DNA of 64,000 nt, taken from the NCBI GenBank assembly GCA_016871495.1, contig VHDF01000013.1, forward strand, positions 1-64,000. Direction: 5' to 3'. Each line of letters opens with the position of its first letter. Positions within the stretch are counted from its first letter, which is position 1. The notes beneath the pieces are model-generated. The model saw nothing but the letters and a program-made list of their open reading frames with translations, searched no databases and was not told the origin of the DNA. Positions 1-64,000 of the stretch are shown in pieces. Made by a program: the position numbers and the translations under genes. Source of the DNA: Verrucomicrobiota bacterium (lineage in GTDB: Bacteria > Verrucomicrobiota > Verrucomicrobiia > Limisphaerales > VHDF01).

Positions 1-262
1 CGATCTCGAAACCGTGAGACACTTGCTGGCCCGCGACCCTTCGCTGGCACGCTGTCAACACGCTTATCGCAAACCGCTTTACTTCGCCGTGCGGGAAAAC
101 CAGCTCGAAGTCGCCGCCTGCCTCCTCGACCTGGATCCCGACCCCGTCGGACTCGCCGTCAACGACAGCCTGTAAGACATTGCGCGGGATCGCGGCTACG
201 CCGAGATGGAACATCTGTTGGAGACCAAGCTCGCGGAGCGGCGAACGATGAGCGGCGAATAA
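1..262 (+). pseudogene. Ankyrin-repeat protein, 3' end, interrupted by an in-frame stop
   Basis: Reading from base 2, the frame gives ankyrin-like text: ETVRHLLARDPSLAR, then PLYFAVRENQLEVAACLLDLDPDP, then NDSL. It hits TAA at 173-175. The same frame continues directly with DIARDRGYAEMEHLLETKLAERR and ends at TAA 260-262. The residues on both sides of the stop form one normal ankyrin helix pair (the usual pattern is N-D-S-L-L-D-I-A-R-D-R-G), so a leucine-type codon seems to have become TAA. The 5' part lies outside the window. This is either a recent nonsense mutation or a sequencing error; a natural C-terminal truncation is also possible. Ankyrin repeats bind proteins, and the partner is unknown. 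Confidence 0.6.
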
Positions 263-483
263 ATATTCTTTGCCTGACGAGACTCAAACGCGCTCCTACC
301 GCAGCCAGGCCGGCAGGTGATCTTCGCACCTTGGTCGAGATTCGGCCTGACTTTCGAACGATCGATATCGGGCCTCGTCGAGGATCGGCTTGTGGGTTCG
401 AACGAATGCGTCAAAATCGCTGCCGCATCACCCTGGCATGGCTGTCCCGATGCGATCCGGCAACCTCACGCTGAGGTCCAACT

Positions 484-1179
484 CTAATCCCGCGTGATTC
501 GATTCAGCTTCTCTTCCAATTCCACCCTCTTTTCCTCGCGCGCAGCTTCGGTCGCGTCCCGTGCCACCCGCACCGGTTCCTCCACCCTGATGGTACAGTT
601 GGAAAAAGGCAGGGGTATCTGAAAGCGATCCCAGCTTCTTAAACATATTTTCCAGCCAAGCTCGTAGGAGACAGGCAGGATGGGCAGCCCCGTGATCTGG
701 CCCAAGGCTACCGCGCCAGTTTGCGCCCGATAGCGCGGACCCCGCGGGCCATCAGGCGTCAGCGCCAGGTCGAGTCCCGCCTCCGCGCTGGACTTCAATT
801 CCAACATGGCCTGGGGTCCTCTTCGGCTCGAGGAGCCTCGCGCTGAAACCACGCCGAACCATTCCAAAAGCCGCGCCATCATCGCTCCGTCTTTGCTGGC
901 GCTCACCATGGCGGCAAGCTGGCGCCCCCTGCGCCGAGGAATGAACAATCGCCGGTACAACTCCATGCACAAGGCCAGCCGATTGTGCCAAACGCAAAAA
1001 ATCAACGTCTCTCCCCCGTGTCGATCCAGAATCCCTGAAGGATCATCAATCCTCACCCTCAACGTCATCCCGACCAATCGAATCAAGACGAAGATCGCAA
1101 AGGCCGCCGCGCGCTTCCTCATCGTCAAACGATGCGGCGCCCCGGTCTCCGCCCTTCGCGTCCTCGAGGAAGCCTCCAT
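484..1179 (-). CDS. DUF374 family lysophospholipid acyltransferase-like protein
   Basis: This 231-residue protein belongs to the DUF374 branch of the PlsC/LpxL-like acyltransferases, which are thought to acylate lipids at the inner membrane. Visible signatures are a hydrophobic N-terminal segment (about residues 24-42), the WHNR block holding the catalytic-type histidine, SASKDGAMMARLLEWFG, the RGSSSRRGPQAMLEL block and TPDGPRGPRY. The proposed ATG lies one base after the ruvA stop, so it is probably co-transcribed and coupled with ruvC-ruvA. An internal Met at residue 20 is an alternative start that would begin right before the hydrophobic segment. The acyl donor and acceptor cannot be read from sequence. 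Confidence 0.85.
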   Translation of the reverse strand: MEASSRTRRAETGAPHRLTMRKRAAAFAIFVLIRLVGMTLRVRIDDPSGILDRHGGETLIFCVWHNRLALCMELYRRLFIPRRRGRQLAAMVSASKDGAMMARLLEWFGVVSARGSSSRRGPQAMLELKSSAEAGLDLALTPDGPRGPRYRAQTGAVALGQITGLPILPVSYELGWKICLRSWDRFQIPLPFSNCTIRVEEPVRVARDATEAAREEKRVELEEKLNRITRD

Positions 1180-1180
1180 G

Positions 1181-1786
1181 TCACGCGCTCTTCTTCAAAC
1201 ACGCGCGGACCAACTGCTCCACGGTCGCGGAGGACCCGAGCATGGCGAGGGCCGCCTTCACAGCCTCGTGCGCCTCAGCCTGCTTCAATCCCAATGCCAC
1301 CAGCGCCGACACCGCATCGGACGTCTTCTGCGCTTCCGGCCCGGCGGATCGCGCCTCACTCGAAGCTTCCCAAGCCCCGGCCTCGCCAATCTTATCCCTC
1401 AATTCCACAACCATCCGCTCGGCGGTCTTTTTGCCCACGCCGGAAATTTGCGAAAGAGACTTCACGTCGCCTTTGGCCACCGCGCCCCGAAACGCCACCA
1501 CATTCATGCCGCTCAGAATATTCAGAGCGATTTTCGGCCCAATGCCGCTCACGGTGTGGATCAAGAGGCGGAAAAGATGTCGCTCCGACTCCGTCATGAA
1601 CCCATAGAGCTGATGCGCGTCCTCCCGAATCGAGAGATGCGTGAGGATGCGCACCGGCTGACCCGGAGCGGGCAACCGGTCAAAGGAGGACAACGGGATC
1701 AGCAGCTCGTAGCCCACGCCCGCGACGTCCACCGTCACCTGCGTGGGGATGGAATCAACCAAAGTGCCCTTGAGAAACGTGATCAT
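1181..1786 (-). CDS. ruvA: Holliday junction DNA helicase subunit RuvA
   Basis: RuvA (201 residues, normal length) binds four-way DNA junctions as a tetramer and loads the RuvB motor for branch migration. The N-terminal OB-fold starts MITFLKGTLV and includes DVAGVGYELLIPLSSF. Two helix-hairpin-helix motifs follow, SGIGPKIALNIL (about 79-91) and SGVGKKTAERMVVEL (about 115-129). The C-terminal domain that contacts RuvB ends EQLVRACLKKSA. It lies 12 bases downstream of ruvC. RuvB is not in the window. Confidence 0.97.
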   Translation of the reverse strand: MITFLKGTLVDSIPTQVTVDVAGVGYELLIPLSSFDRLPAPGQPVRILTHLSIREDAHQLYGFMTESERHLFRLLIHTVSGIGPKIALNILSGMNVVAFRGAVAKGDVKSLSQISGVGKKTAERMVVELRDKIGEAGAWEASSEARSAGPEAQKTSDAVSALVALGLKQAEAHEAVKAALAMLGSSATVEQLVRACLKKSA

Positions 1787-1798
1787 GCCTGCTTCCGA

Positions 1799-2320
1799 CT
1801 ACAAGTTCTTGGGGGGCGCCAATCCGTGCCGCCGCTGCTCTTGCGCGAAGACCAGCGCCAGGGCCAGCGCGTCCGCCGCATCACTCTCGGGTGGCTCGGC
1901 CAATGCCAGCATGCGTTGCACCATCCGCGCCACGGCGGGCTTGCCGGCTGCCCCGTAACCCACGATCGCCTGCTTCAATCGGCGCGGGGCGATCTCAAAA
2001 ATCTCCAGGCCGGCGCAAGCCGCTGCCGCGAGAGACGCGCCGCGAGCCTCGCCCATGATCAAGGTGGTCTGATGATTCTGCGCGAAATACAACCCTTCCA
2101 CCACACACACGGTCGGATGATGCGCTCTTATCGCGCTGCTGATCTCCTCGTGAATCTTCGCTAGACAGCGCGATCGCTTCCAGCCGCGGTCACACCGTAC
2201 CACCCCATGAGCCATCCATGTGCATCCCTGCCTGGCCACCCGCACGACCCCAAAGCCTGTGCCACGCAAGGAAGGATCCAATCCCAACAACACCGCTCCG
2301 CTCACCGTGCTCGCCACCAT
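1799..2320 (-). CDS. ruvC: Crossover junction endodeoxyribonuclease RuvC
   Basis: RuvC resolves Holliday junctions by paired nicking. Numbering from the chosen ATG at 2318-2320 (173 residues), the four catalytic acids are visible: D15 in GLDPSLRGTGFGV, E75 in VVEGLYFAQNHQT, and D147 and D150 in SDAADALALAL. The frame stays open upstream to another ATG at 2417-2419, giving 206 residues. The shorter form matches the usual family length of about 165-175, with few residues before the first catalytic Asp. Neither start has a clear ribosome-binding site. The gene leads a tight ruvC-ruvA-DUF374 run. Confidence 0.93.
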   Translation of the reverse strand: MVASTVSGAVLLGLDPSLRGTGFGVVRVARQGCTWMAHGVVRCDRGWKRSRCLAKIHEEISSAIRAHHPTVCVVEGLYFAQNHQTTLIMGEARGASLAAAACAGLEIFEIAPRRLKQAIVGYGAAGKPAVARMVQRMLALAEPPESDAADALALALVFAQEQRRHGLAPPKNL

Positions 2321-2592
2321 CGCGACCGATCCATCATTCCCCGCCTTCGCCCGACCCGGCGGGCACCGGCCCGAAACCCGTGCCTGCATCTCGGCAAATT
2401 GCTTCAAGGATACACCCATGAGAGATCAAAATGTGGCAGCCGTACCCCGGAATGTCGAGAGCGCCGCCGCGCTCGATGAATCCTCCGGGGCATCCGCAAG
2501 TCGTCGGGGCGCGCCGTTCACGGCGCTGCCGCGCGCATCACTGACAACCTGTCGATGCACTGCGAATCCTCCGGCGCAAACCGCCAACCACC

Positions 2593-3357
2593 TCAACCCG
2601 CGCTCCAGCCCCCATCGATTTGCAGAGCCGATCCGGTCACAAATGCGGCCTCGTCACTCGCGAGATACAAAGCCGCCGCTGCAATTTCATCCGGCCTGCC
2701 CATGCGGCCCATCGGCTGGGATGAAGTCATCTCCTCGTACGCCTTCCGGGGGTCCGGATACTCTTTGAGCCTGGCGGTCACGAACGGCGTTTCCACCCGC
2801 CCGGGACAAATGCAATTGACCCGCACTCCCTCCCGCGCGTGATCCAGCGCCAGGCACTTGGTCAGCCCTACCACCGCAAACTTCGTGGTGCAATAGGCCA
2901 GCCGGTCTCGAATTCCCACCAAGCCTCCAATCGAAGCCAGATTCACGATCGAACCGCTGCCCCGCTCGATCATGCCCGGCAAGAATACTTTGGTCACGTT
3001 GAAGATCCCCCTGACATTCACGGCGTAAAGCCGGTCCAAATCCGCCCCTGTCGTCCCCGCCATCGTGCCCACATGCCCCACCCCGGCATTGTTCACCAGA
3101 ATATCCAGTCGTCCGGATCGCGCCCGCACCGCTGCCGCCGCGGCTTCACAAGAGTTTTCCGAAACCACATCCAGGGGCCAAAACTCGGCGCGCCCACCGG
3201 ACGCGGTCAACGTTTCGCAGATCGACCTGCCGGAAGCCTCATCTCGATCCGTCACCCACACGCAGGCACCCTCTTTGGCAAAACGTTCGGCGATCGCCGC
3301 GCCAATGCCCGATCCCGCGCCCGTGACGAGCGCGATTTTGTTCAGGAGTCTTGTCAT
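2593..3357 (-). CDS. Short-chain dehydrogenase/reductase (SDR)
   Basis: This is a classical SDR oxidoreductase of 254 residues using NAD(P)H. It has the cofactor loop [16 protein letters not shown], the structural NNAGVGHVG motif, the catalytic Ser in [11 protein letters not shown] and the Tyr/Lys pair in YCTTK. The C-terminal [16 protein letters not shown] is typical of the FabG-like group. I chose the ATG at 3355-3357; an upstream TTG would add eight unusual residues. It starts 47 bases after the SecA-like gene ends and may be read with that operon, though its substrate is unknown and the link may be accidental. Confidence 0.9.
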
Positions 3358-3404
3358 ATGAAATGAGTCCAGTTCTTTCAACGCGAGCCCGGATCAAGCC
3401 GGTC

Positions 3405-5447
3405 TCATCGCTCCGTCGGCGCCGACGCCCCGACCGGCGGCCCGGCAAATGAAAGCGAATCATCCAGCCACTGATCGGTTCGCAAAATTTGTTTCCGCTG
3501 CCGGAAGGCGAATTGGACAGCGCGGGCCTGAGCCCTTCTCACCGCCCATCCCGCGATCTGCGCCGCGCGCGGCCAGCCCGAACGCAAAGCTTGCCGGACC
3601 CATCCCACCACGGTTTCTGGCAAGTGGCGAGTCAACAACTCATCCTCCGCACTGACGTAGGCTTGCGCGCTGCCGGGATCACCCTGGCGCCCCGCCCGCC
3701 CAAACAATTGCCGGTCCACCCGCCCAGATTCGTGCCGTTCCGTGGCGATCACGTGCAAGCCCCCCTCTTGCGCAACGCCCGGTCCCAATTTGATGTCCGT
3801 GCCCCGGCCCGCCATGTTCGTCGCAATCGTCACCCGCCCAAGCTGCCCGGCTTCGCTGACGATCGCCGCCTCCTCCTGATGCCGGACGGCGTTGAGCAGG
3901 CCATAGGGTATATGCAGGGCCGAAAGACGCTCCGCCAACCGCTCACTCGCAGCCACGTTCCGCGTGCCAATCAGGATGGGTCGCCCGCTCGATGAAAGCT
4001 TCCGAATGTCCCCCACAATGGCATCCCACTTGGAACACGAGTCCGCAAAATAGCGATCCGGATGCTGAACCCGCACGCAGGGCCGGTTGGACGGAATTCG
4101 CAACACGGGCAGCCGATAAACATGCCATAGCTCCGAAGCGGATTCCGAGGCCGTTCCGGTCATGCCTCCCAATCGGTGAAACAGCCGGAAAAACCGCTGG
4201 AAACTCATCCTGGCGATCGTTTCAGAAGGATCCGTCAAGCCTAGCCCCTCCTTCGCTTCCACCGCCTGATGCAATCCTTGCCGCCAGGATCTTCCGGGCA
4301 TCGGACGCCCGGTAAATTCATCAACGATGATCAAACGTCCGTCAGCCACCACGTACTGCTTGTCTCGGAGAAAGAATTCGCGGGCGGACAACGCCTGCCG
4401 CACCCACTCTTCGCGGCGATGCATGCCGCGCCAAAAGCCGTTCAAGCTGAAACTGCGGGCCGAAATCTTCTCCCGGCCCGCCTCCGTGAGTTCAATCTCG
4501 CGATAGCGCGGATCCACTCGATAGTCCTCACCAAGCTCCATGGATTCCGCCATGTCCCGCGCCGTTTCCACCGCGTCGCGGAGGTCCGCGTTTTCCCGTG
4601 GCGCCGAGATGATCAACGGAGTCACGGCCTCGTCGATCAACAAGCTGTCCGCTTCGTCCACCAAGGCCGTGTGCAGTCCGCGCAGGACCAGTCCGTCGTC
4701 TCCCTTGCCGCCCGTCTTCATCCGCCGGATTAACGTTCGCTCCGGAGCATCCACCGTTCCCACCCGCATGCGATCGCGGAGGAAATCGGCGAGCAATTCC
4801 TTGCTCGTGGTGTAGGTCACATCGCACGCATGGCCAACCCGCCGTTCCTGGGCCCCAAGATCCGCCGTGACCACTCCGGAACTCACGCCGCAAAACGCGT
4901 GCAGCGGTCGCAGCCAATCCCGGTCGCGCCGGACCAAGTAGTCATTGACCGTGACCACATGACATGGACGACCCGCCCAGCCCGCCAGGACCGCGGCGAT
5001 GCCCGCGGTCAGTGTCTTCCCTTCGCCGGTGGCCATTTCCGCGAGACAACCCTGATGCAATGCAAACACGCCCAGAATCTGAACCGGGAACGGATGCAGA
5101 CCGAGTTGCCGCCTCGAGGCTTCACGCAGGGCAGCCACGGCTCGAGGGAGCGCATTTTCGGATGGACGACCGCCACGCCGGACCGCGCTGGCCAAATCGC
5201 GCAATTGCTCCTGGAGTTTCTCGTCACCCATGGCCGCAAACTCCGGTTCCATCGCCAGCACACGCTCCGTGGAATTCCACAAATCACGCAGCACTTGTTC
5301 CCGCCGGGCATGGCGCCCGAGCGCCGCATGCACCACCGCGTCCAACCCCTGGTGCAGTCTCCCGGGCCGGCGATAACCCAGCCGCCGATAAACTTGCGAA
5401 GGGGTGTTCAAAGCTGATACCGGCGCTGCAGCAACTGCCGAAACCAA
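3405..5447 (-). CDS. Accessory SecA-like translocase ATPase, C-terminally short
   Basis: SecA is the ATP-driven motor that pushes proteins through SecYEG. This copy has the full motor: Walker A MATGEGKT (about 138-145), DEAD-type Walker B VDEADSLLIDEA (264-272), IVDEFTGRPMPGRSWRQGLHQAVEAKEG (about 374-401), GMTGTA, and the NBD2 block TNMAGRGTDIKLGPGV...RHESGRVDRQLFGRAGRQGDPGSA. It then ends within about 80 residues, so most of the scaffold/wing region and the zinc-binding tail of housekeeping SecA are missing (680 residues against about 850-1000). It is therefore probably a specialised paralogue serving the adjacent M50/HlyD genes. The listed start is a TTG. A second TTG at 5409-5411 overlaps the M50 stop as TTGA and is an equally good coupled start. 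Confidence 0.88.
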   Translation of the reverse strand: MVSAVAAAPVSALNTPSQVYRRLGYRRPGRLHQGLDAVVHAALGRHARREQVLRDLWNSTERVLAMEPEFAAMGDEKLQEQLRDLASAVRRGGRPSENALPRAVAALREASRRQLGLHPFPVQILGVFALHQGCLAEMATGEGKTLTAGIAAVLAGWAGRPCHVVTVNDYLVRRDRDWLRPLHAFCGVSSGVVTADLGAQERRVGHACDVTYTTSKELLADFLRDRMRVGTVDAPERTLIRRMKTGGKGDDGLVLRGLHTALVDEADSLLIDEAVTPLIISAPRENADLRDAVETARDMAESMELGEDYRVDPRYREIELTEAGREKISARSFSLNGFWRGMHRREEWVRQALSAREFFLRDKQYVVADGRLIIVDEFTGRPMPGRSWRQGLHQAVEAKEGLGLTDPSETIARMSFQRFFRLFHRLGGMTGTASESASELWHVYRLPVLRIPSNRPCVRVQHPDRYFADSCSKWDAIVGDIRKLSSSGRPILIGTRNVAASERLAERLSALHIPYGLLNAVRHQEEAAIVSEAGQLGRVTIATNMAGRGTDIKLGPGVAQEGGLHVIATERHESGRVDRQLFGRAGRQGDPGSAQAYVSAEDELLTRHLPETVVGWVRQALRSGWPRAAQIAGWAVRRAQARAVQFAFRQRKQILRTDQWLDDSLSFAGPPVGASAPTER

Positions 5448-7564
5448 CGGCTGAATCTCGGCAGCAAGGGCTCGGGTTTGAGAGCGAATCGTACTTTTCC
5501 AGAACGCCCGTGGAGCAACACCGCGTGCGCCGCCGCTTCCACCGGGGCTCTCACCTCGAAGAACGGCTCCACCGTCTTCAGTCCGCTGGGATCATCCGGT
5601 GCAATTGGAACGTCTCCACCGCCCGCCCAGCCCAAGGCCTGCGAGGGCAATCGCTGCTTCTCCGCCGGCACGATCCTCAACGCGCCAAGCTTCATGTTCA
5701 ACCCCGCTTGACCGTGCATCCTCAATTCAGCGCCTCGCATGGACTCCGCGAACAACCGGTCTGCGTCGTCCTGCGCCACCGTCGAAACAAAATCATAACT
5801 CTGATCATCCAATACCAAACCGCAAACTGTCCCCCGTGCCAGCCATCGGCCCGCCCATTCCTGTAGGTGCGGCGCCACCCATACACCTTCATGAGCCGCG
5901 GTCACCACAAGCGACCGCCGGTCCCGCTCCAGCCGATCGAGCCGCTGTTGGGCGGAAATAAGGCGGCTTTGCAAGGGCTTGACATCCGCCGATTGCAACA
6001 CGCCGGCCTGGGCTAGGCGCGCCTCCATCTCTTCCACGCTCGACTTCGCCGCGGCAATAGCCGCGTCCAGTTCAACGTTGCGCAAGAGTAGCAACGGCTG
6101 CCCCGCCCGAACCCTGGCTCCCGAGGTCTCGAAAATGCGCTCCACCTGTCCTCCAGCCAGCACTCTCGCTTCCGACCATCGTCGAGCTTCAATCACGCCC
6201 GGTGCCCTGAAATGATGCGGGAAAGGAATCAAACCCAGCGCGACGGCCAGCAATGCCACACCACACCCGGTCACCGCCCAGGCGCGCCCGCGAGTCCTCT
6301 CCAGTCTCGGATCCAACAACAGATATCGAACGAGCATGAAGGCAGGACGAATGATCCACGCGAAGATGCAAAAACCCGCCATCAACACGCCCAGCAGCAA
6401 AAAGCGGTCGGCCACGAAAAGGATAATCCCCGCAAAAACAATGGCCCGATAAACCGCGCTCGTCGATCCATACACCGTCAGCCACGCCGCCTCCCTTCGG
6501 TCCAGCGCCGGACTCGTCGAGTTCCGCACCTGGAACAAATACCGTTCCGCCAGATGACGCCAATGCTTCAAAGAACGCTCGTGCAGGTTCGGAATCTCCA
6601 GCCAATCCGAGAGCATATAGTAACCATCGAAACGCAGGAGCGGATTCAAATTGAACACCAGCGTGGAGACCGAGGCCACGAACACGATGTTGTAGGCGAG
6701 GCTGTGGACAAACCCCTGGCCCGTGGAGGCCCACACCGCCATGGCGATCGCCGCCACGAAAAGCTCCACGATCATCCCTGCCGCCCCCACCAACATGCGC
6801 TGCCAGCGGCTCCGAAATCCCCAGCTCGAGGTCGCGTCCACGTAGGGAGTCGGCATGAAAATCATGAACAGCACCCCCATCACATGGACCTCGCCTCCAA
6901 ACTTGCGGCACAGATACGCGTGACCAAATTCATGAGCGATCTTGACTCCCGCCATCGCAAGATACAGCCATGGCAGATTCGAGGGAGACAGCACGCCCTC
7001 CGTCTGATCCATGAGCCCGGTCCAATGATCCGCCGCCAGCTTCAACCCCCATCCCACAACTCCCACCCAAAGCATCGCGCCCAACCAACCCAAAAGTCTC
7101 CCCACCACGGGCAGTGTTCGGACGAGGAACGCGTCCGGATCCAGCAAGGGAATCCTCAAATACATGAGGTTCAACCACTGCGATCTCGCCCGCCGCTGCT
7201 GCACCTTTTGATAACGCGAGAAGAGCTGCGCGGTGTCCGCCGCGAGATCGTACTGCAACAAGTTGCTCAAATAAAGCTGCGCCAGCAACTGAATGACCGA
7301 CTCCTGGCCCGGAGCTTCGTCCGGAAATCGATCCAGGCATTCCTTCCACGCTTGCTCCACGGTCCGACCCGGCCGAAGTCGCGCGACGAACTCGTAGGCC
7401 ACCGGGGTCAGCCTGAAAAACTGGTTGCTGAAGCGATCCTCCAACACCACCCACCGCTCGCCCCGGTAAAACTGCCGCCGCACCCTCACGCCCGGGCGCA
7501 AGGCGATGGATTGCCCGGCGATCCGATACCATGATTCGCTAAACGTCAGCGTGGTGTCCGTCAT
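5408..7564 (-). CDS. Membrane M50 metallopeptidase fused to an HlyD-type adaptor, with PqqD-like N-terminus
   Basis: This is a three-part protein of 718 residues. Residues about 28-100 (RFSNQFFRLTPVAYEFVARLRPGRTVEQAW...) resemble a PqqD/winged-helix peptide-binding domain. Residues about 150-440 form a multi-span membrane region with the zinc site of site-2 proteases: HEFGH at 211-215 and NPLLRFDGYY at 307-316, which supplies the third ligand Asp. The C-terminal third is a periplasmic lipoyl/coiled-coil adaptor, with APGVIEARRWSEARVLAGGQVERIF, a Glu/Ala-rich helical pair, then a second lipoyl half. The architecture resembles YydH-like peptide zinc metalloproteases. It lies between the GAF-HlyD and SecA-like genes with an overlap or short gap on either side, so a joint role in export or processing of a peptide or protein is inferred. 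The substrate is unknown. Confidence 0.88.
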   Translation of the reverse strand: MTDTTLTFSESWYRIAGQSIALRPGVRVRRQFYRGERWVVLEDRFSNQFFRLTPVAYEFVARLRPGRTVEQAWKECLDRFPDEAPGQESVIQLLAQLYLSNLLQYDLAADTAQLFSRYQKVQQRRARSQWLNLMYLRIPLLDPDAFLVRTLPVVGRLLGWLGAMLWVGVVGWGLKLAADHWTGLMDQTEGVLSPSNLPWLYLAMAGVKIAHEFGHAYLCRKFGGEVHVMGVLFMIFMPTPYVDATSSWGFRSRWQRMLVGAAGMIVELFVAAIAMAVWASTGQGFVHSLAYNIVFVASVSTLVFNLNPLLRFDGYYMLSDWLEIPNLHERSLKHWRHLAERYLFQVRNSTSPALDRREAAWLTVYGSTSAVYRAIVFAGIILFVADRFLLLGVLMAGFCIFAWIIRPAFMLVRYLLLDPRLERTRGRAWAVTGCGVALLAVALGLIPFPHHFRAPGVIEARRWSEARVLAGGQVERIFETSGARVRAGQPLLLLRNVELDAAIAAAKSSVEEMEARLAQAGVLQSADVKPLQSRLISAQQRLDRLERDRRSLVVTAAHEGVWVAPHLQEWAGRWLARGTVCGLVLDDQSYDFVSTVAQDDADRLFAESMRGAELRMHGQAGLNMKLGALRIVPAEKQRLPSQALGWAGGGDVPIAPDDPSGLKTVEPFFEVRAPVEAAAHAVLLHGRSGKVRFALKPEPLLPRFSRWFRQLLQRRYQL

Positions 7565-7580
7565 GATCGGCTTTCCTCCC

Positions 7581-9485
7581 TCACCACCAGAAAAAGAGGC
7601 GCAAGAAATCGGCGGTCCGATGCGTCAGGATCCACCACAGGGTCCGCTTTTCCACGTTGATCTTGCACACCCCGCTCATGCCCGGACGCCACCATGGCTC
7701 GATTCTGCCGGCGAGCTCGCATCGCACCACGAAGACGTTCTTGCCCTCCTTCGGGAGCGCTGCCGGCTCGATGCGCTGAATGCGAATCGGGAACTTCAAT
7801 TTCGGCTGCGTGACAAATGCAATCTCCCCGGTGGACTTCTCGAGAATCTCATGCACGTCGTTCTCCTCGATTTCCGCCTCCACATAGATCGGATTCAATT
7901 TGGCCAACCGGAAAAGCGGATCGCCCAGCTTCACGGGCGACCCCAGCCTTTGCCGCAAGTCTCCCTCCACCACGATGCTGTCAAAAGGAGCGCGCAGCTC
8001 GGCTTGACGCAGCCGGAATCGAAGGATTTCCAATCGCTTCTGCGCCTGCTCGGCGAGCGCCTGGTTGATTCGCATGTCGGCCAGGCCAACCACCCGCCCG
8101 GCTGCTCGAAGACGCTCCGCGTCCGCCCGCGCCTTTTCCGCTTCCCGCAGATACCGGTTGACCTCAGCCACCGCGTTCGCTTCCTCCAACTCGAGATCCG
8201 AAGTGTCGAGTTTCAACAAAACCGCGTTGCTCGATACGACATCGCCGGGTCGCGTGGTCGATTGCGAGATGTATCCGTCAAAGGGCGAAGTCAGAAACGC
8301 TACATCTCCACTCCGCAGGATAAAACTCCCTTCCGCCCTGTAGTTAAAAATCGGCAGGAAAAGCACGACCAACCCCGCGGCGCCCGCCAGCACACCGAGC
8401 TTGGCCCAGGTCTTCTCCGGACCGAGCAAGCCTGCCAACGCTTCCCTCCCCGCCGCCGCCCAGCGCGAGCCAAACCACCGGTCCACCCTCTTCAATTCCA
8501 TCAATCGTGCCGACGTTTGATCCGCCGCCAGCCTCAACTGTTCCAGCTCCGCTTCCGTAAAGGCCCCTTCTGCGCGCTCGCATGTCAGCACCGCCACGGG
8601 TTTCCCTCCCCCGCGAAGCGGAACCGAACAGAGATTCGAAGCCGATTGATCGCGAGAATACTGGGCGTGCTCACGCGCCACCAATTTCGAACTCTCCGGC
8701 GCCGGCCACACAATTTCGTCATCCTGATCGAGCGACTCCTCCATCAACACCTCGATGGCCTTCACCGCCGCCATGTGCTTGTCGAATCGATCCACCCGGC
8801 TGATGGCTTGCAGCCTGACGTAGCCCCCGTCAAGCCAGCCCAGGGTCACTCGTTCGCAGCGGAACCGCGTAGCCAAAGCGTTGCACAAGGACAGCGCCGC
8901 CGACAAAAAACGCTTTTCTTGATTGACCTGAACCAGCGTGTCTAGGACCGAGGCAAACCTTTCAGCCTCCTGCCGCGAAGCCTCGATTTCCCGCTGTTGC
9001 CGGTACGCAGCCGGCACATCCGCTACCAGCCGCAAACGCGCCAATGACTCCCGGGCCTGCTCAACAGCGGTCTGCTCGACCAGGCAGGCCACCACACAGT
9101 GCTCCCGAGCCCCAGCCGGAAGCGGAACCAAGGCGGCCACCGAAAAATCTGTGGCCAATTCCAAGGACCCGGACAGAGGTAGAAGCGCCTGCCCTTGTGT
9201 CACCGTTTCCTCCAGCGTTTTGCCCATCGAGCGCAAAAACAATTGCACCGCCGGACTGGCGTGGCCCTGCCCGGATGCCGACCATTCAGCCAGCTTCTTC
9301 AGCCGGTCCGGCTGCGCCGCGTCGCGCAACAATAAATAACCCCGCGTGGCCCCGGTGATCTTGGCCGCGGCGGACAGATAACCGGCCCAAAACTCCCCGG
9401 CGGGCCCGGTCAATTGCCTCATCCGTACCATTTCCCTCAGGCCATCCTCCAAGGCCTGAGCCCATCCCTCGCGCACGGTAAGCAT
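7581..9485 (-). CDS. GAF-domain / HlyD-type membrane fusion adaptor
   Basis: The protein has 634 residues. The first 330 or so are cytoplasmic and contain two GAF-like segments (about 30-150 and 175-330, the second with RCERVTLGWLDGGYVRLQAIS and SNLCSVPLRGGGKPVAVLTCERAEGAFTEAELEQLR). One membrane span follows at about 362-380. Then comes an HlyD/AcrA-type periplasmic adaptor: SPFDGYISQSTTRPGDVVSSNAVLLKLDTSDLELE, a coiled-coil hairpin, LRAPFDSIVVEGDLRQRLGSPVKLGDPLFRLAKL and a beta-barrel. GAF domains sense small ligands, so adaptor activity may be gated from the cytoplasm. The gene lies 16 bases before the M50 gene and two bases after the small HlyD gene, on the same strand. Confidence 0.85.
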   Translation of the reverse strand: MLTVREGWAQALEDGLREMVRMRQLTGPAGEFWAGYLSAAAKITGATRGYLLLRDAAQPDRLKKLAEWSASGQGHASPAVQLFLRSMGKTLEETVTQGQALLPLSGSLELATDFSVAALVPLPAGAREHCVVACLVEQTAVEQARESLARLRLVADVPAAYRQQREIEASRQEAERFASVLDTLVQVNQEKRFLSAALSLCNALATRFRCERVTLGWLDGGYVRLQAISRVDRFDKHMAAVKAIEVLMEESLDQDDEIVWPAPESSKLVAREHAQYSRDQSASNLCSVPLRGGGKPVAVLTCERAEGAFTEAELEQLRLAADQTSARLMELKRVDRWFGSRWAAAGREALAGLLGPEKTWAKLGVLAGAAGLVVLFLPIFNYRAEGSFILRSGDVAFLTSPFDGYISQSTTRPGDVVSSNAVLLKLDTSDLELEEANAVAEVNRYLREAEKARADAERLRAAGRVVGLADMRINQALAEQAQKRLEILRFRLRQAELRAPFDSIVVEGDLRQRLGSPVKLGDPLFRLAKLNPIYVEAEIEENDVHEILEKSTGEIAFVTQPKLKFPIRIQRIEPAALPKEGKNVFVVRCELAGRIEPWWRPGMSGVCKINVEKRTLWWILTHRTADFLRLFFWW

Positions 9486-9487
9486 GA

Positions 9488-10276
9488 CTATTCCTGAAAC
9501 CTCATTTTTCCGGCGACCCCCGGACGCACCGTCCCGGACGGATTGGCAAAGAGCACTTTCACTTTCATCAACCCGCTGGCTGGATCAGCAATCGGAGAAA
9601 CGAACACAACTTTCCCACGCGTTTTGTGCGGCTCGCCCCCTTCGCCAATCTCCAACTCGACCTCCTGCTCCACTCGCAAGGCACGGCCGAAACGCGCCTC
9701 CACATTGCAAACGAAATAGCATTGGCGCGTGTCCACCAGCCGAATCACAGCCTGCTGCGCCTGGCAGGCTTCGCCCGGCTGCAGGAAAACCTCGGCGATG
9801 GTCCCTTCGAAAGGAGCCCGGACCACACGCCGTCGCAATTGTTCCTCCGCCAGCTCGTGTTCCACTTTAGCCACTTCGTATTCCAGCAAACGACGCTCAA
9901 CATCGACCTTTGGCGTGGAGCTGTCGGGTTTCTCGAACAACGCCTTGGTGACCTCGTACTCCGCCTTGCTCTGGGCATGCACCGCCTTGCGCCGCATCAC
10001 CTCCAATTCTTCCAGCCGTCGATCGAGTTCCACCAACACGTCGCCCTGCCGCACTTTGTCTCCTTCCTTCACCTTCCGCAGGGCCAGCACCCCGGGCACC
10101 GGACTGCTCAAAGTCGCGTCCAAAATCGATTCGGTAATGCCCGTGGCGGAGTGGGCCGCCGCCCATGCCGACCCCGCGGCGATCACCACCAACAACAGGA
10201 CGACACGCCACCAGACGGCCTCGCGTCGAGTCACCGCAGCACGGCCAGAGCTCACCGCAAAATCAAGTCTGTTCAT
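9488..10276 (-). CDS. HlyD/RND-type periplasmic adaptor subunit
   Basis: This is a short membrane fusion protein of 262 residues. It has one N-terminal transmembrane anchor (about residues 22-42), then a lipoyl half-motif (SPVPGVLALRKVKEGDKVRQGDVLVELDRR), a predicted coiled-coil hairpin (EELEVMRRKAVHAQ...EHELAEEQL), the returning lipoyl half (VRAPFEGTIAEVFLQPGEACQAQQAVIRLVDTR) and a beta-barrel ending GTVRPGVAGKMRFQE. Such adaptors bridge an inner-membrane transporter and an outer-membrane channel. Neither an ABC nor an RND pump is encoded beside it, so its inner-membrane partner is presumably in this operon. It is the promoter-proximal gene of the block. Confidence 0.88.
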   Translation of the reverse strand: MNRLDFAVSSGRAAVTRREAVWWRVVLLLVVIAAGSAWAAAHSATGITESILDATLSSPVPGVLALRKVKEGDKVRQGDVLVELDRRLEELEVMRRKAVHAQSKAEYEVTKALFEKPDSSTPKVDVERRLLEYEVAKVEHELAEEQLRRRVVRAPFEGTIAEVFLQPGEACQAQQAVIRLVDTRQCYFVCNVEARFGRALRVEQEVELEIGEGGEPHKTRGKVVFVSPIADPASGLMKVKVLFANPSGTVRPGVAGKMRFQE

Positions 10277-10357
10277 GATTCACTCCAAGCGCAAAGTCCT
10301 CAATATTGACGATTCTCCATGAAAAAGCGAGCTTTCCCGAAAACCCGCATATTTCAC

Positions 10358-10491
10358 CGGTGCATCCCGATGTTGCCGGTGATGCAGGTAAGGCGCGTCC
10401 GTCCCGGCGCCCCGCCGGAGCATGATGTTTTGCATCGAGTGGGCGGCGGGCTGGGACAGGCCCGCCCTACCAACAACATCGGGATACACGG
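10358..10491 (+). mobile_element. Family A MITE-like palindromic element, copy 1
   Basis: A 134-bp non-coding element with terminal inverted repeats: left CGGTGCATCCCGATGTTG, right (reverse complement) CCGTGTATCCCGATGTTG. Inside, a second inverted repeat (about 28 bp, GGTAAGGCGCGTCCGTCCC against GGTAGGGCGGGCCTGTCCC) makes the whole element one long imperfect hairpin. It is flanked by a perfect 9-bp direct repeat ATATTTCAC (10349-10357 and 10492-10500), the mark of transposition. It has no coding potential and must be mobilised in trans. It lies between the divergent HlyD operon and the phosphatase gene, where it could disturb a promoter. Confidence 0.9.
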
Positions 10492-10502
10492 ATATTTCAC
10501 AA

Positions 10503-10720
10503 CGGTGTATCCAGAGGTTTTTGGTGACCACGTTGTCATGGTCACGCAGACAGCCCTGTCTGCTTTAGCGCAGGCTGCCCAGCCGGCGGGGCGACGAAGG
10601 GAACCCGGCGCGTGGAGAACACGGAAGGGCCTCGTTCTTCACCCGCCGGGCCGACGGGCCGTCGGCGATACGGCAGGCTGGCAGCCTGCGCCAGACGACA
10701 GACAACCTCTGGATGCACCG
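10503..10720 (+). mobile_element. Family B palindromic element, full-length copy
   Basis: A 218-bp element with inverted ends: left CGGTGTATCCAGAGGTT, right (reverse complement) CGGTGCATCCAGAGGTT. The left part carries two strong nested hairpins, GTGACCA/TGGTCAC (10524-10530 with 10539-10545) and GCAGACA/TGTCTGC (10546-10552 with 10557-10563). Further in, GCGCAGGCTGCC recurs inverted near the right end, so the arms can pair over most of their length. The first ten bases match family A (CGGTGYATCC). I see no flanking direct repeat. It starts two bases after the right target duplication of family A copy 1. With that copy it fills most of the gap 10277-10786, which contains no convincing gene. 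Confidence 0.75.
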
Positions 10721-10786
10721 AACGACTGAGAAGTCTCCACCGCAAGCTTGCCCTCTCTTCCGGTTTGCCATCATGCTTGAATCTCG

Positions 10787-13675
10787 ATGGACCACCGATC
10801 GAGACGCACTGATTTTGCCATCCCCTGGATGCTGCTTCTCCTCTTGTCCTCCACCCCCCTTGAGGCCGAAGACATCAGCCTGATCCGTATCGGAGAGCCA
10901 TGGCGCTTCATCGAGGCTACCCAGCGCACGGAGGACTGGATCCAACCCGGATTTGATGACGTGTCCTGGACCGAAGGCCGGTCTGGATTCAGCCTGGGCT
11001 ATGGGTCCTACGACGAAGCCACCACCCTGCCTTTTACCCTCGGTCTGACTTACCGTTTCCGAAAACGTTTCCAGGTCGAGAACCTGGCGTCCATTCAGTG
11101 GCTCATCCTCCGCCTTGATTATCGGGATGGGCTGGTCGCTTATTTGAACGGGAAGGAATTCCTCAGACGGGGCCTTCAAGGAGTGTCAGGCACCCCGGTC
11201 GCGCCGGAAACCGCGGCGCTTTCCAGGATCCGGGCGGGCGCCGAAGACATCGATATTTCCGAGTTCAAGAAACTGCTGGTCGCGGGCGAGAATATTCTAG
11301 CCATTCAGGTGCATGGCTGGACCTCGGGGGCTTACGGTCTTGCCCTCGCCCCTGAACTTCTCGCCAACTTCAACCGGGGCCCCTTCCTCCAAAGCGCCAC
11401 GGAAAGCTCCATCAAAGTGGTGTGGAGGACACCCAAACCCACGGAAGGTTTCGTCGTTCATGGCCCCACCTCGGCCGGTCCCTGGACCACGAACCATTCC
11501 GCCATGGCCACAGAACACGCCGTCCTGGTCCCGGGTCTGAACCCCGGCGAACTCCGCCATTACCGCATCGAATCCCGCAGTTCCGATGGTGCCCACGCCG
11601 TGTCCGCCTTGTCCACGTTCAAGACCGCCAAAGCCTCCGGAGATTTTCGGCTCGCGGTCATCGGGGACAGCGGCGTCGGGTCGCTGGCGCAATTGCGGGT
11701 CGCCGACCTGCTGCGCGCGGGTCAACCGGACATCGTCCTCCACACCGGAGACATCATTTACCCCGACTTCCATTTCACGAGAGCCGATCTCCGCTGTTTG
11801 AGCGTGTATGGCCGCCACATGCGCACCACGCCCTACTATTTTGCCATCGGCAATCACGATCTCTACTCGGGGCCCCAGCATTTCCGCGACACGTTTCATT
11901 TCCCCACCAACTCGGTGTTCGGCAATGAGGACTTTTATTCTTTCGACCACGCGGATCTCCATGTGGCCGTGGTTCTGGTCCCCTATTTCAGCCAATACGC
12001 GCCCACTCCCGGCGACCCTCAACACCGCTGGCTGGAGCAGGACCTGGCGGCGTCGAAGAAGCCATGGAAGATCATCATCATGCATCATCCAATGATGACG
12101 TCCAGCGCCCATCGATTTGACGACTACAATTTCAACCGGGTGCCGGATCGCGATGAAACGCGGGATTACATTCTCCCCCTCGCCACTCGCTACGGAGTCC
12201 AACTTGTGTTCAGCGGGCACGATCATGTCTTTGAACGATTCAATCCGACTCGAGGGGTCCACGCCTTCGTCACGGGGGGAGGCGGGGTTTACCTCTATGG
12301 ATTGACCAGCCCTGACGCCGCCAGCGCCCAGCTCTACATCACGCATCACGCCATCTTTGTCACCGCCACCAACCAGGTCATGCGAGTGCGCGGCATCGAC
12401 TCGTTCCAACGCGAATTCGACTACTCGATCATCGGGCGCGAGGCTCCCGCTCCGCAAACCTTCCTCGCCACCCGGGAAACCATCGGCATGGAAACCGGCC
12501 CCGCCAATGACGACGATGGCAATATCCGCGGCCAGAGTTTTGGTTTCCGGGGATCCGCCATCCCGGCCAAGGCCGGCCAGGAGTCTAATCTCGGCGAACT
12601 CCGAGTCAGCCATGACGGCTCCCATCTTTTCCTCGGCCTCTCCAGCGTCATGCTCTATCCGCACCAGGAAATCTGCTTGTTCCTGCAACACTCCCGAGTT
12701 CCCGGCGTCCCTTCGCTCGCGGGACTGGGCAACGGCAAACCCGACCCCTTTTCCGAAGGCGCCGATGCTTTGGATTTTCTCGAGGAACTCCGGTTCGAAG
12801 ATTTCGCTCCGTCGCTCGCGCTGGTGCTGGGCGACGAGTTCGCGGACTCCACGCTGAAGGAGTTTCAACGCCCCGACATGAATTTGCCCGGCGGCCAGGG
12901 CGCTTTTCTCCTCAAAGCCGGCTTTCCGTCGGTTTCCGAAGTGAGCATTCAACAATTCAATCGTTCACCTCAGTCAGGCACGGTCACGTACGAGCGCAAT
13001 GCGGACTTCATCAAGGTCGCCATCCCTCTCACCCTGTTCGGCGGCATCCATTTCGGTGACGAGGTGAAGGTTGCCGCGGTGGTGGCATCGGAACCCCCCG
13101 AGGCGTTGACTCGTCCCCCGGCGCGAGTATTGGACACGGGATTCCACGGTCATTCCCTCCGGACGAACGCCACCGGCCAAATGCTGATCAAACCGCTGAC
13201 GGTCGCTCTGGCCCCGGATCGCGACGATCCTGACGACGATGGTTTGCGCAACGAGGATGAGTTATTGCACGACACGAATCCCAACGTGGCCGATAGTGAC
13301 GGCGACGGCTTGCCGGATGGATGGGAAGTCCGTTACGGGAGCAACCCTCTCGTTGCAGACGCTCATCTCGATCCCGACCTGGATTCGATGTCCAACTGGG
13401 CCGAATTCCGCGCCGGCACCGACCCTCGTTCAGGTGCCTCCAGATTGACCTTGTCCGCCACCCTGCTCCCCACAGGCTTGGAGCTTCGATGGACAGGCGC
13501 GCCCGGACGCTCCTACATTCTCCAGGAAGCGTTGACTCCGGCGGGTCCTTACACCGATCTCCTGTTTTCCGGATTCCCACGACTCTCTCAAGGCGGCGAG
13601 GAAATCGTCCGGATCATCGTCCCGCAAGGATTTGGACGGACGATTCGATTCCTTCGTCTGCGTATGACGCCGTAG
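10787..13675 (+). CDS. Secreted metallophosphoesterase with C-terminal type-3 calcium repeats
   Basis: This exported protein has 962 residues and a signal peptide (AIPWMLLLLLSSTPLEAE). Order: a jelly-roll-like N-terminal region (about 30-190), a purple-acid-phosphatase-like fibronectin domain (GPFLQSATESSIKVVWRTP), then a calcineurin-type phosphoesterase with all metal motifs (VIGDSGVG, HTGDIIYP, GNHDLY, IMHHPMM, SGHDHVFERF). A further beta domain follows, then thrombospondin type-3-like repeats DRDDPDDDGLRNEDELLHDTNPNVADSDGDGLPDGWE and a final beta domain. The likely role is extracellular phosphate-ester hydrolysis; the substrate is unknown. It is divergent from the SecA/M50/HlyD block, and the phosphatase and its Asp-rich repeats would work outside the cytoplasm. 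Confidence 0.88.
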   Translation: MDHRSRRTDFAIPWMLLLLLSSTPLEAEDISLIRIGEPWRFIEATQRTEDWIQPGFDDVSWTEGRSGFSLGYGSYDEATTLPFTLGLTYRFRKRFQVENLASIQWLILRLDYRDGLVAYLNGKEFLRRGLQGVSGTPVAPETAALSRIRAGAEDIDISEFKKLLVAGENILAIQVHGWTSGAYGLALAPELLANFNRGPFLQSATESSIKVVWRTPKPTEGFVVHGPTSAGPWTTNHSAMATEHAVLVPGLNPGELRHYRIESRSSDGAHAVSALSTFKTAKASGDFRLAVIGDSGVGSLAQLRVADLLRAGQPDIVLHTGDIIYPDFHFTRADLRCLSVYGRHMRTTPYYFAIGNHDLYSGPQHFRDTFHFPTNSVFGNEDFYSFDHADLHVAVVLVPYFSQYAPTPGDPQHRWLEQDLAASKKPWKIIIMHHPMMTSSAHRFDDYNFNRVPDRDETRDYILPLATRYGVQLVFSGHDHVFERFNPTRGVHAFVTGGGGVYLYGLTSPDAASAQLYITHHAIFVTATNQVMRVRGIDSFQREFDYSIIGREAPAPQTFLATRETIGMETGPANDDDGNIRGQSFGFRGSAIPAKAGQESNLGELRVSHDGSHLFLGLSSVMLYPHQEICLFLQHSRVPGVPSLAGLGNGKPDPFSEGADALDFLEELRFEDFAPSLALVLGDEFADSTLKEFQRPDMNLPGGQGAFLLKAGFPSVSEVSIQQFNRSPQSGTVTYERNADFIKVAIPLTLFGGIHFGDEVKVAAVVASEPPEALTRPPARVLDTGFHGHSLRTNATGQMLIKPLTVALAPDRDDPDDDGLRNEDELLHDTNPNVADSDGDGLPDGWEVRYGSNPLVADAHLDPDLDSMSNWAEFRAGTDPRSGASRLTLSATLLPTGLELRWTGAPGRSYILQEALTPAGPYTDLLFSGFPRLSQGGEEIVRIIVPQGFGRTIRFLRLRMTP

Positions 13676-13700
13676 GAACAATGCCCCTGTTGCACGGTTC

Positions 13701-14747
13701 TTAAGGCCGGCGAGAGCGTCCGGAGGCCACGGTCCGCGAGTCGAACAACGGTCCCCGGGCTTGGAACGGCTTGCCTCCGAGTTCGACATAGACTTTCTCC
13801 ACCTGGGCCGAAAAGAAGCTTCCCACGTAACGTTCGATGCGGGGATTCGATTTCAGACGAGCCTTGATCGCATCGACCGAGCTCTTGACCTCGTCGGCGG
13901 ACTTCCCGGCGTCCACCAGTTGTTTCACCTCGGCCCGAAGTTGGACGAAATACCGGTGCTGATCCTCCAAGACTTCAGGTCCGCCCACCGGGCCATGCCC
14001 CGGGCAGATCGTCTTGGCTCCCAATTTCATGGCCGCTTCCAGGGTCTGGATCCACTGTCCGATATCGCCGTCGCCAGTGAAGTTGTACGGGCCATTCACG
14101 CAGGCATCACCCGTGAAGAGAATTTTTTCCTTGGGCAGCCAGGCAAATCCGTCGCCGCGCGTGTGCGCCATGCCGAGGTGCAATAATTCGACCCTCTTCT
14201 TGCCATCGTCGAAGATCATTTCTTTTCGAAAGAGCAGCGTCGGCGGCTTGAGCTTGGACGCGGCCACATCGGCGCGTCCCTTGGCCGCCTCTTCCCAGCG
14301 GCCGGGCGCTCCGCCGTAGTAACCGGTTTCGTACTTTTTCATCTCCTCCACCACGCCCTCATGCGCGACGGGAATGGCGCCAGCCTCCACCCACACTTGA
14401 TTGCCGTAGGCGTGGTCCCCGTGGTGATGGGTGTCGAAGGCAAATCGAATGGGTTTGTCGGAGGTTTCCTTGATCTTGGGAATGACGGCTTTGGCGCCGG
14501 AAGGAAAATTGCCGTCCACGACCAGCACGTAATCGTCGAAAACGATCCATCCGTTGTTGCAGTGCCCAAACCGGCCCAGGTCGCCCTCGTGAAAATAGAT
14601 GCCGGGCTGGACTTGCTCCACCTTTCCCACTTCCGCCACCGCCAGGGCGGCGCTGACGAAGGCCGCCAGCATCAGACCGACCGGACGGCGGAATGCGTCG
14701 ATTTGGGCACTCACAGAGAAGGCTGGAGATCGTGAAGAATAGTTCAT
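13701..14747 (-). CDS. Secreted metallo-beta-lactamase-fold hydrolase
   Basis: The protein has 348 residues from the ATG at 14745-14747. An N-terminal hydrophobic signal (RRPVGLMLAAFVSAALAVAE) precedes an MBL fold with THHHGDHAYGN (zinc ligands), LHLGMAHTRGDGFAWLP, LFTGDACVNG and CPGHGPVGG. The GIYFHEGDLGRFGHCNNGWIVFDDYVLVVDGNF start is typical of the quinoprotein-relay/SoxH-like MBL group. A helical C-terminal tail follows. The open frame continues 157 codons upstream, but those residues are low-complexity and antisense to the next gene, so the shorter form is correct. The substrate is unknown. It converges with the phosphatase gene. Confidence 0.85.
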   Translation of the reverse strand: MNYSSRSPAFSVSAQIDAFRRPVGLMLAAFVSAALAVAEVGKVEQVQPGIYFHEGDLGRFGHCNNGWIVFDDYVLVVDGNFPSGAKAVIPKIKETSDKPIRFAFDTHHHGDHAYGNQVWVEAGAIPVAHEGVVEEMKKYETGYYGGAPGRWEEAAKGRADVAASKLKPPTLLFRKEMIFDDGKKRVELLHLGMAHTRGDGFAWLPKEKILFTGDACVNGPYNFTGDGDIGQWIQTLEAAMKLGAKTICPGHGPVGGPEVLEDQHRYFVQLRAEVKQLVDAGKSADEVKSSVDAIKARLKSNPRIERYVGSFFSAQVEKVYVELGGKPFQARGPLFDSRTVASGRSRRP

Positions 14748-14786
14748 GGCAAATGAAGGTTGGGATCGCTGAACGGGGAAACTACC

Positions 14787-17405
14787 ATGAGGGGATCGAG
14801 CCGGACAAGGGTCCAAAACTCCCTGGTCCGCGGACCGGGGAATTCCCAATTCATCTCGCCGCTTCAGCTTCGCATTCAAAGGTTCTCTCCCATTGACTTC
14901 AGCAAGAGGTTCCTCCCGCAAGCAATCAAACCCAAGTCCGCCCGCGCTTCGACGCAACAACACAACGATGGTGTCGTTCCTCCGACAGAATGGACGCCGA
15001 GCGTGGATTATGCTGAGGACTTGAAAGCACGTTGTCACGCTCGGGAGCCGCGCAAGGCCGGATCCCCGGCGGTGCCGCTCTGGCGAAGCCTTTGGATCGC
15101 CCGCCTTGATCAGCCCGTGCATGGCGCTTCCCTCGCTTTTCTTCGGATCGCGTTCGGATGCTTGATGTTTTTGGAAACACGTTCCCTTCAGGCGCCTTCT
15201 CCCATCACGAACCAGCATATTCCATTGGAAACCTATTTCTCCGGGTTCGATCTGAAATTTTCGCTTCCTTACGCATGGTTTTCCTGGGTGCCGATGCTTC
15301 CTCCTCAGGGTTTCGAGGTGCTCTGCGGCGTGCTTTCCATCTGCTCGCTGTCCGTGGCCCTGGGATTTGTTTTCCGCCTCTCCAGTTTGGGGCTCTTCCT
15401 GAGCTGGGGTTACTTGTTCGTGGTCGAATCAACACGCACTTACTGGCAAAGCCACTATTACCTCGAACTTCTCATCGCGGGGTTGCTCGTCCTCACCCCT
15501 GCCGCCAAGGCCGCCAGTGTGGACGGCTGGCTCCGGCGTCGTTCGAAACCAGACCGTCGAGTGCCGGGATGGACCGTGATCCTTCTCCGAGGTCAGCTGT
15601 TCTTGGCCTACCTTTTCGGGGGCATCTCCAAGCTGAACGCGGACTGGCTTTTGGACGCCACTCCGGTGCGCTGGTTCCTCACGCGGGACCATGTCACTGC
15701 GCCACTGATCCCTTACCTGTCGTCCACGCAACTCGCTTTCGTCAAAGAGTTCCTCCATCAGCCTGGTCTCGCCTTTGGCATCAGCTACGCCGGGTGCCTC
15801 TTCGATTTGACTGCGGGCGCGCTGCTGCTGATTCCGCGCACCCGATGGTTCGGCCTGGGTTGCATGACCGTGTTTCATTTTACCAACCGGTTCGTGATAT
15901 TTGACGATATTGACTGGTTCCCATTGCTCGGCCTTCTTTCCGCCACCATTTTTCTCGAGCCGGACTGGCCCCTCCGTTTTTGGGGATGGTTGCGTCACCC
16001 GCGCTGGCGCTCGCCAGATTGGAGCTGGTTTTGGCCCGGCTTGGGCCTCGTTCCGGGCGTCGGGGCCCTGTTGGGTTGGAAGATGAGGAGCGCCCCACCA
16101 CCTGCACCATCCTCCTCCATGACCCCTTGGCCCGTCCACTGGGGAGCCCGATTCACCTTGATTTGGCTCCTCCTCCAAGGGGTCCTACCGATGCGGCACT
16201 TCTTGATCGCGGGCGATGCTCGCCTGACGGCGGAGGGGCTGCCCTTCAGCTGGCGTCTCAAAGCGGATGTTTATCAAACCGCCACCTGCGAGATCTCCAT
16301 TCATGATCCACAGCTCTTGACTTCACCAGCCAGCTCCAACCACTTCTCATGGGGAAACTATCAGGGGGCTCCACTGCTTTTTCGAAAAGTCGATGCGGGA
16401 AGACTGCCCTGGACCACTCTCCCTGAAATGGTCGTGCTTCTGGAGCCCATCGTAGGCTATCGAATTCTCTATAATCCCTTCGGCGCTCCAGAAAAGATCA
16501 GCGATGAAAGCCAGGCAAGGTCGCGCGCTTCCAAGCTCTGGAGGGAACTTTACGGGCGCGAGCCGGAAAGGATCCAAACGGCCGTGGCTCCCAAGGACGC
16601 CTTCTACCACCTCTGGAACCGGCTCAGTCGAAGGGACCAAAGCGAAGTGTCCGCCGCCTTTGCGGGATCCACCCGGACTCCCGCCTCCGCCGCCATTCAA
16701 AGCGTCTTGGGCTATCTCCAATCTCAACCCGATGGCGGATGGGGAGGAGAATCCGGTCTGGACGCCCATCACGGACCGCCGGAGGAGCTCTTCTCTTTCC
16801 TGCGCACTTTCCCGCCCTTCCTCCTTGATGGTTCCGAACAACCTCATGGCCCATTCCTTTTGCTGGAAGACTCCGAGGTCTTGGACTTGGATGCGCGGGG
16901 AGCAGGAAGAATCCGCGAGCATCATTGGAACCGGGGATTTCTGCACACCTCCCCTGCCCCCCTCCATCCTCCTTCATCGATCCCGATCACCGTATTGACG
17001 ATGGACTCGGGATTAGGGGTGCGCGGTTTCATGCCACAGACGTTCGTCATGAACCGCCTCCGGCAACCCTCGATGCCCCCGCGTGTGGTCTGGAATCATG
17101 TCCGGGACGCGACCAAGTCGAAGCTTCTTCATATCGGTTACAACCCATTCCTCCTGCGTCGCTACGCGTTGCGAGTGGCCGCGTGGTGGGAAGCGCGCTA
17201 CGGACGCCGCCCCAAAGTGCTTGCCGCTACTGCGGTTTCCTTGAATCGCCGCCCCTTCCAACCCGTGGTCGATCCTGGAGTGGACCTGGCCTCCACCCAA
17301 GTCCACCCCTGGAAACACAATGCGTGGATTTTAGATCTGGAGACACCGCGCATCCCGCGAGAGGCCCTGTCGCAAACTTGGACCCGAGACGCCCGTCGTC
17401 CTTAG
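14787..17405 (+). CDS. HTTM (vitamin K-dependent carboxylase-like) membrane protein
   Basis: The protein has about 873 residues from the ATG at 14787, preceded by GGGGAA. A poorly conserved N-terminus of about 95 residues is followed by an HTTM-type region (WRSLWIARLDQPVHGASLAFLRIAFGCLMFLE...; YYLELLIAGLLVLTP; AYLFGGISKLNADWLLDATPVRWFL; CMTVFHFTNRFVIFDDIDWFPLLGLLSATIF). This matches bacterial homologues of gamma-glutamyl carboxylase. More membrane spans follow and a soluble C-terminal half that I do not recognise. Bacterial HTTM proteins rarely have a known activity. The start is uncertain: an in-frame GTG at 15072 begins just before the conserved block. An MBL-fold gene starts divergently 39 bases away. 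Confidence 0.75.
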   Translation: MRGSSRTRVQNSLVRGPGNSQFISPLQLRIQRFSPIDFSKRFLPQAIKPKSARASTQQHNDGVVPPTEWTPSVDYAEDLKARCHAREPRKAGSPAVPLWRSLWIARLDQPVHGASLAFLRIAFGCLMFLETRSLQAPSPITNQHIPLETYFSGFDLKFSLPYAWFSWVPMLPPQGFEVLCGVLSICSLSVALGFVFRLSSLGLFLSWGYLFVVESTRTYWQSHYYLELLIAGLLVLTPAAKAASVDGWLRRRSKPDRRVPGWTVILLRGQLFLAYLFGGISKLNADWLLDATPVRWFLTRDHVTAPLIPYLSSTQLAFVKEFLHQPGLAFGISYAGCLFDLTAGALLLIPRTRWFGLGCMTVFHFTNRFVIFDDIDWFPLLGLLSATIFLEPDWPLRFWGWLRHPRWRSPDWSWFWPGLGLVPGVGALLGWKMRSAPPPAPSSSMTPWPVHWGARFTLIWLLLQGVLPMRHFLIAGDARLTAEGLPFSWRLKADVYQTATCEISIHDPQLLTSPASSNHFSWGNYQGAPLLFRKVDAGRLPWTTLPEMVVLLEPIVGYRILYNPFGAPEKISDESQARSRASKLWRELYGREPERIQTAVAPKDAFYHLWNRLSRRDQSEVSAAFAGSTRTPASAAIQSVLGYLQSQPDGGWGGESGLDAHHGPPEELFSFLRTFPPFLLDGSEQPHGPFLLLEDSEVLDLDARGAGRIREHHWNRGFLHTSPAPLHPPSSIPITVLTMDSGLGVRGFMPQTFVMNRLRQPSMPPRVVWNHVRDATKSKLLHIGYNPFLLRRYALRVAAWWEARYGRRPKVLAATAVSLNRRPFQPVVDPGVDLASTQVHPWKHNAWILDLETPRIPREALSQTWTRDARRP

Positions 17406-17447
17406 GGAGGGGCTCGCTGGATTCGGTATTTAGTCCGGGCCATCCGG

Positions 17448-17840
17448 CTATTCACGAGCGGAGACGTAGGCCTTGCGAGCCGCGAACTCCAGATCGACAC
17501 GGGGCCAATCGTCCCGAAAGAGAGTGAAGGTCACCCATTCCGGACCACATTCCGGAATGGCTTCCGCCCCGGATGCCAAGGCGCGGACTTTCATGCGGTC
17601 GTCCAACCGAAACGCGACCGCGTTCATGCCGTACGCGAACGAGAATATCGTGCCACCGGTGGAGGCGATTTCACAGCCATGGGATGTTGGACGTGACCCG
17701 TGCCTCTGAACATCGCCCAACAGCTTCAAAGCCTCACCGAAAGCTTGCGTGATGTCCGAATGGGCGCTGAGGTTCGCCGAAAATGCCAGCACCCGGGAAT
17801 TCCGGTGAGTGCGAAGCGCTTCTGGAACTTCTCGGCTCAT
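17448..17840 (-). CDS. Hypothetical protein
   Basis: A 130-residue protein with an ATG start that I do not recognise. It is soluble-looking with no signal peptide or membrane span. The middle (GTIFSFAYGMNAVAFRLDDRMKVRALASGAEAIPECGPEWVTFTLFRDDWPRVDLEFAARKAYVSARE) alternates hydrophobic and charged residues as in a compact alpha/beta domain and reads like a real protein. It is convergent with the HTTM gene and precedes nothing obvious in its pathway. The call rests on coding texture and position between genes without overlap. Confidence 0.6.
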   Translation of the reverse strand: MSREVPEALRTHRNSRVLAFSANLSAHSDITQAFGEALKLLGDVQRHGSRPTSHGCEIASTGGTIFSFAYGMNAVAFRLDDRMKVRALASGAEAIPECGPEWVTFTLFRDDWPRVDLEFAARKAYVSARE

Positions 17841-17902
17841 GCCGCCACGTGAGTTGCGAATCCGGTCGAGACCTGATTCTCCATCACTAACCTCACCTGC
17901 CC

Positions 17903-18823
17903 TTAGCGCCGAATCAATCCCCCCACCCCGGAGGGCAAGCGATGCAGGATGGAAACCTCCTGTTCGCTCAATGCACGATTGAACACGGAGAGTTCGTCAT
18001 ACATGCCAATGTAGGAAAGCCCGATCATCATGTGGGCCGCCTCCAGATCCCAATGATAGGTCTGGACTCGCGGCGAAAGCATCGCGGCCGGCTTCCCGTC
18101 CAGGTACAGCCGCGCCAAGCCATCGCCTTCGCCCGTATTAAATCCTTCCCACGTAAACACGACGTGGGTCCATCGGTCCCCCGCGAAGGGCGGCTGCAAC
18201 ACCGTGGTCAACGGCTTCTCTTCAAACGGAATATCATCCCATTTTCGATTGCCTGGATTCCACACCTTGAAATCGGCGTAGGCGCCGAGCCGGAACGGGA
18301 TCGAGTTGGTCTTCTTTTCGAACTCGACGAAAAACGAGGCATCATTCCAGTCCTTCGGCGTGATTTGAATCGGATCGCAATATCCCTGAGCCAGTTCCCG
18401 AGCGGGATCCACCTTGAGCCACAAGGAGACCGTCCCCGCCCATGGCCCGGTCGAGTACGCCACGTTGTCCTTGGCTTTGAAGAACACCGCCTCCGGAATC
18501 TTTTTCGTAAACCGCAGGGCATGACCAAACCGGCCCTGGTCTTTCACCATCTCGACCGTCCCCTGGGCCGGCAATCCGGGCACAGGCACGCGCGGACGTT
18601 TGGTGGACACCGCATGATAGAGCTGGCCGTCACCCCGTGCCCAATCCGCGTTCAATCCATGATCAAAGGAAGCATGAAAAGTCAGCGCGCTCCGCAGCTC
18701 CGAGGACTTCCCGCCACCGACCGTGCCACAACCCGTCAAGCCCAACACAAACAGCGCAACGAGTCCTGGCAGTGCAATTCTGGAAACCGAACACCCGATC
18801 AGAGTTGAATGGGGAGTGAACAT
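17903..18823 (-). CDS. LamG-like domain lipoprotein
   Basis: A 306-residue secreted protein. The signal peptide ends in a lipobox, ALFVLGLTGCGTVGGG, so it is probably lipid-anchored at the cysteine. The rest is a concanavalin A/LamG-like beta-sandwich: SALTFHASFDHGLNADWARGDG, GRFGHALRFTKKIPEAVFFKAKDN, GTVSLWLKVDP, DRWTHVVFTWEGF, ARLYLDGKPAAMLSPR, IGLSYIGMYDELSVFNRALSEQEVSILH. Such domains bind carbohydrate or protein ligands. A GAGG ribosome-binding site precedes the ATG. Family A copy 2 lies about 66 bases upstream, inside its likely promoter region. Confidence 0.85.
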   Translation of the reverse strand: MFTPHSTLIGCSVSRIALPGLVALFVLGLTGCGTVGGGKSSELRSALTFHASFDHGLNADWARGDGQLYHAVSTKRPRVPVPGLPAQGTVEMVKDQGRFGHALRFTKKIPEAVFFKAKDNVAYSTGPWAGTVSLWLKVDPARELAQGYCDPIQITPKDWNDASFFVEFEKKTNSIPFRLGAYADFKVWNPGNRKWDDIPFEEKPLTTVLQPPFAGDRWTHVVFTWEGFNTGEGDGLARLYLDGKPAAMLSPRVQTYHWDLEAAHMMIGLSYIGMYDELSVFNRALSEQEVSILHRLPSGVGGLIRR

Positions 18824-18888
18824 GATGCCTCAACCCTCAGACAAAGCCCGGCAGAAGTCGAGCCTGGCTGACGAGCGCTCCCGATCAC

Positions 18889-19022
18889 CGGTGCATCCCG
18901 ATGTTGCCGGGGATGCAGGTAGGGCGCGTCCGTCCCGGCGCGCCGCCGGAGCATGATGTTTTGCATCCAGTGGGCGGCGGGCTGGGACAGGCCGGCCCTA
19001 CCAACAACATCGGGATACACGG
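18889..19022 (+). mobile_element. Family A MITE-like palindromic element, copy 2
   Basis: This 134-bp copy has the same inverted ends and internal inverted arms as copies 1 and 3. It is flanked by a perfect 9-bp direct repeat CCCGATCAC (18880-18888 and 19023-19031). The right copy of the duplication contains the signal peptidase stop codon (19028-19030, TGA on the minus strand). The insertion thus hit the very end of that gene and the duplication kept it intact. The element now separates lepB from the LamG lipoprotein gene. Confidence 0.9.
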
Positions 19023-19027
19023 CCCGA

Positions 19028-19612
19028 TCACCGAATCCTCCAAACTCGCACCAAACCTTCCACCCGTTCGAGCGGCGTCGGCCCCCAAGCGCGCCCGTCG
19101 TGACTCGACAGGGTGTTGTCCCCGAGCAAAAGCACCTCTCGATCTCCCAACACGACGAAGCTTTGGCCGTTGGGAAATCTTCGAGCCATGGCAGGGTCGC
19201 TCCCTGCGGCCCGCAGCGCTTCCGCATGAGCATATCCCCCGGAAACCAGACCCCATCGAAAATCGTTCGAGCTTGCCCCCGGACTGTCTGAACGGGATCG
19301 AATCGCCAGCCGGCCATCGTCTTCAATGGACACTCGCTCACCCGGTAACCCCGCCAATCGTTTGAGGTAAATACGCCCCGCATCGAGTCCCGGGATCCCG
19401 GGCGATCCTCGAAATGCGACGATGTCGCCTCGCCCCGGGCGCCTCCAATGAAACGTCCACTGATCGATCCATACCCAGTCTCCTGGCTCCAGCGCGGGCG
19501 CCATCGATGCCGAGGAAATGGTCGCGGGATAAATGAAGAAGGCCCTTACCGCGAGGCCGGAAACCACCGCCGCAAACGCCGCCGCCAAGATGCCGTTCAG
19601 TCCACGTGCCAC
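19028..19612 (-). CDS. lepB: Signal peptidase I, short paralogue
   Basis: S26 signal peptidase (194 residues) that cleaves Sec and Tat signal peptides at the outer face of the inner membrane. It has one N-terminal span (GILAAAFAAVVSGLAVRAFFI), the catalytic Ser block ISSASMAPALEPGD, the general-base Lys in IYLKRLAGLPGE and the C-terminal box LLLGDNTLSSHDGRAWG. It starts with GTG and overlaps the end of the longer paralogue by 16 bases, so the two form a tandem, translationally linked pair. Confidence 0.92.
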   Translation of the reverse strand: MARGLNGILAAAFAAVVSGLAVRAFFIYPATISSASMAPALEPGDWVWIDQWTFHWRRPGRGDIVAFRGSPGIPGLDAGRIYLKRLAGLPGERVSIEDDGRLAIRSRSDSPGASSNDFRWGLVSGGYAHAEALRAAGSDPAMARRFPNGQSFVVLGDREVLLLGDNTLSSHDGRAWGPTPLERVEGLVRVWRIR

Positions 19613-20784
19613 CCGAATCGGTCACTTAAGGGCCAGAACACGAAGCCCGACTTGCCAATCACGTATTCCCTCGGAAAGTCACCCCAGGCCCGGGAATCAT
19701 GACTGTTCATGGTGTTGTCGCCCATGGTTAAATAATGCCCCGGACGCACCACGAACTCCGCCTTCCCATCGGGGAAGAGTGGCGCAATGCCCCCTTTTCC
19801 GTTCTGCCTTGCCACGGTGTCGTTGACATGCCCCGACCAAACGTCCGTCTTTGGCCGGCTGGATGGGGAAAAGGCATACAAGTTTTCGAAATACCGCGTC
19901 GAGGAGTCGAGACGCTTGCCGTCGATGACCAGGTGGCGGTCGTCTCCCACTTGCACCTTTTCGCCCCCCATCGCCACCAGTCGCTTGATGTAATGGGTAT
20001 GCCTGATCAGACCTTCTTTGGTCCGGGATTCGAACACAACCGTTTCGCCCCGCCGAGGCTGGCGAAAATTGTAGGTCAGAGTGTTCACAAATAAATGATC
20101 CCCGCTCGTCATCCTGAATCGAACCATGTCCTGACCGGATTTGAAAGCCTGACCGGGATACAGTCCGGCGTACTCGTAGAATTTCTCCGGAGGAAACCAA
20201 ACATGATAGGGCTTGTCCCCCACCACAAAGGTCAGCCGTTTGATGAAGGGAAAAATCGTTTTCGCATCGCGCATGTCCCGGACCTGACCATCGGCCTCCG
20301 CGACCACACGGTAGTACTTTCGCCCATACAACCACGACTCGGCCCATTTTTTGAGCCCGGTGGGATTCTTGATTTCGGGGCGGTGCAGCAGGTTTTCCGT
20401 GGTAATGCCCCAGAGCGTGGGCTGGGCGGAGCCCGAGGGAATCGCCATGGGCTGAAAGAAAAACGCCCGGCAGGCCAGCACGACGGAAGCCACCACCAGC
20501 AGCATCTCGATGTGTTCCCGCAGGCTGGGGCTCGGATACGGCTTCAAACGGCGGTTGGCGACTTCCTCCAGCACCGTGACCGCCGCCATGATCGGCTCAC
20601 GCCCGGAGGCCGTCATGATCTGGGCGCGAAACACACGCCTGGCCTCGTCCAATTCCGCCAGAGCGTCCGGAGCCAGGAGGTCGCGCTGAGCCTGGCGCAC
20701 CTTGCGAACCTGGCTTCCAAACTCCACCGCCTGGCGAAAAGTCCGGCTCGTGAACCATTTGAAAATCCATCGCATCGTTTCCAT
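19597..20784 (-). CDS. lepB: Signal peptidase I, long paralogue
   Basis: S26 signal peptidase of 395 residues. An N-terminal cytoplasmic helical region (about 1-90) precedes one membrane span (HIEMLLVVASVVLACRAFFFQ). The catalytic block reads AIPSGSAQPTLWG: the Ser is kept, but the usual Met-X after it is Ala-Gln. The base Lys is in HYIKRLVAMGGEKV and the last box is TMGDNTMNSHDSRAWGDFP. An insertion of about 100 residues between the Ser and Lys blocks is typical of Verrucomicrobia/Planctomycetes enzymes. It lies 23 bases after lepA, the classic lepA-lepB order. Confidence 0.93.
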   Translation of the reverse strand: METMRWIFKWFTSRTFRQAVEFGSQVRKVRQAQRDLLAPDALAELDEARRVFRAQIMTASGREPIMAAVTVLEEVANRRLKPYPSPSLREHIEMLLVVASVVLACRAFFFQPMAIPSGSAQPTLWGITTENLLHRPEIKNPTGLKKWAESWLYGRKYYRVVAEADGQVRDMRDAKTIFPFIKRLTFVVGDKPYHVWFPPEKFYEYAGLYPGQAFKSGQDMVRFRMTSGDHLFVNTLTYNFRQPRRGETVVFESRTKEGLIRHTHYIKRLVAMGGEKVQVGDDRHLVIDGKRLDSSTRYFENLYAFSPSSRPKTDVWSGHVNDTVARQNGKGGIAPLFPDGKAEFVVRPGHYLTMGDNTMNSHDSRAWGDFPREYVIGKSGFVFWPLSDRFGWHVD

Positions 20785-20807
20785 AAGGCAGTCCGGGGAT
20801 TCCGGGC

Positions 20808-22598
20808 TCAGGACTTGAGGACCTGGATGAAGGCTTCCTGCGGAATGTTCACGCTGCCGATGGATTTCATCCTCTTCTTGCCCTCCTTCTGCTTCTCGAG
20901 CAGCTTGCGCTTCCGCGAAATGTCACCGCCGTAGCATTTCGCCGTCACGTCTTTTCGCAGGGCGCTCACGGTTTCGCGCGCGATGAACTTCCCCCCAATC
21001 GCAGCTTGAATGGCAACTTGGTACTGCTGCCGCGGAATCACTTCCTTCAACTTCGTCGCCAGCATGCGCCCGCGGTATTCGGCCTTGTCCCGGTGCACAA
21101 TGCACGAAAACGCATCCACCGTTTCCCCATTGACCAGCATGTCCAGTTTGACCATGTCCGAAGCCTTCAACGGCCCCAGTTCGTAATCCATCGAGCCAAA
21201 CCCGCGCGTGATGCTCTTGATGCGGTCATGGAAATCAATGAGGATTTCGTTGAGCGGCAGGTCGCAGGTGAGCATCACCCGGCGCGAGTCCAGGGTTTCG
21301 GTATGCACCACCGTACCCCGCTTCTCCGAAATCAAAGCCATGATGTCGCCGATCGATTCATTGGGACAAATGACGAAGGCTTGGACCGTGGGTTCCCGGA
21401 TCTCGGCGATGTAATTCGGCTCCGGAAGATACGCCGGATTATCGATATGTTTCACCTCCCCGTTGGACATCACAACCTCGTAAACCACGCTGGGATACGT
21501 CGCGATAATGTCCATGTCGTATTCGCGCCGGAGCCGTTCCTGCACGATTTCAAGGTGCAGGAGCCCGAGGAAACCGCACCGGAACCCGAATCCCAGCGCC
21601 ACGGAACTCTCGGATTGGTAGACAAACGCGGAGTCGTTGAGCTGGAGCTTGGCCAAATTGGATTTCAAGTGCTCGTAATCGGCGGTGTTGATCGGATAAA
21701 TTCCACTGAACACCATCGGATTGATTTCCTGAAAGCCCGGCAGGGCCGGTGAAGGAAGTCGCGAATCGGTCAGGGTGTCGCCCATTTTCACGTCCTTGGG
21801 CGTCTTGATGTTCGCCGTGATGTAACCGGTCTCGCCGGTTTCCAGCTTCTCGCGAACGTAGGGCTTCGGATTGAAGCTTCCCACCTCCTTGATCTCAACC
21901 GTCTTCCCGGAATGCAGCATCTTCACCTGCAATCCGGCCCGAAGCTCGCCATTGAACACACGCACGTGCGTGACCACGCCCTTGTAAGTGTCAAAGTAAG
22001 AATCAAACAACAGCGCCTGCATCGAACGTTCGTTGGTGGACTTGGGCGGCGGCACCCGCGCCACAATCGCTTCCAGGATATCCTCGATCCCGATGCCTTC
22101 CTTGGCGCTGGCCAGAATCGCGGTGTCCGCCGGAATCGCCAGAATGTCCTCCAGTTGCGATTTCGTCAGTTCCACATTGGCGTGCGGCAAATCAATCTTG
22201 TTGATGACCGGGATGATCTCCAGCTTCTGCTTCATGGCCAGATGAACGTTGGCCACGGTCTGCGCCTCCACACCCTGCGCCGCGTCGATGATCAACAGCG
22301 CGCCCTCGCACGCGCTCAAGCTTCGCGACACCTCGTAGGAAAAATCCACATGACCCGGAGTGTCGATCAGGTTCAGCTCATAAGTTTCGCCGTTCTTCGC
22401 CTGATAAAGCATCGTGACCGGATGCGCTTTGATCGTAATCCCGCGCTCCCGCTCCAAATCCATCGAGTCCAGTAGCTGGTCCTGCATCTCGCGCGTGGCC
22501 ACGGTGCCCGTCCGGTGAAGGAGGCGGTCCGAAAGGGTCGTCTTCCCATGGTCAATATGGGCGATGATGCTGAAATTCCGAATATGTGCCGTGTCCAT
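20808..22598 (-). CDS. lepA: Elongation factor 4 (LepA)
   Basis: A ribosome-bound translational GTPase of 596 residues, normal length. G-domain motifs are visible: AHIDHGKTTLSDRLL, the switch II region DTPGHVDFSYEVSRSLSACEGALLIIDA, and NKIDLPHA. The LepA-specific C-terminus is present (VTAKCYGGDISRKRKLLEKQKEGKKRMKSIGSVNIPQEAFIQVLK). LepA affects ribosome assembly and stalled translation. It is the first gene of a lepA-lepB-lepB run. Confidence 0.98.
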   Translation of the reverse strand: MDTAHIRNFSIIAHIDHGKTTLSDRLLHRTGTVATREMQDQLLDSMDLERERGITIKAHPVTMLYQAKNGETYELNLIDTPGHVDFSYEVSRSLSACEGALLIIDAAQGVEAQTVANVHLAMKQKLEIIPVINKIDLPHANVELTKSQLEDILAIPADTAILASAKEGIGIEDILEAIVARVPPPKSTNERSMQALLFDSYFDTYKGVVTHVRVFNGELRAGLQVKMLHSGKTVEIKEVGSFNPKPYVREKLETGETGYITANIKTPKDVKMGDTLTDSRLPSPALPGFQEINPMVFSGIYPINTADYEHLKSNLAKLQLNDSAFVYQSESSVALGFGFRCGFLGLLHLEIVQERLRREYDMDIIATYPSVVYEVVMSNGEVKHIDNPAYLPEPNYIAEIREPTVQAFVICPNESIGDIMALISEKRGTVVHTETLDSRRVMLTCDLPLNEILIDFHDRIKSITRGFGSMDYELGPLKASDMVKLDMLVNGETVDAFSCIVHRDKAEYRGRMLATKLKEVIPRQQYQVAIQAAIGGKFIARETVSALRKDVTAKCYGGDISRKRKLLEKQKEGKKRMKSIGSVNIPQEAFIQVLKS

Positions 22599-22649
22599 GC
22601 TATGTCGACTACCGCAAAAACAACCGCGTGACCATAATGGCCGAAACGC

Positions 22650-24062
22650 TCATGAAAAGCAGATTCTCCGGGCCATCCGCTTCCCCGTCTCCACCATCCG
22701 GGCCGCTCCCGCCTCCGTCGCCGCCTCCGCATAAATCCGCAAGACCGGTTCCGTCCCCGATCCCCGAACCATCAGCCACGAACCATCCCTCGCGGTGTAC
22801 TTCACCCCGTCAAAACTCTGCACCTTTTCCACCGGCGAATTCAGCAGTTTCGCGGGCGGATGGTTCCGGCAAGCTTCCATCAACTCCGCCCGGCGCTCGA
22901 CCGGAAAATGCGTGTCCAAGCGGGCGTAGCGATGCGGACCGTATTTCCTTTCCAGGCCCGCGAGCAGTTTTTCCAAAGGTCGCCTCTCCACCGCCAGCAT
23001 TTCCAACAGCATCAGACCGGCCAGAATGCCGTCCCGCTCCGGGATATGTCCCGGAAAACCAATCCCTCCGCTCTCCTCCGCCCCGAGAAGCACGCCCCCC
23101 TTCAACATCTCCGCCGCGATGTACTTGAAACCCACTCCGGTTTCAACCAGGGGCAAGCCGGCGTCGGCGCACATCTTGTCGATCATGGACGTGGTCGTCA
23201 GCGCCTTCACCACCCGGCCCTGGAGTCCGCGATGGACCGATAAATGCCGCAAGAGCAGGGCGATAATCGCGTGCGTGGTGAGCGCCCCGCCCCGCCCCGT
23301 CATCCCGCCCACCCGATCGGCGTCGCCGTCCGTCACCAGGCACAGGTCGTGCGGATGCTTGCGAAGAAAGGCGCTGGAGCGGGAGTAATTCGCCGGAACC
23401 GGCTCCGGATTAATGCCGCCAAAGAAGGGATCATGGGTTGCATTCAGCGTGGTCACACGGCAACTCGTGCCCTTCAACAATCGGTCGAAACATCCCGCCC
23501 CCACGCCAAACAGCGCCTCGTGCGCGAAGCGAAGACCGGATCCCGCGACGAGCTTGAAGTCCACCAATTGCTTTAGACGCCGCAAGTGCGCGGTCGTAAA
23601 ATCGTGGATCTCGATCGCATCCTCCCGGGCTTCCCCTGCGGGGACTTCCAGCTCCAAGCACGCCTCGATCCGCTGGCAAAGCGCCGGGTCCGCGGAGCCC
23701 CCGAAATGGGCCTTCACTTTGAATCCGTTGAACCGGGGGGGATTGTGGCTCGCGGTCAGCATCACTCCTCCAACCGCCTCGTGTTCGACCACGGCCAGAG
23801 ACAACGCCGGAGTCGGAAGCGGCGCCGGGGACATCAGCACTTCGAAGCCCCGGGCCGTCATGACTTCCGCCGTCGTCCTCGCGAAGCGATCACTTAAGAA
23901 TCGGCGGTCGAATCCGACCACCACCCTCTTTCTCCGTCCCGCCGTGGGCTCCTTCAACCAAACCCTCGCCGTGGCGTCCGCCACCCGCGCCACGTTGTCG
24001 AACGTGAAGCCCTCGGCAATCACGGCCCGCCATCCGTCCGTTCCAAATCGAATGTTCTCCAT
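22650..24062 (-). CDS. Phosphoglucomutase/phosphomannomutase family protein
   Basis: An alpha-D-phosphohexomutase of 470 residues that moves phosphate between C1 and C6 of a hexose. The active-site serine loop is TASHNPPRFNG, the magnesium loop TDGDADRVGG, the sugar-specificity loop GAEESGGIGFPGHIPERDG and the phosphate-binding loop VRGSGTEPVLRIYAEA. The start MENIRFGTDGWRAVIAE is typical of the broad PGM/PMM group. Whether the main substrate is glucose or mannose phosphate cannot be fixed. It starts 21 bases after rpe ends, so both are probably co-transcribed. Confidence 0.93.
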   Translation of the reverse strand: MENIRFGTDGWRAVIAEGFTFDNVARVADATARVWLKEPTAGRRKRVVVGFDRRFLSDRFARTTAEVMTARGFEVLMSPAPLPTPALSLAVVEHEAVGGVMLTASHNPPRFNGFKVKAHFGGSADPALCQRIEACLELEVPAGEAREDAIEIHDFTTAHLRRLKQLVDFKLVAGSGLRFAHEALFGVGAGCFDRLLKGTSCRVTTLNATHDPFFGGINPEPVPANYSRSSAFLRKHPHDLCLVTDGDADRVGGMTGRGGALTTHAIIALLLRHLSVHRGLQGRVVKALTTTSMIDKMCADAGLPLVETGVGFKYIAAEMLKGGVLLGAEESGGIGFPGHIPERDGILAGLMLLEMLAVERRPLEKLLAGLERKYGPHRYARLDTHFPVERRAELMEACRNHPPAKLLNSPVEKVQSFDGVKYTARDGSWLMVRGSGTEPVLRIYAEAATEAGAARMVETGKRMARRICFS

Positions 24063-24083
24063 GCGAATGAGGTTCCAGGATCG

Positions 24084-24767
24084 TCAGGACTTTCGCGCGG
24101 CGGCCTCGGCGCGATGCACCGCCTTGCGCAGCTTTCTCACCCCCGTCGCGAAACTTCGCTGTCCAAACAAGCTCGTGCCCGCGACAAAGGTGTCCGCCCC
24201 CGCGGCCGCGCATTCTGCCGCGGTGCTCTCGTTGATGCCGCCATCGACCTCGATGCGGAAGTTCAGTTGCTTGTCCTCCCGCAGCCGCCGAGCCTGTTGG
24301 ATTTTCGGCAGACACTCCGCAATGAACGGCTGCCCGCCAAAGCCGGGGTTCACGGTCATGATCAAGATCAAATCGACCCGCTTGAGGTGCGGCAGAGCAG
24401 CTTGCAAGGGCGTGGCCGGATTTAAGGCCAGGCCGGCCTTTACGCCATAGGACTTGATTTTGTAAAGCAGAGGCGCCACCCGCTCGTCCAGTTCGGCATG
24501 AATCGTCATCAACTCCGCCCCGGCCTTCACGAACGGCTCCAGCAGAATCTCCGGTTTCGAGCACATCAAATGCACATCGAAAAACATCCGGACTACCGGC
24601 CGCAGCCGTCTCACCACATCGGGACCGAATGAAATGTTCGGCACGAAATGGCCGTCCATGATGTCCAGATGAAGCCACTCCGCCCCGGACCGGGAAGCGC
24701 GTCCAGCTTCCTGGAATAGTTTCCCGAAATTCGCAGCCAGCAGGGAGGGCGCAATGATGGGTGTCAT
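24084..24767 (-). CDS. rpe: Ribulose-phosphate 3-epimerase
   Basis: A TIM-barrel enzyme of 227 residues that interconverts ribulose 5-phosphate and xylulose 5-phosphate in the pentose phosphate pathway. Motifs are IAPSLLAANFGKL, LHLDIMDGHFVPNISFGP (metal ligands His and Asp), FDVHLM, MTVNPGFGGQPFI and FRIEVDGGINESTA (catalytic Asp), then GADTFVAGTSLFG. I chose the ATG at 24765-24767, right before the conserved TPIIAPSLL; an upstream start would add 12 atypical residues. It precedes the phosphohexomutase. Confidence 0.96.
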   Translation of the reverse strand: MTPIIAPSLLAANFGKLFQEAGRASRSGAEWLHLDIMDGHFVPNISFGPDVVRRLRPVVRMFFDVHLMCSKPEILLEPFVKAGAELMTIHAELDERVAPLLYKIKSYGVKAGLALNPATPLQAALPHLKRVDLILIMTVNPGFGGQPFIAECLPKIQQARRLREDKQLNFRIEVDGGINESTAAECAAAGADTFVAGTSLFGQRSFATGVRKLRKAVHRAEAAARKS

Positions 24768-24879
24768 GGAATGCTCGGCATGTCGGGAGGCCCCTTGAGG
24801 CAAGGCGGGCTGTAACCATCACCCGCGGATCCGCCTGGATAGTCCTTCGGATCCGCTCCCGGATCGCAACACCATCCGC

Positions 24880-26862
24880 TCACGCGGGTGCGGGTGCGGG
24901 ACTCCCATCCAGGCCGGGCTCGATTTTGGGCGGCACCGGCTTGGCGGCCTCGACCGTCGACGGTGGGGGTTGAGGTGGCAAGGTGGGAGGCGTGAACTGG
25001 CCGGTCTTGACGATCTCGCGCACCTGCTCTCCATCCAGGGTCTCGTATTCCAGAAGTGAATTCGCGATCAGTTCCAGCTTATCGTGATGGGTCGCGATCA
25101 GATCTCGCGCCCGTTGATAGCCTTCGTCGATCAAACGCTTGACCTCGGCATCGATCTCCTGCGCGGTCTTTTCGCTGTAATCTTTGCTGCGGATCATTTC
25201 CCGCCCCAGGAACACGTACTCTTGATTGTCACCGTACTGGACCATGCCCAGAGAATTGCTCATGCCCCAGTGACAAACCATCGCCCGTGCCAGATGGGTC
25301 GCCTGCTGAATGTCTCCCGAAGCCCCGGTCGAGATGTCTCCCGACACAATTTCCTCCGCGATGCGCCCGGCCATGGTCACTGCAATCATGTCCTGCATCT
25401 CCTTGCGGCGGCGGTTCAAGACGTCCTCTTTGGGCAGCGACATCGTGGCGCCCAACGCCTGACCGCGGGGAATGATGGTGACCTTGTGCAACGGGTGCGT
25501 GTGCTCGAGCAAGACGCTCACCAGAGCGTGACCCGCCTCGTGCCAGGCGGTGAACTTCTTCTCCACGTCGGTCATGGCAAGGCTGCGGCGCTCGCGTCCC
25601 CAGCGGACCTTGTCCCTCGCCTCCTCCAGTTCCTTCATGCCGATGGATTTTTTATTCGTCCGGGCCGCAAGCAACGCGGCTTCGTTCAGCAGATTCGCCA
25701 ACTCCGCGCCCGAATAGCCCGGGGTGCCCCTCGCGATCACGGCCAAGTCCACATGGCTGTCGAGCTTTACGTTCCGCGCATGCACTTTGAGAATGGCCTC
25801 GCGCCCCCTCACATCCGGCAGACTCACGGTGATTTGGCGGTCAAACCGGCCCGGACGCAGCAAGGCGGGATCCAGCACGTCAGGTCGATTGGTGGCGGCA
25901 ATGATGATGATGCCCTCCTGAGTGTCGAACCCGTCCATTTCCACCAGCAAAGCGTTGAGCGTCTGCTCGCGCTCGTCATTGCCCCCGCCCAAACCATGGC
26001 CGCGGCTCCGCCCCACCGCATCAATCTCGTCGATAAAAATCAAACACGGCGTGTGCTTGCGCGCCTGCTCGAACATGTCCCTGACCCGGCTCGCTCCCAC
26101 CCCGACAAACATCTCCACGAAATCGCTGCCGCTGATGCTGAAGAACGAGGCGTCCGCCTCCCCCGCGATGGCTTTCGCCAGCAAGGTCTTCCCCGTTCCG
26201 GGTGCGCCCACCATCAAGATGCCTTTCGGAATACGGCCCCCCAGTTTCTGAAACTTCTTCGGATCCTTGAGAAATTCGACGAGCTCGGAAACCTCGTCTT
26301 TGGCCTCCTCAATGCCCGCCACGTCCTTGAAGGTCGCGCGATTCTTCTCTTTGCTGAGCATCCGCGCCTTGCTCTTGCCGAAACTCAACGCGCCCTTCCC
26401 CGCCATCTTGATCTGCCGGACGAAAAAGAAATACACGAGTAGCGCCAGGAAAATGAACGGCAGAATCGCGTAGACGAAATTGATGAGCAGCGTGTTGGGC
26501 TCGCGCGTTTCGAAGCCCTTCAACATCAGCTTCTCTTGAAGATCCGGCTTGATAAACGCTTTCAGCGTAAACCGCTTCAACTGGCCGTTTTCCCAATATT
26601 CCCCCTCGACCAGGCGGAGGTCGGACGACTGCGGATTGAAGATGATCGTGCCGCCCTTCACCATGTTGGACTCCACCAACTGGGTGAACTTAAGGTAACT
26701 GATGCGGCCGGTGGAATCCTCGGTGCGGTCTTTGTAAAAGACCAGGAGCATGATCGCCCCGAAAATGGCGACCCAAATCAGCCACGCTCGAGGAGGAAGC
26801 TTCGGATCCCCGTTGCTCTTGTCACCGCGACCAGAGTCGCCCTTTCGATTTTCATCAGACAT
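24880..26862 (-). CDS. ftsH: ATP-dependent zinc metalloprotease FtsH
   Basis: A membrane-anchored AAA+ protease of 660 residues that degrades unassembled membrane proteins and short-lived regulators. Two spans ([18 protein letters not shown] and [23 protein letters not shown]) flank a periplasmic domain. The AAA domain has [23 protein letters not shown] and RPGRFDRQI, and the zinc site is [10 protein letters not shown]. The tail is Pro/Ala-rich. The ATG at 26860-26862 has a strong AGGACGAG ribosome site, which decides against the upstream TTG. It follows tilS closely, the tilS-ftsH neighbourhood common in bacteria. Confidence 0.98.
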
Positions 26863-26943
26863 TTCTCGTCCTATTAAACGACGTAACGTATCACGGAAAT
26901 ACCGGACCCGCAAGGAACAATCCAGAATCCAAGCGCCTTGAAT

Positions 26944-28365
26944 TCAAGGCGTTTCAAAGACGTCCCCCACGGTCCTCGAACCCTTCCAGACCAAAAGCCT
27001 GCGCGTGCCGGGACGAATCTTCACCCGGTCGCTGATGCCGGCTCCTTCCGCCCAAACCACCTCACCCCCCAAGCCAACCAGCACCGCCGCACCCTCCCTC
27101 TGCCATCGCGGAAACTTCCGATCCACCCAAATATCGTGCAGTTTCTTCCTTCCCTTCATCCCCAAGGGACACATGCAATCTCCCATCCTCCAATTCCGGA
27201 GGATCCATCCCTCGCCGCATCGGTCCAAGTCCATCCGCTCTTCCCCTGGAATAAACGGCAGCTTCAGCAACGCCTCCGCCTCCTCTCCCTCCAAGGTGTG
27301 CCATGTGAACTGGAAAGCGCCTGCGCTCCCCCGTCCTTTTCCCTTCCCCAGCGTCAGGCTCCTCGAATACTCGCGAAGGGCGGGCAGGAACTGCAGACGG
27401 CCCCGGGGCGTGCGGATCACATGACCCTCGCCCCTCAGGCTCCGGCGCACCCGGGCTCTCGTCCGCAAGAACTCCACGTCTTCCAGGGTCGGATTCATCT
27501 GCAGTCGTTCGAACTCCAAAACCATGACCTGACGCTGCAAAGCCGGGGGCAAATCCTCAAAAATAGCGTCAGGCTCGCGCAACCACTCCCTCGCTCGCTG
27601 CCGAACGAATTCCGATTCGTCTCCCATCACTCTCAAAACCCGACCCGCGCGTGCAGCCAGTGATCCAGGCTCCGCCTTCGCCCACACCGGCAGAACTTCT
27701 GATCGAATCCGATTCCTCGGAATGGTCACATGCGCGTTGCTCGAATCCTCCACCCACAACAGTCTCCGCGACTTCGCCCATGCCTCCAATTCCGCCCGCG
27801 ACAATCCCAGAAAGGGTCGCGCCAATACCACGGCGGAATCTTCGGCACTCGGCCCCCACTCCCTCATCCCCGATGCGCCCCAGCCCGCGGTGCCGCGGGC
27901 CAGCCTCATCAGATGCAACTCGAGTTGATCGTCCGCGTGATGGGCTAGCAACACATGCTTCGCTTGCACGGACCTCGCCACTCGAGCCAGGAACCGATGC
28001 CGTTCTTTCCGCGCCCACATTTCCACGGAAACGCCGCCGGAAGCCCTTCGGTCGAATGGGGCCGGACCTCCGAGATGGAACCGAATTCCCAATCGCGCGG
28101 CCTCCTTCCGGCAGAAGCCCTCGTCTCGATCGGACTCATCGCCCCGCAGACGGTGATTGAAATGCGCCAAGTGTAACTTCGACGGGTCGCCGCCCTCCCT
28201 CCTCCACGCTTCCACCATCGCGTTCGCCAACACGACCGAGTCCATCCCGCCCGACACGGCCACCACCTGCGGCTCTTCCAGGCTGGCAGACAACCCCTTC
28301 CAGCAGTCCAGCATGGCCTGGACCACGGGGTCGTTGCTTGGGCTGCGACGAGAGTCTCGTTTCAC
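26944..28365 (-). CDS. tilS: tRNA(Ile)-lysidine synthase
   Basis: TilS (473 residues) modifies C34 of the CAU-anticodon isoleucine tRNA to lysidine, changing its decoding from AUG to AUA. The N-terminal ATP-pyrophosphatase domain shows the PP-loop VVAVSGGMDSVVLAN, then LHLAHFNHRLRGDESDRDEGFC and LLAHHADDQLELHLMRLARG. The substrate-binding and C-terminal domains follow (FIPGEERMDL...PLGMKGRKKLHDIWVDRKFPRWQREGAAVLVG). The start is GTG with a GGAG about ten bases upstream. It sits directly before ftsH on the same strand. Confidence 0.95.
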   Translation of the reverse strand: MKRDSRRSPSNDPVVQAMLDCWKGLSASLEEPQVVAVSGGMDSVVLANAMVEAWRREGGDPSKLHLAHFNHRLRGDESDRDEGFCRKEAARLGIRFHLGGPAPFDRRASGGVSVEMWARKERHRFLARVARSVQAKHVLLAHHADDQLELHLMRLARGTAGWGASGMREWGPSAEDSAVVLARPFLGLSRAELEAWAKSRRLLWVEDSSNAHVTIPRNRIRSEVLPVWAKAEPGSLAARAGRVLRVMGDESEFVRQRAREWLREPDAIFEDLPPALQRQVMVLEFERLQMNPTLEDVEFLRTRARVRRSLRGEGHVIRTPRGRLQFLPALREYSRSLTLGKGKGRGSAGAFQFTWHTLEGEEAEALLKLPFIPGEERMDLDRCGEGWILRNWRMGDCMCPLGMKGRKKLHDIWVDRKFPRWQREGAAVLVGLGGEVVWAEGAGISDRVKIRPGTRRLLVWKGSRTVGDVFETP

Positions 28366-28412
28366 GAGCGATGCTCCAGATGTTTCAACGCCGCTAAACC
28401 TTCACCCGGCGG

Positions 28413-28432
28413 GCCGCGTGAAAGCACGCGGC
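28413..28432 (-). terminator. Hairpin between lpdA and tilS
   Basis: GCCGCGTG (28413-28420) and CACGCGGC (28425-28432) form a perfect 8-bp stem with a 4-base loop in the 171-base gap after lpdA. No T-run follows, so it may be a weak or Rho-assisted terminator or an mRNA stability hairpin between the pyruvate dehydrogenase genes and tilS. Confidence 0.35.
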
Positions 28433-28536
28433 TCCCGTCGAAAAAGGGAGTGCCAGAACGGGCCCGGTCACCCGACCCGGCGAGGGCGTCAAGAAGGAAT
28501 CACTCCGACAGCGAAAGCAAGGTCGTTCGGATCCGG

Positions 28537-29955
28537 TCAGGCCGCGGTTTTCTTCGAAATGGTGTGGGTGGCGTGGCCTAAAAAGGCTTCAGCGGCTTCC
28601 ATCAGGGTCTCGGACAACGTCGGATGCGCATGCACCGTCATCGCCAGATCGCGCACGGTGGCTTGCATCTCCACCGCCAGCACCGCTTCTCCGATCAATT
28701 CGCCGGCGCCATGCCCGACGATGCCCACACCCAAGATGCGCTCCGTCCCCGGTTCGACGATCAACTTCGTCAATCCGTCCACCCGGTCGAAAGTCAATGC
28801 CCTCCCGGAAGCGCCCCACGGGAACTTGGTCACTTGCACGGCAATGCCTTTGGTCTTCGCCTCGGCCTCAGTCAGGCCACACCACGCCACCTCGGGGTCC
28901 GTGAACACGACCGCCGGGATAATCGCGTTGGCGCTCGTCAACGATTCTCCAGTGATCGATTCGACCGCAGTCCGCGCTTCGCGAGAGGCCTTGTGCGCCA
29001 GCAATACTCCGCCGGCGATATCGCCAATCGCGTAAATCTTCGGATCCGAGGTCCGCTGGCGCCCATCCACCTTGATGAAACCCTTTTCGTCCCGGGACAC
29101 CTGGGTATGCTCGAGTCCCAGGTCTTCCGCGTTGGCCACCCGCCCCACCGACACGAGCACTCGGTCAAAGAGTTCCTCCTTCCGCTGTCCATCATGGTCG
29201 ATCAGGACTTTGATCTGCTTGCCCGCCGTGGACATGTGCTCGACCCGGGCTTTCAAACGCACTTCTCGAAACGCTTTCTTGGCATAAGCCATGACCGGAC
29301 GCGTCAAGTCGGGATCGGCGCCCATGAGGATGGAATCCAAGGCTTCCACCAAGACCACTTTGCTGCCCAGGCTGGCATAGACGGTGCCGAGTTCCATGCC
29401 GATGTAACCGCCCCCGACCACGAGCAGGTTCTCCGGGACGTCATCAACCTCGAAAGTTTCCTTCGAAGTCATGATCCGGCTGTTGCCCAGATCGAACGTC
29501 TTGGGCAGGGCCGGCCGGGATCCGACCGCGACGATGGCTTGCTCGAATTGAATAAACTGCTGGCCGGACTCGGTCTCCACCCTCAACGTCGAGGAGTCCT
29601 CGAAATAACCGCGTGCCTTGATCACCGTCACGCCCCGCTTCTGGGCCAGCGTGGCGATGCCCCCGCTCAGTTTTTGCAGGATGCCATCTTTCCAAGCTCT
29701 GAGCTTGGCCATGTCCAGCGTGGGCGGCGCGAAAACAATGCCGCGGTTCGCCGACTCGCGCGCTTCCGCGATCATGTGGGTGGCGTGCAAATAAGCCTTC
29801 GAAGGAATGCATCCGCTGTTTAAGCAGGTGCCGCCCAGCCGGTTCTCCTTCTCCACCAGGATCACCTTTTTGCCCAAATCCGCCGCGTAAAACGCCGCGG
29901 CATAGCCCCCGGGCCCGGCCCCGACCACTACGATTTCTGTTTTGATTGGATCCAT
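28537..29955 (-). CDS. lpdA: Dihydrolipoyl dehydrogenase (E3)
   Basis: A FAD disulfide oxidoreductase of 472 residues that reoxidises dihydrolipoamide on the E2 subunit and makes NADH. It has the FAD loop VVVGAGPGGYAAAFYAADLG, the redox pair GGTCLNSGCIPSK, the NAD loop VVGGGYIGMELGTVYASLG, the second FAD block YAIGDIAGG and the C-terminal catalytic dyad HAHPTLSE. The ATG at 29953-29955 (AGGAG about 12 bases upstream) matches the family; longer open sequence upstream is not conserved. Third gene of the E1-E2-E3 run. Confidence 0.97.
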   Translation of the reverse strand: MDPIKTEIVVVGAGPGGYAAAFYAADLGKKVILVEKENRLGGTCLNSGCIPSKAYLHATHMIAEARESANRGIVFAPPTLDMAKLRAWKDGILQKLSGGIATLAQKRGVTVIKARGYFEDSSTLRVETESGQQFIQFEQAIVAVGSRPALPKTFDLGNSRIMTSKETFEVDDVPENLLVVGGGYIGMELGTVYASLGSKVVLVEALDSILMGADPDLTRPVMAYAKKAFREVRLKARVEHMSTAGKQIKVLIDHDGQRKEELFDRVLVSVGRVANAEDLGLEHTQVSRDEKGFIKVDGRQRTSDPKIYAIGDIAGGVLLAHKASREARTAVESITGESLTSANAIIPAVVFTDPEVAWCGLTEAEAKTKGIAVQVTKFPWGASGRALTFDRVDGLTKLIVEPGTERILGVGIVGHGAGELIGEAVLAVEMQATVRDLAMTVHAHPTLSETLMEAAEAFLGHATHTISKKTAA

Positions 29956-29993
29956 GAAATTGATGATCTCCTGTCGAATGGACTGGCCGGGGG

Positions 29994-31286
29994 TCAACGC
30001 AAAAGCGCCTCGTCGAATTGGGACAGCGAGGCGCCGAAATCCACCACCCATCGGGCCGCGGAGCCGCCATCAATCAATCGATGGTCGTAGGACAACGCGA
30101 TCGGCATCAGCGTGCGAATCTCCACCCGGCCCTCCACCGCGACCGGTTTGGCCGCACTTCTCCCCAGTCCGAGAATGGCCGACTCCGGCTTGTTGATGAT
30201 CGGCGTGAAATGGGTTCCGCCGATCCCGCCCTGGTTCGATACCGTAAAGGTGCCGCCTTTGAGTTCATCCGGCGCAACCTTGCGCTCGCGCGCCTTCCGG
30301 GCCAGGGACTCCAACTCCCGCGCGATCTCCAAAACACTCTTGCGCTCCACGTCCCGGAGCACCGGCACGATCAACCCCGCCTCCGTGTCCACCGCGATGC
30401 CCAAATGAACGTGATCCTTGAACACAATCTCCTCGGTCGCCTCGTCCAGGCTCGCGTTGAAGATGGGATGTCGCATCAACACGCCGGACAGGGTCTTCAG
30501 AATCAGAGGTGTCAGCGTGAGCTTGACGCCGCTGGATTCGAAAGCCTTCGCGTGACGATGGCGCACTTCCATGAGCCGCGTGACGTCAAGATCGTCGAAC
30601 TGCGTCACATGCGGAATGGTGGAGGCATTCTCGACCATCCGGCGGCTGATCACTTTCCGCAACGAGCTCATGGGCTGCCGGCGGACCGGCCCCCACGCGG
30701 AAAAATCAATGGAAACCGGCTTGGCCGCGCCCGGCGAAGCTCCGGCGCTTGAACCCGCCGGCGGCGCTTCTGCCAAAGCCAGGCATTGCTGCATCCAATC
30801 GCGCAAGTCGGCAAGGGTGACCCGCCCCCCCGTCCCGCTGCTCCGCACGCGGCGCAAATCAATGCCCAAATCTCCGGCGACCTTCCGCACATAGGGAGAA
30901 GCGGACGGCATCGGACCGGAAAGGTTGGCGCCTGAATTCCACATGCCGCCGGTGGTCACCCCGGCTGCGGCCGGCGGTGTGGCGGCTTGTGCGGCCCCAT
31001 GAGCGGGCTGCACTCCAGCAACAGGCGGTGAAGCCGAAGGCGCGGTGGATCCGTTCCCGCCACTCAACACGGCAATAACCTGGCCATAGGAGAGGCGATC
31101 GCCAGGCTTGACCCGCACCGATTCCACCCTGCCGGTCTCGGAACTGGGAATGGGCGCGACGGCCTTCTCGCTCTCGAGTTCGAGGATGGTCTGCCCTTTC
31201 GTGACCATGTCACCAGGGTTGATGAGCACGCTCACCACGACTCCCGACTCGGCACCTTCACCTAATTGGGGCAATTTCAAATCCAT
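29994..31286 (-). CDS. aceF: Pyruvate dehydrogenase E2, dihydrolipoyl acetyltransferase
   Basis: E2 core subunit of 430 residues that transfers the acetyl group to CoA. A single N-terminal lipoyl domain carries the attachment lysine in ELESEKAVAP. A Gly/Ala/Pro-rich linker follows, then the E1/E3-binding domain ASPYVRKVAGDLGIDLRRVRSSGTGGRVTLADL. The catalytic domain has PMSSLRKVISRRMVENASTIPHVTQFDD and the active site ALSYDHRLIDGGSAARWV. With one lipoyl domain it is like Gram-positive E2 in layout, but it is paired with a homodimeric E1. It lies between aceE and lpdA. Confidence 0.95.
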   Translation of the reverse strand: MDLKLPQLGEGAESGVVVSVLINPGDMVTKGQTILELESEKAVAPIPSSETGRVESVRVKPGDRLSYGQVIAVLSGGNGSTAPSASPPVAGVQPAHGAAQAATPPAAAGVTTGGMWNSGANLSGPMPSASPYVRKVAGDLGIDLRRVRSSGTGGRVTLADLRDWMQQCLALAEAPPAGSSAGASPGAAKPVSIDFSAWGPVRRQPMSSLRKVISRRMVENASTIPHVTQFDDLDVTRLMEVRHRHAKAFESSGVKLTLTPLILKTLSGVLMRHPIFNASLDEATEEIVFKDHVHLGIAVDTEAGLIVPVLRDVERKSVLEIARELESLARKARERKVAPDELKGGTFTVSNQGGIGGTHFTPIINKPESAILGLGRSAAKPVAVEGRVEIRTLMPIALSYDHRLIDGGSAARWVVDFGASLSQFDEALLR

Positions 31287-31325
31287 AACAATGGTTATTC
31301 CCTCCGCAGCCGCGAGCCTCTCGCT

Positions 31326-34037
31326 CTACAAACACTCCGGATGCGCTTTCTCCGGATCCACACCCAGTTCGCGAATCGCCCTCGTCACTTCGGCGCGGGG
31401 AACCGTGCCGCGCCGGGCCAGCGCGTCGAGGGTGGCGATCACCACGCTCTCCGCGTCCACTTCGAAGAAACGCCGCAATTTCTCACGGGTCTCGCTCCGT
31501 CCAAATCCATCCGTTCCCAGCACGGTCAAACCGCCGGGAACCCAGGACGCGATTTGCTCCGGCACGATCTTCATGAAATCGCTCACAGCGATGAAAGGGC
31601 CCTTCTCCGCCGCCAGCAATTCCTCGACGTAACTCCGCCTGGGCGCGGACTCGGGATGCAGGCGATTCCACCGCTGAACCTCGAGAGCCTCGTTCCGCAA
31701 GGATTTGTAATTGGTGGCGCTCCAGACGTCCGCGCTCACCCCGAACCGATCCGCCAGGATTTCCTGTGCCTTCAACGCGCTCCGCAAGATGGGGCCTGAA
31801 CCAAGAATGTGCGCCTTGTGGGCGGCGCCCTTGGGACCCGCCTTGAACTTGTAGAGCCCCTTCAGAATCCCTCGCTCGCAACCTTCCGGCATGGGCGGCA
31901 TGAGGTAGTTTTCGTTATAAAGGGTCAGATAGTAGAAGATCTCCTCCCCCTCCGCGTACATTCTCCTCAACCCATCCTGCAGAATCACGGCCACCTCATA
32001 CGCAAAGGCCGGATCGTAGGTGAGCAGGGTGGGAATGGTGCTGGCCAGCAACAAACTGTGGCCGTCCTCGTGTTGCAACCCTTCGCCGTTGAGGGTCGTC
32101 CTTCCCGCCGTGGCCCCCAGCAAGAATCCCTTGGCCCGAATATCCCCCGCCAGCCACATCTGATCCCCGATGCGCTGAAACCCGAACATGGAGTAATAAA
32201 TGAACAAGGGGATCATGTTCACCCCCATGTTGGCGTAAGCCGTTCCGGCGGCAATGAAGGACGACATGGAACCTGCCTCGGTGATGCCCTCCTCCAAGAT
32301 CTGACCGTCCCGGGTCTCGTGGTAGTAAAGCAGCGACTTGCTGTCCACCGGCTCGTACAGCTGACCCTTGGGGGAATAAATCCCGATTTCCCGGAACAAG
32401 GCGTCCATCCCAAAAGTGCGCGCTTCGTCCGGAATGATCGGAACGATATGGCGGCCGATGTCTTTGTTTCGCAGCAAATGACTCAGCAATCGCACGAAGG
32501 CCATGGTCGTCGAAACTTCCATGGTGCCGCTGCCCTTCAAGAACTCCCGGAAATCGGACAAGCCGGGCGTTTTCAGCGCGGGGGCCTTCACCTCGCGTTT
32601 CGGCAGGAAACCACCCAAGGCCTTCCTGCGCTCGATCACGTAGGCCGTCTCCGGGGCGTCGGCCGCAGGGCGGTAAAAAGGCGTGTCGACGATCTCCTCG
32701 TCGCTGATGGGGATGCCGAATCGGGCCCGGAATTCCCGAAGCTCTTTTTCATTCAGCTTCTTTTGCTGGTGCGAAATGTTGCGGCCTTCACCCGCCTCTC
32801 CCAATCCATACCCCTTGACGGTCTTGGCCAGAATGACCGTCGGCTGACCCTTGTGCTCCACGGCCGCCTTGAAGGCCGCATGGACCTTGCGCATGTCGTG
32901 ACCGCCGCGCAGCAACTTCCGGATCTGGTCATCCGTCAGATGATTCACGAGCTTGAGCAACTCCGGATATTTCCCGAAGAAATGCTTGCGAGTGTAACTG
33001 CCCGGCTCGACGGAATACTTCTGGAAATCGCCGTCCACCGCCTCCTCCATCCGCTTCAGAAGCAATCCGGACTTGTCCGCCGCAAAAAGCGCGTCCCAAT
33101 CGGACCCCCAGATCACTTTGATGACGTTCCATCCCGCCCCGCGGAAAGCGGCTTCCAACTCCTGAATGATCTTGCCATTGCCGCGCACGGGTCCATCCAG
33201 ACGCTGCAAATTGCAATTCACAATCCAGGTCAGATTGTCCAAATGCTCCCGTGAAGCCAGGGTGAGCGATCCCAGCGTTTCCGGTTCGTCTGATTCGCCG
33301 TCCCCGACAAAAGCCCACACCCTCGGCTCGGGACCCTTGAGAAAACCTCGAGCCCGCATGTAACGCAGAAATCGGGCCTGATAGATCGACAGGATCGGCC
33401 CCAGCCCCATCGATACGGTGGGAAACTGCCAAAAATCCGGCATCAGGTAGGGGTGAGGATACGAGGACAATCCCCCTCCCTCCGCCAGTTCCTGTCGAAA
33501 ATGCTGCAAATGCCGCTCGTCGAGGCGGCGCTCCAAGAACGCGCGCGCGTAATTTCCTGGCGTGGCGTGGCCTTGAAAATAAATCATGTCGGCGATGCGC
33601 CCATCATCACCGCCCCGGAAAAAATGATTGTAGGCCACCTCGTAAAGCGTCGCCGAGGAAGCGTAGGTGGAAATATGACCGCCCAAACCGCTGTGCTTTC
33701 GGTTGGCATTGACCACCATGGCCATCGCGTTCCACCTCATCAAACTCTTGATGCGAACCTCCAAACGCCAGTCGCCCGGATACTCGGGCTGCTCCCCCAG
33801 CGGGATGGTGTTCAAATAAGGCGTGCTGACCGGACGCGGCACCGGCACCCCGGCCAAAGTCATCCGCTCGGCAATGCCATGCAGGATGCGGGAGACTTGC
33901 TGCGGCTCGTGGTCCTTGAGCATCAAACTGAGCAGCGTCTCCATCGACTCAGCCAAACTTTGTCCGTTGACGCTCGCGAGGCGAGGGCCGCTCGAAGCAG
34001 CGGAAGATTCAGGCTTCGGTCTCAAGATTTGTTTCAT
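31326..34037 (-). CDS. aceE: Pyruvate dehydrogenase E1, homodimeric type
   Basis: E1 of 903 residues that decarboxylates pyruvate with thiamine diphosphate and acetylates the E2 lipoyl group. Family marks are NANRKHSGLGGHISTYASSATLYEVAYNHFFRG, HATPGNYARAFLE, the TPP-binding motif VGDGESDEPETLGSLTLASREHLDNLTWIVNCNLQ and the transketolase-type middle region (DEARTFGMDALFREIGIYSP...YEPVDSKSLLYYHE). Length and layout match E. coli AceE. It heads the aceE-aceF-lpdA operon; the divergent lipoate ligase starts 67 bases away. Confidence 0.97.
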   Translation of the reverse strand: MKQILRPKPESSAASSGPRLASVNGQSLAESMETLLSLMLKDHEPQQVSRILHGIAERMTLAGVPVPRPVSTPYLNTIPLGEQPEYPGDWRLEVRIKSLMRWNAMAMVVNANRKHSGLGGHISTYASSATLYEVAYNHFFRGGDDGRIADMIYFQGHATPGNYARAFLERRLDERHLQHFRQELAEGGGLSSYPHPYLMPDFWQFPTVSMGLGPILSIYQARFLRYMRARGFLKGPEPRVWAFVGDGESDEPETLGSLTLASREHLDNLTWIVNCNLQRLDGPVRGNGKIIQELEAAFRGAGWNVIKVIWGSDWDALFAADKSGLLLKRMEEAVDGDFQKYSVEPGSYTRKHFFGKYPELLKLVNHLTDDQIRKLLRGGHDMRKVHAAFKAAVEHKGQPTVILAKTVKGYGLGEAGEGRNISHQQKKLNEKELREFRARFGIPISDEEIVDTPFYRPAADAPETAYVIERRKALGGFLPKREVKAPALKTPGLSDFREFLKGSGTMEVSTTMAFVRLLSHLLRNKDIGRHIVPIIPDEARTFGMDALFREIGIYSPKGQLYEPVDSKSLLYYHETRDGQILEEGITEAGSMSSFIAAGTAYANMGVNMIPLFIYYSMFGFQRIGDQMWLAGDIRAKGFLLGATAGRTTLNGEGLQHEDGHSLLLASTIPTLLTYDPAFAYEVAVILQDGLRRMYAEGEEIFYYLTLYNENYLMPPMPEGCERGILKGLYKFKAGPKGAAHKAHILGSGPILRSALKAQEILADRFGVSADVWSATNYKSLRNEALEVQRWNRLHPESAPRRSYVEELLAAEKGPFIAVSDFMKIVPEQIASWVPGGLTVLGTDGFGRSETREKLRRFFEVDAESVVIATLDALARRGTVPRAEVTRAIRELGVDPEKAHPECL

Positions 34038-34104
34038 CGCCCAGGTTCAAAAAGCGGGCTATTTAGGGGGCCAGTCTAGCACCTGTCACCATAAATCCAA
34101 CCCC

Positions 34105-34842
34105 TTGCTCGTCCTCAACCTCAACTTATCCACCCCAGAACACAATCTTGCTCTGGACGAAGCGCTCCTCGAAGCGGTCAATTCGGGCGAACTTGAACCC
34201 GTCCTCCGATTCTGGGTTCCCGACCAAACATTCGTTGTCCTTGGATATTCCAATGACAAAACCAAGGAAGTTAACGTTACAGCCTGCCTTCATGACCGGG
34301 TTCCGGTTCTTCGAAGATGTTCGGGTGGGGGCACGGTCGTGATGTCGCGGGGTTGCTTGAATTATGCCCTCGTGCTTCGTATGGATCCCGGCGGCGAATG
34401 GCAGGATTTAGGCCATACCAACCGCAAGATCATGGAGTTCCATCGTGCTGCCGTTGAAAAACTCATCTCCGCCCCGGTTCAAGTGCAGGGCATCACGGAT
34501 CTCACGTTGGACAATCTCAAGTTTTCTGGGAACGCGCAGCGCCGCCGCGCCGCGGCGCTTTTGTTTCACGGCACTTTCCTTCTTGATACCGACCTTGACC
34601 TGATTTCCAGGTATCTCGCCCACCCAAGTTCAGCTCCTGCTTATCGAGTGGATCGGCCTCATCAGGATTTTCTGACCAGGCTTCAGGTCTCCCCCGATCG
34701 CCTCTTGCAAGCGCTCTGCCAGTGTTGGTCGGCGCACGATCCCATGCCTGAATCTCGTGTGCCGTGGGTTCGCGTGCGCCAACTGCTCCGAGACCGGTAT
34801 GAAGTCGCAGGTTGGCACGACCATCGCGAGATTCCTGCCTGA
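34105..34842 (+). CDS. lplA: Lipoate-protein ligase A-like protein
   Basis: A biotin/lipoate ligase-fold protein of 245 residues that attaches lipoate or an octanoyl group to E2 or GcvH lysines. Visible blocks are ALDEALLEAVNSGELEPVLRFWVP, the lipoyl-adenylate loop RRCSGGGTVVMSRGCLNYALVL and the region NLKFSGNAQRRRAAALLFHGTFLLDTDL, which has the conserved lysine. The likely start is TTG at 34105, right before the conserved fold; the frame is open further upstream but antisense to aceE. It is divergent from the pyruvate dehydrogenase operon, whose E2 is an obvious substrate. Ligase or transferase subtype is not fixed. Confidence 0.85.
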   Translation: MLVLNLNLSTPEHNLALDEALLEAVNSGELEPVLRFWVPDQTFVVLGYSNDKTKEVNVTACLHDRVPVLRRCSGGGTVVMSRGCLNYALVLRMDPGGEWQDLGHTNRKIMEFHRAAVEKLISAPVQVQGITDLTLDNLKFSGNAQRRRAAALLFHGTFLLDTDLDLISRYLAHPSSAPAYRVDRPHQDFLTRLQVSPDRLLQALCQCWSAHDPMPESRVPWVRVRQLLRDRYEVAGWHDHREIPA

Positions 34843-34913
34843 GGTTCGCGCCCCAGTGCGAAGCGGGGCGGGTTTGAAGTTTCAAGACCAAGGCGTGAGC
34901 GGCCGGTTCGAAT

Positions 34914-35140
34914 CTCACGCCAAGGGCGCCAAGGTCGCAAACGAGGGAAAGGACCGCTACATATCCATGCCGCCGGTGATTTCCTCCGCAAAGGGGTTAA
35001 CGACACATTACAAGGACGTCATGTGACGATCCGGCGGACCCTTCCTCGTCCGCGCAGGCCTTCCTTTGCGTCCTTTGCGTCCTTTGCGTGAGACCAACCT
35101 GGACCAACCTCACGCCAAGGTCGCAAAGGTCGCAAAGGAG
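34914..35140. repeat. TTTGCG-type inverted repeat cluster
   Basis: The gap 34843-35230 has no convincing gene. It holds copies of a CACGCCAAGG / CCTTTGCGTGAG repeat: one arm at 34914-34953, a second at 35061-35092 built from three CCTTTGCGT units, and its inverted partner at 35109-35140 (CTCACGCCAAGG then CGCAAAGG units). The last two can fold into a hairpin with a loop of about 16 bases. Similar CTTTGCG/CGCAAAG repeats are widespread between genes of many bacteria. The function is unknown. Confidence 0.65.
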
Positions 35141-35230
35141 GGGAAGGACGGCATCCATGAATCAATCATTGCGGCTTCGGAAAAGTTGACGGTTCCTCCC
35201 AAATGGTGCTCTCTTGCCGCTGTGATCTCC

Positions 35231-37000
35231 ATGGCAAAGCTCCCCTTTCGAGCCGGTTCCCTTCCAACCTCCAGGTCCTTTTCGCTGGCGCTCCTTTTGA
35301 CCCTCCTCCTGACCGCACCCCACGCCTTCGCTCAGAAGGTGCCCGTGATCGAAAAAACGCTGTCCAACGGCATGCGGCTGCTCATGCTCGAGCGGCGCGA
35401 CAGCCCCACCATCTCGGGCGGCTGGGTGGTCCATGTGGGCAGCTCCAACGAACGACCCGGCATCACCGGCATTGCTCATCTTTTCGAACACATGATGTTC
35501 AAGGGATCCCCCCATATCGGCACCAAGGACGCCGCCAAAGACCGGGAAATCATGGAGGAACAGGAGCGCGTACGATCGTTGATGCGCGAGGAGGAAGCGA
35601 AAATGCGCACCGCCTACCGGCGCGGCGAGATCGATGATCTGCTCAAACCCGAAAATCAAACCGCCCGTTACAAGGAACTCGCAACCGAGTTCAAAAAACT
35701 CCTGGATGCCCAGCGCGAACTCCTCGTTAAAAACGAATTTGACCGCATTTACACCACCGCCGGCGCTTCGGGGATGAACGCCTCCACCTCCGCCGATGTC
35801 ACCGTCTATTTTATCACCGTTCCCGCCAACAAAATGGAACTGTGGATGTGGATGGAGTCGGAGCGCCTCCTGCGCCCCGTCTTCCGCGAATTCTACGCCG
35901 AACGCGATGTCGTCTATGAAGAACGCCGCATGCGCACCGAATCCACCCCGCTCGGCAAATTTCAAGAGGCGCTCGAATCCATGTTTTGGGAATCTCATCC
36001 CTACCAGTGGCCGGTCATCGGGTGGCCCTCGGACATCGCCTCGATCTCGAAGGAGGAGGCTGACGCTTTTTTCGCCACCTACTACGCTCCGCAAAACATC
36101 ACCCTGGTGCTGGTCGGCGATTTTGATTCCGCCCCGGCCGAAACTCTCGCCGAACGCTATTTTGGTCGGATTCCCCGCGGCAAAACGAAACCGCCGGAAG
36201 TCGTCACCCTGGAGGTCAAACAGCAAGCGGAAAAGCGGATGTACGCCGAGGCCGAGGCGAATCCCCAGGTCGATATGCTCTGGAAGACGGTTCCCTTCGG
36301 CCACCGCGACAGCTACGTGCTCGGAGTGCTTTCGCAACTGATGTCCACCCGCACCGGCCGGCTCTACAAAGGACTGGTCTTGGGTTCGAAGGTCGCCACG
36401 GACACCTACGCCTACCAGGATTCCCGCAAGTGGGCCGGCTTGTTCAACGTGGGGGGGGAAGCAAGCGAAGGCCGCAAACCCGAAGAAGTCGAAGCCGCGA
36501 TCGAGGCGGAGCTCGATAAACTTCGCCACGAGAGAGTGCCCGACGAGGAATTGCAGAAGGTGAAGAATAACTTCGCCGCCGGGGAATATCGCAAGCTGGC
36601 CTCCAACTCCTCGATCCTCATGCAGTTGCTTTTCTACGATGGACTCGGCAATTGGCGTGAGATCAATGAGGCCGGCCCCCGCTACCAAGCCGTGACTTCG
36701 GAGGACATCCAAAACGCGGTGCGAAAATATTTCACGAAGGAGAATCGCACCGTCGCCGTCTATACACGCAAGCCGGGAGCCGCTCCTTCGGGTGATGAAT
36801 CGAGCTTGACGCCGGAACAGCTGCCCATCCTCCGCCAGATGACGTCCGCCCTGCAGCAGGAGAAGGACTCCGGCAAGCTCCAACAACGGCTCAAGGAAAT
36901 CGAAGAACGCATGGGGAAAACCGATCCCAAAAATCAACCGTTGCTGAAACTTTACCGGAAGCGCATCGAGCAGCGCCTGGCCGAATTGCAAAAACCTTAA
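35231..37000 (+). CDS. M16 zinc peptidase, catalytic subunit
   Basis: A secreted insulinase-family (M16) protease of 589 residues from the ATG at 35231, which begins a clean signal peptide (SFSLALLLTLLLTAPHAFA). The inverted zinc motif HLFEHMMFKGS supplies two His and the catalytic Glu. The second metal Glu lies in DVVYEERRMRTESTP, after a charged helical insertion of about 90 residues (AAKDREIMEEQERVRSLMREEEAK...). The C-terminal M16 domain and a coiled tail follow. It degrades peptides in the periplasm. It is the first of an M16 pair 12 bases apart. Confidence 0.92.
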   Translation: MAKLPFRAGSLPTSRSFSLALLLTLLLTAPHAFAQKVPVIEKTLSNGMRLLMLERRDSPTISGGWVVHVGSSNERPGITGIAHLFEHMMFKGSPHIGTKDAAKDREIMEEQERVRSLMREEEAKMRTAYRRGEIDDLLKPENQTARYKELATEFKKLLDAQRELLVKNEFDRIYTTAGASGMNASTSADVTVYFITVPANKMELWMWMESERLLRPVFREFYAERDVVYEERRMRTESTPLGKFQEALESMFWESHPYQWPVIGWPSDIASISKEEADAFFATYYAPQNITLVLVGDFDSAPAETLAERYFGRIPRGKTKPPEVVTLEVKQQAEKRMYAEAEANPQVDMLWKTVPFGHRDSYVLGVLSQLMSTRTGRLYKGLVLGSKVATDTYAYQDSRKWAGLFNVGGEASEGRKPEEVEAAIEAELDKLRHERVPDEELQKVKNNFAAGEYRKLASNSSILMQLLFYDGLGNWREINEAGPRYQAVTSEDIQNAVRKYFTKENRTVAVYTRKPGAAPSGDESSLTPEQLPILRQMTSALQQEKDSGKLQQRLKEIEERMGKTDPKNQPLLKLYRKRIEQRLAELQKP

Positions 37001-37012
37001 GCCGCGATCGAC

Positions 37013-38509
37013 ATGAAAGCCCTTCTTTCCCTTGGCCTTGCTCTGGCAGCGGCACTCCAGCCCTGGACCCTGCGCGCGGCGGATCCGATTCCCAACCGAC
37101 CCGAAAAGCTGGCCTTCCCCCCGCTTCGCTTCGAGCCCCCCAATCCCGCGGATTATCGAGTCGCCTTGTCATCCGGCCTGATCGCGTATCTTGTCCCGAA
37201 TCGCGAGCTTCCTCTGGTCCAAATCACCGTGCTGGTTCGCACTGGCAAGTATGTAGAGCCTGAGGGCAAGGAGGGTCTTTCCTCGTTGGCCGGCTATCTC
37301 CTGTCGCGGGGCGGGGCCGGATCGCGCGACGCGCAGCAACTCGACGAACGTCTCGACTTCCTTGCCGCCCAACTCTCCACCAGTGTCGCCGAAACCCAAG
37401 GCAGTGCCAGTCTGAACCTCCTCACCAAAGATCTCGACGAGGGTCTTTCCATCCTGCGCGATGTGCTGGCCTCGCCCCGATTTCAAGAGGACCGCCTCAC
37501 ACTCCGCCGCGAACAACTGCTGCAAGAAATGCGGCAGCGCAACGACGATTCGTCCAGCATCGAAGCCCGCGAACGGCTGTTCCTCGCCTACGGGGACGCC
37601 TTCTGGGCCTCCAAACAAAGCACCTCCAACGCGGTAACCTCCATCACGCGGGCTGATTTGGAAACCTTTCATCGCCGTTGGTTTCATCCGGCCAACTTCG
37701 TGGTCGCGGCCAGCGGCGATTTCGACCGGCAGGACATGAGTGCCCGTCTGGAAAAACTCTTTGCCCAATGGCCGTTCCAAGGCGACAAAGCCCTGCCCGT
37801 TCCGGGCGACGGCCGCATGTCGCCACCAGGAGCTTATCTCGTCGATAAAGACGTCAACCAAGGCCGCGTGCTCATCTTTTTGCCCGGGATTACGCGCGAG
37901 AATCCTGACTTCTTTCCGGTCACCGTGATGAATGACATCCTGGGCGGAGGCGGGTTTACTTCGCGCATCATGAATCGGGTCCGCTCCGATGAAGGCCTCG
38001 CCTATTCTGCCTTCTCCTCTTTCACGGGAGGCGTCTATTATCCGCTTCAATTCATCGCCGGGTTCCAATCCAAGTCGCGCACGGTGACCTATGCGGCCTC
38101 CATCGTCCTGGATGAGATGTCCAAAATGGCGCGGGAATTGGTGGGGGAAGACGAGTTGGAAACCTCCCGGCGATCCTTCATCGACACATTCCCTCGGAGC
38201 TTCGCCAACAAAGCACAGGTCGCCTCCATCTTCGCCCAGGACGAATTCACCGGTCGCTACCAGAAAGAACCCGATTACTGGAAACAATATCGGAATCGCA
38301 TCGCCAAGGTGACGACGGACGATGTCCGGCGAGTGGCGGGCCGATATCTCGACACGAATCAGGTCCGAATTCTGATCGTGGGCCAGCGCGAAGAGATTCT
38401 GAAGGGACATCCCGACCATGCCGTCCGGCTGGATCAACTGGCGGGGGGCAAAGTGAACCATGTTCCCCTGCGGGATCCCTTGACGATGAAACCTGTCGCC
38501 GCTCCCTAG
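37013..38509 (+). CDS. M16 peptidase-like non-catalytic partner
   Basis: A 498-residue protein with a signal peptide (ALLSLGLALAAALQPWTLRA) and M16 fold (VALSSGLIAYLVPNRELPLVQITVLVRTG). Where the active HXXEH should be it reads LSSLAGYLLSRGG, so the zinc site is lost. This matches the two-subunit M16B pattern, where an active subunit pairs with an inactive one that shapes the chamber. The C-terminal block ILIFLPGITRENPDFFPVTVMNDILGGGGFTSRIMNRVRSDEGLAYSAFS holds the family's substrate-binding residues. Co-transcribed with the active subunit. Confidence 0.9.
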   Translation: MKALLSLGLALAAALQPWTLRAADPIPNRPEKLAFPPLRFEPPNPADYRVALSSGLIAYLVPNRELPLVQITVLVRTGKYVEPEGKEGLSSLAGYLLSRGGAGSRDAQQLDERLDFLAAQLSTSVAETQGSASLNLLTKDLDEGLSILRDVLASPRFQEDRLTLRREQLLQEMRQRNDDSSSIEARERLFLAYGDAFWASKQSTSNAVTSITRADLETFHRRWFHPANFVVAASGDFDRQDMSARLEKLFAQWPFQGDKALPVPGDGRMSPPGAYLVDKDVNQGRVLIFLPGITRENPDFFPVTVMNDILGGGGFTSRIMNRVRSDEGLAYSAFSSFTGGVYYPLQFIAGFQSKSRTVTYAASIVLDEMSKMARELVGEDELETSRRSFIDTFPRSFANKAQVASIFAQDEFTGRYQKEPDYWKQYRNRIAKVTTDDVRRVAGRYLDTNQVRILIVGQREEILKGHPDHAVRLDQLAGGKVNHVPLRDPLTMKPVAAP

Positions 38510-38802
38510 GAAACGCGCAACAGTGAATTCCGATTTTCCTGCGCCGGGATCTTGACCAGGAGCGAGGCGCACTGAGGGAGCATGCCCTGGACATGGGCCT
38601 GTGACCGAAGTGCAACGATGCTCCAGGTCAAAAGAACCAGGGAGAGAACCGGAAGTCATGGTTGCCCGGTTCCTTAGCCCTCTGCGACCCCTACCAGGCT
38701 CGACGACGCTGTCGTGCCCAGGATTCGGGGTTGGCGCTCGTGCCTCACGCTACCCCCGGCTCATGGCGGACACCCCTCCGGGATGACCCGGGGTCGAGCA
38801 GA
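38510..38802. other. Intergenic region between the M16 pair and the LON-domain gene
   Basis: A convergent 293-base gap with no convincing gene. The part around 38710-38785 (GCGCTCGTGCCTCACGCTACC followed by ACACCCCTCCGGGATG) resembles dispersed intergenic repeats common in Pedosphaera-like genomes, but no second copy occurs in this window. I see no clear terminator with a T-run. Confidence 0.4.
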
Positions 38803-39495
38803 TCAGTCCTTCTTGCGCTTGCGCTCGCGCTGGATTTCTCCGGCCAGGAAAAGGATCAGTCTTTGCAGCCGGTTTTCGACGTCGATGGTTTCGAGGATGA
38901 CCTGACGTTCGATCGGGTGCGGGAGCAAGGCGCAGGAAACGAGATCCACCAGTTGATCCGGATCATTCATCGCCGCCAATTGGCCCACGGCTTCGCGCAG
39001 CGAACGTGTCGCCAGTTGATCCGTCTTGCCCACCTCCGACTTAAGATCTCCAACGTGCTTGACCAGTTGAATGGGAAGCTGGAATCCCAATTTGAGGCGT
39101 TCTGAAACCAGATCAAGGACCTGATCGGTCAGCATCTGAGCCCGTGATCCGTCGGCCGGCACGGGTTGGAGTGGGAAAACTTGTTGCAAACGATAGGGCT
39201 TGTAACGCAGCACCTTGCCCAATTCCACCCGGCTGAGTCCCTGAAGAATCAGATTGGACGTTCCGTCCTTGTGCTGCACGGAAGCCCGGATCAGGCCGAT
39301 CCCCGCCACGCGGGAAGGGGTTTCCCGCTTCCCGCCATACTTGCGCAACGCAACACAAAACATGCGGTGGGAAGCCAGAACATCCTCCAGCATGGCCCGA
39401 TAGCGAGGCTCAAAAATGTAGAGCGGAAGCATTGCTTGGGGAAACAAGATGGCGTTGGGCAACGTCATCACGGGCACTGCTTCAGGCAATTCCAT
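38803..39495 (-). CDS. LON substrate-binding domain protein
   Basis: A stand-alone Lon N-terminal domain protein of 230 residues (VPVMTLPNAILFPQAMLPLYIFEPRYRAMLEDVLASHRMFCVALRK, AGIGLIRASVQHKDGTSNLILQGLSRVELGK, then a helical C-terminal half). There is no AAA or protease domain, so it is not Lon itself. Such proteins may bind unfolded substrates or act as adaptors, but the role is unproven. It is divergent from the DUF6941-like gene. Confidence 0.88.
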   Translation of the reverse strand: MELPEAVPVMTLPNAILFPQAMLPLYIFEPRYRAMLEDVLASHRMFCVALRKYGGKRETPSRVAGIGLIRASVQHKDGTSNLILQGLSRVELGKVLRYKPYRLQQVFPLQPVPADGSRAQMLTDQVLDLVSERLKLGFQLPIQLVKHVGDLKSEVGKTDQLATRSLREAVGQLAAMNDPDQLVDLVSCALLPHPIERQVILETIDVENRLQRLILFLAGEIQRERKRKKD

Positions 39496-39676
39496 AGCCG
39501 CAATTTAGGTGAGGTCAGTCCCTTTTCAAGCCCTCACTTTGGCGATGTTGGAGTGATAAATCATCGCCTGCGCCTGTTGCTCGGACTCAGACCGAGCGAC
39601 AACTGGCGTGGTGTCCCTGGCCAGTTCGGACGGATCTTTTGACAGACTCGCCGTTCACGGCGAAAGTGGGGAAAGA

Positions 39677-40081
39677 ATGAAGATGGAACTCATCGCCTTG
39701 TGCGACGCGGCCACGGTCTCGGGCGGCAAGCTCAATGTGCTCGGCGCCTTCGATACGATTCAGAGCAGTACCTTCCCCGTGGTGCATCCCCAATGCGCCC
39801 TCGCGTTGCGCCTCCGCTTCAGCCGCCTTGAAGAGGGCAGACATCGCATCGGCATCTGCATCACCGATGCCGATGGACGCCCCATTCTTCCCCCCATCGA
39901 CGGCGCATTGGATGTCGAACTTACGGGGGACGAGGAGTCGGCAGCCATGAATTTCGTCATCAACATCCATCAACTGAAGTTTGAGAACGCCGGGGCCTTC
40001 TCCATCAACCTGAGCATCAACGACCGGCACGAAGCCTCTCTTCCCCTTTTCCTTAAAGAGAAATCCAGCCGGGAATCTTGA
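39677..40081 (+). CDS. DUF6941-like small protein
   Basis: A 134-residue protein matching a widespread small family that starts MELIALCDAATVSGGKLNVLGAFDTI and continues with a beta-rich core (FPVVHPQCALALRLRFSRLEEGRHRIGICITDADGRPILPPIDG and FVINIHQLKFENAGAFSINLSINDRHEASLPLFL). The layout suggests a beta-sandwich. Function unknown. The ATG at 39677 has GGGGAAAG just upstream and decides the start. Its 3' end overlaps the convergent pgpA by 29 bases. Confidence 0.75.
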   Translation: MKMELIALCDAATVSGGKLNVLGAFDTIQSSTFPVVHPQCALALRLRFSRLEEGRHRIGICITDADGRPILPPIDGALDVELTGDEESAAMNFVINIHQLKFENAGAFSINLSINDRHEASLPLFLKEKSSRES

Positions 40082-40586
40082 GCGCCACGGCGGCGAAGGC
40101 CGCTGCCAGAACATCGTCCATCACCACGCCCCATCCCTTGGGCAACGCCTGGGACCAGCGAATCGGCCAAGGCTTCCAAATGTCGAATAGCCTGAACAGG
40201 GCGAACGCAGAGAGAGTCGTCACCACTCCATTGGAGGTCACCCACCACCCGGATTGAAAGCGGTCCAGACCGGTTCCTTCCCAGAGGAGTCCGGCAAAAC
40301 AGATCGGCACCGCCACGACTTCATCCAGGACGACGGAACCGGGATCCTTTTGTCCCATCAACTCTTCGGCGCGTCCACAGACCCACACCGCCGCCGCGAC
40401 ACTGCCCAGGATCACACCCCCAAACCAGCCCACGGAGGGCAGTTGAAGCAAGGCCACCGCCCACGCCATCCCCACCACCGTTCCCATCGTGCCGGGCGCC
40501 ACCGGGGAACGCCCGGCCCCGAAGCCCTGCGCCAGCCACAACACCCAGCGATCCACTCCGCGCCTCGTCCCCTCTTCGGGTTTCAT
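40053..40586 (-). CDS. pgpA: Phosphatidylglycerophosphatase A
   Basis: An integral membrane phosphatase of 177 residues that removes phosphate from phosphatidylglycerol phosphate to give phosphatidylglycerol. The family signatures are GAGRSPVAPGTMGT, KDPGSVVLDEVVAVPI, FRLFDIWKPWPI and KGWGVVMDDVLAA. An AGGGAAAG ribosome site precedes the ATG. It is directly downstream of pgsA, which makes its substrate. Confidence 0.95.
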   Translation of the reverse strand: MKPEEGTRRGVDRWVLWLAQGFGAGRSPVAPGTMGTVVGMAWAVALLQLPSVGWFGGVILGSVAAAVWVCGRAEELMGQKDPGSVVLDEVVAVPICFAGLLWEGTGLDRFQSGWWVTSNGVVTTLSAFALFRLFDIWKPWPIRWSQALPKGWGVVMDDVLAAAFAAVALKIPGWISL

Positions 40587-40653
40587 TCTTTCCCTGCTAG
40601 TTCATCGCCTTGAGGCATGAAGAACGGGCTTCCCTCCAGGGCCCCACTCGGGG

Positions 40654-41244
40654 CTAGAGGTCATCCAAATAAATCCCGCGATTGAGCCACAGGTAAAGCA
40701 CGCCCGAGACGAAGGTCAGCACCACCGCCACCCACTTCGAGAGTTCGGTAAACCACTCGACCCAGGGTCCACCCCACAAAGAAAACCCGAAAACCGCGGC
40801 TCCGACGGCTCCCCACTCTTGATAACTCGAGAGCACGAGCACGGAGATGATGGCCACGATTTGACTGATGGTCTTGTGCTTTCCGAAGCCTTCCGCCGCG
40901 AGCACCACGTGTTTCGAGGCCGCCAACAGCCGCAACCCGGTGATCGCGAGCTCCCGAGCCACGATCACCACCACCATCCAGGCGGGCATATAACCACGCT
41001 CGACGAAGGCAATGAAAGCAGAGCAAGTCAGGATCTTGTCCGCCAGTGGATCCATCAAAATGCCAAAGTTGGTGATCAACCCGCGCGACCGCGCCAGACG
41101 TCCATCGAAGTAATCCGTCATCCCCGCGGCGCAAAAAAACACGAGGGCGACGGTTTGATGCCGCGGAAAATCCGCAAACATCGCTCCGAGGAACCCCGCG
41201 GTAAGCACGAAGCGCGAAAGGGTGAGTTTGTTCGGCAGGTTCAT
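40654..41244 (-). CDS. pgsA: CDP-diacylglycerol-glycerol-3-phosphate 3-phosphatidyltransferase
   Basis: A CDP-alcohol phosphotransferase of 196 residues with several spans. It carries the full family motif: DYFDGRLARSRG followed by NFGILMDPLADK, holding all four metal Asp residues. Starting NLPNKLTLSRFVL and paired with pgpA, it is the PgsA of phosphatidylglycerol synthesis. Its ATG overlaps the rimO stop as ATGA, so rimO-pgsA-pgpA form an operon. Confidence 0.96.
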   Translation of the reverse strand: MNLPNKLTLSRFVLTAGFLGAMFADFPRHQTVALVFFCAAGMTDYFDGRLARSRGLITNFGILMDPLADKILTCSAFIAFVERGYMPAWMVVVIVARELAITGLRLLAASKHVVLAAEGFGKHKTISQIVAIISVLVLSSYQEWGAVGAAVFGFSLWGGPWVEWFTELSKWVAVVLTFVSGVLYLWLNRGIYLDDL

Positions 41245-42926
41245 GCGCCCGCGCCATCGGCCATTTCCGCAAACAAATCATAGTCCGAATGCCCTGTGAC
41301 CTTGACCTGGGCGAAGTTCCCGGGCTTCTGCCCTCCTTTCACATACACTCGACCGTCGATGTCCGGCGCGTCGCTCCCGGAACGCGCCACCGTCCAGGCA
41401 CCCCGCCCCGCGCTGCGCGCTCCCTCCGCCCGAATCAGCCCGTGTTCCCAGGATCGAATCCCCGCGCCTTCAAGTTCGCCCGGCTTCGCCGGACCTTCCA
41501 ACAACACCCGCACGATCTTGCCCACCTGCGCCCCGGACAGCTCTCGGGAAATCTTTCGCTGCTCCGCCATCAAGGCGTCGCGCCGGCGATGCTTGATCGC
41601 TTCCGTCACGTGCCCCTTCATCCCCCCGGCCCGGGTGCCCTCTTCCTTCGAATACGCAAAAACTCCCAGACGCTCAAAACGAATGCGCCGCACAAACTCC
41701 AGGAGCGATTCGAAATAAGCCTCCGTCTCACCCGGAAATCCCACGATAAACGTCGTGCGCAACGCAATGCCCGGAATTCCGGACCGGATGCGCGCAATCA
41801 AATCCTCGATATAAGCCCGGCTCGTCTCGCGCCGCATGCGCTCCAACATCGCGTCGTGGATGTGCTGCAAGGGCATGTCCACATACCGAGCCACCTTGCC
41901 GCACTCGGACAGGGTTGAAATCAGTTCATCGGTCCAATGCGCCGGATGCGTGTAAAGCAGCCGAACCCAAAAGTCCCCGCGCAGCGCCTGGAGTTCACGC
42001 AACAAACTGCACAGCGTCGTGGCACCCTCGGGCAACTCCAACGACGCTTTGCGAAAACGATCCGGCGCCGCGATGGATCCCTCCCTCCGCGGACGCAAAT
42101 CAAGGCCGTAATACGTGGAGTCCTGGGAAATCAGGTTCAGCTCCTTCACCCCCTCCCGAATCAATTGCCGGGCCTCGGCGACAACGTCCGCCTGGGAACG
42201 GCTGCGGTGGCTGCCCCGCATCCTCGGGATGATGCAAAAACTGCAGGGATGATTGCAGCCTTCCGCAATCTTGACATACGCGAAATGCGAAGGCGTCAAA
42301 CGGAACCGCGGCGTTTGATAATCCGGAACGTAAGTCGGACGCACCGTCACATCCACGGACGGCGGCGCCGGGGCGGTTACCACGGTGCGCGTCTTGCCAA
42401 ACTTTTCGGTCCCTCTCAGCGAGGCAGCGCCCTCATGCGCGTCTTCGCGGGGAACCTCCAACTCGGCACGGGACAAAGCCCGGGAAAGCGCTTGCTTGCG
42501 AGCCCGGCGCGGATCACTTGACGGAGGCGGTTTCTTCAACCGTCGCGCTCGATTCTCCATCGCTTCCCGCACCACCCTTCCCACTTGGGCAACCTGATCA
42601 ATCCCCATGAACGCGTCCACTTCGGGAAGCAATTGAGGCAGCTCCTCGCGGAAACGTTGCGGCAAACATCCCGACACGACCAGTCCCTGACCGCGGTGCG
42701 AAGCCTCGCGCACCGCCGACGATTCAAGAATCGCGTCCACGCTTTCCTCCTGCGCGGTGTCGATAAAAGAGCACGTGTTGACGATGACCACATCCGCCGT
42801 TTCCGCGTGATTGGTGATCTCCATGCCTTCCTTCAGCAAAGAGCCGAGCATGATCTCGGCATCCACCAAGTTTTTGGCGCAGCCAAGCGAAATGAGACCC
42901 ACTTTGACCGAAGGTTGTTTCAGCAC
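41241..42926 (-). CDS. rimO: Ribosomal protein S12 methylthiotransferase RimO, with long insertions
   Basis: A radical SAM enzyme that methylthiolates the conserved Asp of ribosomal protein S12. The N-terminal MTTase domain has the three cluster cysteines in SLGCAKN, NTCSFI and SGCLPQR. The radical SAM site is EGCNHPCSFCIIPRMRGSHRSRS, and the TRAM domain ends GRVYVKGGQKPGNFAQVKVTGHSDYDLFAE. At 561 residues it is about 100 longer than usual. One insertion of about 70 basic/Pro-rich residues (ARRLKKPPPSSDPRR...VTAPAPPSV) separates the MTTase and radical SAM domains, and a second lies after DSTYYGLDL. The start is GTG. Confidence 0.94.
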   Translation of the reverse strand: MLKQPSVKVGLISLGCAKNLVDAEIMLGSLLKEGMEITNHAETADVVIVNTCSFIDTAQEESVDAILESSAVREASHRGQGLVVSGCLPQRFREELPQLLPEVDAFMGIDQVAQVGRVVREAMENRARRLKKPPPSSDPRRARKQALSRALSRAELEVPREDAHEGAASLRGTEKFGKTRTVVTAPAPPSVDVTVRPTYVPDYQTPRFRLTPSHFAYVKIAEGCNHPCSFCIIPRMRGSHRSRSQADVVAEARQLIREGVKELNLISQDSTYYGLDLRPRREGSIAAPDRFRKASLELPEGATTLCSLLRELQALRGDFWVRLLYTHPAHWTDELISTLSECGKVARYVDMPLQHIHDAMLERMRRETSRAYIEDLIARIRSGIPGIALRTTFIVGFPGETEAYFESLLEFVRRIRFERLGVFAYSKEEGTRAGGMKGHVTEAIKHRRRDALMAEQRKISRELSGAQVGKIVRVLLEGPAKPGELEGAGIRSWEHGLIRAEGARSAGRGAWTVARSGSDAPDIDGRVYVKGGQKPGNFAQVKVTGHSDYDLFAEMADGAGA

Positions 42927-42992
42927 AGGTCAGGCAGGGTACGCGGGGGAGCCGAAGGACTTCAATCACACAGTGTAGCCCCAAGACCCCAG

Positions 42993-43126
42993 CGGTGCAT
43001 CCCGATGTTGCCGGTGATGGAGGTAGGGCGCGTCCGTCCCGGCGCGCCGCCGGAGCATGATGTTTTGCATCCAGTGGGCGGCGGGCTGGGACAGGCCCGC
43101 CCTACCAACAACATCGGGATACACGG
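42993..43126 (+). mobile_element. Family A MITE-like palindromic element, copy 3
   Basis: A 134-bp copy with terminal inverted repeats CGGTGCATCCCGATGTTG and CCGTGTATCCCGATGTTG (right end, reverse complement). It is flanked by a perfect 9-bp direct repeat AGACCCCAG (42984-42992 and 43127-43135). Between the ends, the left arm carries about 11 extra bases and then pairs over about 28 bp with the right arm, leaving a loop near GCATGATGTTTTGCATC. It sits in the divergent promoter region between rimO and the FIST gene. Confidence 0.92.
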
Positions 43127-43222
43127 AGACCCCAGAGCACGGGTTTGGAAATCCCGGGTAACACTCTCCCCGCCGTGCGAACTCGCTTGGCATTTGCAAA
43201 AGCGTGCCCGTAGGCTCGCCCA

Positions 43223-44437
43223 ATGAACTCCAGCCATCCTCGGTCGGTGAGCGCTTCCTGGCGGAAGCCCTTCGAAGAGACCGAACTCCGCGCCTGGGCC
43301 GCGGGCCTGCGCGAACAACTCGGTCCCCACCGCCCCTCGCTCGGCCTCGTGTTCATGACCCCGGGCTACTTCGACCAAGCGCGTGACATCCTCGAAATCC
43401 TTCGCCTTCACGCCCAAATTCCCGTCCTCGCCGGCTGTTCGGGCGCTTCCCTGATCGTCAATGAGGACGAACTCGAGGATCAGGACGCCCTCGTGCTCGG
43501 ACTTTACTCGCTCCCCGGTGCGGAGTTGCGCACGACTCGCTTCACTCAAGAAGACGTCGAAGCGAGCGCTGAACCCGACTCCTGGCCGCGGCACACCGGC
43601 GTGTCCCCGGCGGAAACGAACGGCTGGCTGGCCTTCGCCGACCCGTTCCACATGGATGCCGAGGCATGGCTGCGCGGATGGAACAGCACCTACGCTCCCA
43701 AGGCCATCTTGGGCGGACTGGCCAGTGGCAACTTCTCAGACCAGCGGACCCAGGTTTATCTCAACGGGGATGTCTTCGAAGAGGGTGGGGTCGGCGTGTC
43801 CTTCGGTGGGGCCATCGGAATCCACGGCGTCATCAGCCAGGGCTGCACCCCGATCGGAGAAACCTGGACCATCACCGACACCGACCGCCATATCATCAAA
43901 ACCATTGCCAATCGCCCCGCCTATCAGGTGTTGGTGGACACGTTCCAATCGCTGTCGAATGCCGAACAAGCCAAAGTCCGGGGCAATCTATTCGTCGGAT
44001 TGGTCATCAACGAATACTCCGAGGAATTCCAACGCGGCGATTTCCTGATTCGCAATCTGATCGGGACCGACCCCGCGTCCGGTTCCATCGCGGTCGGCGC
44101 TTACCCGCGACGCGGCCAAACGCTTCAATTTCAAAAACGCGACGCGAACGCCGCCACGGAGGATCTCGGACTCCTGCTCGACCGCGCGGGACAAGACCTC
44201 GAAGGTCAGCCGATCTACGGCGCCTGCCTTTGTTCGTGCAACGGGCGAGGCACCAAACTTTTTGGTTCCTCCAGCCACGATGCCGCCATGATCCAGAAAA
44301 AACTGGGGCCCCTGGGAGTCTCGGGATTTTTCTGCAACGGCGAAATCGGCCCCGTCGGCAACCGTAATTTTCTGCACGGCTATACCGCCTCCATCGCGCT
44401 CTTCGTTTCCCGCCCCACCCTGCCCGCTTCGCCTTGA
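43223..44437 (+). CDS. FIST domain sensory protein
   Basis: A 404-residue protein with FIST N and C domains, thought to bind small ligands such as amino acids. FIST-N: PSLGLVFMTPGYFDQARDILEILR...IPVLAGCSGASLIVNEDELEDQDALVLGLYSLPGAEL. FIST-C: NLFVGLVINEYSEEFQRGDFLIRNLIGTDPASGSIAVGAYPRRGQTLQFQKRDANAATEDL, ending GVSGFFCNGEIGPVGNRNFLHGYTASIALF. The usual kinase, chemoreceptor or GGDEF output domain is absent, so a partner is needed. Its stop overlaps the trmB start. Confidence 0.9.
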   Translation: MNSSHPRSVSASWRKPFEETELRAWAAGLREQLGPHRPSLGLVFMTPGYFDQARDILEILRLHAQIPVLAGCSGASLIVNEDELEDQDALVLGLYSLPGAELRTTRFTQEDVEASAEPDSWPRHTGVSPAETNGWLAFADPFHMDAEAWLRGWNSTYAPKAILGGLASGNFSDQRTQVYLNGDVFEEGGVGVSFGGAIGIHGVISQGCTPIGETWTITDTDRHIIKTIANRPAYQVLVDTFQSLSNAEQAKVRGNLFVGLVINEYSEEFQRGDFLIRNLIGTDPASGSIAVGAYPRRGQTLQFQKRDANAATEDLGLLLDRAGQDLEGQPIYGACLCSCNGRGTKLFGSSSHDAAMIQKKLGPLGVSGFFCNGEIGPVGNRNFLHGYTASIALFVSRPTLPASP

Positions 44438-45039
44438 TCGTCCACGAACTGGAATCCATTGTCCGTCGCATCAACCCCGCCGCTCTCTTCCCTCAACGGC
44501 CCGGATCCATCGAGGTGGAGCTAGGGTCGGGAGACGGCTCGTTCCTGATCGAATACGCGCGAGCCCACCCGGAAAAAAACTTCCTCGGAATCGAGCGGCT
44601 GCTGGGGCGGGTGCAAAAGACCGCTCGCAAGTCGGCTCGAGCCGGGCTGGACAACGTCCGGCTCATCCGGCTTGAAGCGGGATATTTTTTGGAATGGATG
44701 CTTCCTCTCGAGTCCATCGACACCCTGCACGTGTACTTTCCGGATCCATGGCCCAAGAGGAAACACCGCAAGTACCGGCTTATCAACGAGCGATTTCCCG
44801 CCCTGGCGGACCGTGTGCTCCTCGACCGAGGCTGCCTTCACCTGCGCACCGATCACGCCGACTACTTTGAGCAAATGACGCAGGTCATGCGCGAAGCCCC
44901 CTGCTTCGAACCGATCGCTCCGCCCCTCGACCTCACCCGATGGGTCACCGATTTCGAAGCGGGTTTCATGGCGCAAGGATTGCCCATTTACAGGGCCTCC
45001 TATCGCAAGCTCAAACTTCAAAATCAAACGGCCGCCTGA
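44434..45039 (+). CDS. trmB: tRNA (guanine-N7-)-methyltransferase TrmB
   Basis: A SAM-dependent enzyme of 201 residues that makes m7G46 in tRNA. Motifs are IEVELGSGDGSFLIEYARAHPEKNFLGIE (SAM site), the family signature LHVYFPDPWPKRKHRKYRLI and HLRTDHADYFEQM. The start is TTG (44434-44436), overlapping the FIST stop TGA as TTGA, so it is translationally coupled. Confidence 0.95.
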   Translation: MIVHELESIVRRINPAALFPQRPGSIEVELGSGDGSFLIEYARAHPEKNFLGIERLLGRVQKTARKSARAGLDNVRLIRLEAGYFLEWMLPLESIDTLHVYFPDPWPKRKHRKYRLINERFPALADRVLLDRGCLHLRTDHADYFEQMTQVMREAPCFEPIAPPLDLTRWVTDFEAGFMAQGLPIYRASYRKLKLQNQTAA

Positions 45040-45041
45040 CC

Positions 45042-45172
45042 CGGTGCATCCAGAGGTCTTCGGTGACCGGGTTGTCGTGGTCACGCAGACAGTCCTGTCT
45101 GCTGTGGCGCAGGCTGCCCGACCTACGGAGCGACGAAGGAAACCCGGCGCGTGGAGAGCATGGAAGGGCCTG
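45042..45172 (+). mobile_element. Family B palindromic element, left-half copy
   Basis: It starts CGGTGCATCCAGAGGTC right after the trmB stop and follows family B copy 1 through both nested hairpins (GTGACC/GGTCAC and GCAGACA/TGTCTGC) and the segment GCGACGAAGGAAACCCGGCGC. Similarity fades near 45172. The right inverted end is missing, so this copy is truncated and presumably immobile. It may now act as a 3' hairpin for trmB. Confidence 0.65.
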
Positions 45173-45282
45173 GAGGCCTGAAACCCGCACACCCCGGGTA
45201 TGGGCACCTGCGACCATGGGATGATCCATGGGATCGAAGAGAATGCTCCCCGGCTTAAAATCGCGGACGGTTGATGGAGTCT

Positions 45283-47547
<2,265 letters not shown>

Positions 47548-47575
47548 TCACAGAATCAGGCGACAGGAAATTCCG

Positions 47576-47605
47576 TTGACCCGTATCCGAAGCGGCGAGT
47601 AGCTT
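47576..47605 (+). promoter_or_regulatory. Possible sigma-70-type promoter for the SurA/PpiD-like gene
   Basis: TTGACC (47576-47581) and TAGCTT (47600-47605) lie 18 bases apart in the divergent katG gap and end 28 bases before the ATG at 47634. The -35 box is good and the -10 box is weak. Inferred from pattern only. Confidence 0.3.
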
Positions 47606-47633
47606 CCTCCCCTTAATTTTCTAGAAGAAAAGT

Positions 47634-49313
47634 ATGTTTTCAAGCATTCGGCGTCATCAGAGGTGGCTGTGGATCGTGGTCAGCTTCTTCGTCATTATCA
47701 GCTTCGTGGTTTACTTCAGCCCGAATGTGGGGTTCGGAGGGCCCGACTCTCAGGGAGGCGAAATTGCCCTCGGTACCATCGACGGCAAGACCATCCAGCG
47801 CGGGGATTACGTCCAAGCGCTCAATGAAGCCCGCTTGCGTTATCGCATGTACAATGGCGAATGGCCCAATGATTCGGCGCGCACCCGCCAGATGGGATTT
47901 GATCTGGAATCGGAAACGCAATCCCGCCTGGTCATGCTGGCCCGCGCCCGGGAACTCGGGATTTCAGCCGACGATGACGCCGTGGCGGAATGGATCACCA
48001 CCAGCTTCCAGGACAAAGACAATCCAGGCTCGAAGGTGGAGCGATATAACCAGTTCGTGGCCACCGTGCTCAAGCCGGCGGGTTATTCCTCGTCTGATTT
48101 CGAGCAGTTCGTCCGCCATGAACTCGCCGTTCAGCATTTGGTATTCCTTGGCGGTTTGAGCGGGCGCCTCGTCACGCCTCAGCAAGCCGAGTCGAAGTAC
48201 CGCGAAATGAACGAAGAGATTGAAACCGAGGCGGTCTTTTTCTCCGCCTCAAATCACATCGCCTCGGTCAACATCACGCCCACTGCCCTCGAACAGCATT
48301 TCACCAACAACATGGCAGCCTATCGCATCCCGGAGCGTTTGATCGTGCATTACGTCCAATTCGACGCCTCCAATCACGTGGCCGCCGCGGAAGCCCAAAT
48401 GGCTGCCAGCACCAATCTCGCCGCCAGCATCGACCAACTCTATGCTCAACGCGGCCCATCCGCTTATCCCGATCCCCAGGGCAACCCCCTGCCCGCCGCC
48501 GAGGCCAAAAACCGCATTCGCGAGGAGTTCCGCTCCGAACTTTCCATGCGGGAAGCCCGCCGCGCTGCCGCCGCATTTGCGGAAGAACTTTTTTCCGCTC
48601 AACCCGCTGAGGCCGCTCAACTGTCCCGCCTTGCAGCCGCCAAAGGCATCCCGCATCAACTGACGGCGCCGTTTGACCGAAGCGGCCCGATGGAAACCTC
48701 TGATCCCTTCGTCATCGCCCGCGCGGCCTTCAACCTCACCCCCGAGGAACCGTTCTCCAATCCCCTGGTGGGCCAGGAAAAGGTCTATGTTCTGGCCTTG
48801 GAGAAAAAGATTCCAAGCGAGCTCCCTTCCTTCGATCAGGTCAAAGCCCGAGTCACCGAGGATTACAAGAACCGCCAGGCCCTCGACGCGGCCCGCGTCA
48901 CCGGCACCGGTTATCAAACCACCCTCAGCAACGCATTGGCCCACGGCAAGAGCTTCTCCTCCGCCGTCGCCGGCCCCTATGTCGCCTATATGAAGCTCCC
49001 CGCGTTCTCCCGCAATACCCGTTCCCTTCCCGACGTGGAACGTAAAGCCAGCCTTTCGCAATTGAAGGACGTTGGCTTCGCGCTTGCACCCGGAAAATCG
49101 AGCGCCTTCACCCAAACTCGGGAGGGAGGTTTCATCCTGCACCTCGTCGCTCGCAAGCCCGTGGACGAGGCCAAAATGAAAACTGAACTCGCCGAGTTCA
49201 CCCGCAATCTTCAACGCACGCACCAATACGACGCCTTCAACGAGTGGTTCCGCAAGGAACGGGAAAAGCTGGTGCTCCCTGCCTCCTCGCAGCAACGCGC
49301 CGCGACCCAGTAA
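47634..49313 (+). CDS. SurA/PpiD-like membrane-anchored periplasmic chaperone
   Basis: A 559-residue protein with one N-terminal span (WLWIVVSFFVIISFVVYF) and a SurA-N-type helical domain: ALGTIDGKTIQRGDYVQALNEARLRYRM, MLARARELGISADDDAVAEWI. The order matches PpiD, anchored in the inner membrane and helping proteins leave SecYEG. A clear rotamase (parvulin) domain is not evident in the middle; the C-terminal DVGFALAPGKSSAFTQTREGGFILHLVARK resembles the last strand region of one. So it may be a chaperone with a degenerate isomerase domain. Confidence 0.8.
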   Translation: MFSSIRRHQRWLWIVVSFFVIISFVVYFSPNVGFGGPDSQGGEIALGTIDGKTIQRGDYVQALNEARLRYRMYNGEWPNDSARTRQMGFDLESETQSRLVMLARARELGISADDDAVAEWITTSFQDKDNPGSKVERYNQFVATVLKPAGYSSSDFEQFVRHELAVQHLVFLGGLSGRLVTPQQAESKYREMNEEIETEAVFFSASNHIASVNITPTALEQHFTNNMAAYRIPERLIVHYVQFDASNHVAAAEAQMAASTNLAASIDQLYAQRGPSAYPDPQGNPLPAAEAKNRIREEFRSELSMREARRAAAAFAEELFSAQPAEAAQLSRLAAAKGIPHQLTAPFDRSGPMETSDPFVIARAAFNLTPEEPFSNPLVGQEKVYVLALEKKIPSELPSFDQVKARVTEDYKNRQALDAARVTGTGYQTTLSNALAHGKSFSSAVAGPYVAYMKLPAFSRNTRSLPDVERKASLSQLKDVGFALAPGKSSAFTQTREGGFILHLVARKPVDEAKMKTELAEFTRNLQRTHQYDAFNEWFRKEREKLVLPASSQQRAATQ

Positions 49314-49338
49314 CCACCCGCCGCTCACCCCTGCTGCC

Positions 49339-50262
49339 ATGGCGCGCCGCGGCCAGGCGATGTCCACCGCGACCCCATCTCCCATCAAACTCTCCTCACC
49401 CGCCACCGGTGAGTTTTGGGAAATTCCCGTCCTTTACGAGGACAACGACCTCCTGGCCCTCGATAAACCCGCCAACCTTCTCGTTTCGCCGGACCGCTAC
49501 GATCCTCAGCGGCCCAACCTGATGGGTTTGCTTCACCGCGACATCGCCCGCGGAGCTCCGTGGGCCAAACAACGATCCCTCGCCTATCTTTCCAACGTCC
49601 ACCGGCTCGACTTCGAAACCACCGGCGTGTTGCTTCTGACTCGCTCCAAAAGCACCCTGATCCATTTGGCCAACCAGTTTGGCAACCAGACGCCCATCAA
49701 GGAGTACCTCGCTCTGATCCAGGGTCCTCCCGCGGAGTCCTCCTTCGTGGTGGACCAAAAAATCGCGCCCTTCCCTGGACGTCCAGGCCATATGCGCGTT
49801 GATCCGAAACACGGCAAAAGGTCTCGCACGGAGTTTTTCACCCTGGAGAGCTTTCGAGGTTACACGTGGATGAAGGGCCTGCCCCGCACCGGCCGAACCC
49901 ATCAACTGCGCGTTCATCTGGCTTTTCTCCGCCATCCCATCGTCGGGGATCGCATGTACGGGGGCCGTCCCCTGCTGCTCTCCAAACTCAAGCCCGGCTA
50001 TCGGCTCAAGTCGGATCGAACCGAGCGTCCCTTGCTCCAACGCGTTTCCCTCCACGCCAGTCGATTGACGGTGATACACCCGGTCACCTCGGAAACGATC
50101 ACCATCGCATCTCCGCTGCCCAAGGATTTAAGAGTGGCGTTGAAGTACTTGCGTCAATTTGCCGCCCTTTCCACCCCGCCGAACCGCCCTCAAAGGTCAG
50201 CCCTGCCGGGCGATGGCCTTGATCAAACGGACGGCGATGAATCCGGCACCGATCAACAATAA
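49339..50262 (+). CDS. RluA family pseudouridine synthase
   Basis: An RNA pseudouridine synthase of 307 residues. The fold starts VLYEDNDLLALDKPANLLVSPDRYD, and the catalytic Asp is in VHRLDFETTGVLLLTRS. The binding block GLPRTGRTHQLRVHLAFLRHPIVGDRMYGG is standard. No S4 domain is seen, so it is more like TruC/RluA than RluC/D. The target RNA is unknown. Its C-terminal end overlaps the convergent LysE gene by 66 bases; the last residues (PGDGLDQTDGDESGTDQQ) look unstructured. Confidence 0.9.
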   Translation: MARRGQAMSTATPSPIKLSSPATGEFWEIPVLYEDNDLLALDKPANLLVSPDRYDPQRPNLMGLLHRDIARGAPWAKQRSLAYLSNVHRLDFETTGVLLLTRSKSTLIHLANQFGNQTPIKEYLALIQGPPAESSFVVDQKIAPFPGRPGHMRVDPKHGKRSRTEFFTLESFRGYTWMKGLPRTGRTHQLRVHLAFLRHPIVGDRMYGGRPLLLSKLKPGYRLKSDRTERPLLQRVSLHASRLTVIHPVTSETITIASPLPKDLRVALKYLRQFAALSTPPNRPQRSALPGDGLDQTDGDESGTDQQ

Positions 50263-50862
50263 CGCGCCCGAAGCCCGGGAAATCTTCAAGAGCGTGCTCG
50301 CCGAGAACTGCCCGCGCTTTCTCGCAACCCCGTAACTCAAGAGCGTGAACCAGCAAACGGTTCCGCACCCGACGCCCCCGACAAAGGCCGATTTGCTCAA
50401 GAGGTTGTTGTCCACCCACTGATTGGACAGAAATGCGGCGGTGAGCGTGATCCAGAAAAACAAAACCGCCGGATTCCCGAGCACCCGCACGAAACCCACC
50501 ATGAACGCGGTGTGAGGATGCAGCTTTTCCTCGATCATCCGCTCGCTTTTCGACGCCGGCGCAATCGCCTGAACCCGGAGATACTTGAATCCCATAACGG
50601 CCAGGAGAAGGAAACTCGCCAGTTCCATGGAAGCGCGCATCAGCCGCGAATCGAACAAGCTCCCGAACCCGGCCACACTTGCTCCGCAATAAATCATCTC
50701 CATCAAGCAAGCGCCCAACCCGATCAGCCATCCCTTGAGAAAGCCGTGCTTCGCTCCCTCATTCAGGATCGTAACGTTAATCGGCCCCACCGGAACGGAC
50801 CCCAAGAAGCCGCTCACTGCCCCTGTCGCGATCGAAATGGCAAGTTGAACCAGTGGTTCCAT
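50197..50862 (-). CDS. LysE family transporter
   Basis: A membrane exporter of 221 residues with about six spans. LysE/RhtB marks are the N-terminal GFLGSVPVGPINVTILNEGAKHGFLKGWLIGLGACLMEMIYCG, and GNPAVLFFWITLTAAFL. Family members export amino acids such as lysine, homoserine or threonine; the cargo is unknown here. The start chosen (ATG 50860-50862) has AAGGGGGG upstream. Third gene of psd-pssA-lysE. Confidence 0.88.
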   Translation of the reverse strand: MEPLVQLAISIATGAVSGFLGSVPVGPINVTILNEGAKHGFLKGWLIGLGACLMEMIYCGASVAGFGSLFDSRLMRASMELASFLLLAVMGFKYLRVQAIAPASKSERMIEEKLHPHTAFMVGFVRVLGNPAVLFFWITLTAAFLSNQWVDNNLLSKSAFVGGVGCGTVCWFTLLSYGVARKRGQFSASTLLKISRASGALLLIGAGFIAVRLIKAIARQG

Positions 50863-50881
50863 CCCCCCTTGTGAACCGCCC

Positions 50882-51736
50882 CTAACCCGGCGGATCGGCT
50901 CCTTCCTCCTCTTCCTCCTCTTCAATACCCCGAATGATCTGGCGCGACATTCGCGGCCGCACCAGGCCATAAATGAGATAACTCGTGAACAAGACGGGCA
51001 GGATCACCGGCAGCACCAGATTGCGCAGGATCATCAACGAACCGATGAAAAGTATCGCCGTCACCGTCTTGGCGAAGGGACGCCGCGCGCGCAAATCGAG
51101 CTTCTTGAAAGACGGGTATTTCACCTCGCTGACCATCATGAAGGATAAAAAAAGCAGCAGGCAGGGCAGCACGTACCGCCAAGCCCCGGTGCGATACCCC
51201 CGTTCATCCCACCACATCATGAATAAAGTCAGCGAGGCGACCAAGCCGGCCGCGGCGGGAATCGGGAACCCCATGAACTCGCTCCCGCCTCCTCCCCCCG
51301 GCATGTTGGCCAGGCAATTGAACCTCGCCAACCGGAGCGCGCCGCAGATCAAGTAAATGGACGCAATGAACCAACCGACCTCCTGCTGGTTCAAAAACAC
51401 ATCCTTAAGCACAATGCGGTGCACCAAAAACGCCGGCGCAACTCCAAAGGAAACCAGATCGGCCAGGGAGTCCAATTCACGGCCAAAAGGACTCTCGTTG
51501 CCACCCATTCTGGCCACACGCCCGTCCAATAAATCAAAAATGCAGGCCAACAGAATGAAAAACAGGGCGACACGAATCGTATGATTGAAATCGGGGGATC
51601 CCTCGTTCGCCTCCACAATGCGCGTCAGGGCAATGAAGCCGCAAAACAGGTTCCCCGAGGTCAACAGGTTCGGCAGAAAATAAATGCGTAGCCTCGGCGG
51701 TTGGCCGGGCTCGCCTTGACTGATCTCGGGTGTCAT
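50882..51736 (-). CDS. pssA: CDP-diacylglycerol-serine O-phosphatidyltransferase
   Basis: A CDP-alcohol phosphotransferase of 284 residues that makes phosphatidylserine. The family motif is complete: DLLDGRVARMGG then PFGRELDSLADLVSFGVAPA. Multiple membrane spans follow and the tail is a Glu-rich run (GIEEEEEEEGADPPG). An AAGGAG ribosome site precedes the ATG. Psd, which uses its product, is immediately upstream (17-base gap). Confidence 0.96.
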   Translation of the reverse strand: MTPEISQGEPGQPPRLRIYFLPNLLTSGNLFCGFIALTRIVEANEGSPDFNHTIRVALFFILLACIFDLLDGRVARMGGNESPFGRELDSLADLVSFGVAPAFLVHRIVLKDVFLNQQEVGWFIASIYLICGALRLARFNCLANMPGGGGGSEFMGFPIPAAAGLVASLTLFMMWWDERGYRTGAWRYVLPCLLLFLSFMMVSEVKYPSFKKLDLRARRPFAKTVTAILFIGSLMILRNLVLPVILPVLFTSYLIYGLVRPRMSRQIIRGIEEEEEEEGADPPG

Positions 51737-51753
51737 TCCCTGCTCCTTTGACC

Positions 51754-52431
51754 TCAGGCCCGCTCAGCCACGATCGTTTCGCCCCCCCTGACTTTCTGCC
51801 CGAGCACCGCCGTGACGCGGCAAGCCAGCGGTAGATACAAGTCCACGCGTGATCCAAATTGAATCAAACTGATGCGCTCACCGCGTCCCGTGGCATCCCC
51901 GGGCCGGACCCATGGGAGAATGCGCCGCGCGATCAACCCCGCAATGAGCCGCAACGCGACCTTTTCCCCGGCGGCTTCACTGGACTCTATGCCCACCAGG
52001 ACGTTCTCGTTGTGCAAAGCCGACTCGGCCTTCAAGGCATTCAAGTATTGTCCCGGCGTGTGGCGCACGAGCGAAACCTTGCCCGCCACCGGAGCTTGCT
52101 GCACATGCACGTCGACCACCGACAAAAAGATCGAGATCCGGCGGCAGCGCCCGCCCAAAAAGACAGGCTCCTCCGTCTCATCAATCACATCCACCGTGCC
52201 GTGGGCGGGGCTCACAATGGCTTTGGGATCGGACGGCACCACGGCTTCCGGATCACGAAAAAAGTTGATCACGAAAACCACGAAGAAAACCCACAGGCCC
52301 GCGAGCAACCCGAGCAGAACCCCCCCTCCCTTCAGGACATAATTCAACGCCCCGGCCGCCAGCAGAAAGACCAGGACGCTCGCAAGGATCATCCGACTGC
52401 CCGCCTTCGCCGCCTTGCCGCGATGCTTCAT
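51754..52431 (-). CDS. psd: Phosphatidylserine decarboxylase proenzyme
   Basis: A 225-residue enzyme of the short (archaeal/proteobacterial PSD-B-like) class that turns phosphatidylserine into phosphatidylethanolamine. It starts with a membrane anchor (MILASVLVFLLAAGALNYVL; GLLAGLWVFFVVFVINFFRDPE). It then has VSPAHGTVDVI, ISIFLSVVDVHVQQAPVAGKV, ESALHNENVLVGIES and the self-cleavage region ISLIQFGSRVDLYLP, whose Gly-Ser pair yields the pyruvoyl cofactor. Operon with pssA. Confidence 0.96.
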   Translation of the reverse strand: MKHRGKAAKAGSRMILASVLVFLLAAGALNYVLKGGGVLLGLLAGLWVFFVVFVINFFRDPEAVVPSDPKAIVSPAHGTVDVIDETEEPVFLGGRCRRISIFLSVVDVHVQQAPVAGKVSLVRHTPGQYLNALKAESALHNENVLVGIESSEAAGEKVALRLIAGLIARRILPWVRPGDATGRGERISLIQFGSRVDLYLPLACRVTAVLGQKVRGGETIVAERA

Positions 52432-52574
52432 GCGCGGATTTTGGTCAGACTTGCCGAAGTTGGAAAGCGCGGATTCAACCGGATCTCTGGAGCGGTCATC
52501 CGACGATGGATGCGCCCGGGTTCATCAGGGGTGCGCACCATGACCGCGAATGGGATGGAAAGCGGACGGTCGTT

Positions 52575-54032
52575 TCAATACCGGTAGTGCTCGGGCTTGT
52601 AAGGACCCTCCATGGCGACCCCCAAATACTCCGCTTGTTTCCTGGAGAGCTTGGTCAATTTCACCCCGATCTTCTCGAGGTGCAGCCGGGCCACTTCCTC
52701 ATCCAGCTTCTTGGGCAACCGGTAAACGCCCACCTTGTAGGCGTCCTTGTTCTTCCATAGATCCAGTTGCGCGAGCACCTGGTTCGAGAAGGAGTTGGAC
52801 ATCACGAAACTCGGATGGCCAGTGGCGCATCCCAGGTTCACCAGCCTGCCCTCAGCCAGAATGAAAATGCTGCGGCCTCCGGAAAACGTGTACTTGTCGT
52901 ACTGGGGCTTGATGGTGGTCTTGACCACACCCTTCGCGCCGTTCAACCGGTCCATCTGAATCTCGTTGTCGAAATGACCAATGTTGCAGACGATCGCCTG
53001 ATCCTTCATTTGCTGCATGTGATCAAGGGTGATCACATCGCGGTTGCCCGTCGCCGTCACATAGATGTCGGCCTTGCCCAGGGTGTCCTCAAGGGTCGTG
53101 ACTTCGAAACCCTCCATGGCGGCCTGCAACGCGTTGATCGGATCAATCTCGGTCACGATGACGCGCGCGCCAAACCCTCGCAGGGAATGCGCGCTGCCCT
53201 TGCCCACGTCGCCGTAGCCGCAGACGACCGCCACCTTGCCAGCCACCATGACATCCGTCGCTCGCTTGATCCCGTCCGCCAGGGATTCGCGGCACCCGTA
53301 CAAGTTGTCGAATTTGGACTTGGTGACCGAATCGTTGACGTTGATGGCAGGCACCAGGAGTTGACCTGCCTCCAGCATCTGGTAAAGCCGATGAACACCG
53401 GTGGTGGTTTCCTCAGACACCCCGCGCCACCCTTTCACCACCTCGTGCCAAAAACCCGGGCGTTCCTTCGCCACGCGCTTAAGCAAATTCTTGATCACCT
53501 GCTCCTCGTGCGAAGCGCTCGCGCTCTGCACCCAGCCGTCCCCTGCCTCAAGCTGATAGCCTTTGTGGATCAGGAGCGTCACGTCGCCTCCATCGTCGAC
53601 CACCAGTTGCGGACCCCGGTTCCCCGGGTGGGAAATGGCGTCGAGGGTGCAGTCCCAGTATTCCTCCAGTGTCTCGCCCTTCCACGCAAACACGGGCACC
53701 CCCGCCTTTGCGATGGCCGCAGCCGCGTGGTCCTGCGTGGAGAAAATATTGCAACTGGCCCAGCGGACGGATGCGCCAAGGGCCACCAGCGTCTCGATCA
53801 ACACGGCCGTCTCAATGGTCATGTGCAGCGATCCCGTGAGGCGGACACCGGCCAGCGGTTTGGCAGCGGCGTATTTCTCGCGAATGGACATCAGGCCGGG
53901 CATTTCGCGCTCGGAGACCTCGATGGTCTTCCGGCCCCAATCGGCCAGGGACAGGTCTTTGACTTTGAAGTCAGCTGGTTGAGCCGACTTGGCGGAAGCT
54001 TTGCGGGAAGGGGAGAGTTTGATGGCAGGCAT
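52575..54032 (-). CDS. ahcY: Adenosylhomocysteinase
   Basis: S-adenosylhomocysteine hydrolase of 485 residues that splits the inhibitory product of methylation into adenosine and homocysteine. Marks are [63 protein letters not shown], the NAD loop [30 protein letters not shown] and the C-terminal KPEHYRY. It is 41 bases after metK on the same strand, a complete SAM recycling pair. Confidence 0.98.
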
Positions 54033-54073
54033 AGCGGAGAGGAATGTTAAAGATTTCGGTGGAATTCAAACAA

Positions 54074-55261
54074 CTAGCGCACCGCCTTTTGCAGCGCCTT
54101 GACTTTATCGGTGCGCTCCCAGGTGATGCTGGCCAAATCGTCGATCTTCCCGAAGTGGCCGTAGTTCGTGGTCTTCGAGTAAATGGGACGGAGCAGATGG
54201 AGCTGCCGGACCAAGTCGGCGGGCTTGAAACTAAACACTTGGAGGGCGGCCTCCGTGATCACTTCATCCGTCAAACCTTCGCGCGCCGTGCCGAAGGTGT
54301 TGACGTAGACACTGACCGGGTCGGGATATCCGATGGCATAGGCGAACTGGATCTCGGCGCGGCGCGCCAATCCGGCCGCCACGATGTTCTTGGCCACGTA
54401 CCGCCCCATGTAGGCGGCGCTGCGATCCACTTTGCTCGGGTCCTTGCCCGAAAACGCCCCGCCACCGTGCCGTCCGAATCCGCCATAGCTATCGACAATG
54501 ATCTTGCGCCCCGTCAAACCCGTGTCGCCCTGGGGACCGCCGGTCACAAAGCGTCCCGTCGGATTAATCAGGAACAGCGTGTCTTTGCGCAGCATCTCCT
54601 GGGGCAGCACCTTTTTGATCACCTCTTCGATGCAGAACTCCTCGATCACACGGTGTTTGACGCTGGCCGCGTGCTGCGTGGAAATGACCACGTTGGAAAT
54701 GGAAACGGGCTGATCGTCTTCATACACCACCGAGACCTGGGATTTGGCGTCCGGACGCAGCCAAGGCGCGCGTTTTCCCTCCTTCCGGATCCGCGTCAAC
54801 TCGCGCCCCAAGCGATGCGCAAACATGATCGGAGCCGGCATCAGCTCCGGGGTCTCGTCACTCGCATAACCGAACATCAACCCCTGGTCCCCAGCCCCCT
54901 GCTCGGCCTTTTTCTTGCCCTGGGCGGCGCGCGCGTCAACGCCTTGAGCGATGTCCGGCGATTGCTGGGTGACGATGACGTTCACGAACACCTTGTCGGC
55001 GTGGAAAACGTCGTCCTGGTTCACGTAGCCGATGCCGCGGATGGCCTCGCGCGTGATCTGGACATAATCCAAACGCGCCTGGGTTGTAATTTCGCCCCCA
55101 ACGACCACGATGTTGGACTTGGCGTACGTTTCGCAGGCCACGCGGCTGAATTTGTCCTGGGCTAGGCAAGCGTCCAGCACGGCATCGGAGATAGTGTCAC
55201 AGACCTTGTCGGGATGGCCTTCACCAACCGATTCCGAGGAAAAAATGTACTTTTTGCTCAT
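54074..55261 (-). CDS. metK: S-adenosylmethionine synthetase
   Basis: MetK (395 residues from the ATG at 55259-55261) makes SAM from methionine and ATP. Motifs are [103 protein letters not shown]. An ATG seven codons upstream is an alternative start. First gene of metK-ahcY; the ArsR-type regulator is divergent. Confidence 0.98.
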
Positions 55262-55294
55262 CAGAAATGGGGGCCACACCATGCGGCCAACGTC

Positions 55295-55322
55295 ATATTG
55301 ACGTATCTGGATATGAAGATAT
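55295..55322. promoter_or_regulatory. Candidate operator for the ArsR-methyltransferase regulator
   Basis: A 28-bp imperfect palindrome, ATATTGACGTATC (55295-55307), two bases, GATATGAAGATAT (55310-55322), with 9 of 13 positions symmetric. It is AT-rich in a GC-rich genome and lies between the divergent starts of metK (55261) and the ArsR-type gene (55361). ArsR-family dimers bind such AT-rich inverted repeats. Control of both genes is inferred. Confidence 0.5.
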
Positions 55323-55360
55323 ATAGTGTTCGTCGGCAGTCAACCCACAAATTCACCGGC

Positions 55361-56302
55361 ATGGCCCAAGACAGTCCATCGTTGAAAACCCTGCGCGCCC
55401 TGGCTGACCCAACCCGCGTTCGTATTCTCGCGTTGCTCGAGAACAACGAACTCTCGGTCAACGAACTCCAGGACATCACCGCGCTGGGCCAGTCCCGCAT
55501 CTCCACCCATCTCGGCCTGATGCAGGAGGCCGGCCTGCTCGACTCCCGCCGCGAGGGCAAGCGGACTTTTTACCGGCTGCAATCTTCTCCCTCCGAAGCC
55601 AGGGCCCCGAGTCTGGCGCTGGCCAAAGCCGCCGCGCGGGAACAGCCGGAATTCGAATCCGATCGGGCCAATCTCCGCCGCATCGTCACCCGACGCGCCC
55701 ATCAGGAACGCGTTTTTTTCAATCAGATCGCCGGCCGTTTCGATCGAAGCTATGGACCCGGACGTTCCTGGCAGGCGTTCGGACAACTGCTGTTGCGCCT
55801 CCTTCCGCCTCTGGTCGTGGCGGATCTCGGGTCCGGGGAAGGACTCCTCAGCGAACTGCTCGCCCGCAATTGCAAGAAGGTCATCGCGGTGGACAACTCG
55901 GAGAAGATGGTGGCGTTCGGCACTCGCAAGGCCAGGAAGAACGGCCTCAAGAATCTGGAGTTTCGCCTCGGCGACCTTGAACGCCCCCCCTTGGAACCCG
56001 CGAGCGTCGATGTGGTGATCCTGAGCCAGGCGCTGCATCATTCGGAGAACCCCGCCGCCGCGCTCCTCGCCGCGCGCCGTCTGCTGGTTCGCGGCGGCCA
56101 GATCCTCATCTTGGATCTGCGCCAGCATCACTTCGAAAAGGCCCGCGAATGGTATGGTGATCACTGGCTCGGATTTACGGAAGGCGACCTCCATCTTTGG
56201 CTGGAACGGGCGGGCTTCAGGAACATCGAAGTCGAAATCGTCGCCCGCGAGGAAGCTCCCCCCCATTTCGAGACGCTGCTCGGATCAGCCTTCGCGCCTT
56301 GA
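55361..56302 (+). CDS. ArsR-type regulator fused to a SAM-dependent methyltransferase domain
   Basis: A two-domain protein of 313 residues. Residues about 1-75 form an ArsR winged helix (LKTLRALADPTRVRILALLENNELSVNELQDITALGQSRISTHLGLMQEAGLLDSRREGKRTFYRL) without an obvious metal-binding Cys cluster. Residues about 130-300 form a class I methyltransferase: VVADLGSGEGLLSELLARNCKKVIAVDNSEKMVAFG (SAM site), LEFRLGDLERPPLEPASVDVVILSQALHH and LVRGGQILILDLRQHHFEKAREW. Facing metK-ahcY, it probably senses SAM or SAH and represses the pair, as known for SahR-type ArsR proteins. I used the ATG at 55361, right before the domain. Confidence 0.9.
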   Translation: MAQDSPSLKTLRALADPTRVRILALLENNELSVNELQDITALGQSRISTHLGLMQEAGLLDSRREGKRTFYRLQSSPSEARAPSLALAKAAAREQPEFESDRANLRRIVTRRAHQERVFFNQIAGRFDRSYGPGRSWQAFGQLLLRLLPPLVVADLGSGEGLLSELLARNCKKVIAVDNSEKMVAFGTRKARKNGLKNLEFRLGDLERPPLEPASVDVVILSQALHHSENPAAALLAARRLLVRGGQILILDLRQHHFEKAREWYGDHWLGFTEGDLHLWLERAGFRNIEVEIVAREEAPPHFETLLGSAFAP

Positions 56303-56349
56303 CCGCCAGCCCCCTACCCCCTCCCGCCCGCGGGCGCACCAACCGCGCC

Positions 56350-56832
56350 TCAACAACTCGTGGGAACCTCCCGCAACACCGCCAGGCAATGCGGAATGGC
56401 TCCCGCCACAAATCCCAGGCACTCCGCCGCGCCGGAGGGTTTCCCGGGCAGGCAGAGCACCAGGCTATTCTCCACCACCACGGCGAGGCTTCGCGAGAGG
56501 ATCGCATTCGGGGTGATCTTCATCGATTCCATCCGCATGATTTCGCCAAACCCAGGCAGTTCCCGCGTCGCGATCTCACGCACAGCTTCCGGAGTCACGT
56601 CTCTCGCTGCCACCCCGGTGCCTCCCGTGGTCAATACCAACTGGCATCCTCGATGGATCAGTTCGCGAACGGCCCGCTGAATGTCCGCTTTTTCATCCGG
56701 CACCAACAATTCTAATTCCACACGCCACCCACGGCTTTCCGCAGCCTGGCGGACAGCAGGTCCCCCCAGGTCGTCATAGAGTCCGCGCGACGCCCGATCG
56801 GAAATGGTGATGACACCGGCTCGAATCAACAT
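56350..56832 (-). CDS. MogA/MoaB family molybdenum cofactor protein
   Basis: A molybdopterin adenylyltransferase-like protein of 160 residues. It starts IRAGVITISDRASRGLYDDLGGPAV and has the substrate loop VLTTGGTGVAARDVTPEAVREIATRELPGFGEIMR and the C-terminal VLCLPGKPSGAAECLGFVAGAIPHCLAVL. MogA activates molybdopterin for metal insertion and MoaB is a close relative; sequence alone does not separate them. No other molybdenum genes are nearby. Confidence 0.92.
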   Translation of the reverse strand: MLIRAGVITISDRASRGLYDDLGGPAVRQAAESRGWRVELELLVPDEKADIQRAVRELIHRGCQLVLTTGGTGVAARDVTPEAVREIATRELPGFGEIMRMESMKITPNAILSRSLAVVVENSLVLCLPGKPSGAAECLGFVAGAIPHCLAVLREVPTSC

Positions 56833-56914
56833 GCCATTGAGGCTAGCGTGACCCCTTGAAAACTTCCACTCCCCAATCGAATTCTATTGGTCTTCATTCA
56901 GCCTGATCGGCAAC

Positions 56915-57745
56915 ATGACTGGATTTCCGGTCATGCGACGCCACCGAAAGTCCTCGATTCCGCGGCATGCGGTCCACCCGCATCCTCCCCCGTCCGCTCG
57001 CCGCCCATGCGGTCAGGGCGGCCATGGATTCGCGAATCTGCTCCGTCCCCCTGGAAGGGCCGGAGCCTTCACACTGCTCGAACTGCTGGTGGTCATCGGC
57101 GTCATCGCGTTGCTGGCGTCGCTCCTCGCACCCGCCCTGGCCCGCGCCGGACACCGAGCCCGCCAAACCCAGTGCCTCGGCAATTTCCGCCAGATCGGCA
57201 TCGCTTTCACACTCTACCTGGCGGACCATGCGGAGATTTTCCCCGATCGCCGTGATCTGAAGGTCCGGCTGGGTTTCAAACCTTGGACCGATTGGCCGCC
57301 TTCCGACCCTCGCGGCGGCTGGGCCGGCGCGGTCCTGGCTCCGCTCCTGACTCCCAAATCGTGGCAATGCGCGGGACGGATTCAATCCATCTGGCCGACG
57401 TTGGCCGCGGCGAACCAGTTGTCTCATCCCGAAGACTCCCTCTCCTCCGTCCACTACTGGCTCTGGAGGTTCGACCGGACGGAGGACCCGATTCCAGCCG
57501 ACAATTTTTGGGCCAAGACCGTCGAGGCAGCCGCGCAGCAATTCATCGATGCCCGTTCGGGATCCGTGGATGCGCCTTCGGGTCCCTCGGAAGTCGAACT
57601 CACGGTGGACGCCTATTTTCCCGGGACGGTGGCTGCGATCCCTCCTGCCTGGCGCGGATTGTCGCCCCACCCCGGCGGTCGGAATCGATTATTTTTGGAC
57701 GGACGGGCCGCATTTTCGAAGGATGCGCGGCTCCGATCGCGATGA
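56915..57745 (+). CDS. Prepilin-like protein with type IV pilin N-terminus
   Basis: A 276-residue protein. After an unusually long basic/Pro-rich leader of about 51 residues comes the class III signal GAFTLLELLVVIGVIALLASLLAPALARA, which a prepilin peptidase would cut before Phe. Then CLGNFRQIGIAFTLYLADHAEIFPDR follows, matching the DUF1559-like pseudopilins abundant in Verrucomicrobia and Planctomycetes, and a beta-rich end HPGGRNRLFLDGRAAFSKDARL. It may have a role in secretion or the cell surface. No other pilus genes are near. A later ATG (56933) is possible. Confidence 0.82.
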   Translation: MTGFPVMRRHRKSSIPRHAVHPHPPPSARRPCGQGGHGFANLLRPPGRAGAFTLLELLVVIGVIALLASLLAPALARAGHRARQTQCLGNFRQIGIAFTLYLADHAEIFPDRRDLKVRLGFKPWTDWPPSDPRGGWAGAVLAPLLTPKSWQCAGRIQSIWPTLAAANQLSHPEDSLSSVHYWLWRFDRTEDPIPADNFWAKTVEAAAQQFIDARSGSVDAPSGPSEVELTVDAYFPGTVAAIPPAWRGLSPHPGGRNRLFLDGRAAFSKDARLRSR

Positions 57746-57754
57746 GTCTTGCCC

Positions 57755-58849
57755 ATGCGTGCATCCACCGCTCCCCCTGACTTGGACTGGACCCGGCTGT
57801 TGCGGGAGGTTTCGCGCTCGTTTTACCTCACGTTGAGAGTGCTGCCGTCCCGGGTGCGCATTCCGATTGGTCTGGCGTATCTGCTGGCTCGCGCCACCGA
57901 CACGGTTGCCGACACCGAGGCGATCCCCGCCGAATTCCGGCTCGCCGCGCTGGATCAGTTGCGGAAGGCAATCCTGTCCGGCGGCTTCAGCCCGGATTTC
58001 AGCCGGTTCTTGGATGGGTTGCCCCCAGGACACCCGGGCAATCCCACCGCCGGGGAGCGGGCTTTGCTGGCGGAGATGCCGCGGACGCTCCAATGGCTTG
58101 GGTCCATGGATCCCGCGGATCGAGAGCGCATTCGCCAGGTCTTGGAGGTGATCACGAGCGGGCAGATCCTGGACGTTGGCCGATTTGGGCAGGCGACCGA
58201 AAAATCGATTGTCGCGTTGAAGACTCTTTCCGAACTCGATGACTATACTTATCGCGTCGCGGGCTGTGTGGGAGAATTCTGGACCCGCATTTGCCGGACG
58301 CATCTGTTTCCGGATGCGCCGATTTCAGAAAGCGCTCTGCTGGAGGACGGTGTCCGTTTCGGCAAGGGATTGCAGTTGGTGAATATTCTGCGGGACCTGC
58401 CGAAAGATTTGCGCTTGGGACGTTGTTATCTTCCCTCGGAGCAACTCATGGCGCGGTCGTTGGTTCCCGGCGATCTGCTCGACCCGGCCGCGTACGAGCG
58501 GCTCGCCCCGCTGTTTGGGGCGGCGCTGGACCGGGCTCGCGGCCACTTGGACGCGGGATGGCGCTACACGAATTCCCTGCCTCGCCGCCTCGTCCGCATA
58601 CGACTGGCTTGCGCATGGCCCATCCTGATCGGGATCGACACGCTGGGCCGGCTTCGCGGAGTCAACCCGCTTGAGGGCTCGCATCGAGTCAAGACCCCGC
58701 GCGCCGTGGTTCGCGGCATGATCTGGCAGTCCGTGTGGCGTCTGGCGTGGCCGCCCGCCTGGAACCGTCTTGACCGCTGGGCCGAGGCTCGCGTCAAGCG
58801 GTCTCGCGAAAGCCCCTTTAGCAAGCCCCCAAAGCAAGGAATGGAATGA
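57755..58849 (+). CDS. Squalene/phytoene synthase family protein
   Basis: A trans-isoprenyl diphosphate synthase-fold enzyme of 364 residues joining two prenyl diphosphates head to head, most like squalene synthase. Marks are the SRSFYLTLRVLPSRVR start, the first Asp-rich motif ARATDTVADTEAIP, YTYRVAGCVGEFWTRI and the second Asp-rich motif GLQLVNILRDLPKDLRLGRCYLP. It could feed hopanoid or carotenoid synthesis, but no cyclase or desaturase lies here. Start ATG 57755; the 3' end overlaps the convergent truB by 32 bases. Confidence 0.88.
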   Translation: MRASTAPPDLDWTRLLREVSRSFYLTLRVLPSRVRIPIGLAYLLARATDTVADTEAIPAEFRLAALDQLRKAILSGGFSPDFSRFLDGLPPGHPGNPTAGERALLAEMPRTLQWLGSMDPADRERIRQVLEVITSGQILDVGRFGQATEKSIVALKTLSELDDYTYRVAGCVGEFWTRICRTHLFPDAPISESALLEDGVRFGKGLQLVNILRDLPKDLRLGRCYLPSEQLMARSLVPGDLLDPAAYERLAPLFGAALDRARGHLDAGWRYTNSLPRRLVRIRLACAWPILIGIDTLGRLRGVNPLEGSHRVKTPRAVVRGMIWQSVWRLAWPPAWNRLDRWAEARVKRSRESPFSKPPKQGME

Positions 58850-59531
58850 TCCGAGGCCGGAGCTGTTCCGGCGTCATTTGGATCAACTCCTCAAAAGGAA
58901 TGGCATCGGCGACGTCATACAGGTCGATGGCGGTCCGTCGCAATCGCGACAGATAAGCTCCACATCCGATCGTCTGTCCGAGTTCGTGGATCAAGGTGCG
59001 AACGTAGGTGCCCTTTGTGCAGGCCACCCGAAAGCTGCCCGACGGCGGGGTGTAGGAAGTGAAGCGAAAGTTGTAAATGTGAATCAGGCGTGGCTTACGT
59101 TCCACTTCGACGCCTTTTCTCGCCAGTTTGTAAAGGGGGACGCCCTGGATTTTGACCGCCGAAACCATCGGCGGCGTTTGCATGTGATCCCCCAGGAACG
59201 CCTGGCAATAGACATCCAACTGCTCGACCGTCAGTTCGGGCAGGGGAGCGGTTGCGGTGATTTCTCCTTCCGCATCGAAACTGGAGGTCGAGGTACCGAA
59301 GGTGGCGCCGCCCTCATAAACCTTGTCGGATCCCATCAGCTTTTCGGAAAGCCGTGTCGCCTTGCCCAGGACGAGGATCATGAGCCCGGTGGCGGCAGGA
59401 TCGAGCGTGCCGCAATGACCGACCTTCTTGAACCCAAAATGGCGCCGCACCACATCCACCAGATCGTGAGAAGTCGGGCCCGCCGGCTTGTCCACCAGCA
59501 AGCCTCCGTCGAACGCGTCGAACGTCTGCAT
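58818..59531 (-). CDS. truB: tRNA pseudouridine(55) synthase TruB
   Basis: TruB (237 residues) makes the T-loop pseudouridine 55 of tRNA. It has GGLLVDKPAGPTSHDLVDVVRR, the catalytic GHCGTLDPAATGLMILVLGKATRL, KVYEGGATFGTSTSSFDAEGEI and CTKGTYVRTLIHELGQTIGCGAYLSRLRRT. The C-terminal domain is short, as in small TruB forms. Last gene of nusA-infB-rbfA-nrnA-truB. Confidence 0.96.
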   Translation of the reverse strand: MQTFDAFDGGLLVDKPAGPTSHDLVDVVRRHFGFKKVGHCGTLDPAATGLMILVLGKATRLSEKLMGSDKVYEGGATFGTSTSSFDAEGEITATAPLPELTVEQLDVYCQAFLGDHMQTPPMVSAVKIQGVPLYKLARKGVEVERKPRLIHIYNFRFTSYTPPSGSFRVACTKGTYVRTLIHELGQTIGCGAYLSRLRRTAIDLYDVADAIPFEELIQMTPEQLRPRIIPFLALGAC

Positions 59532-59541
59532 CAGGTGGAAA

Positions 59542-60525
59542 TCAGGGAAGTTGGTTGATGGCCTGGCGGAGGGCGCCGATCACTTTTCGTTGCGCCGAGA
59601 GCGGGGAACCGGCGACGCGAAGCCCCGCCGCTGCCGAATGCCCCCCCCCGCCGAACTGCGACGCGATCCGGTTGACATCCACACCGGGATGCTTGGAGCG
59701 CAGGCTCACCCGGGTCAGTTGCTCCTCGATCTCCTCGAACAAGGCCGCCACCAGCACCGGCTCGATGGAGCGAATATGGTCAATGAGCCCCTCGCTGTCC
59801 GCCGGAGTCGCACCGGCCCTCGAGTAATCCGACTTTTTCAACCAGAGATAGGCGATACGGTCGTCATGCGTCAGCCGAAAGCGGTTGTAGACATGTCGCA
59901 GCAAACGCACGCGAGAGAGCGGGAAGGACTGGTAGACTTCGTTGCAGATGCGGCTCAGGTCCGCCCCTCGCTCCACGAGTTCCCCCGCCGTGCGATAGGT
60001 TTCCGGCCGCGTGCTGGGATACTGGAAAGACCCGGTATCGGTCGAAATGGCCGTGAACAAACAATCGGCGATCGCGCGGGTGACTTCCCACTTCAAGGAC
60101 CGCAAGAGCTCATAAACCAACTCACCCGTCGAAGGTTTGTCGGGACAGATCCAGTTCAGGTCGGCGTAGCGCGTGTTGCTGCGGTGGTGGTCGATGTTGA
60201 TGAAGAGCGCTCGTTGCGACACGCATTCCCCGGTGCGGCCCAATCGTTCGAAACTGGCCGCGTCGGTGGCGACCACACAATCAAACGACTGCCCCGGCTT
60301 GGGCTTGCGCACTCTGTTTTCAGGATCCAGAAAACGAAGCTTCGGTGGAACGGCATCGTCATTCCAGACCACAACATCCTTGCCCGCGACCTCCAGCGCG
60401 AGACCGAGCGCGAGCTGCGAGCCGATGCAGTCTCCATCGGGACGAACGTGCCCCACCACGCAAAAACTGCGGTGCCGCCTCAAGGCGGATTGGATCTCCT
60501 CCAGCGGAGCTTCTCCTGGCCTCAT
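59542..60525 (-). CDS. DHH/DHHA1 phosphoesterase, NrnA-like oligoribonuclease
   Basis: A 327-residue DHH-family phosphoesterase. Metal motifs are VGHVRPDGDCIGSQLALGLAL, CVVATDAAS, FINIDHHRSNTRYAD and FTAISTDTGSFQYPST; the DHHA1 end is IASQFGGGGHSAAAGLRV. NrnA-type enzymes degrade nanoRNA and can dephosphorylate pAp. Its ATG overlaps the rbfA stop as ATGA, so it is coupled to rbfA. Confidence 0.92.
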   Translation of the reverse strand: MRPGEAPLEEIQSALRRHRSFCVVGHVRPDGDCIGSQLALGLALEVAGKDVVVWNDDAVPPKLRFLDPENRVRKPKPGQSFDCVVATDAASFERLGRTGECVSQRALFINIDHHRSNTRYADLNWICPDKPSTGELVYELLRSLKWEVTRAIADCLFTAISTDTGSFQYPSTRPETYRTAGELVERGADLSRICNEVYQSFPLSRVRLLRHVYNRFRLTHDDRIAYLWLKKSDYSRAGATPADSEGLIDHIRSIEPVLVAALFEEIEEQLTRVSLRSKHPGVDVNRIASQFGGGGHSAAAGLRVAGSPLSAQRKVIGALRQAINQLP

Positions 60526-60878
60526 GAAGCGGGTTTCTCCTTCTCGATTTCTTCAATAATGGCCAGCACGCGATTGCCCTTCTCGATGGAATCATCGAGC
60601 ACGAACTTCAGCAGCGGCGCGTGCCTCAGCACCACGTCCTGGGCTACCTGATGCTGCAGGCGAATGCGGTGTTGCTCAAGTCGTTCTCCAGCCCGGCGCT
60701 TCTGTTCCTTGGTGCCGACCACTCCGACGTAAGCCGTGGCTTGGCGCAAATCCGAGGTGAGTTCGACCTCATTCACATTCATCAGCCCGCATTCGTCCAA
60801 AACAAATTCACGCCGCAACAATTCGCCCAGGGAGCGCTTCAACAACTCGCGAACGCGTTCGATACGGATGGTTTGCAT
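60522..60878 (-). CDS. rbfA: Ribosome-binding factor A
   Basis: RbfA (118 residues) is a KH-fold factor for late maturation of the 30S subunit. It reads RIERVRELLKRSLGELLRREFV, NVNEVELTSDLRQATAYVGVVG and LKFVLDDSIEKGNRVLAIIEEIEKE, all typical. The start is the ATG at 60876-60878 (MQTIRIERV); 19 further open codons upstream are not conserved. It lies 64 bases after infB. Confidence 0.95.
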   Translation of the reverse strand: MQTIRIERVRELLKRSLGELLRREFVLDECGLMNVNEVELTSDLRQATAYVGVVGTKEQKRRAGERLEQHRIRLQHQVAQDVVLRHAPLLKFVLDDSIEKGNRVLAIIEEIEKEKPAS

Positions 60879-60942
60879 GTTCGGTGGATCCGGCGCCCGG
60901 CAGCCCTCCACGCGCACCGGACCGCGGCATCCCAATCAGCCG

Positions 60943-63498
60943 TCACAGTTTTTGAGCCACCTTCTCCAACGTATAACACTCAATGGTGTCTCCGGGTTGG
61001 TACTCGTTGAAACCGTCGAGACGAATACCGCACTCCATGCCGGCGCGGACTTCGTTGACCTCGTCCTGGAAGCGGCGAAGCGAGAGCGAAACCCCCTCGA
61101 AGATCAATCCTTTGCGTCGATAGACCCGCATCTTGCCCTTGACGATGCGCCCGCTCGAAACCGCGCACCCCGCAACGTTGCCGCCCTTGGAGAGCTCGAA
61201 CACCTTGCGGACTTCGGCGGAGCCGATCGTCACTTCCTTGATCAAGGGGTCGAGCAAGCCCGCCATGGCTTCCTTCACCTGATCGATGAGCTCGTAAATG
61301 ATCGCGTAGAGCTTGATCTGCACGCCTTCGCGTTTGGCCGCTTCGGACACTCCGTTGTCGATGCGGGTGTGAAAACCGAGGATGATCGCTTTGGAGGCCG
61401 AGGCCAGGGACACGTCCGACTCCGTGATCGTGCCGACGGCACTGTGGATCACTTCCAGGCTGACCTTGCTCGTCTCAACCTTCTGCAGGGCCTCGACGAT
61501 GGCTTCCACCGAACCTTGCGCGTCGGCCTTGACCACGACTTTGAGCACCTTCTGGCTTTCGCTGGCCAGGGTGTCGAACAAATTCTCAAGCGTCACCTTG
61601 GGGCGGCGCTCGTTTTCAACATGGCGAGCTTCCATGGCTCGCTGCTCGCCAAGCATGCGGGCGCTCTTGTCGTTCTCCACCACGCTGAATTCGATGCCCG
61701 CCTCGGGAACTCCATTCAACCCGAGTACTTTGACGGCGACAGACGGCCCCGCTTCCTTGAGCCTGGAACCCTCCTCGTTGATCAAAGCTCTGACTTTGCC
61801 CCAATATTGGCCGCAAATCACCACATCCCCCACCTTCAAGGTCCCCTTGCGAACCAGAACCGTGGCGGTGGGGCCGCCGGGCTCGAGTCCGGATTCGATG
61901 ACGTTGCCTTTGGCCCGGCGGTTGGGGTTGGCTTTGAGCTCCAAGACCTCCGCCTGGAGCACGATCAACTCGAGCAACTTTTCGATGCCTTGCTTGGTCA
62001 GGGCCGAAACATCCTGGAAAATCGTTTCGCCTCCCCATTCCTCGCAGACCAACCCCTTGTCCTGCAACTGCTGCCGGACTTTCATGGGATTCGCATTCGG
62101 ATGATCGCACTTGTTGACCGCCACGATCATGGGAACCTTGGCGGCTCTGGCGTGGCTGAGAGCTTCCAACGTTTGCGGCATCACGCCGTCGTTCGCCGCG
62201 ACGACCAGAATGACAATATCGGTCACGTTGGCGCCGCGGGCGCGCATCGAACTGAAAGCGGCGTGTCCCGGCGTGTCGAGGAAGGTGATCTGCTGGAGAT
62301 CCTTCGGGCGGTCCGGATGCGGCACGCTGATGGTGTAGGCGCCGATGTGCTGCGTAATGCCGCCCGCCTCCCCGGCCGCCACATTGGCCTTGCGAATGAC
62401 ATCCAGAAGCGTCGTCTTGCCGTGATCGACGTGTCCCATGATGGTGACAACCGGAGCCCGAAGCTGCAACTCCTCCGCCCGGTCTTCCTTGTCGAGTTCG
62501 ACCTCCTTCTTCGGGGCGTGGACGATGCCTCCGCCACGCTCGCGTTTCTCGAGCTCGAACCGAAAGCCATACTTGCCGCACAGGTGCTGCGCCACGTTCT
62601 CATCGATCGCCTGATTGACGTTCGCAAACACGCCAATCTCCATCATGTCCGCGATCAACTGAAACGGTTTGCGTTTGATCTGCTCGGCCAATTCCCGCAC
62701 GATGATCGGCGGCTTGATCGAAATCAGCTCGCCGCCCGAAGGCTGAATAAACTTGGGTTCGGCCGTGCCCGGCTTGGCGGCGGGAGCAGGGGCCTGACCC
62801 CGTCCCCCCCCTTGGTCCTGAGCGGGACGTGAAGAGGGAGCACCCGCTCCGCGCGAATCCCGGTTGTCCCCCCGTCCGAACCTCGGATCCGGTCGCGCAC
62901 CCGGGCGGGTGGCGGGAGGACGTTCCTGAGGTTTCGCCACCGGCCTGGTCGGCAGTTGAATAAACCCAACCTTGTCACCAATGCGTGGAGGTGGCGGGGT
63001 GGTTGGAGCGAGGGGCTTCACCGGAGGTAGAGGCGGCGGTGGATGGACCGGCGCTTCCAGCGCGGGACTCGGAGCGGGAGTCGCGGGAAGAGGCGGATGC
63101 GGTGCCGCTTCCTGGGGTGGAGCGGACGCCTCCGTCAGGGCAGAATCCGTCAGGGTGACTTCAGAATCGGGAGTCAGGGCTTCGCTCTCCGCCATGACGA
63201 CGGAAGCAGGAGCCTCTTCGGATTCAGCCTCCACCGCCAGGACCGACGGCGCCGGCTCGGGCTCGGGTTCCGGCGCTTTCGTGAGAATGACCACGGGCTC
63301 CGGGAGGATCGGCGCGGGCGCCTCCGCCGTCTCGGGCTTCTTACCCCCCAACTGCTCGGTCAAATATTCGGCGGTGATCTTGTCCAGCGAGCTGGACGGC
63401 ACCTTGGCGGCGGCGATGCCCAATTCCTTCGCCTTGACGAGCACTTCTTTGCTCTCGATGCCAAGTTTCTTCGCGATGTCGTAAATCCGGACGGGCAT
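60943..63498 (-). CDS. infB: Translation initiation factor IF-2
   Basis: IF-2 (851 residues) is the GTPase that delivers initiator tRNA to the 30S subunit. An N-terminal domain ([28 protein letters not shown]) is followed by a long Pro/Ala/Glu-rich linker. The G domain has [59 protein letters not shown] and [11 protein letters not shown], and the C-terminal domains end [22 protein letters not shown]. It is in the nusA-infB-rbfA order. Confidence 0.98.
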
Positions 63499-63605
63499 AT
63501 TTAAATCGGGGCAAACCGGCTGTGTGTCGCGCTCTCATCGCGCGCTCAAAACGTTCCAAATCCGCACTTTCTTCGAACAGTCCATGTCGGTCAGTTGGAA
63601 AAGGG

Positions 63606-64000
63606 TCACGGTTGCTGCCGTCGCGCCGCCTCGGTGCGAATCGCATCGAGAACCGTCAGGGCTTGATCTCCAATTTTGGGGATCGCGGCCAGATCGTCGG
63701 GCTCCGCTTGCAGCAGATCATCCAAGCTCAAAAATCCGGCATGCACCAGCGCGTCGGCTTGTTCTTGATTGATGCCGGGAATCTCAGCCACGGCGCGCAC
63801 CGCCTGCGCCACTTTTTGCTCGAACCCAAGCACCTCGACATGCTCGGCATCGATCTCAACGTGCCACCCGGTCAGCTTGGAAGTGAGCCTCGCATTTTGT
63901 CCCCGCTTGCCGATGGCGAGTGAAAGCTGATCCTCCGCCACGATGATCTTCACCCGGCGGTTGGCTTCATCGACTTCGAAAGCCTTCAACTTCGCGGGGG
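63606..64000 (-). CDS. nusA: Transcription termination/antitermination factor NusA, C-terminal part
   Basis: The 3' end of nusA; the gene continues past the window edge. The KH2 region reads PAKLKAFEVDEANRRVKIIVAEDQLSLAIGKRGQNARLTSKLTGWHVEI, then a helix-hairpin-helix tail (VAEIPGINQEQADALVHAGFLSLDDLLQAEPDDLAAIPKIGDQALTVLDAI). NusA controls pausing and termination. It is directly upstream of infB, as in most bacteria. Confidence 0.95.
   Translation of the reverse strand, partial: PAKLKAFEVDEANRRVKIIVAEDQLSLAIGKRGQNARLTSKLTGWHVEIDAEHVEVLGFEQKVAQAVRAVAEIPGINQEQADALVHAGFLSLDDLLQAEPDDLAAIPKIGDQALTVLDAIRTEAARRQQP

Follow-up and report, generated by a model that had tools for sequence, protein, structure and literature searches.

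In most accounts, MITEs and REPs form distinct classes, each with its own transposases. According to PMC6382973, MITEAba12 and other bacterial MITEs are about 110-220 bp long with terminal inverted repeats and no transposase gene, carry 9-bp duplications, and are believed to move in trans. Stem-loops with a GTAG tag, and the head-to-head dimers that they form, make up a described REP superfamily, whose hosts include PVC bacteria, among them Opitutus terrae; in some species the REP dimers are found within conserved palindromes, and lie regularly inside longer palindromic sequences (both according to PMC3733652). A further system is that of the REP-targeting IS elements (PMC1525189), which include ISRm22, placed in IS4Sa by PMC2266710. 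Here we describe a family of elements, termed family B, whose sequence is best explained by a MITE with a GTAG-REP-like dimer, arranged head-to-head, in its interior.

The DNA analysed (the window), a stretch of 64,000 nucleotides, belongs to contig 13 in a draft genome of 5.06 Mb. A full-length member of family B, 218 bp long and with no gene recognised within, was found at 10503-10720 of the forward strand, starting with CGGTGTATCC and terminating with GGATGCACCG. A half copy at 45042-45171 of the same strand corresponds to the initial 130 bp of this element in an ungapped local alignment. The sequence-only reading had reported two B copies carrying the hairpins GTGACC/GGTCAC and GCAGACA/TGTCTGC; both copies were confirmed, the second at 45042-45171, and both hairpins are present in each, with the differences confined to the loops. 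The left terminal inverted repeat of the full-length element occupies 10503-10520 (CGGTGTATCCAGAGGTTT, forward strand) and the right one 10703-10720 (CGGTGCATCCAGAGGTTG when read inward, reverse strand). Between them on the forward strand lie H1 (GTGACC/GGTCAC, 10524-10545), H2 (GCAGACA/TGTCTGC, 10546-10563), H3 (GCAGGCTG..CAGCCTGC, 10570-10587), one arm of which is mutated to CAGCCGGC in the window copy, a GCCGAC/GTCGGC hairpin (10650-10666), and a GCAGGCT/AGCCTGC hairpin (10673-10689) with a GATAC linker before and GCCA after. The entire B element is one long imperfect palindrome, end to end, and the window copy had a folding z of -8.7, computed as DNA. An Rfam search of the window gave no family above threshold, and plasmid comparison gave no match.

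Elements of family A, 134 bp long and each with a perfect 9-bp target duplication, lie at 10358-10491 (ATATTTCAC, at 10349-10357 and 10492-10500), 18889-19022 (CCCGATCAC), and 42993-43126 (AGACCCCAG), and a 77-bp element of a third family with related ends lies at 2486-2562 (duplication TGAATCCTC/CGAATCCTC, 8/9 matching), all on the forward strand. The A element at 10358-10491 is separated from the B element by 11 bp. The right end of this B element is atypical (AACCTCTGG vs AACTTCGGG in most copies), with left-type sequence in its place. No target duplication of its own flanks this copy, as ATTTCACAA and AACGACTGA on its two sides match at only two of nine positions. It may have been rearranged or converted.

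The abundance of elements with the end CGGTGYATCC exceeds chance. This ten-base sequence occurred 276 times in the 5.06-Mb genome vs 12 times for the reversed control; in the window, where one mismatch was allowed, it occurred 27 times vs 10.3 in shuffles. An initial genome-wide look gave 217 B candidates, of which 40 were scored, and about 1.3 Mb of DNA from the own genome, partly selected for holding B copies, contained 70 B-like places. The length of B was 217-220 bp, mostly 219 bp, and an 18-bp terminal inverted repeat, CNGTGYATCCNNRDGTTG, was common to A and B. Target duplications were scored in 1.23 Mb of sampled contigs and at the loci of further copies. These yielded 48 complete elements of family A and 46 of family B, whose ends were refined to the consensus; at least seven of nine matching flank bases were required. 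A 9-bp duplication was observed in 42 of the 48 A elements (35 perfect; mean with permuted right flanks, 0.9) and in 26 of the 46 B elements (6 perfect; mean, 0.7). It follows that one kind of event moves both A and B. B looks older, however, since its duplications were more eroded, and its copies more divergent, than those of A. Both families are gene-less, as judged from length only, and have inverted ends of about 18 bp, 9-bp duplications, and dispersed high copy number, as do MITEs. The proposal that one transposase moves both families, made from the shared ends, is well supported as a statement about the class of transposase by these ends and by the duplications in both families. The check proposed with it, 9-bp duplications at full-length B copies, gave a positive result in the 26 copies and a negative one at the window copy.

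The same ends were observed in other genomes. In G013, which belongs to another family of the same order, the ten-base end had 277 matches vs 27 for the control, and the ends sit on 163-bp elements with 9-bp duplications; G003 had 158- and 161-bp elements with the same ends and 9-bp duplications. When genome contigs were scanned with GTGCATCCNNAAGTTGTC, the matches listed were mostly from Verrucomicrobia MAGs, and the MAG elements among them were 75-200 bp long with 9-bp duplications. Across genomes the interiors of the MITEs vary, and the ends, C[GCA]GTGYATCC with base 2 mostly not A and T at position 8, and the duplication length are constant.

Matches to B in other genomes were a free repeat of 115-135 bp without CNGTGYATCC ends, with the plan GTAGC-hairpin-(C/T)GTATC-hairpin-spacer-hairpin-GATAC-hairpin-GCTAC. 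No direct repeat longer than 5 bp was found in the flanks of these repeats. Such GTAG quartets without MITE ends were seen at L126, L128, L129, L240, L299, L322, and other loci. The interior of B has the same order of parts, enclosed by MITE ends. Its link to the free quartets consists of architecture, linkers, and short motifs, the best BLAST matches elsewhere being 27-60 bp, and its foot is mostly GTGGC or GTGGTAAC, not the GTAGC that is found in the free quartets, in a 150-bp MITE, and at C7:1545; the feet of family A are of the GTAGGGCG type. The 150-bp MITE, from NC_groundwater_1487 (887-1036 of L227 and 6432-6581 of L269, with 9/9 duplications), has a comparable arrangement nested inside it, built from different stems and with a GAGTTC linker, and its interior was also seen in L295. 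In K_Offshore_80m, a 199-bp MITE has GTAG hairpins immediately inside its ends. Such nesting is apparent in at least two other genomes, namely these two. Free GTAGGGCGCGC hairpin pairs were also noted at C3:17296-17370 and C6:54501-54575 of G000, about 75 bp apart, face-to-face, and without MITE ends.

The two named hairpins were examined over 43 aligned B copies. No two-sided change was observed in either stem; H1 was broken in 22 of the 43 copies, mostly by a C to A change at column 41. Identity in the stems vs the loops was 0.930 vs 0.937 for the first hairpin and 0.973 vs 0.994 for the second. The innermost pair of the GCCGAC/GTCGGC hairpin (columns 162 and 166) read GC in 26 copies and TA in 7, with a mismatch in the other 10; the GC/TA variation may go back to a single inherited event. 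In the long-range palindrome of B, compensatory changes did not clearly exceed those in shuffles. The B copies in their own genome show decay rather than covariation. The sequence-only reading had taken intact stems with changed loops in two copies to indicate that the structure matters and had suggested looking for compensatory changes. None were found in the named stems and stem identity was not above that of the loops, so that the argument failed within B; the pattern in the two copies was a matter of sampling. When hairpin modules were chosen solely by foot, outer GC pair, and linker, however, the inner stems were fully complementary in 22 of 23 modules from other genomes, with seven paired stem types (shuffled partners, 5.3), vs 8 of 16 in the own genome, which equals the null. 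The broader view that hairpins of this type matter is thus supported by the modules in other genomes and not by the named stems of B.

No transposase gene with MITE ends was found in 1.6 Mb (about 32%) of the own genome or in the sampled loci of other genomes, and the neighbourhoods of the IS4 matches in MITE-bearing genomes contained no transposase bordered by MITE ends. Several candidates were rejected. DUF4372 IS4 elements have ends CACTACTGTCCGG or CAGTAGCATCCCACAG and 9-bp duplications, and gave no exact match. L247 has a truncated transposase beside a matching end; its relatives L344, L346, and L347 end with CCATAAGCGNTAAC, and a similar end, GGTTAACGCATATGG, precedes the MITE end in L247, so that the transposase and the MITE are read as separate elements. 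The 1480-bp pair of G013 (L149) was a host gene segment together with a MITE, duplicated in tandem, and the likeness of a G013 IS with the ends CGGTGTTACCCAC (L395) stopped after six bases. L344, L346, and L347 are themselves of the IS4 type and have 9-bp duplications at similar targets (GGGTGGCCG, GGGCTAGCC, and GACAAAGCC). Separately, L135 has at 433-1992 a single open frame in which a DruA-like domain is joined to an ISAs1-type transposase domain.

Neighbouring elements showed a preferred spacing. In 1.23 Mb containing 229 right ends, the left end of another element lay 3-12 bp beyond 21 of them, and 13 of these 21 were spaced by exactly 9 bp, whereas the number of close pairs expected by chance, estimated from end density, was well under one. 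The pattern recurred in 0.37 Mb of additional sequence, where 5 of 7 close pairs had the 9-bp spacing. Examples are C1:25067-25419, C11:26336-26364, and C16:61911-61939 of G000, and 1281-1718 of L015.

B might instead be a MITE that arose by internal deletion of an IS, with incidental hairpins and no link to REPs. All MITE families here are long palindromes regardless of interior, several of them (G013, G003, and Loclat) without GTAG hairpins, and this agrees with such an origin, as does the missing covariation within B. However, the order foot-hairpin-GTATC-hairpin ... hairpin-GATAC-hairpin-foot recurs in the free repeats, a similar plan with different stem sequences is found in MITEs of other genomes, and no transposase remnant was seen inside B; we therefore regard this origin as improbable. 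It is still harder to credit that a RAYT (HUH) transposase spreads B as an element of the REP/BIME type, with the shared ends as part of the REP. The GTAG-type feet and the head-to-head dimer layout would suit this, Y1_Tnp genes were found in 49 of the 58 genomes searched, with 4 matches in the own genome, and GTAG palindromes flank some RAYT genes in the order. Among 30 RAYT loci of relatives in the order, none was linked to the GTAGCGCAG type, and any GTAG palindromes that flanked the RAYT genes sampled there belonged to other types, which speaks against a REP-like core in B; some GTAG families have no linked RAYT gene. What disfavours the RAYT is that B has 9-bp target duplications, which are not expected from RAYT-driven movement of REPs, and that family A has the same ends and cleaner duplications around another interior. 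The MITE enclosing a REP-like dimer thus remains the preferred reading of B. Two further observations concern RAYT genes. About 30 Y1_Tnp matches were found on many contigs of G013, many of them covering only profile positions 6-62, and are perhaps a multi-copy RAYT-like family of truncated or divergent members; and RAYT-type genes lie near GTAG-tagged palindromes (GTAGCCGTGGG.. and GTAGGGCG..) at L414, L420, and L436, a RAYT/REP association in the order.

For the mover of these MITEs, a transposase of the broad IS4 type is the best guess. A narrower assignment, to an IS4Sa-like IS4 transposase (NF033592, DUF4372) such as that of the copy at the end of contig C117 in the own genome, is conceivable but doubtful. 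IS4-family elements of the order duplicate 9 bp, within the 8-10 bp of IS4Sa, and a CATCC box lies close to their tips, as in the ends CAGTAGCATCCCACAG of L382 (duplication AAGCCATGA), CACAGCCATCCCATAG of L365, and CACAGCCGTCCCAGGG of L357, with CACAGTCATCCCACAGCCG upstream of the C117 gene. However, this box is set one base deeper than its counterpart in the MITEs, the IS has A at base 2 where the MITEs mostly have G or C, the published ends CA------T (PMC2266710) differ from most MITE ends at base 2 and position 8, and no copy with the exact MITE ends was found. As for the 9-bp spacing, it could also be produced by recombination or by mobile composites and not by targeted insertion beside a resident copy. 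Indeed, a composite at L030 has its own outer duplication, ATTTTGGGG, with a different inner 9-mer, and L149 is a plain tandem segmental duplication. On the other hand, the members of many close pairs come from different families, A next to B or next to ends of the 77-bp type, and several pairs contain the same or nearly the same 9-mer three times (C1 25067-25419, L015, and C9 22047-22403), the outcome predicted for insertion of the second element into the duplication of the first. We consider recombination or composites a rather unlikely source of the spacing, and insertion next to a resident element is preferred.

Taken together, A and B are probably MITEs moved in trans, with B wrapped round a REP-like dimer and new copies often placed in the 9-bp register beside residents. 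Both are short, gene-less elements with a common terminal inverted repeat, and would be moved by a DDE-type transposase that makes a 9-bp staggered cut at the target and for which the broad IS4 type is the likeliest. The interior of B would consist of two GTAG-type multi-hairpin units placed head-to-head, resembling in architecture the free REP/BIME-type repeat seen elsewhere in the order. New insertions would often fall beside a resident element in the exact 9-bp register, some of them with one common target duplication. Mechanistic certainty is limited because the transposase is missing. More tentatively, these features could reflect a recurrent alliance, in which REP-like dimers are repeatedly taken into MITE ends, giving DNA that two unrelated transposases can spread, and in which the MITE transposase recognises a resident end, inserts at the adjacent 9 bp, and builds arrays with one target duplication. 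Since B combines a MITE with a REP-like core in many copies, with parallels elsewhere that have different sequences, it offers a natural test of REP dimer carriage, and it may show why such dimers have turned up within palindromes. For target choice by the MITE transposase, the tandem spacing of 9 bp provides a clue that can be measured.

In comparison with the systems described above, A and B resemble MITEAba12 in size, organisation, and 9-bp duplications, whereas the ends of MITEAba12 (GGCTTTGTTGC, ISAba12 type) are unrelated, a parent IS is proposed for it, and the available part of PMC6382973 describes no REP-like core of the kind in B. B resembles the GTAG REP dimers of PMC3733652 in its putatively GTAG-type foot, short stem-loops, and head-to-head arrangement; unlike those dimers, the dimer in B lies inside transposon ends with 9-bp duplications, and target duplications around the palindromes are not described in the available sections of that report. 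The IS4Sa-like subgroup of the IS4 family (PMC2266710) has 8-10 bp duplications and ends that start with C, as do the MITEs, and its copies in this order have the TCC box; it differs from the MITEs in the one-base shift of register and at base 2, with no element of matching ends found. Finally, the REP-targeting IS elements of PMC1525189 likewise link DDE transposases to REP palindromes, but there the IS inserts into the REP, whereas here the REP-like unit would lie inside the mobile element.
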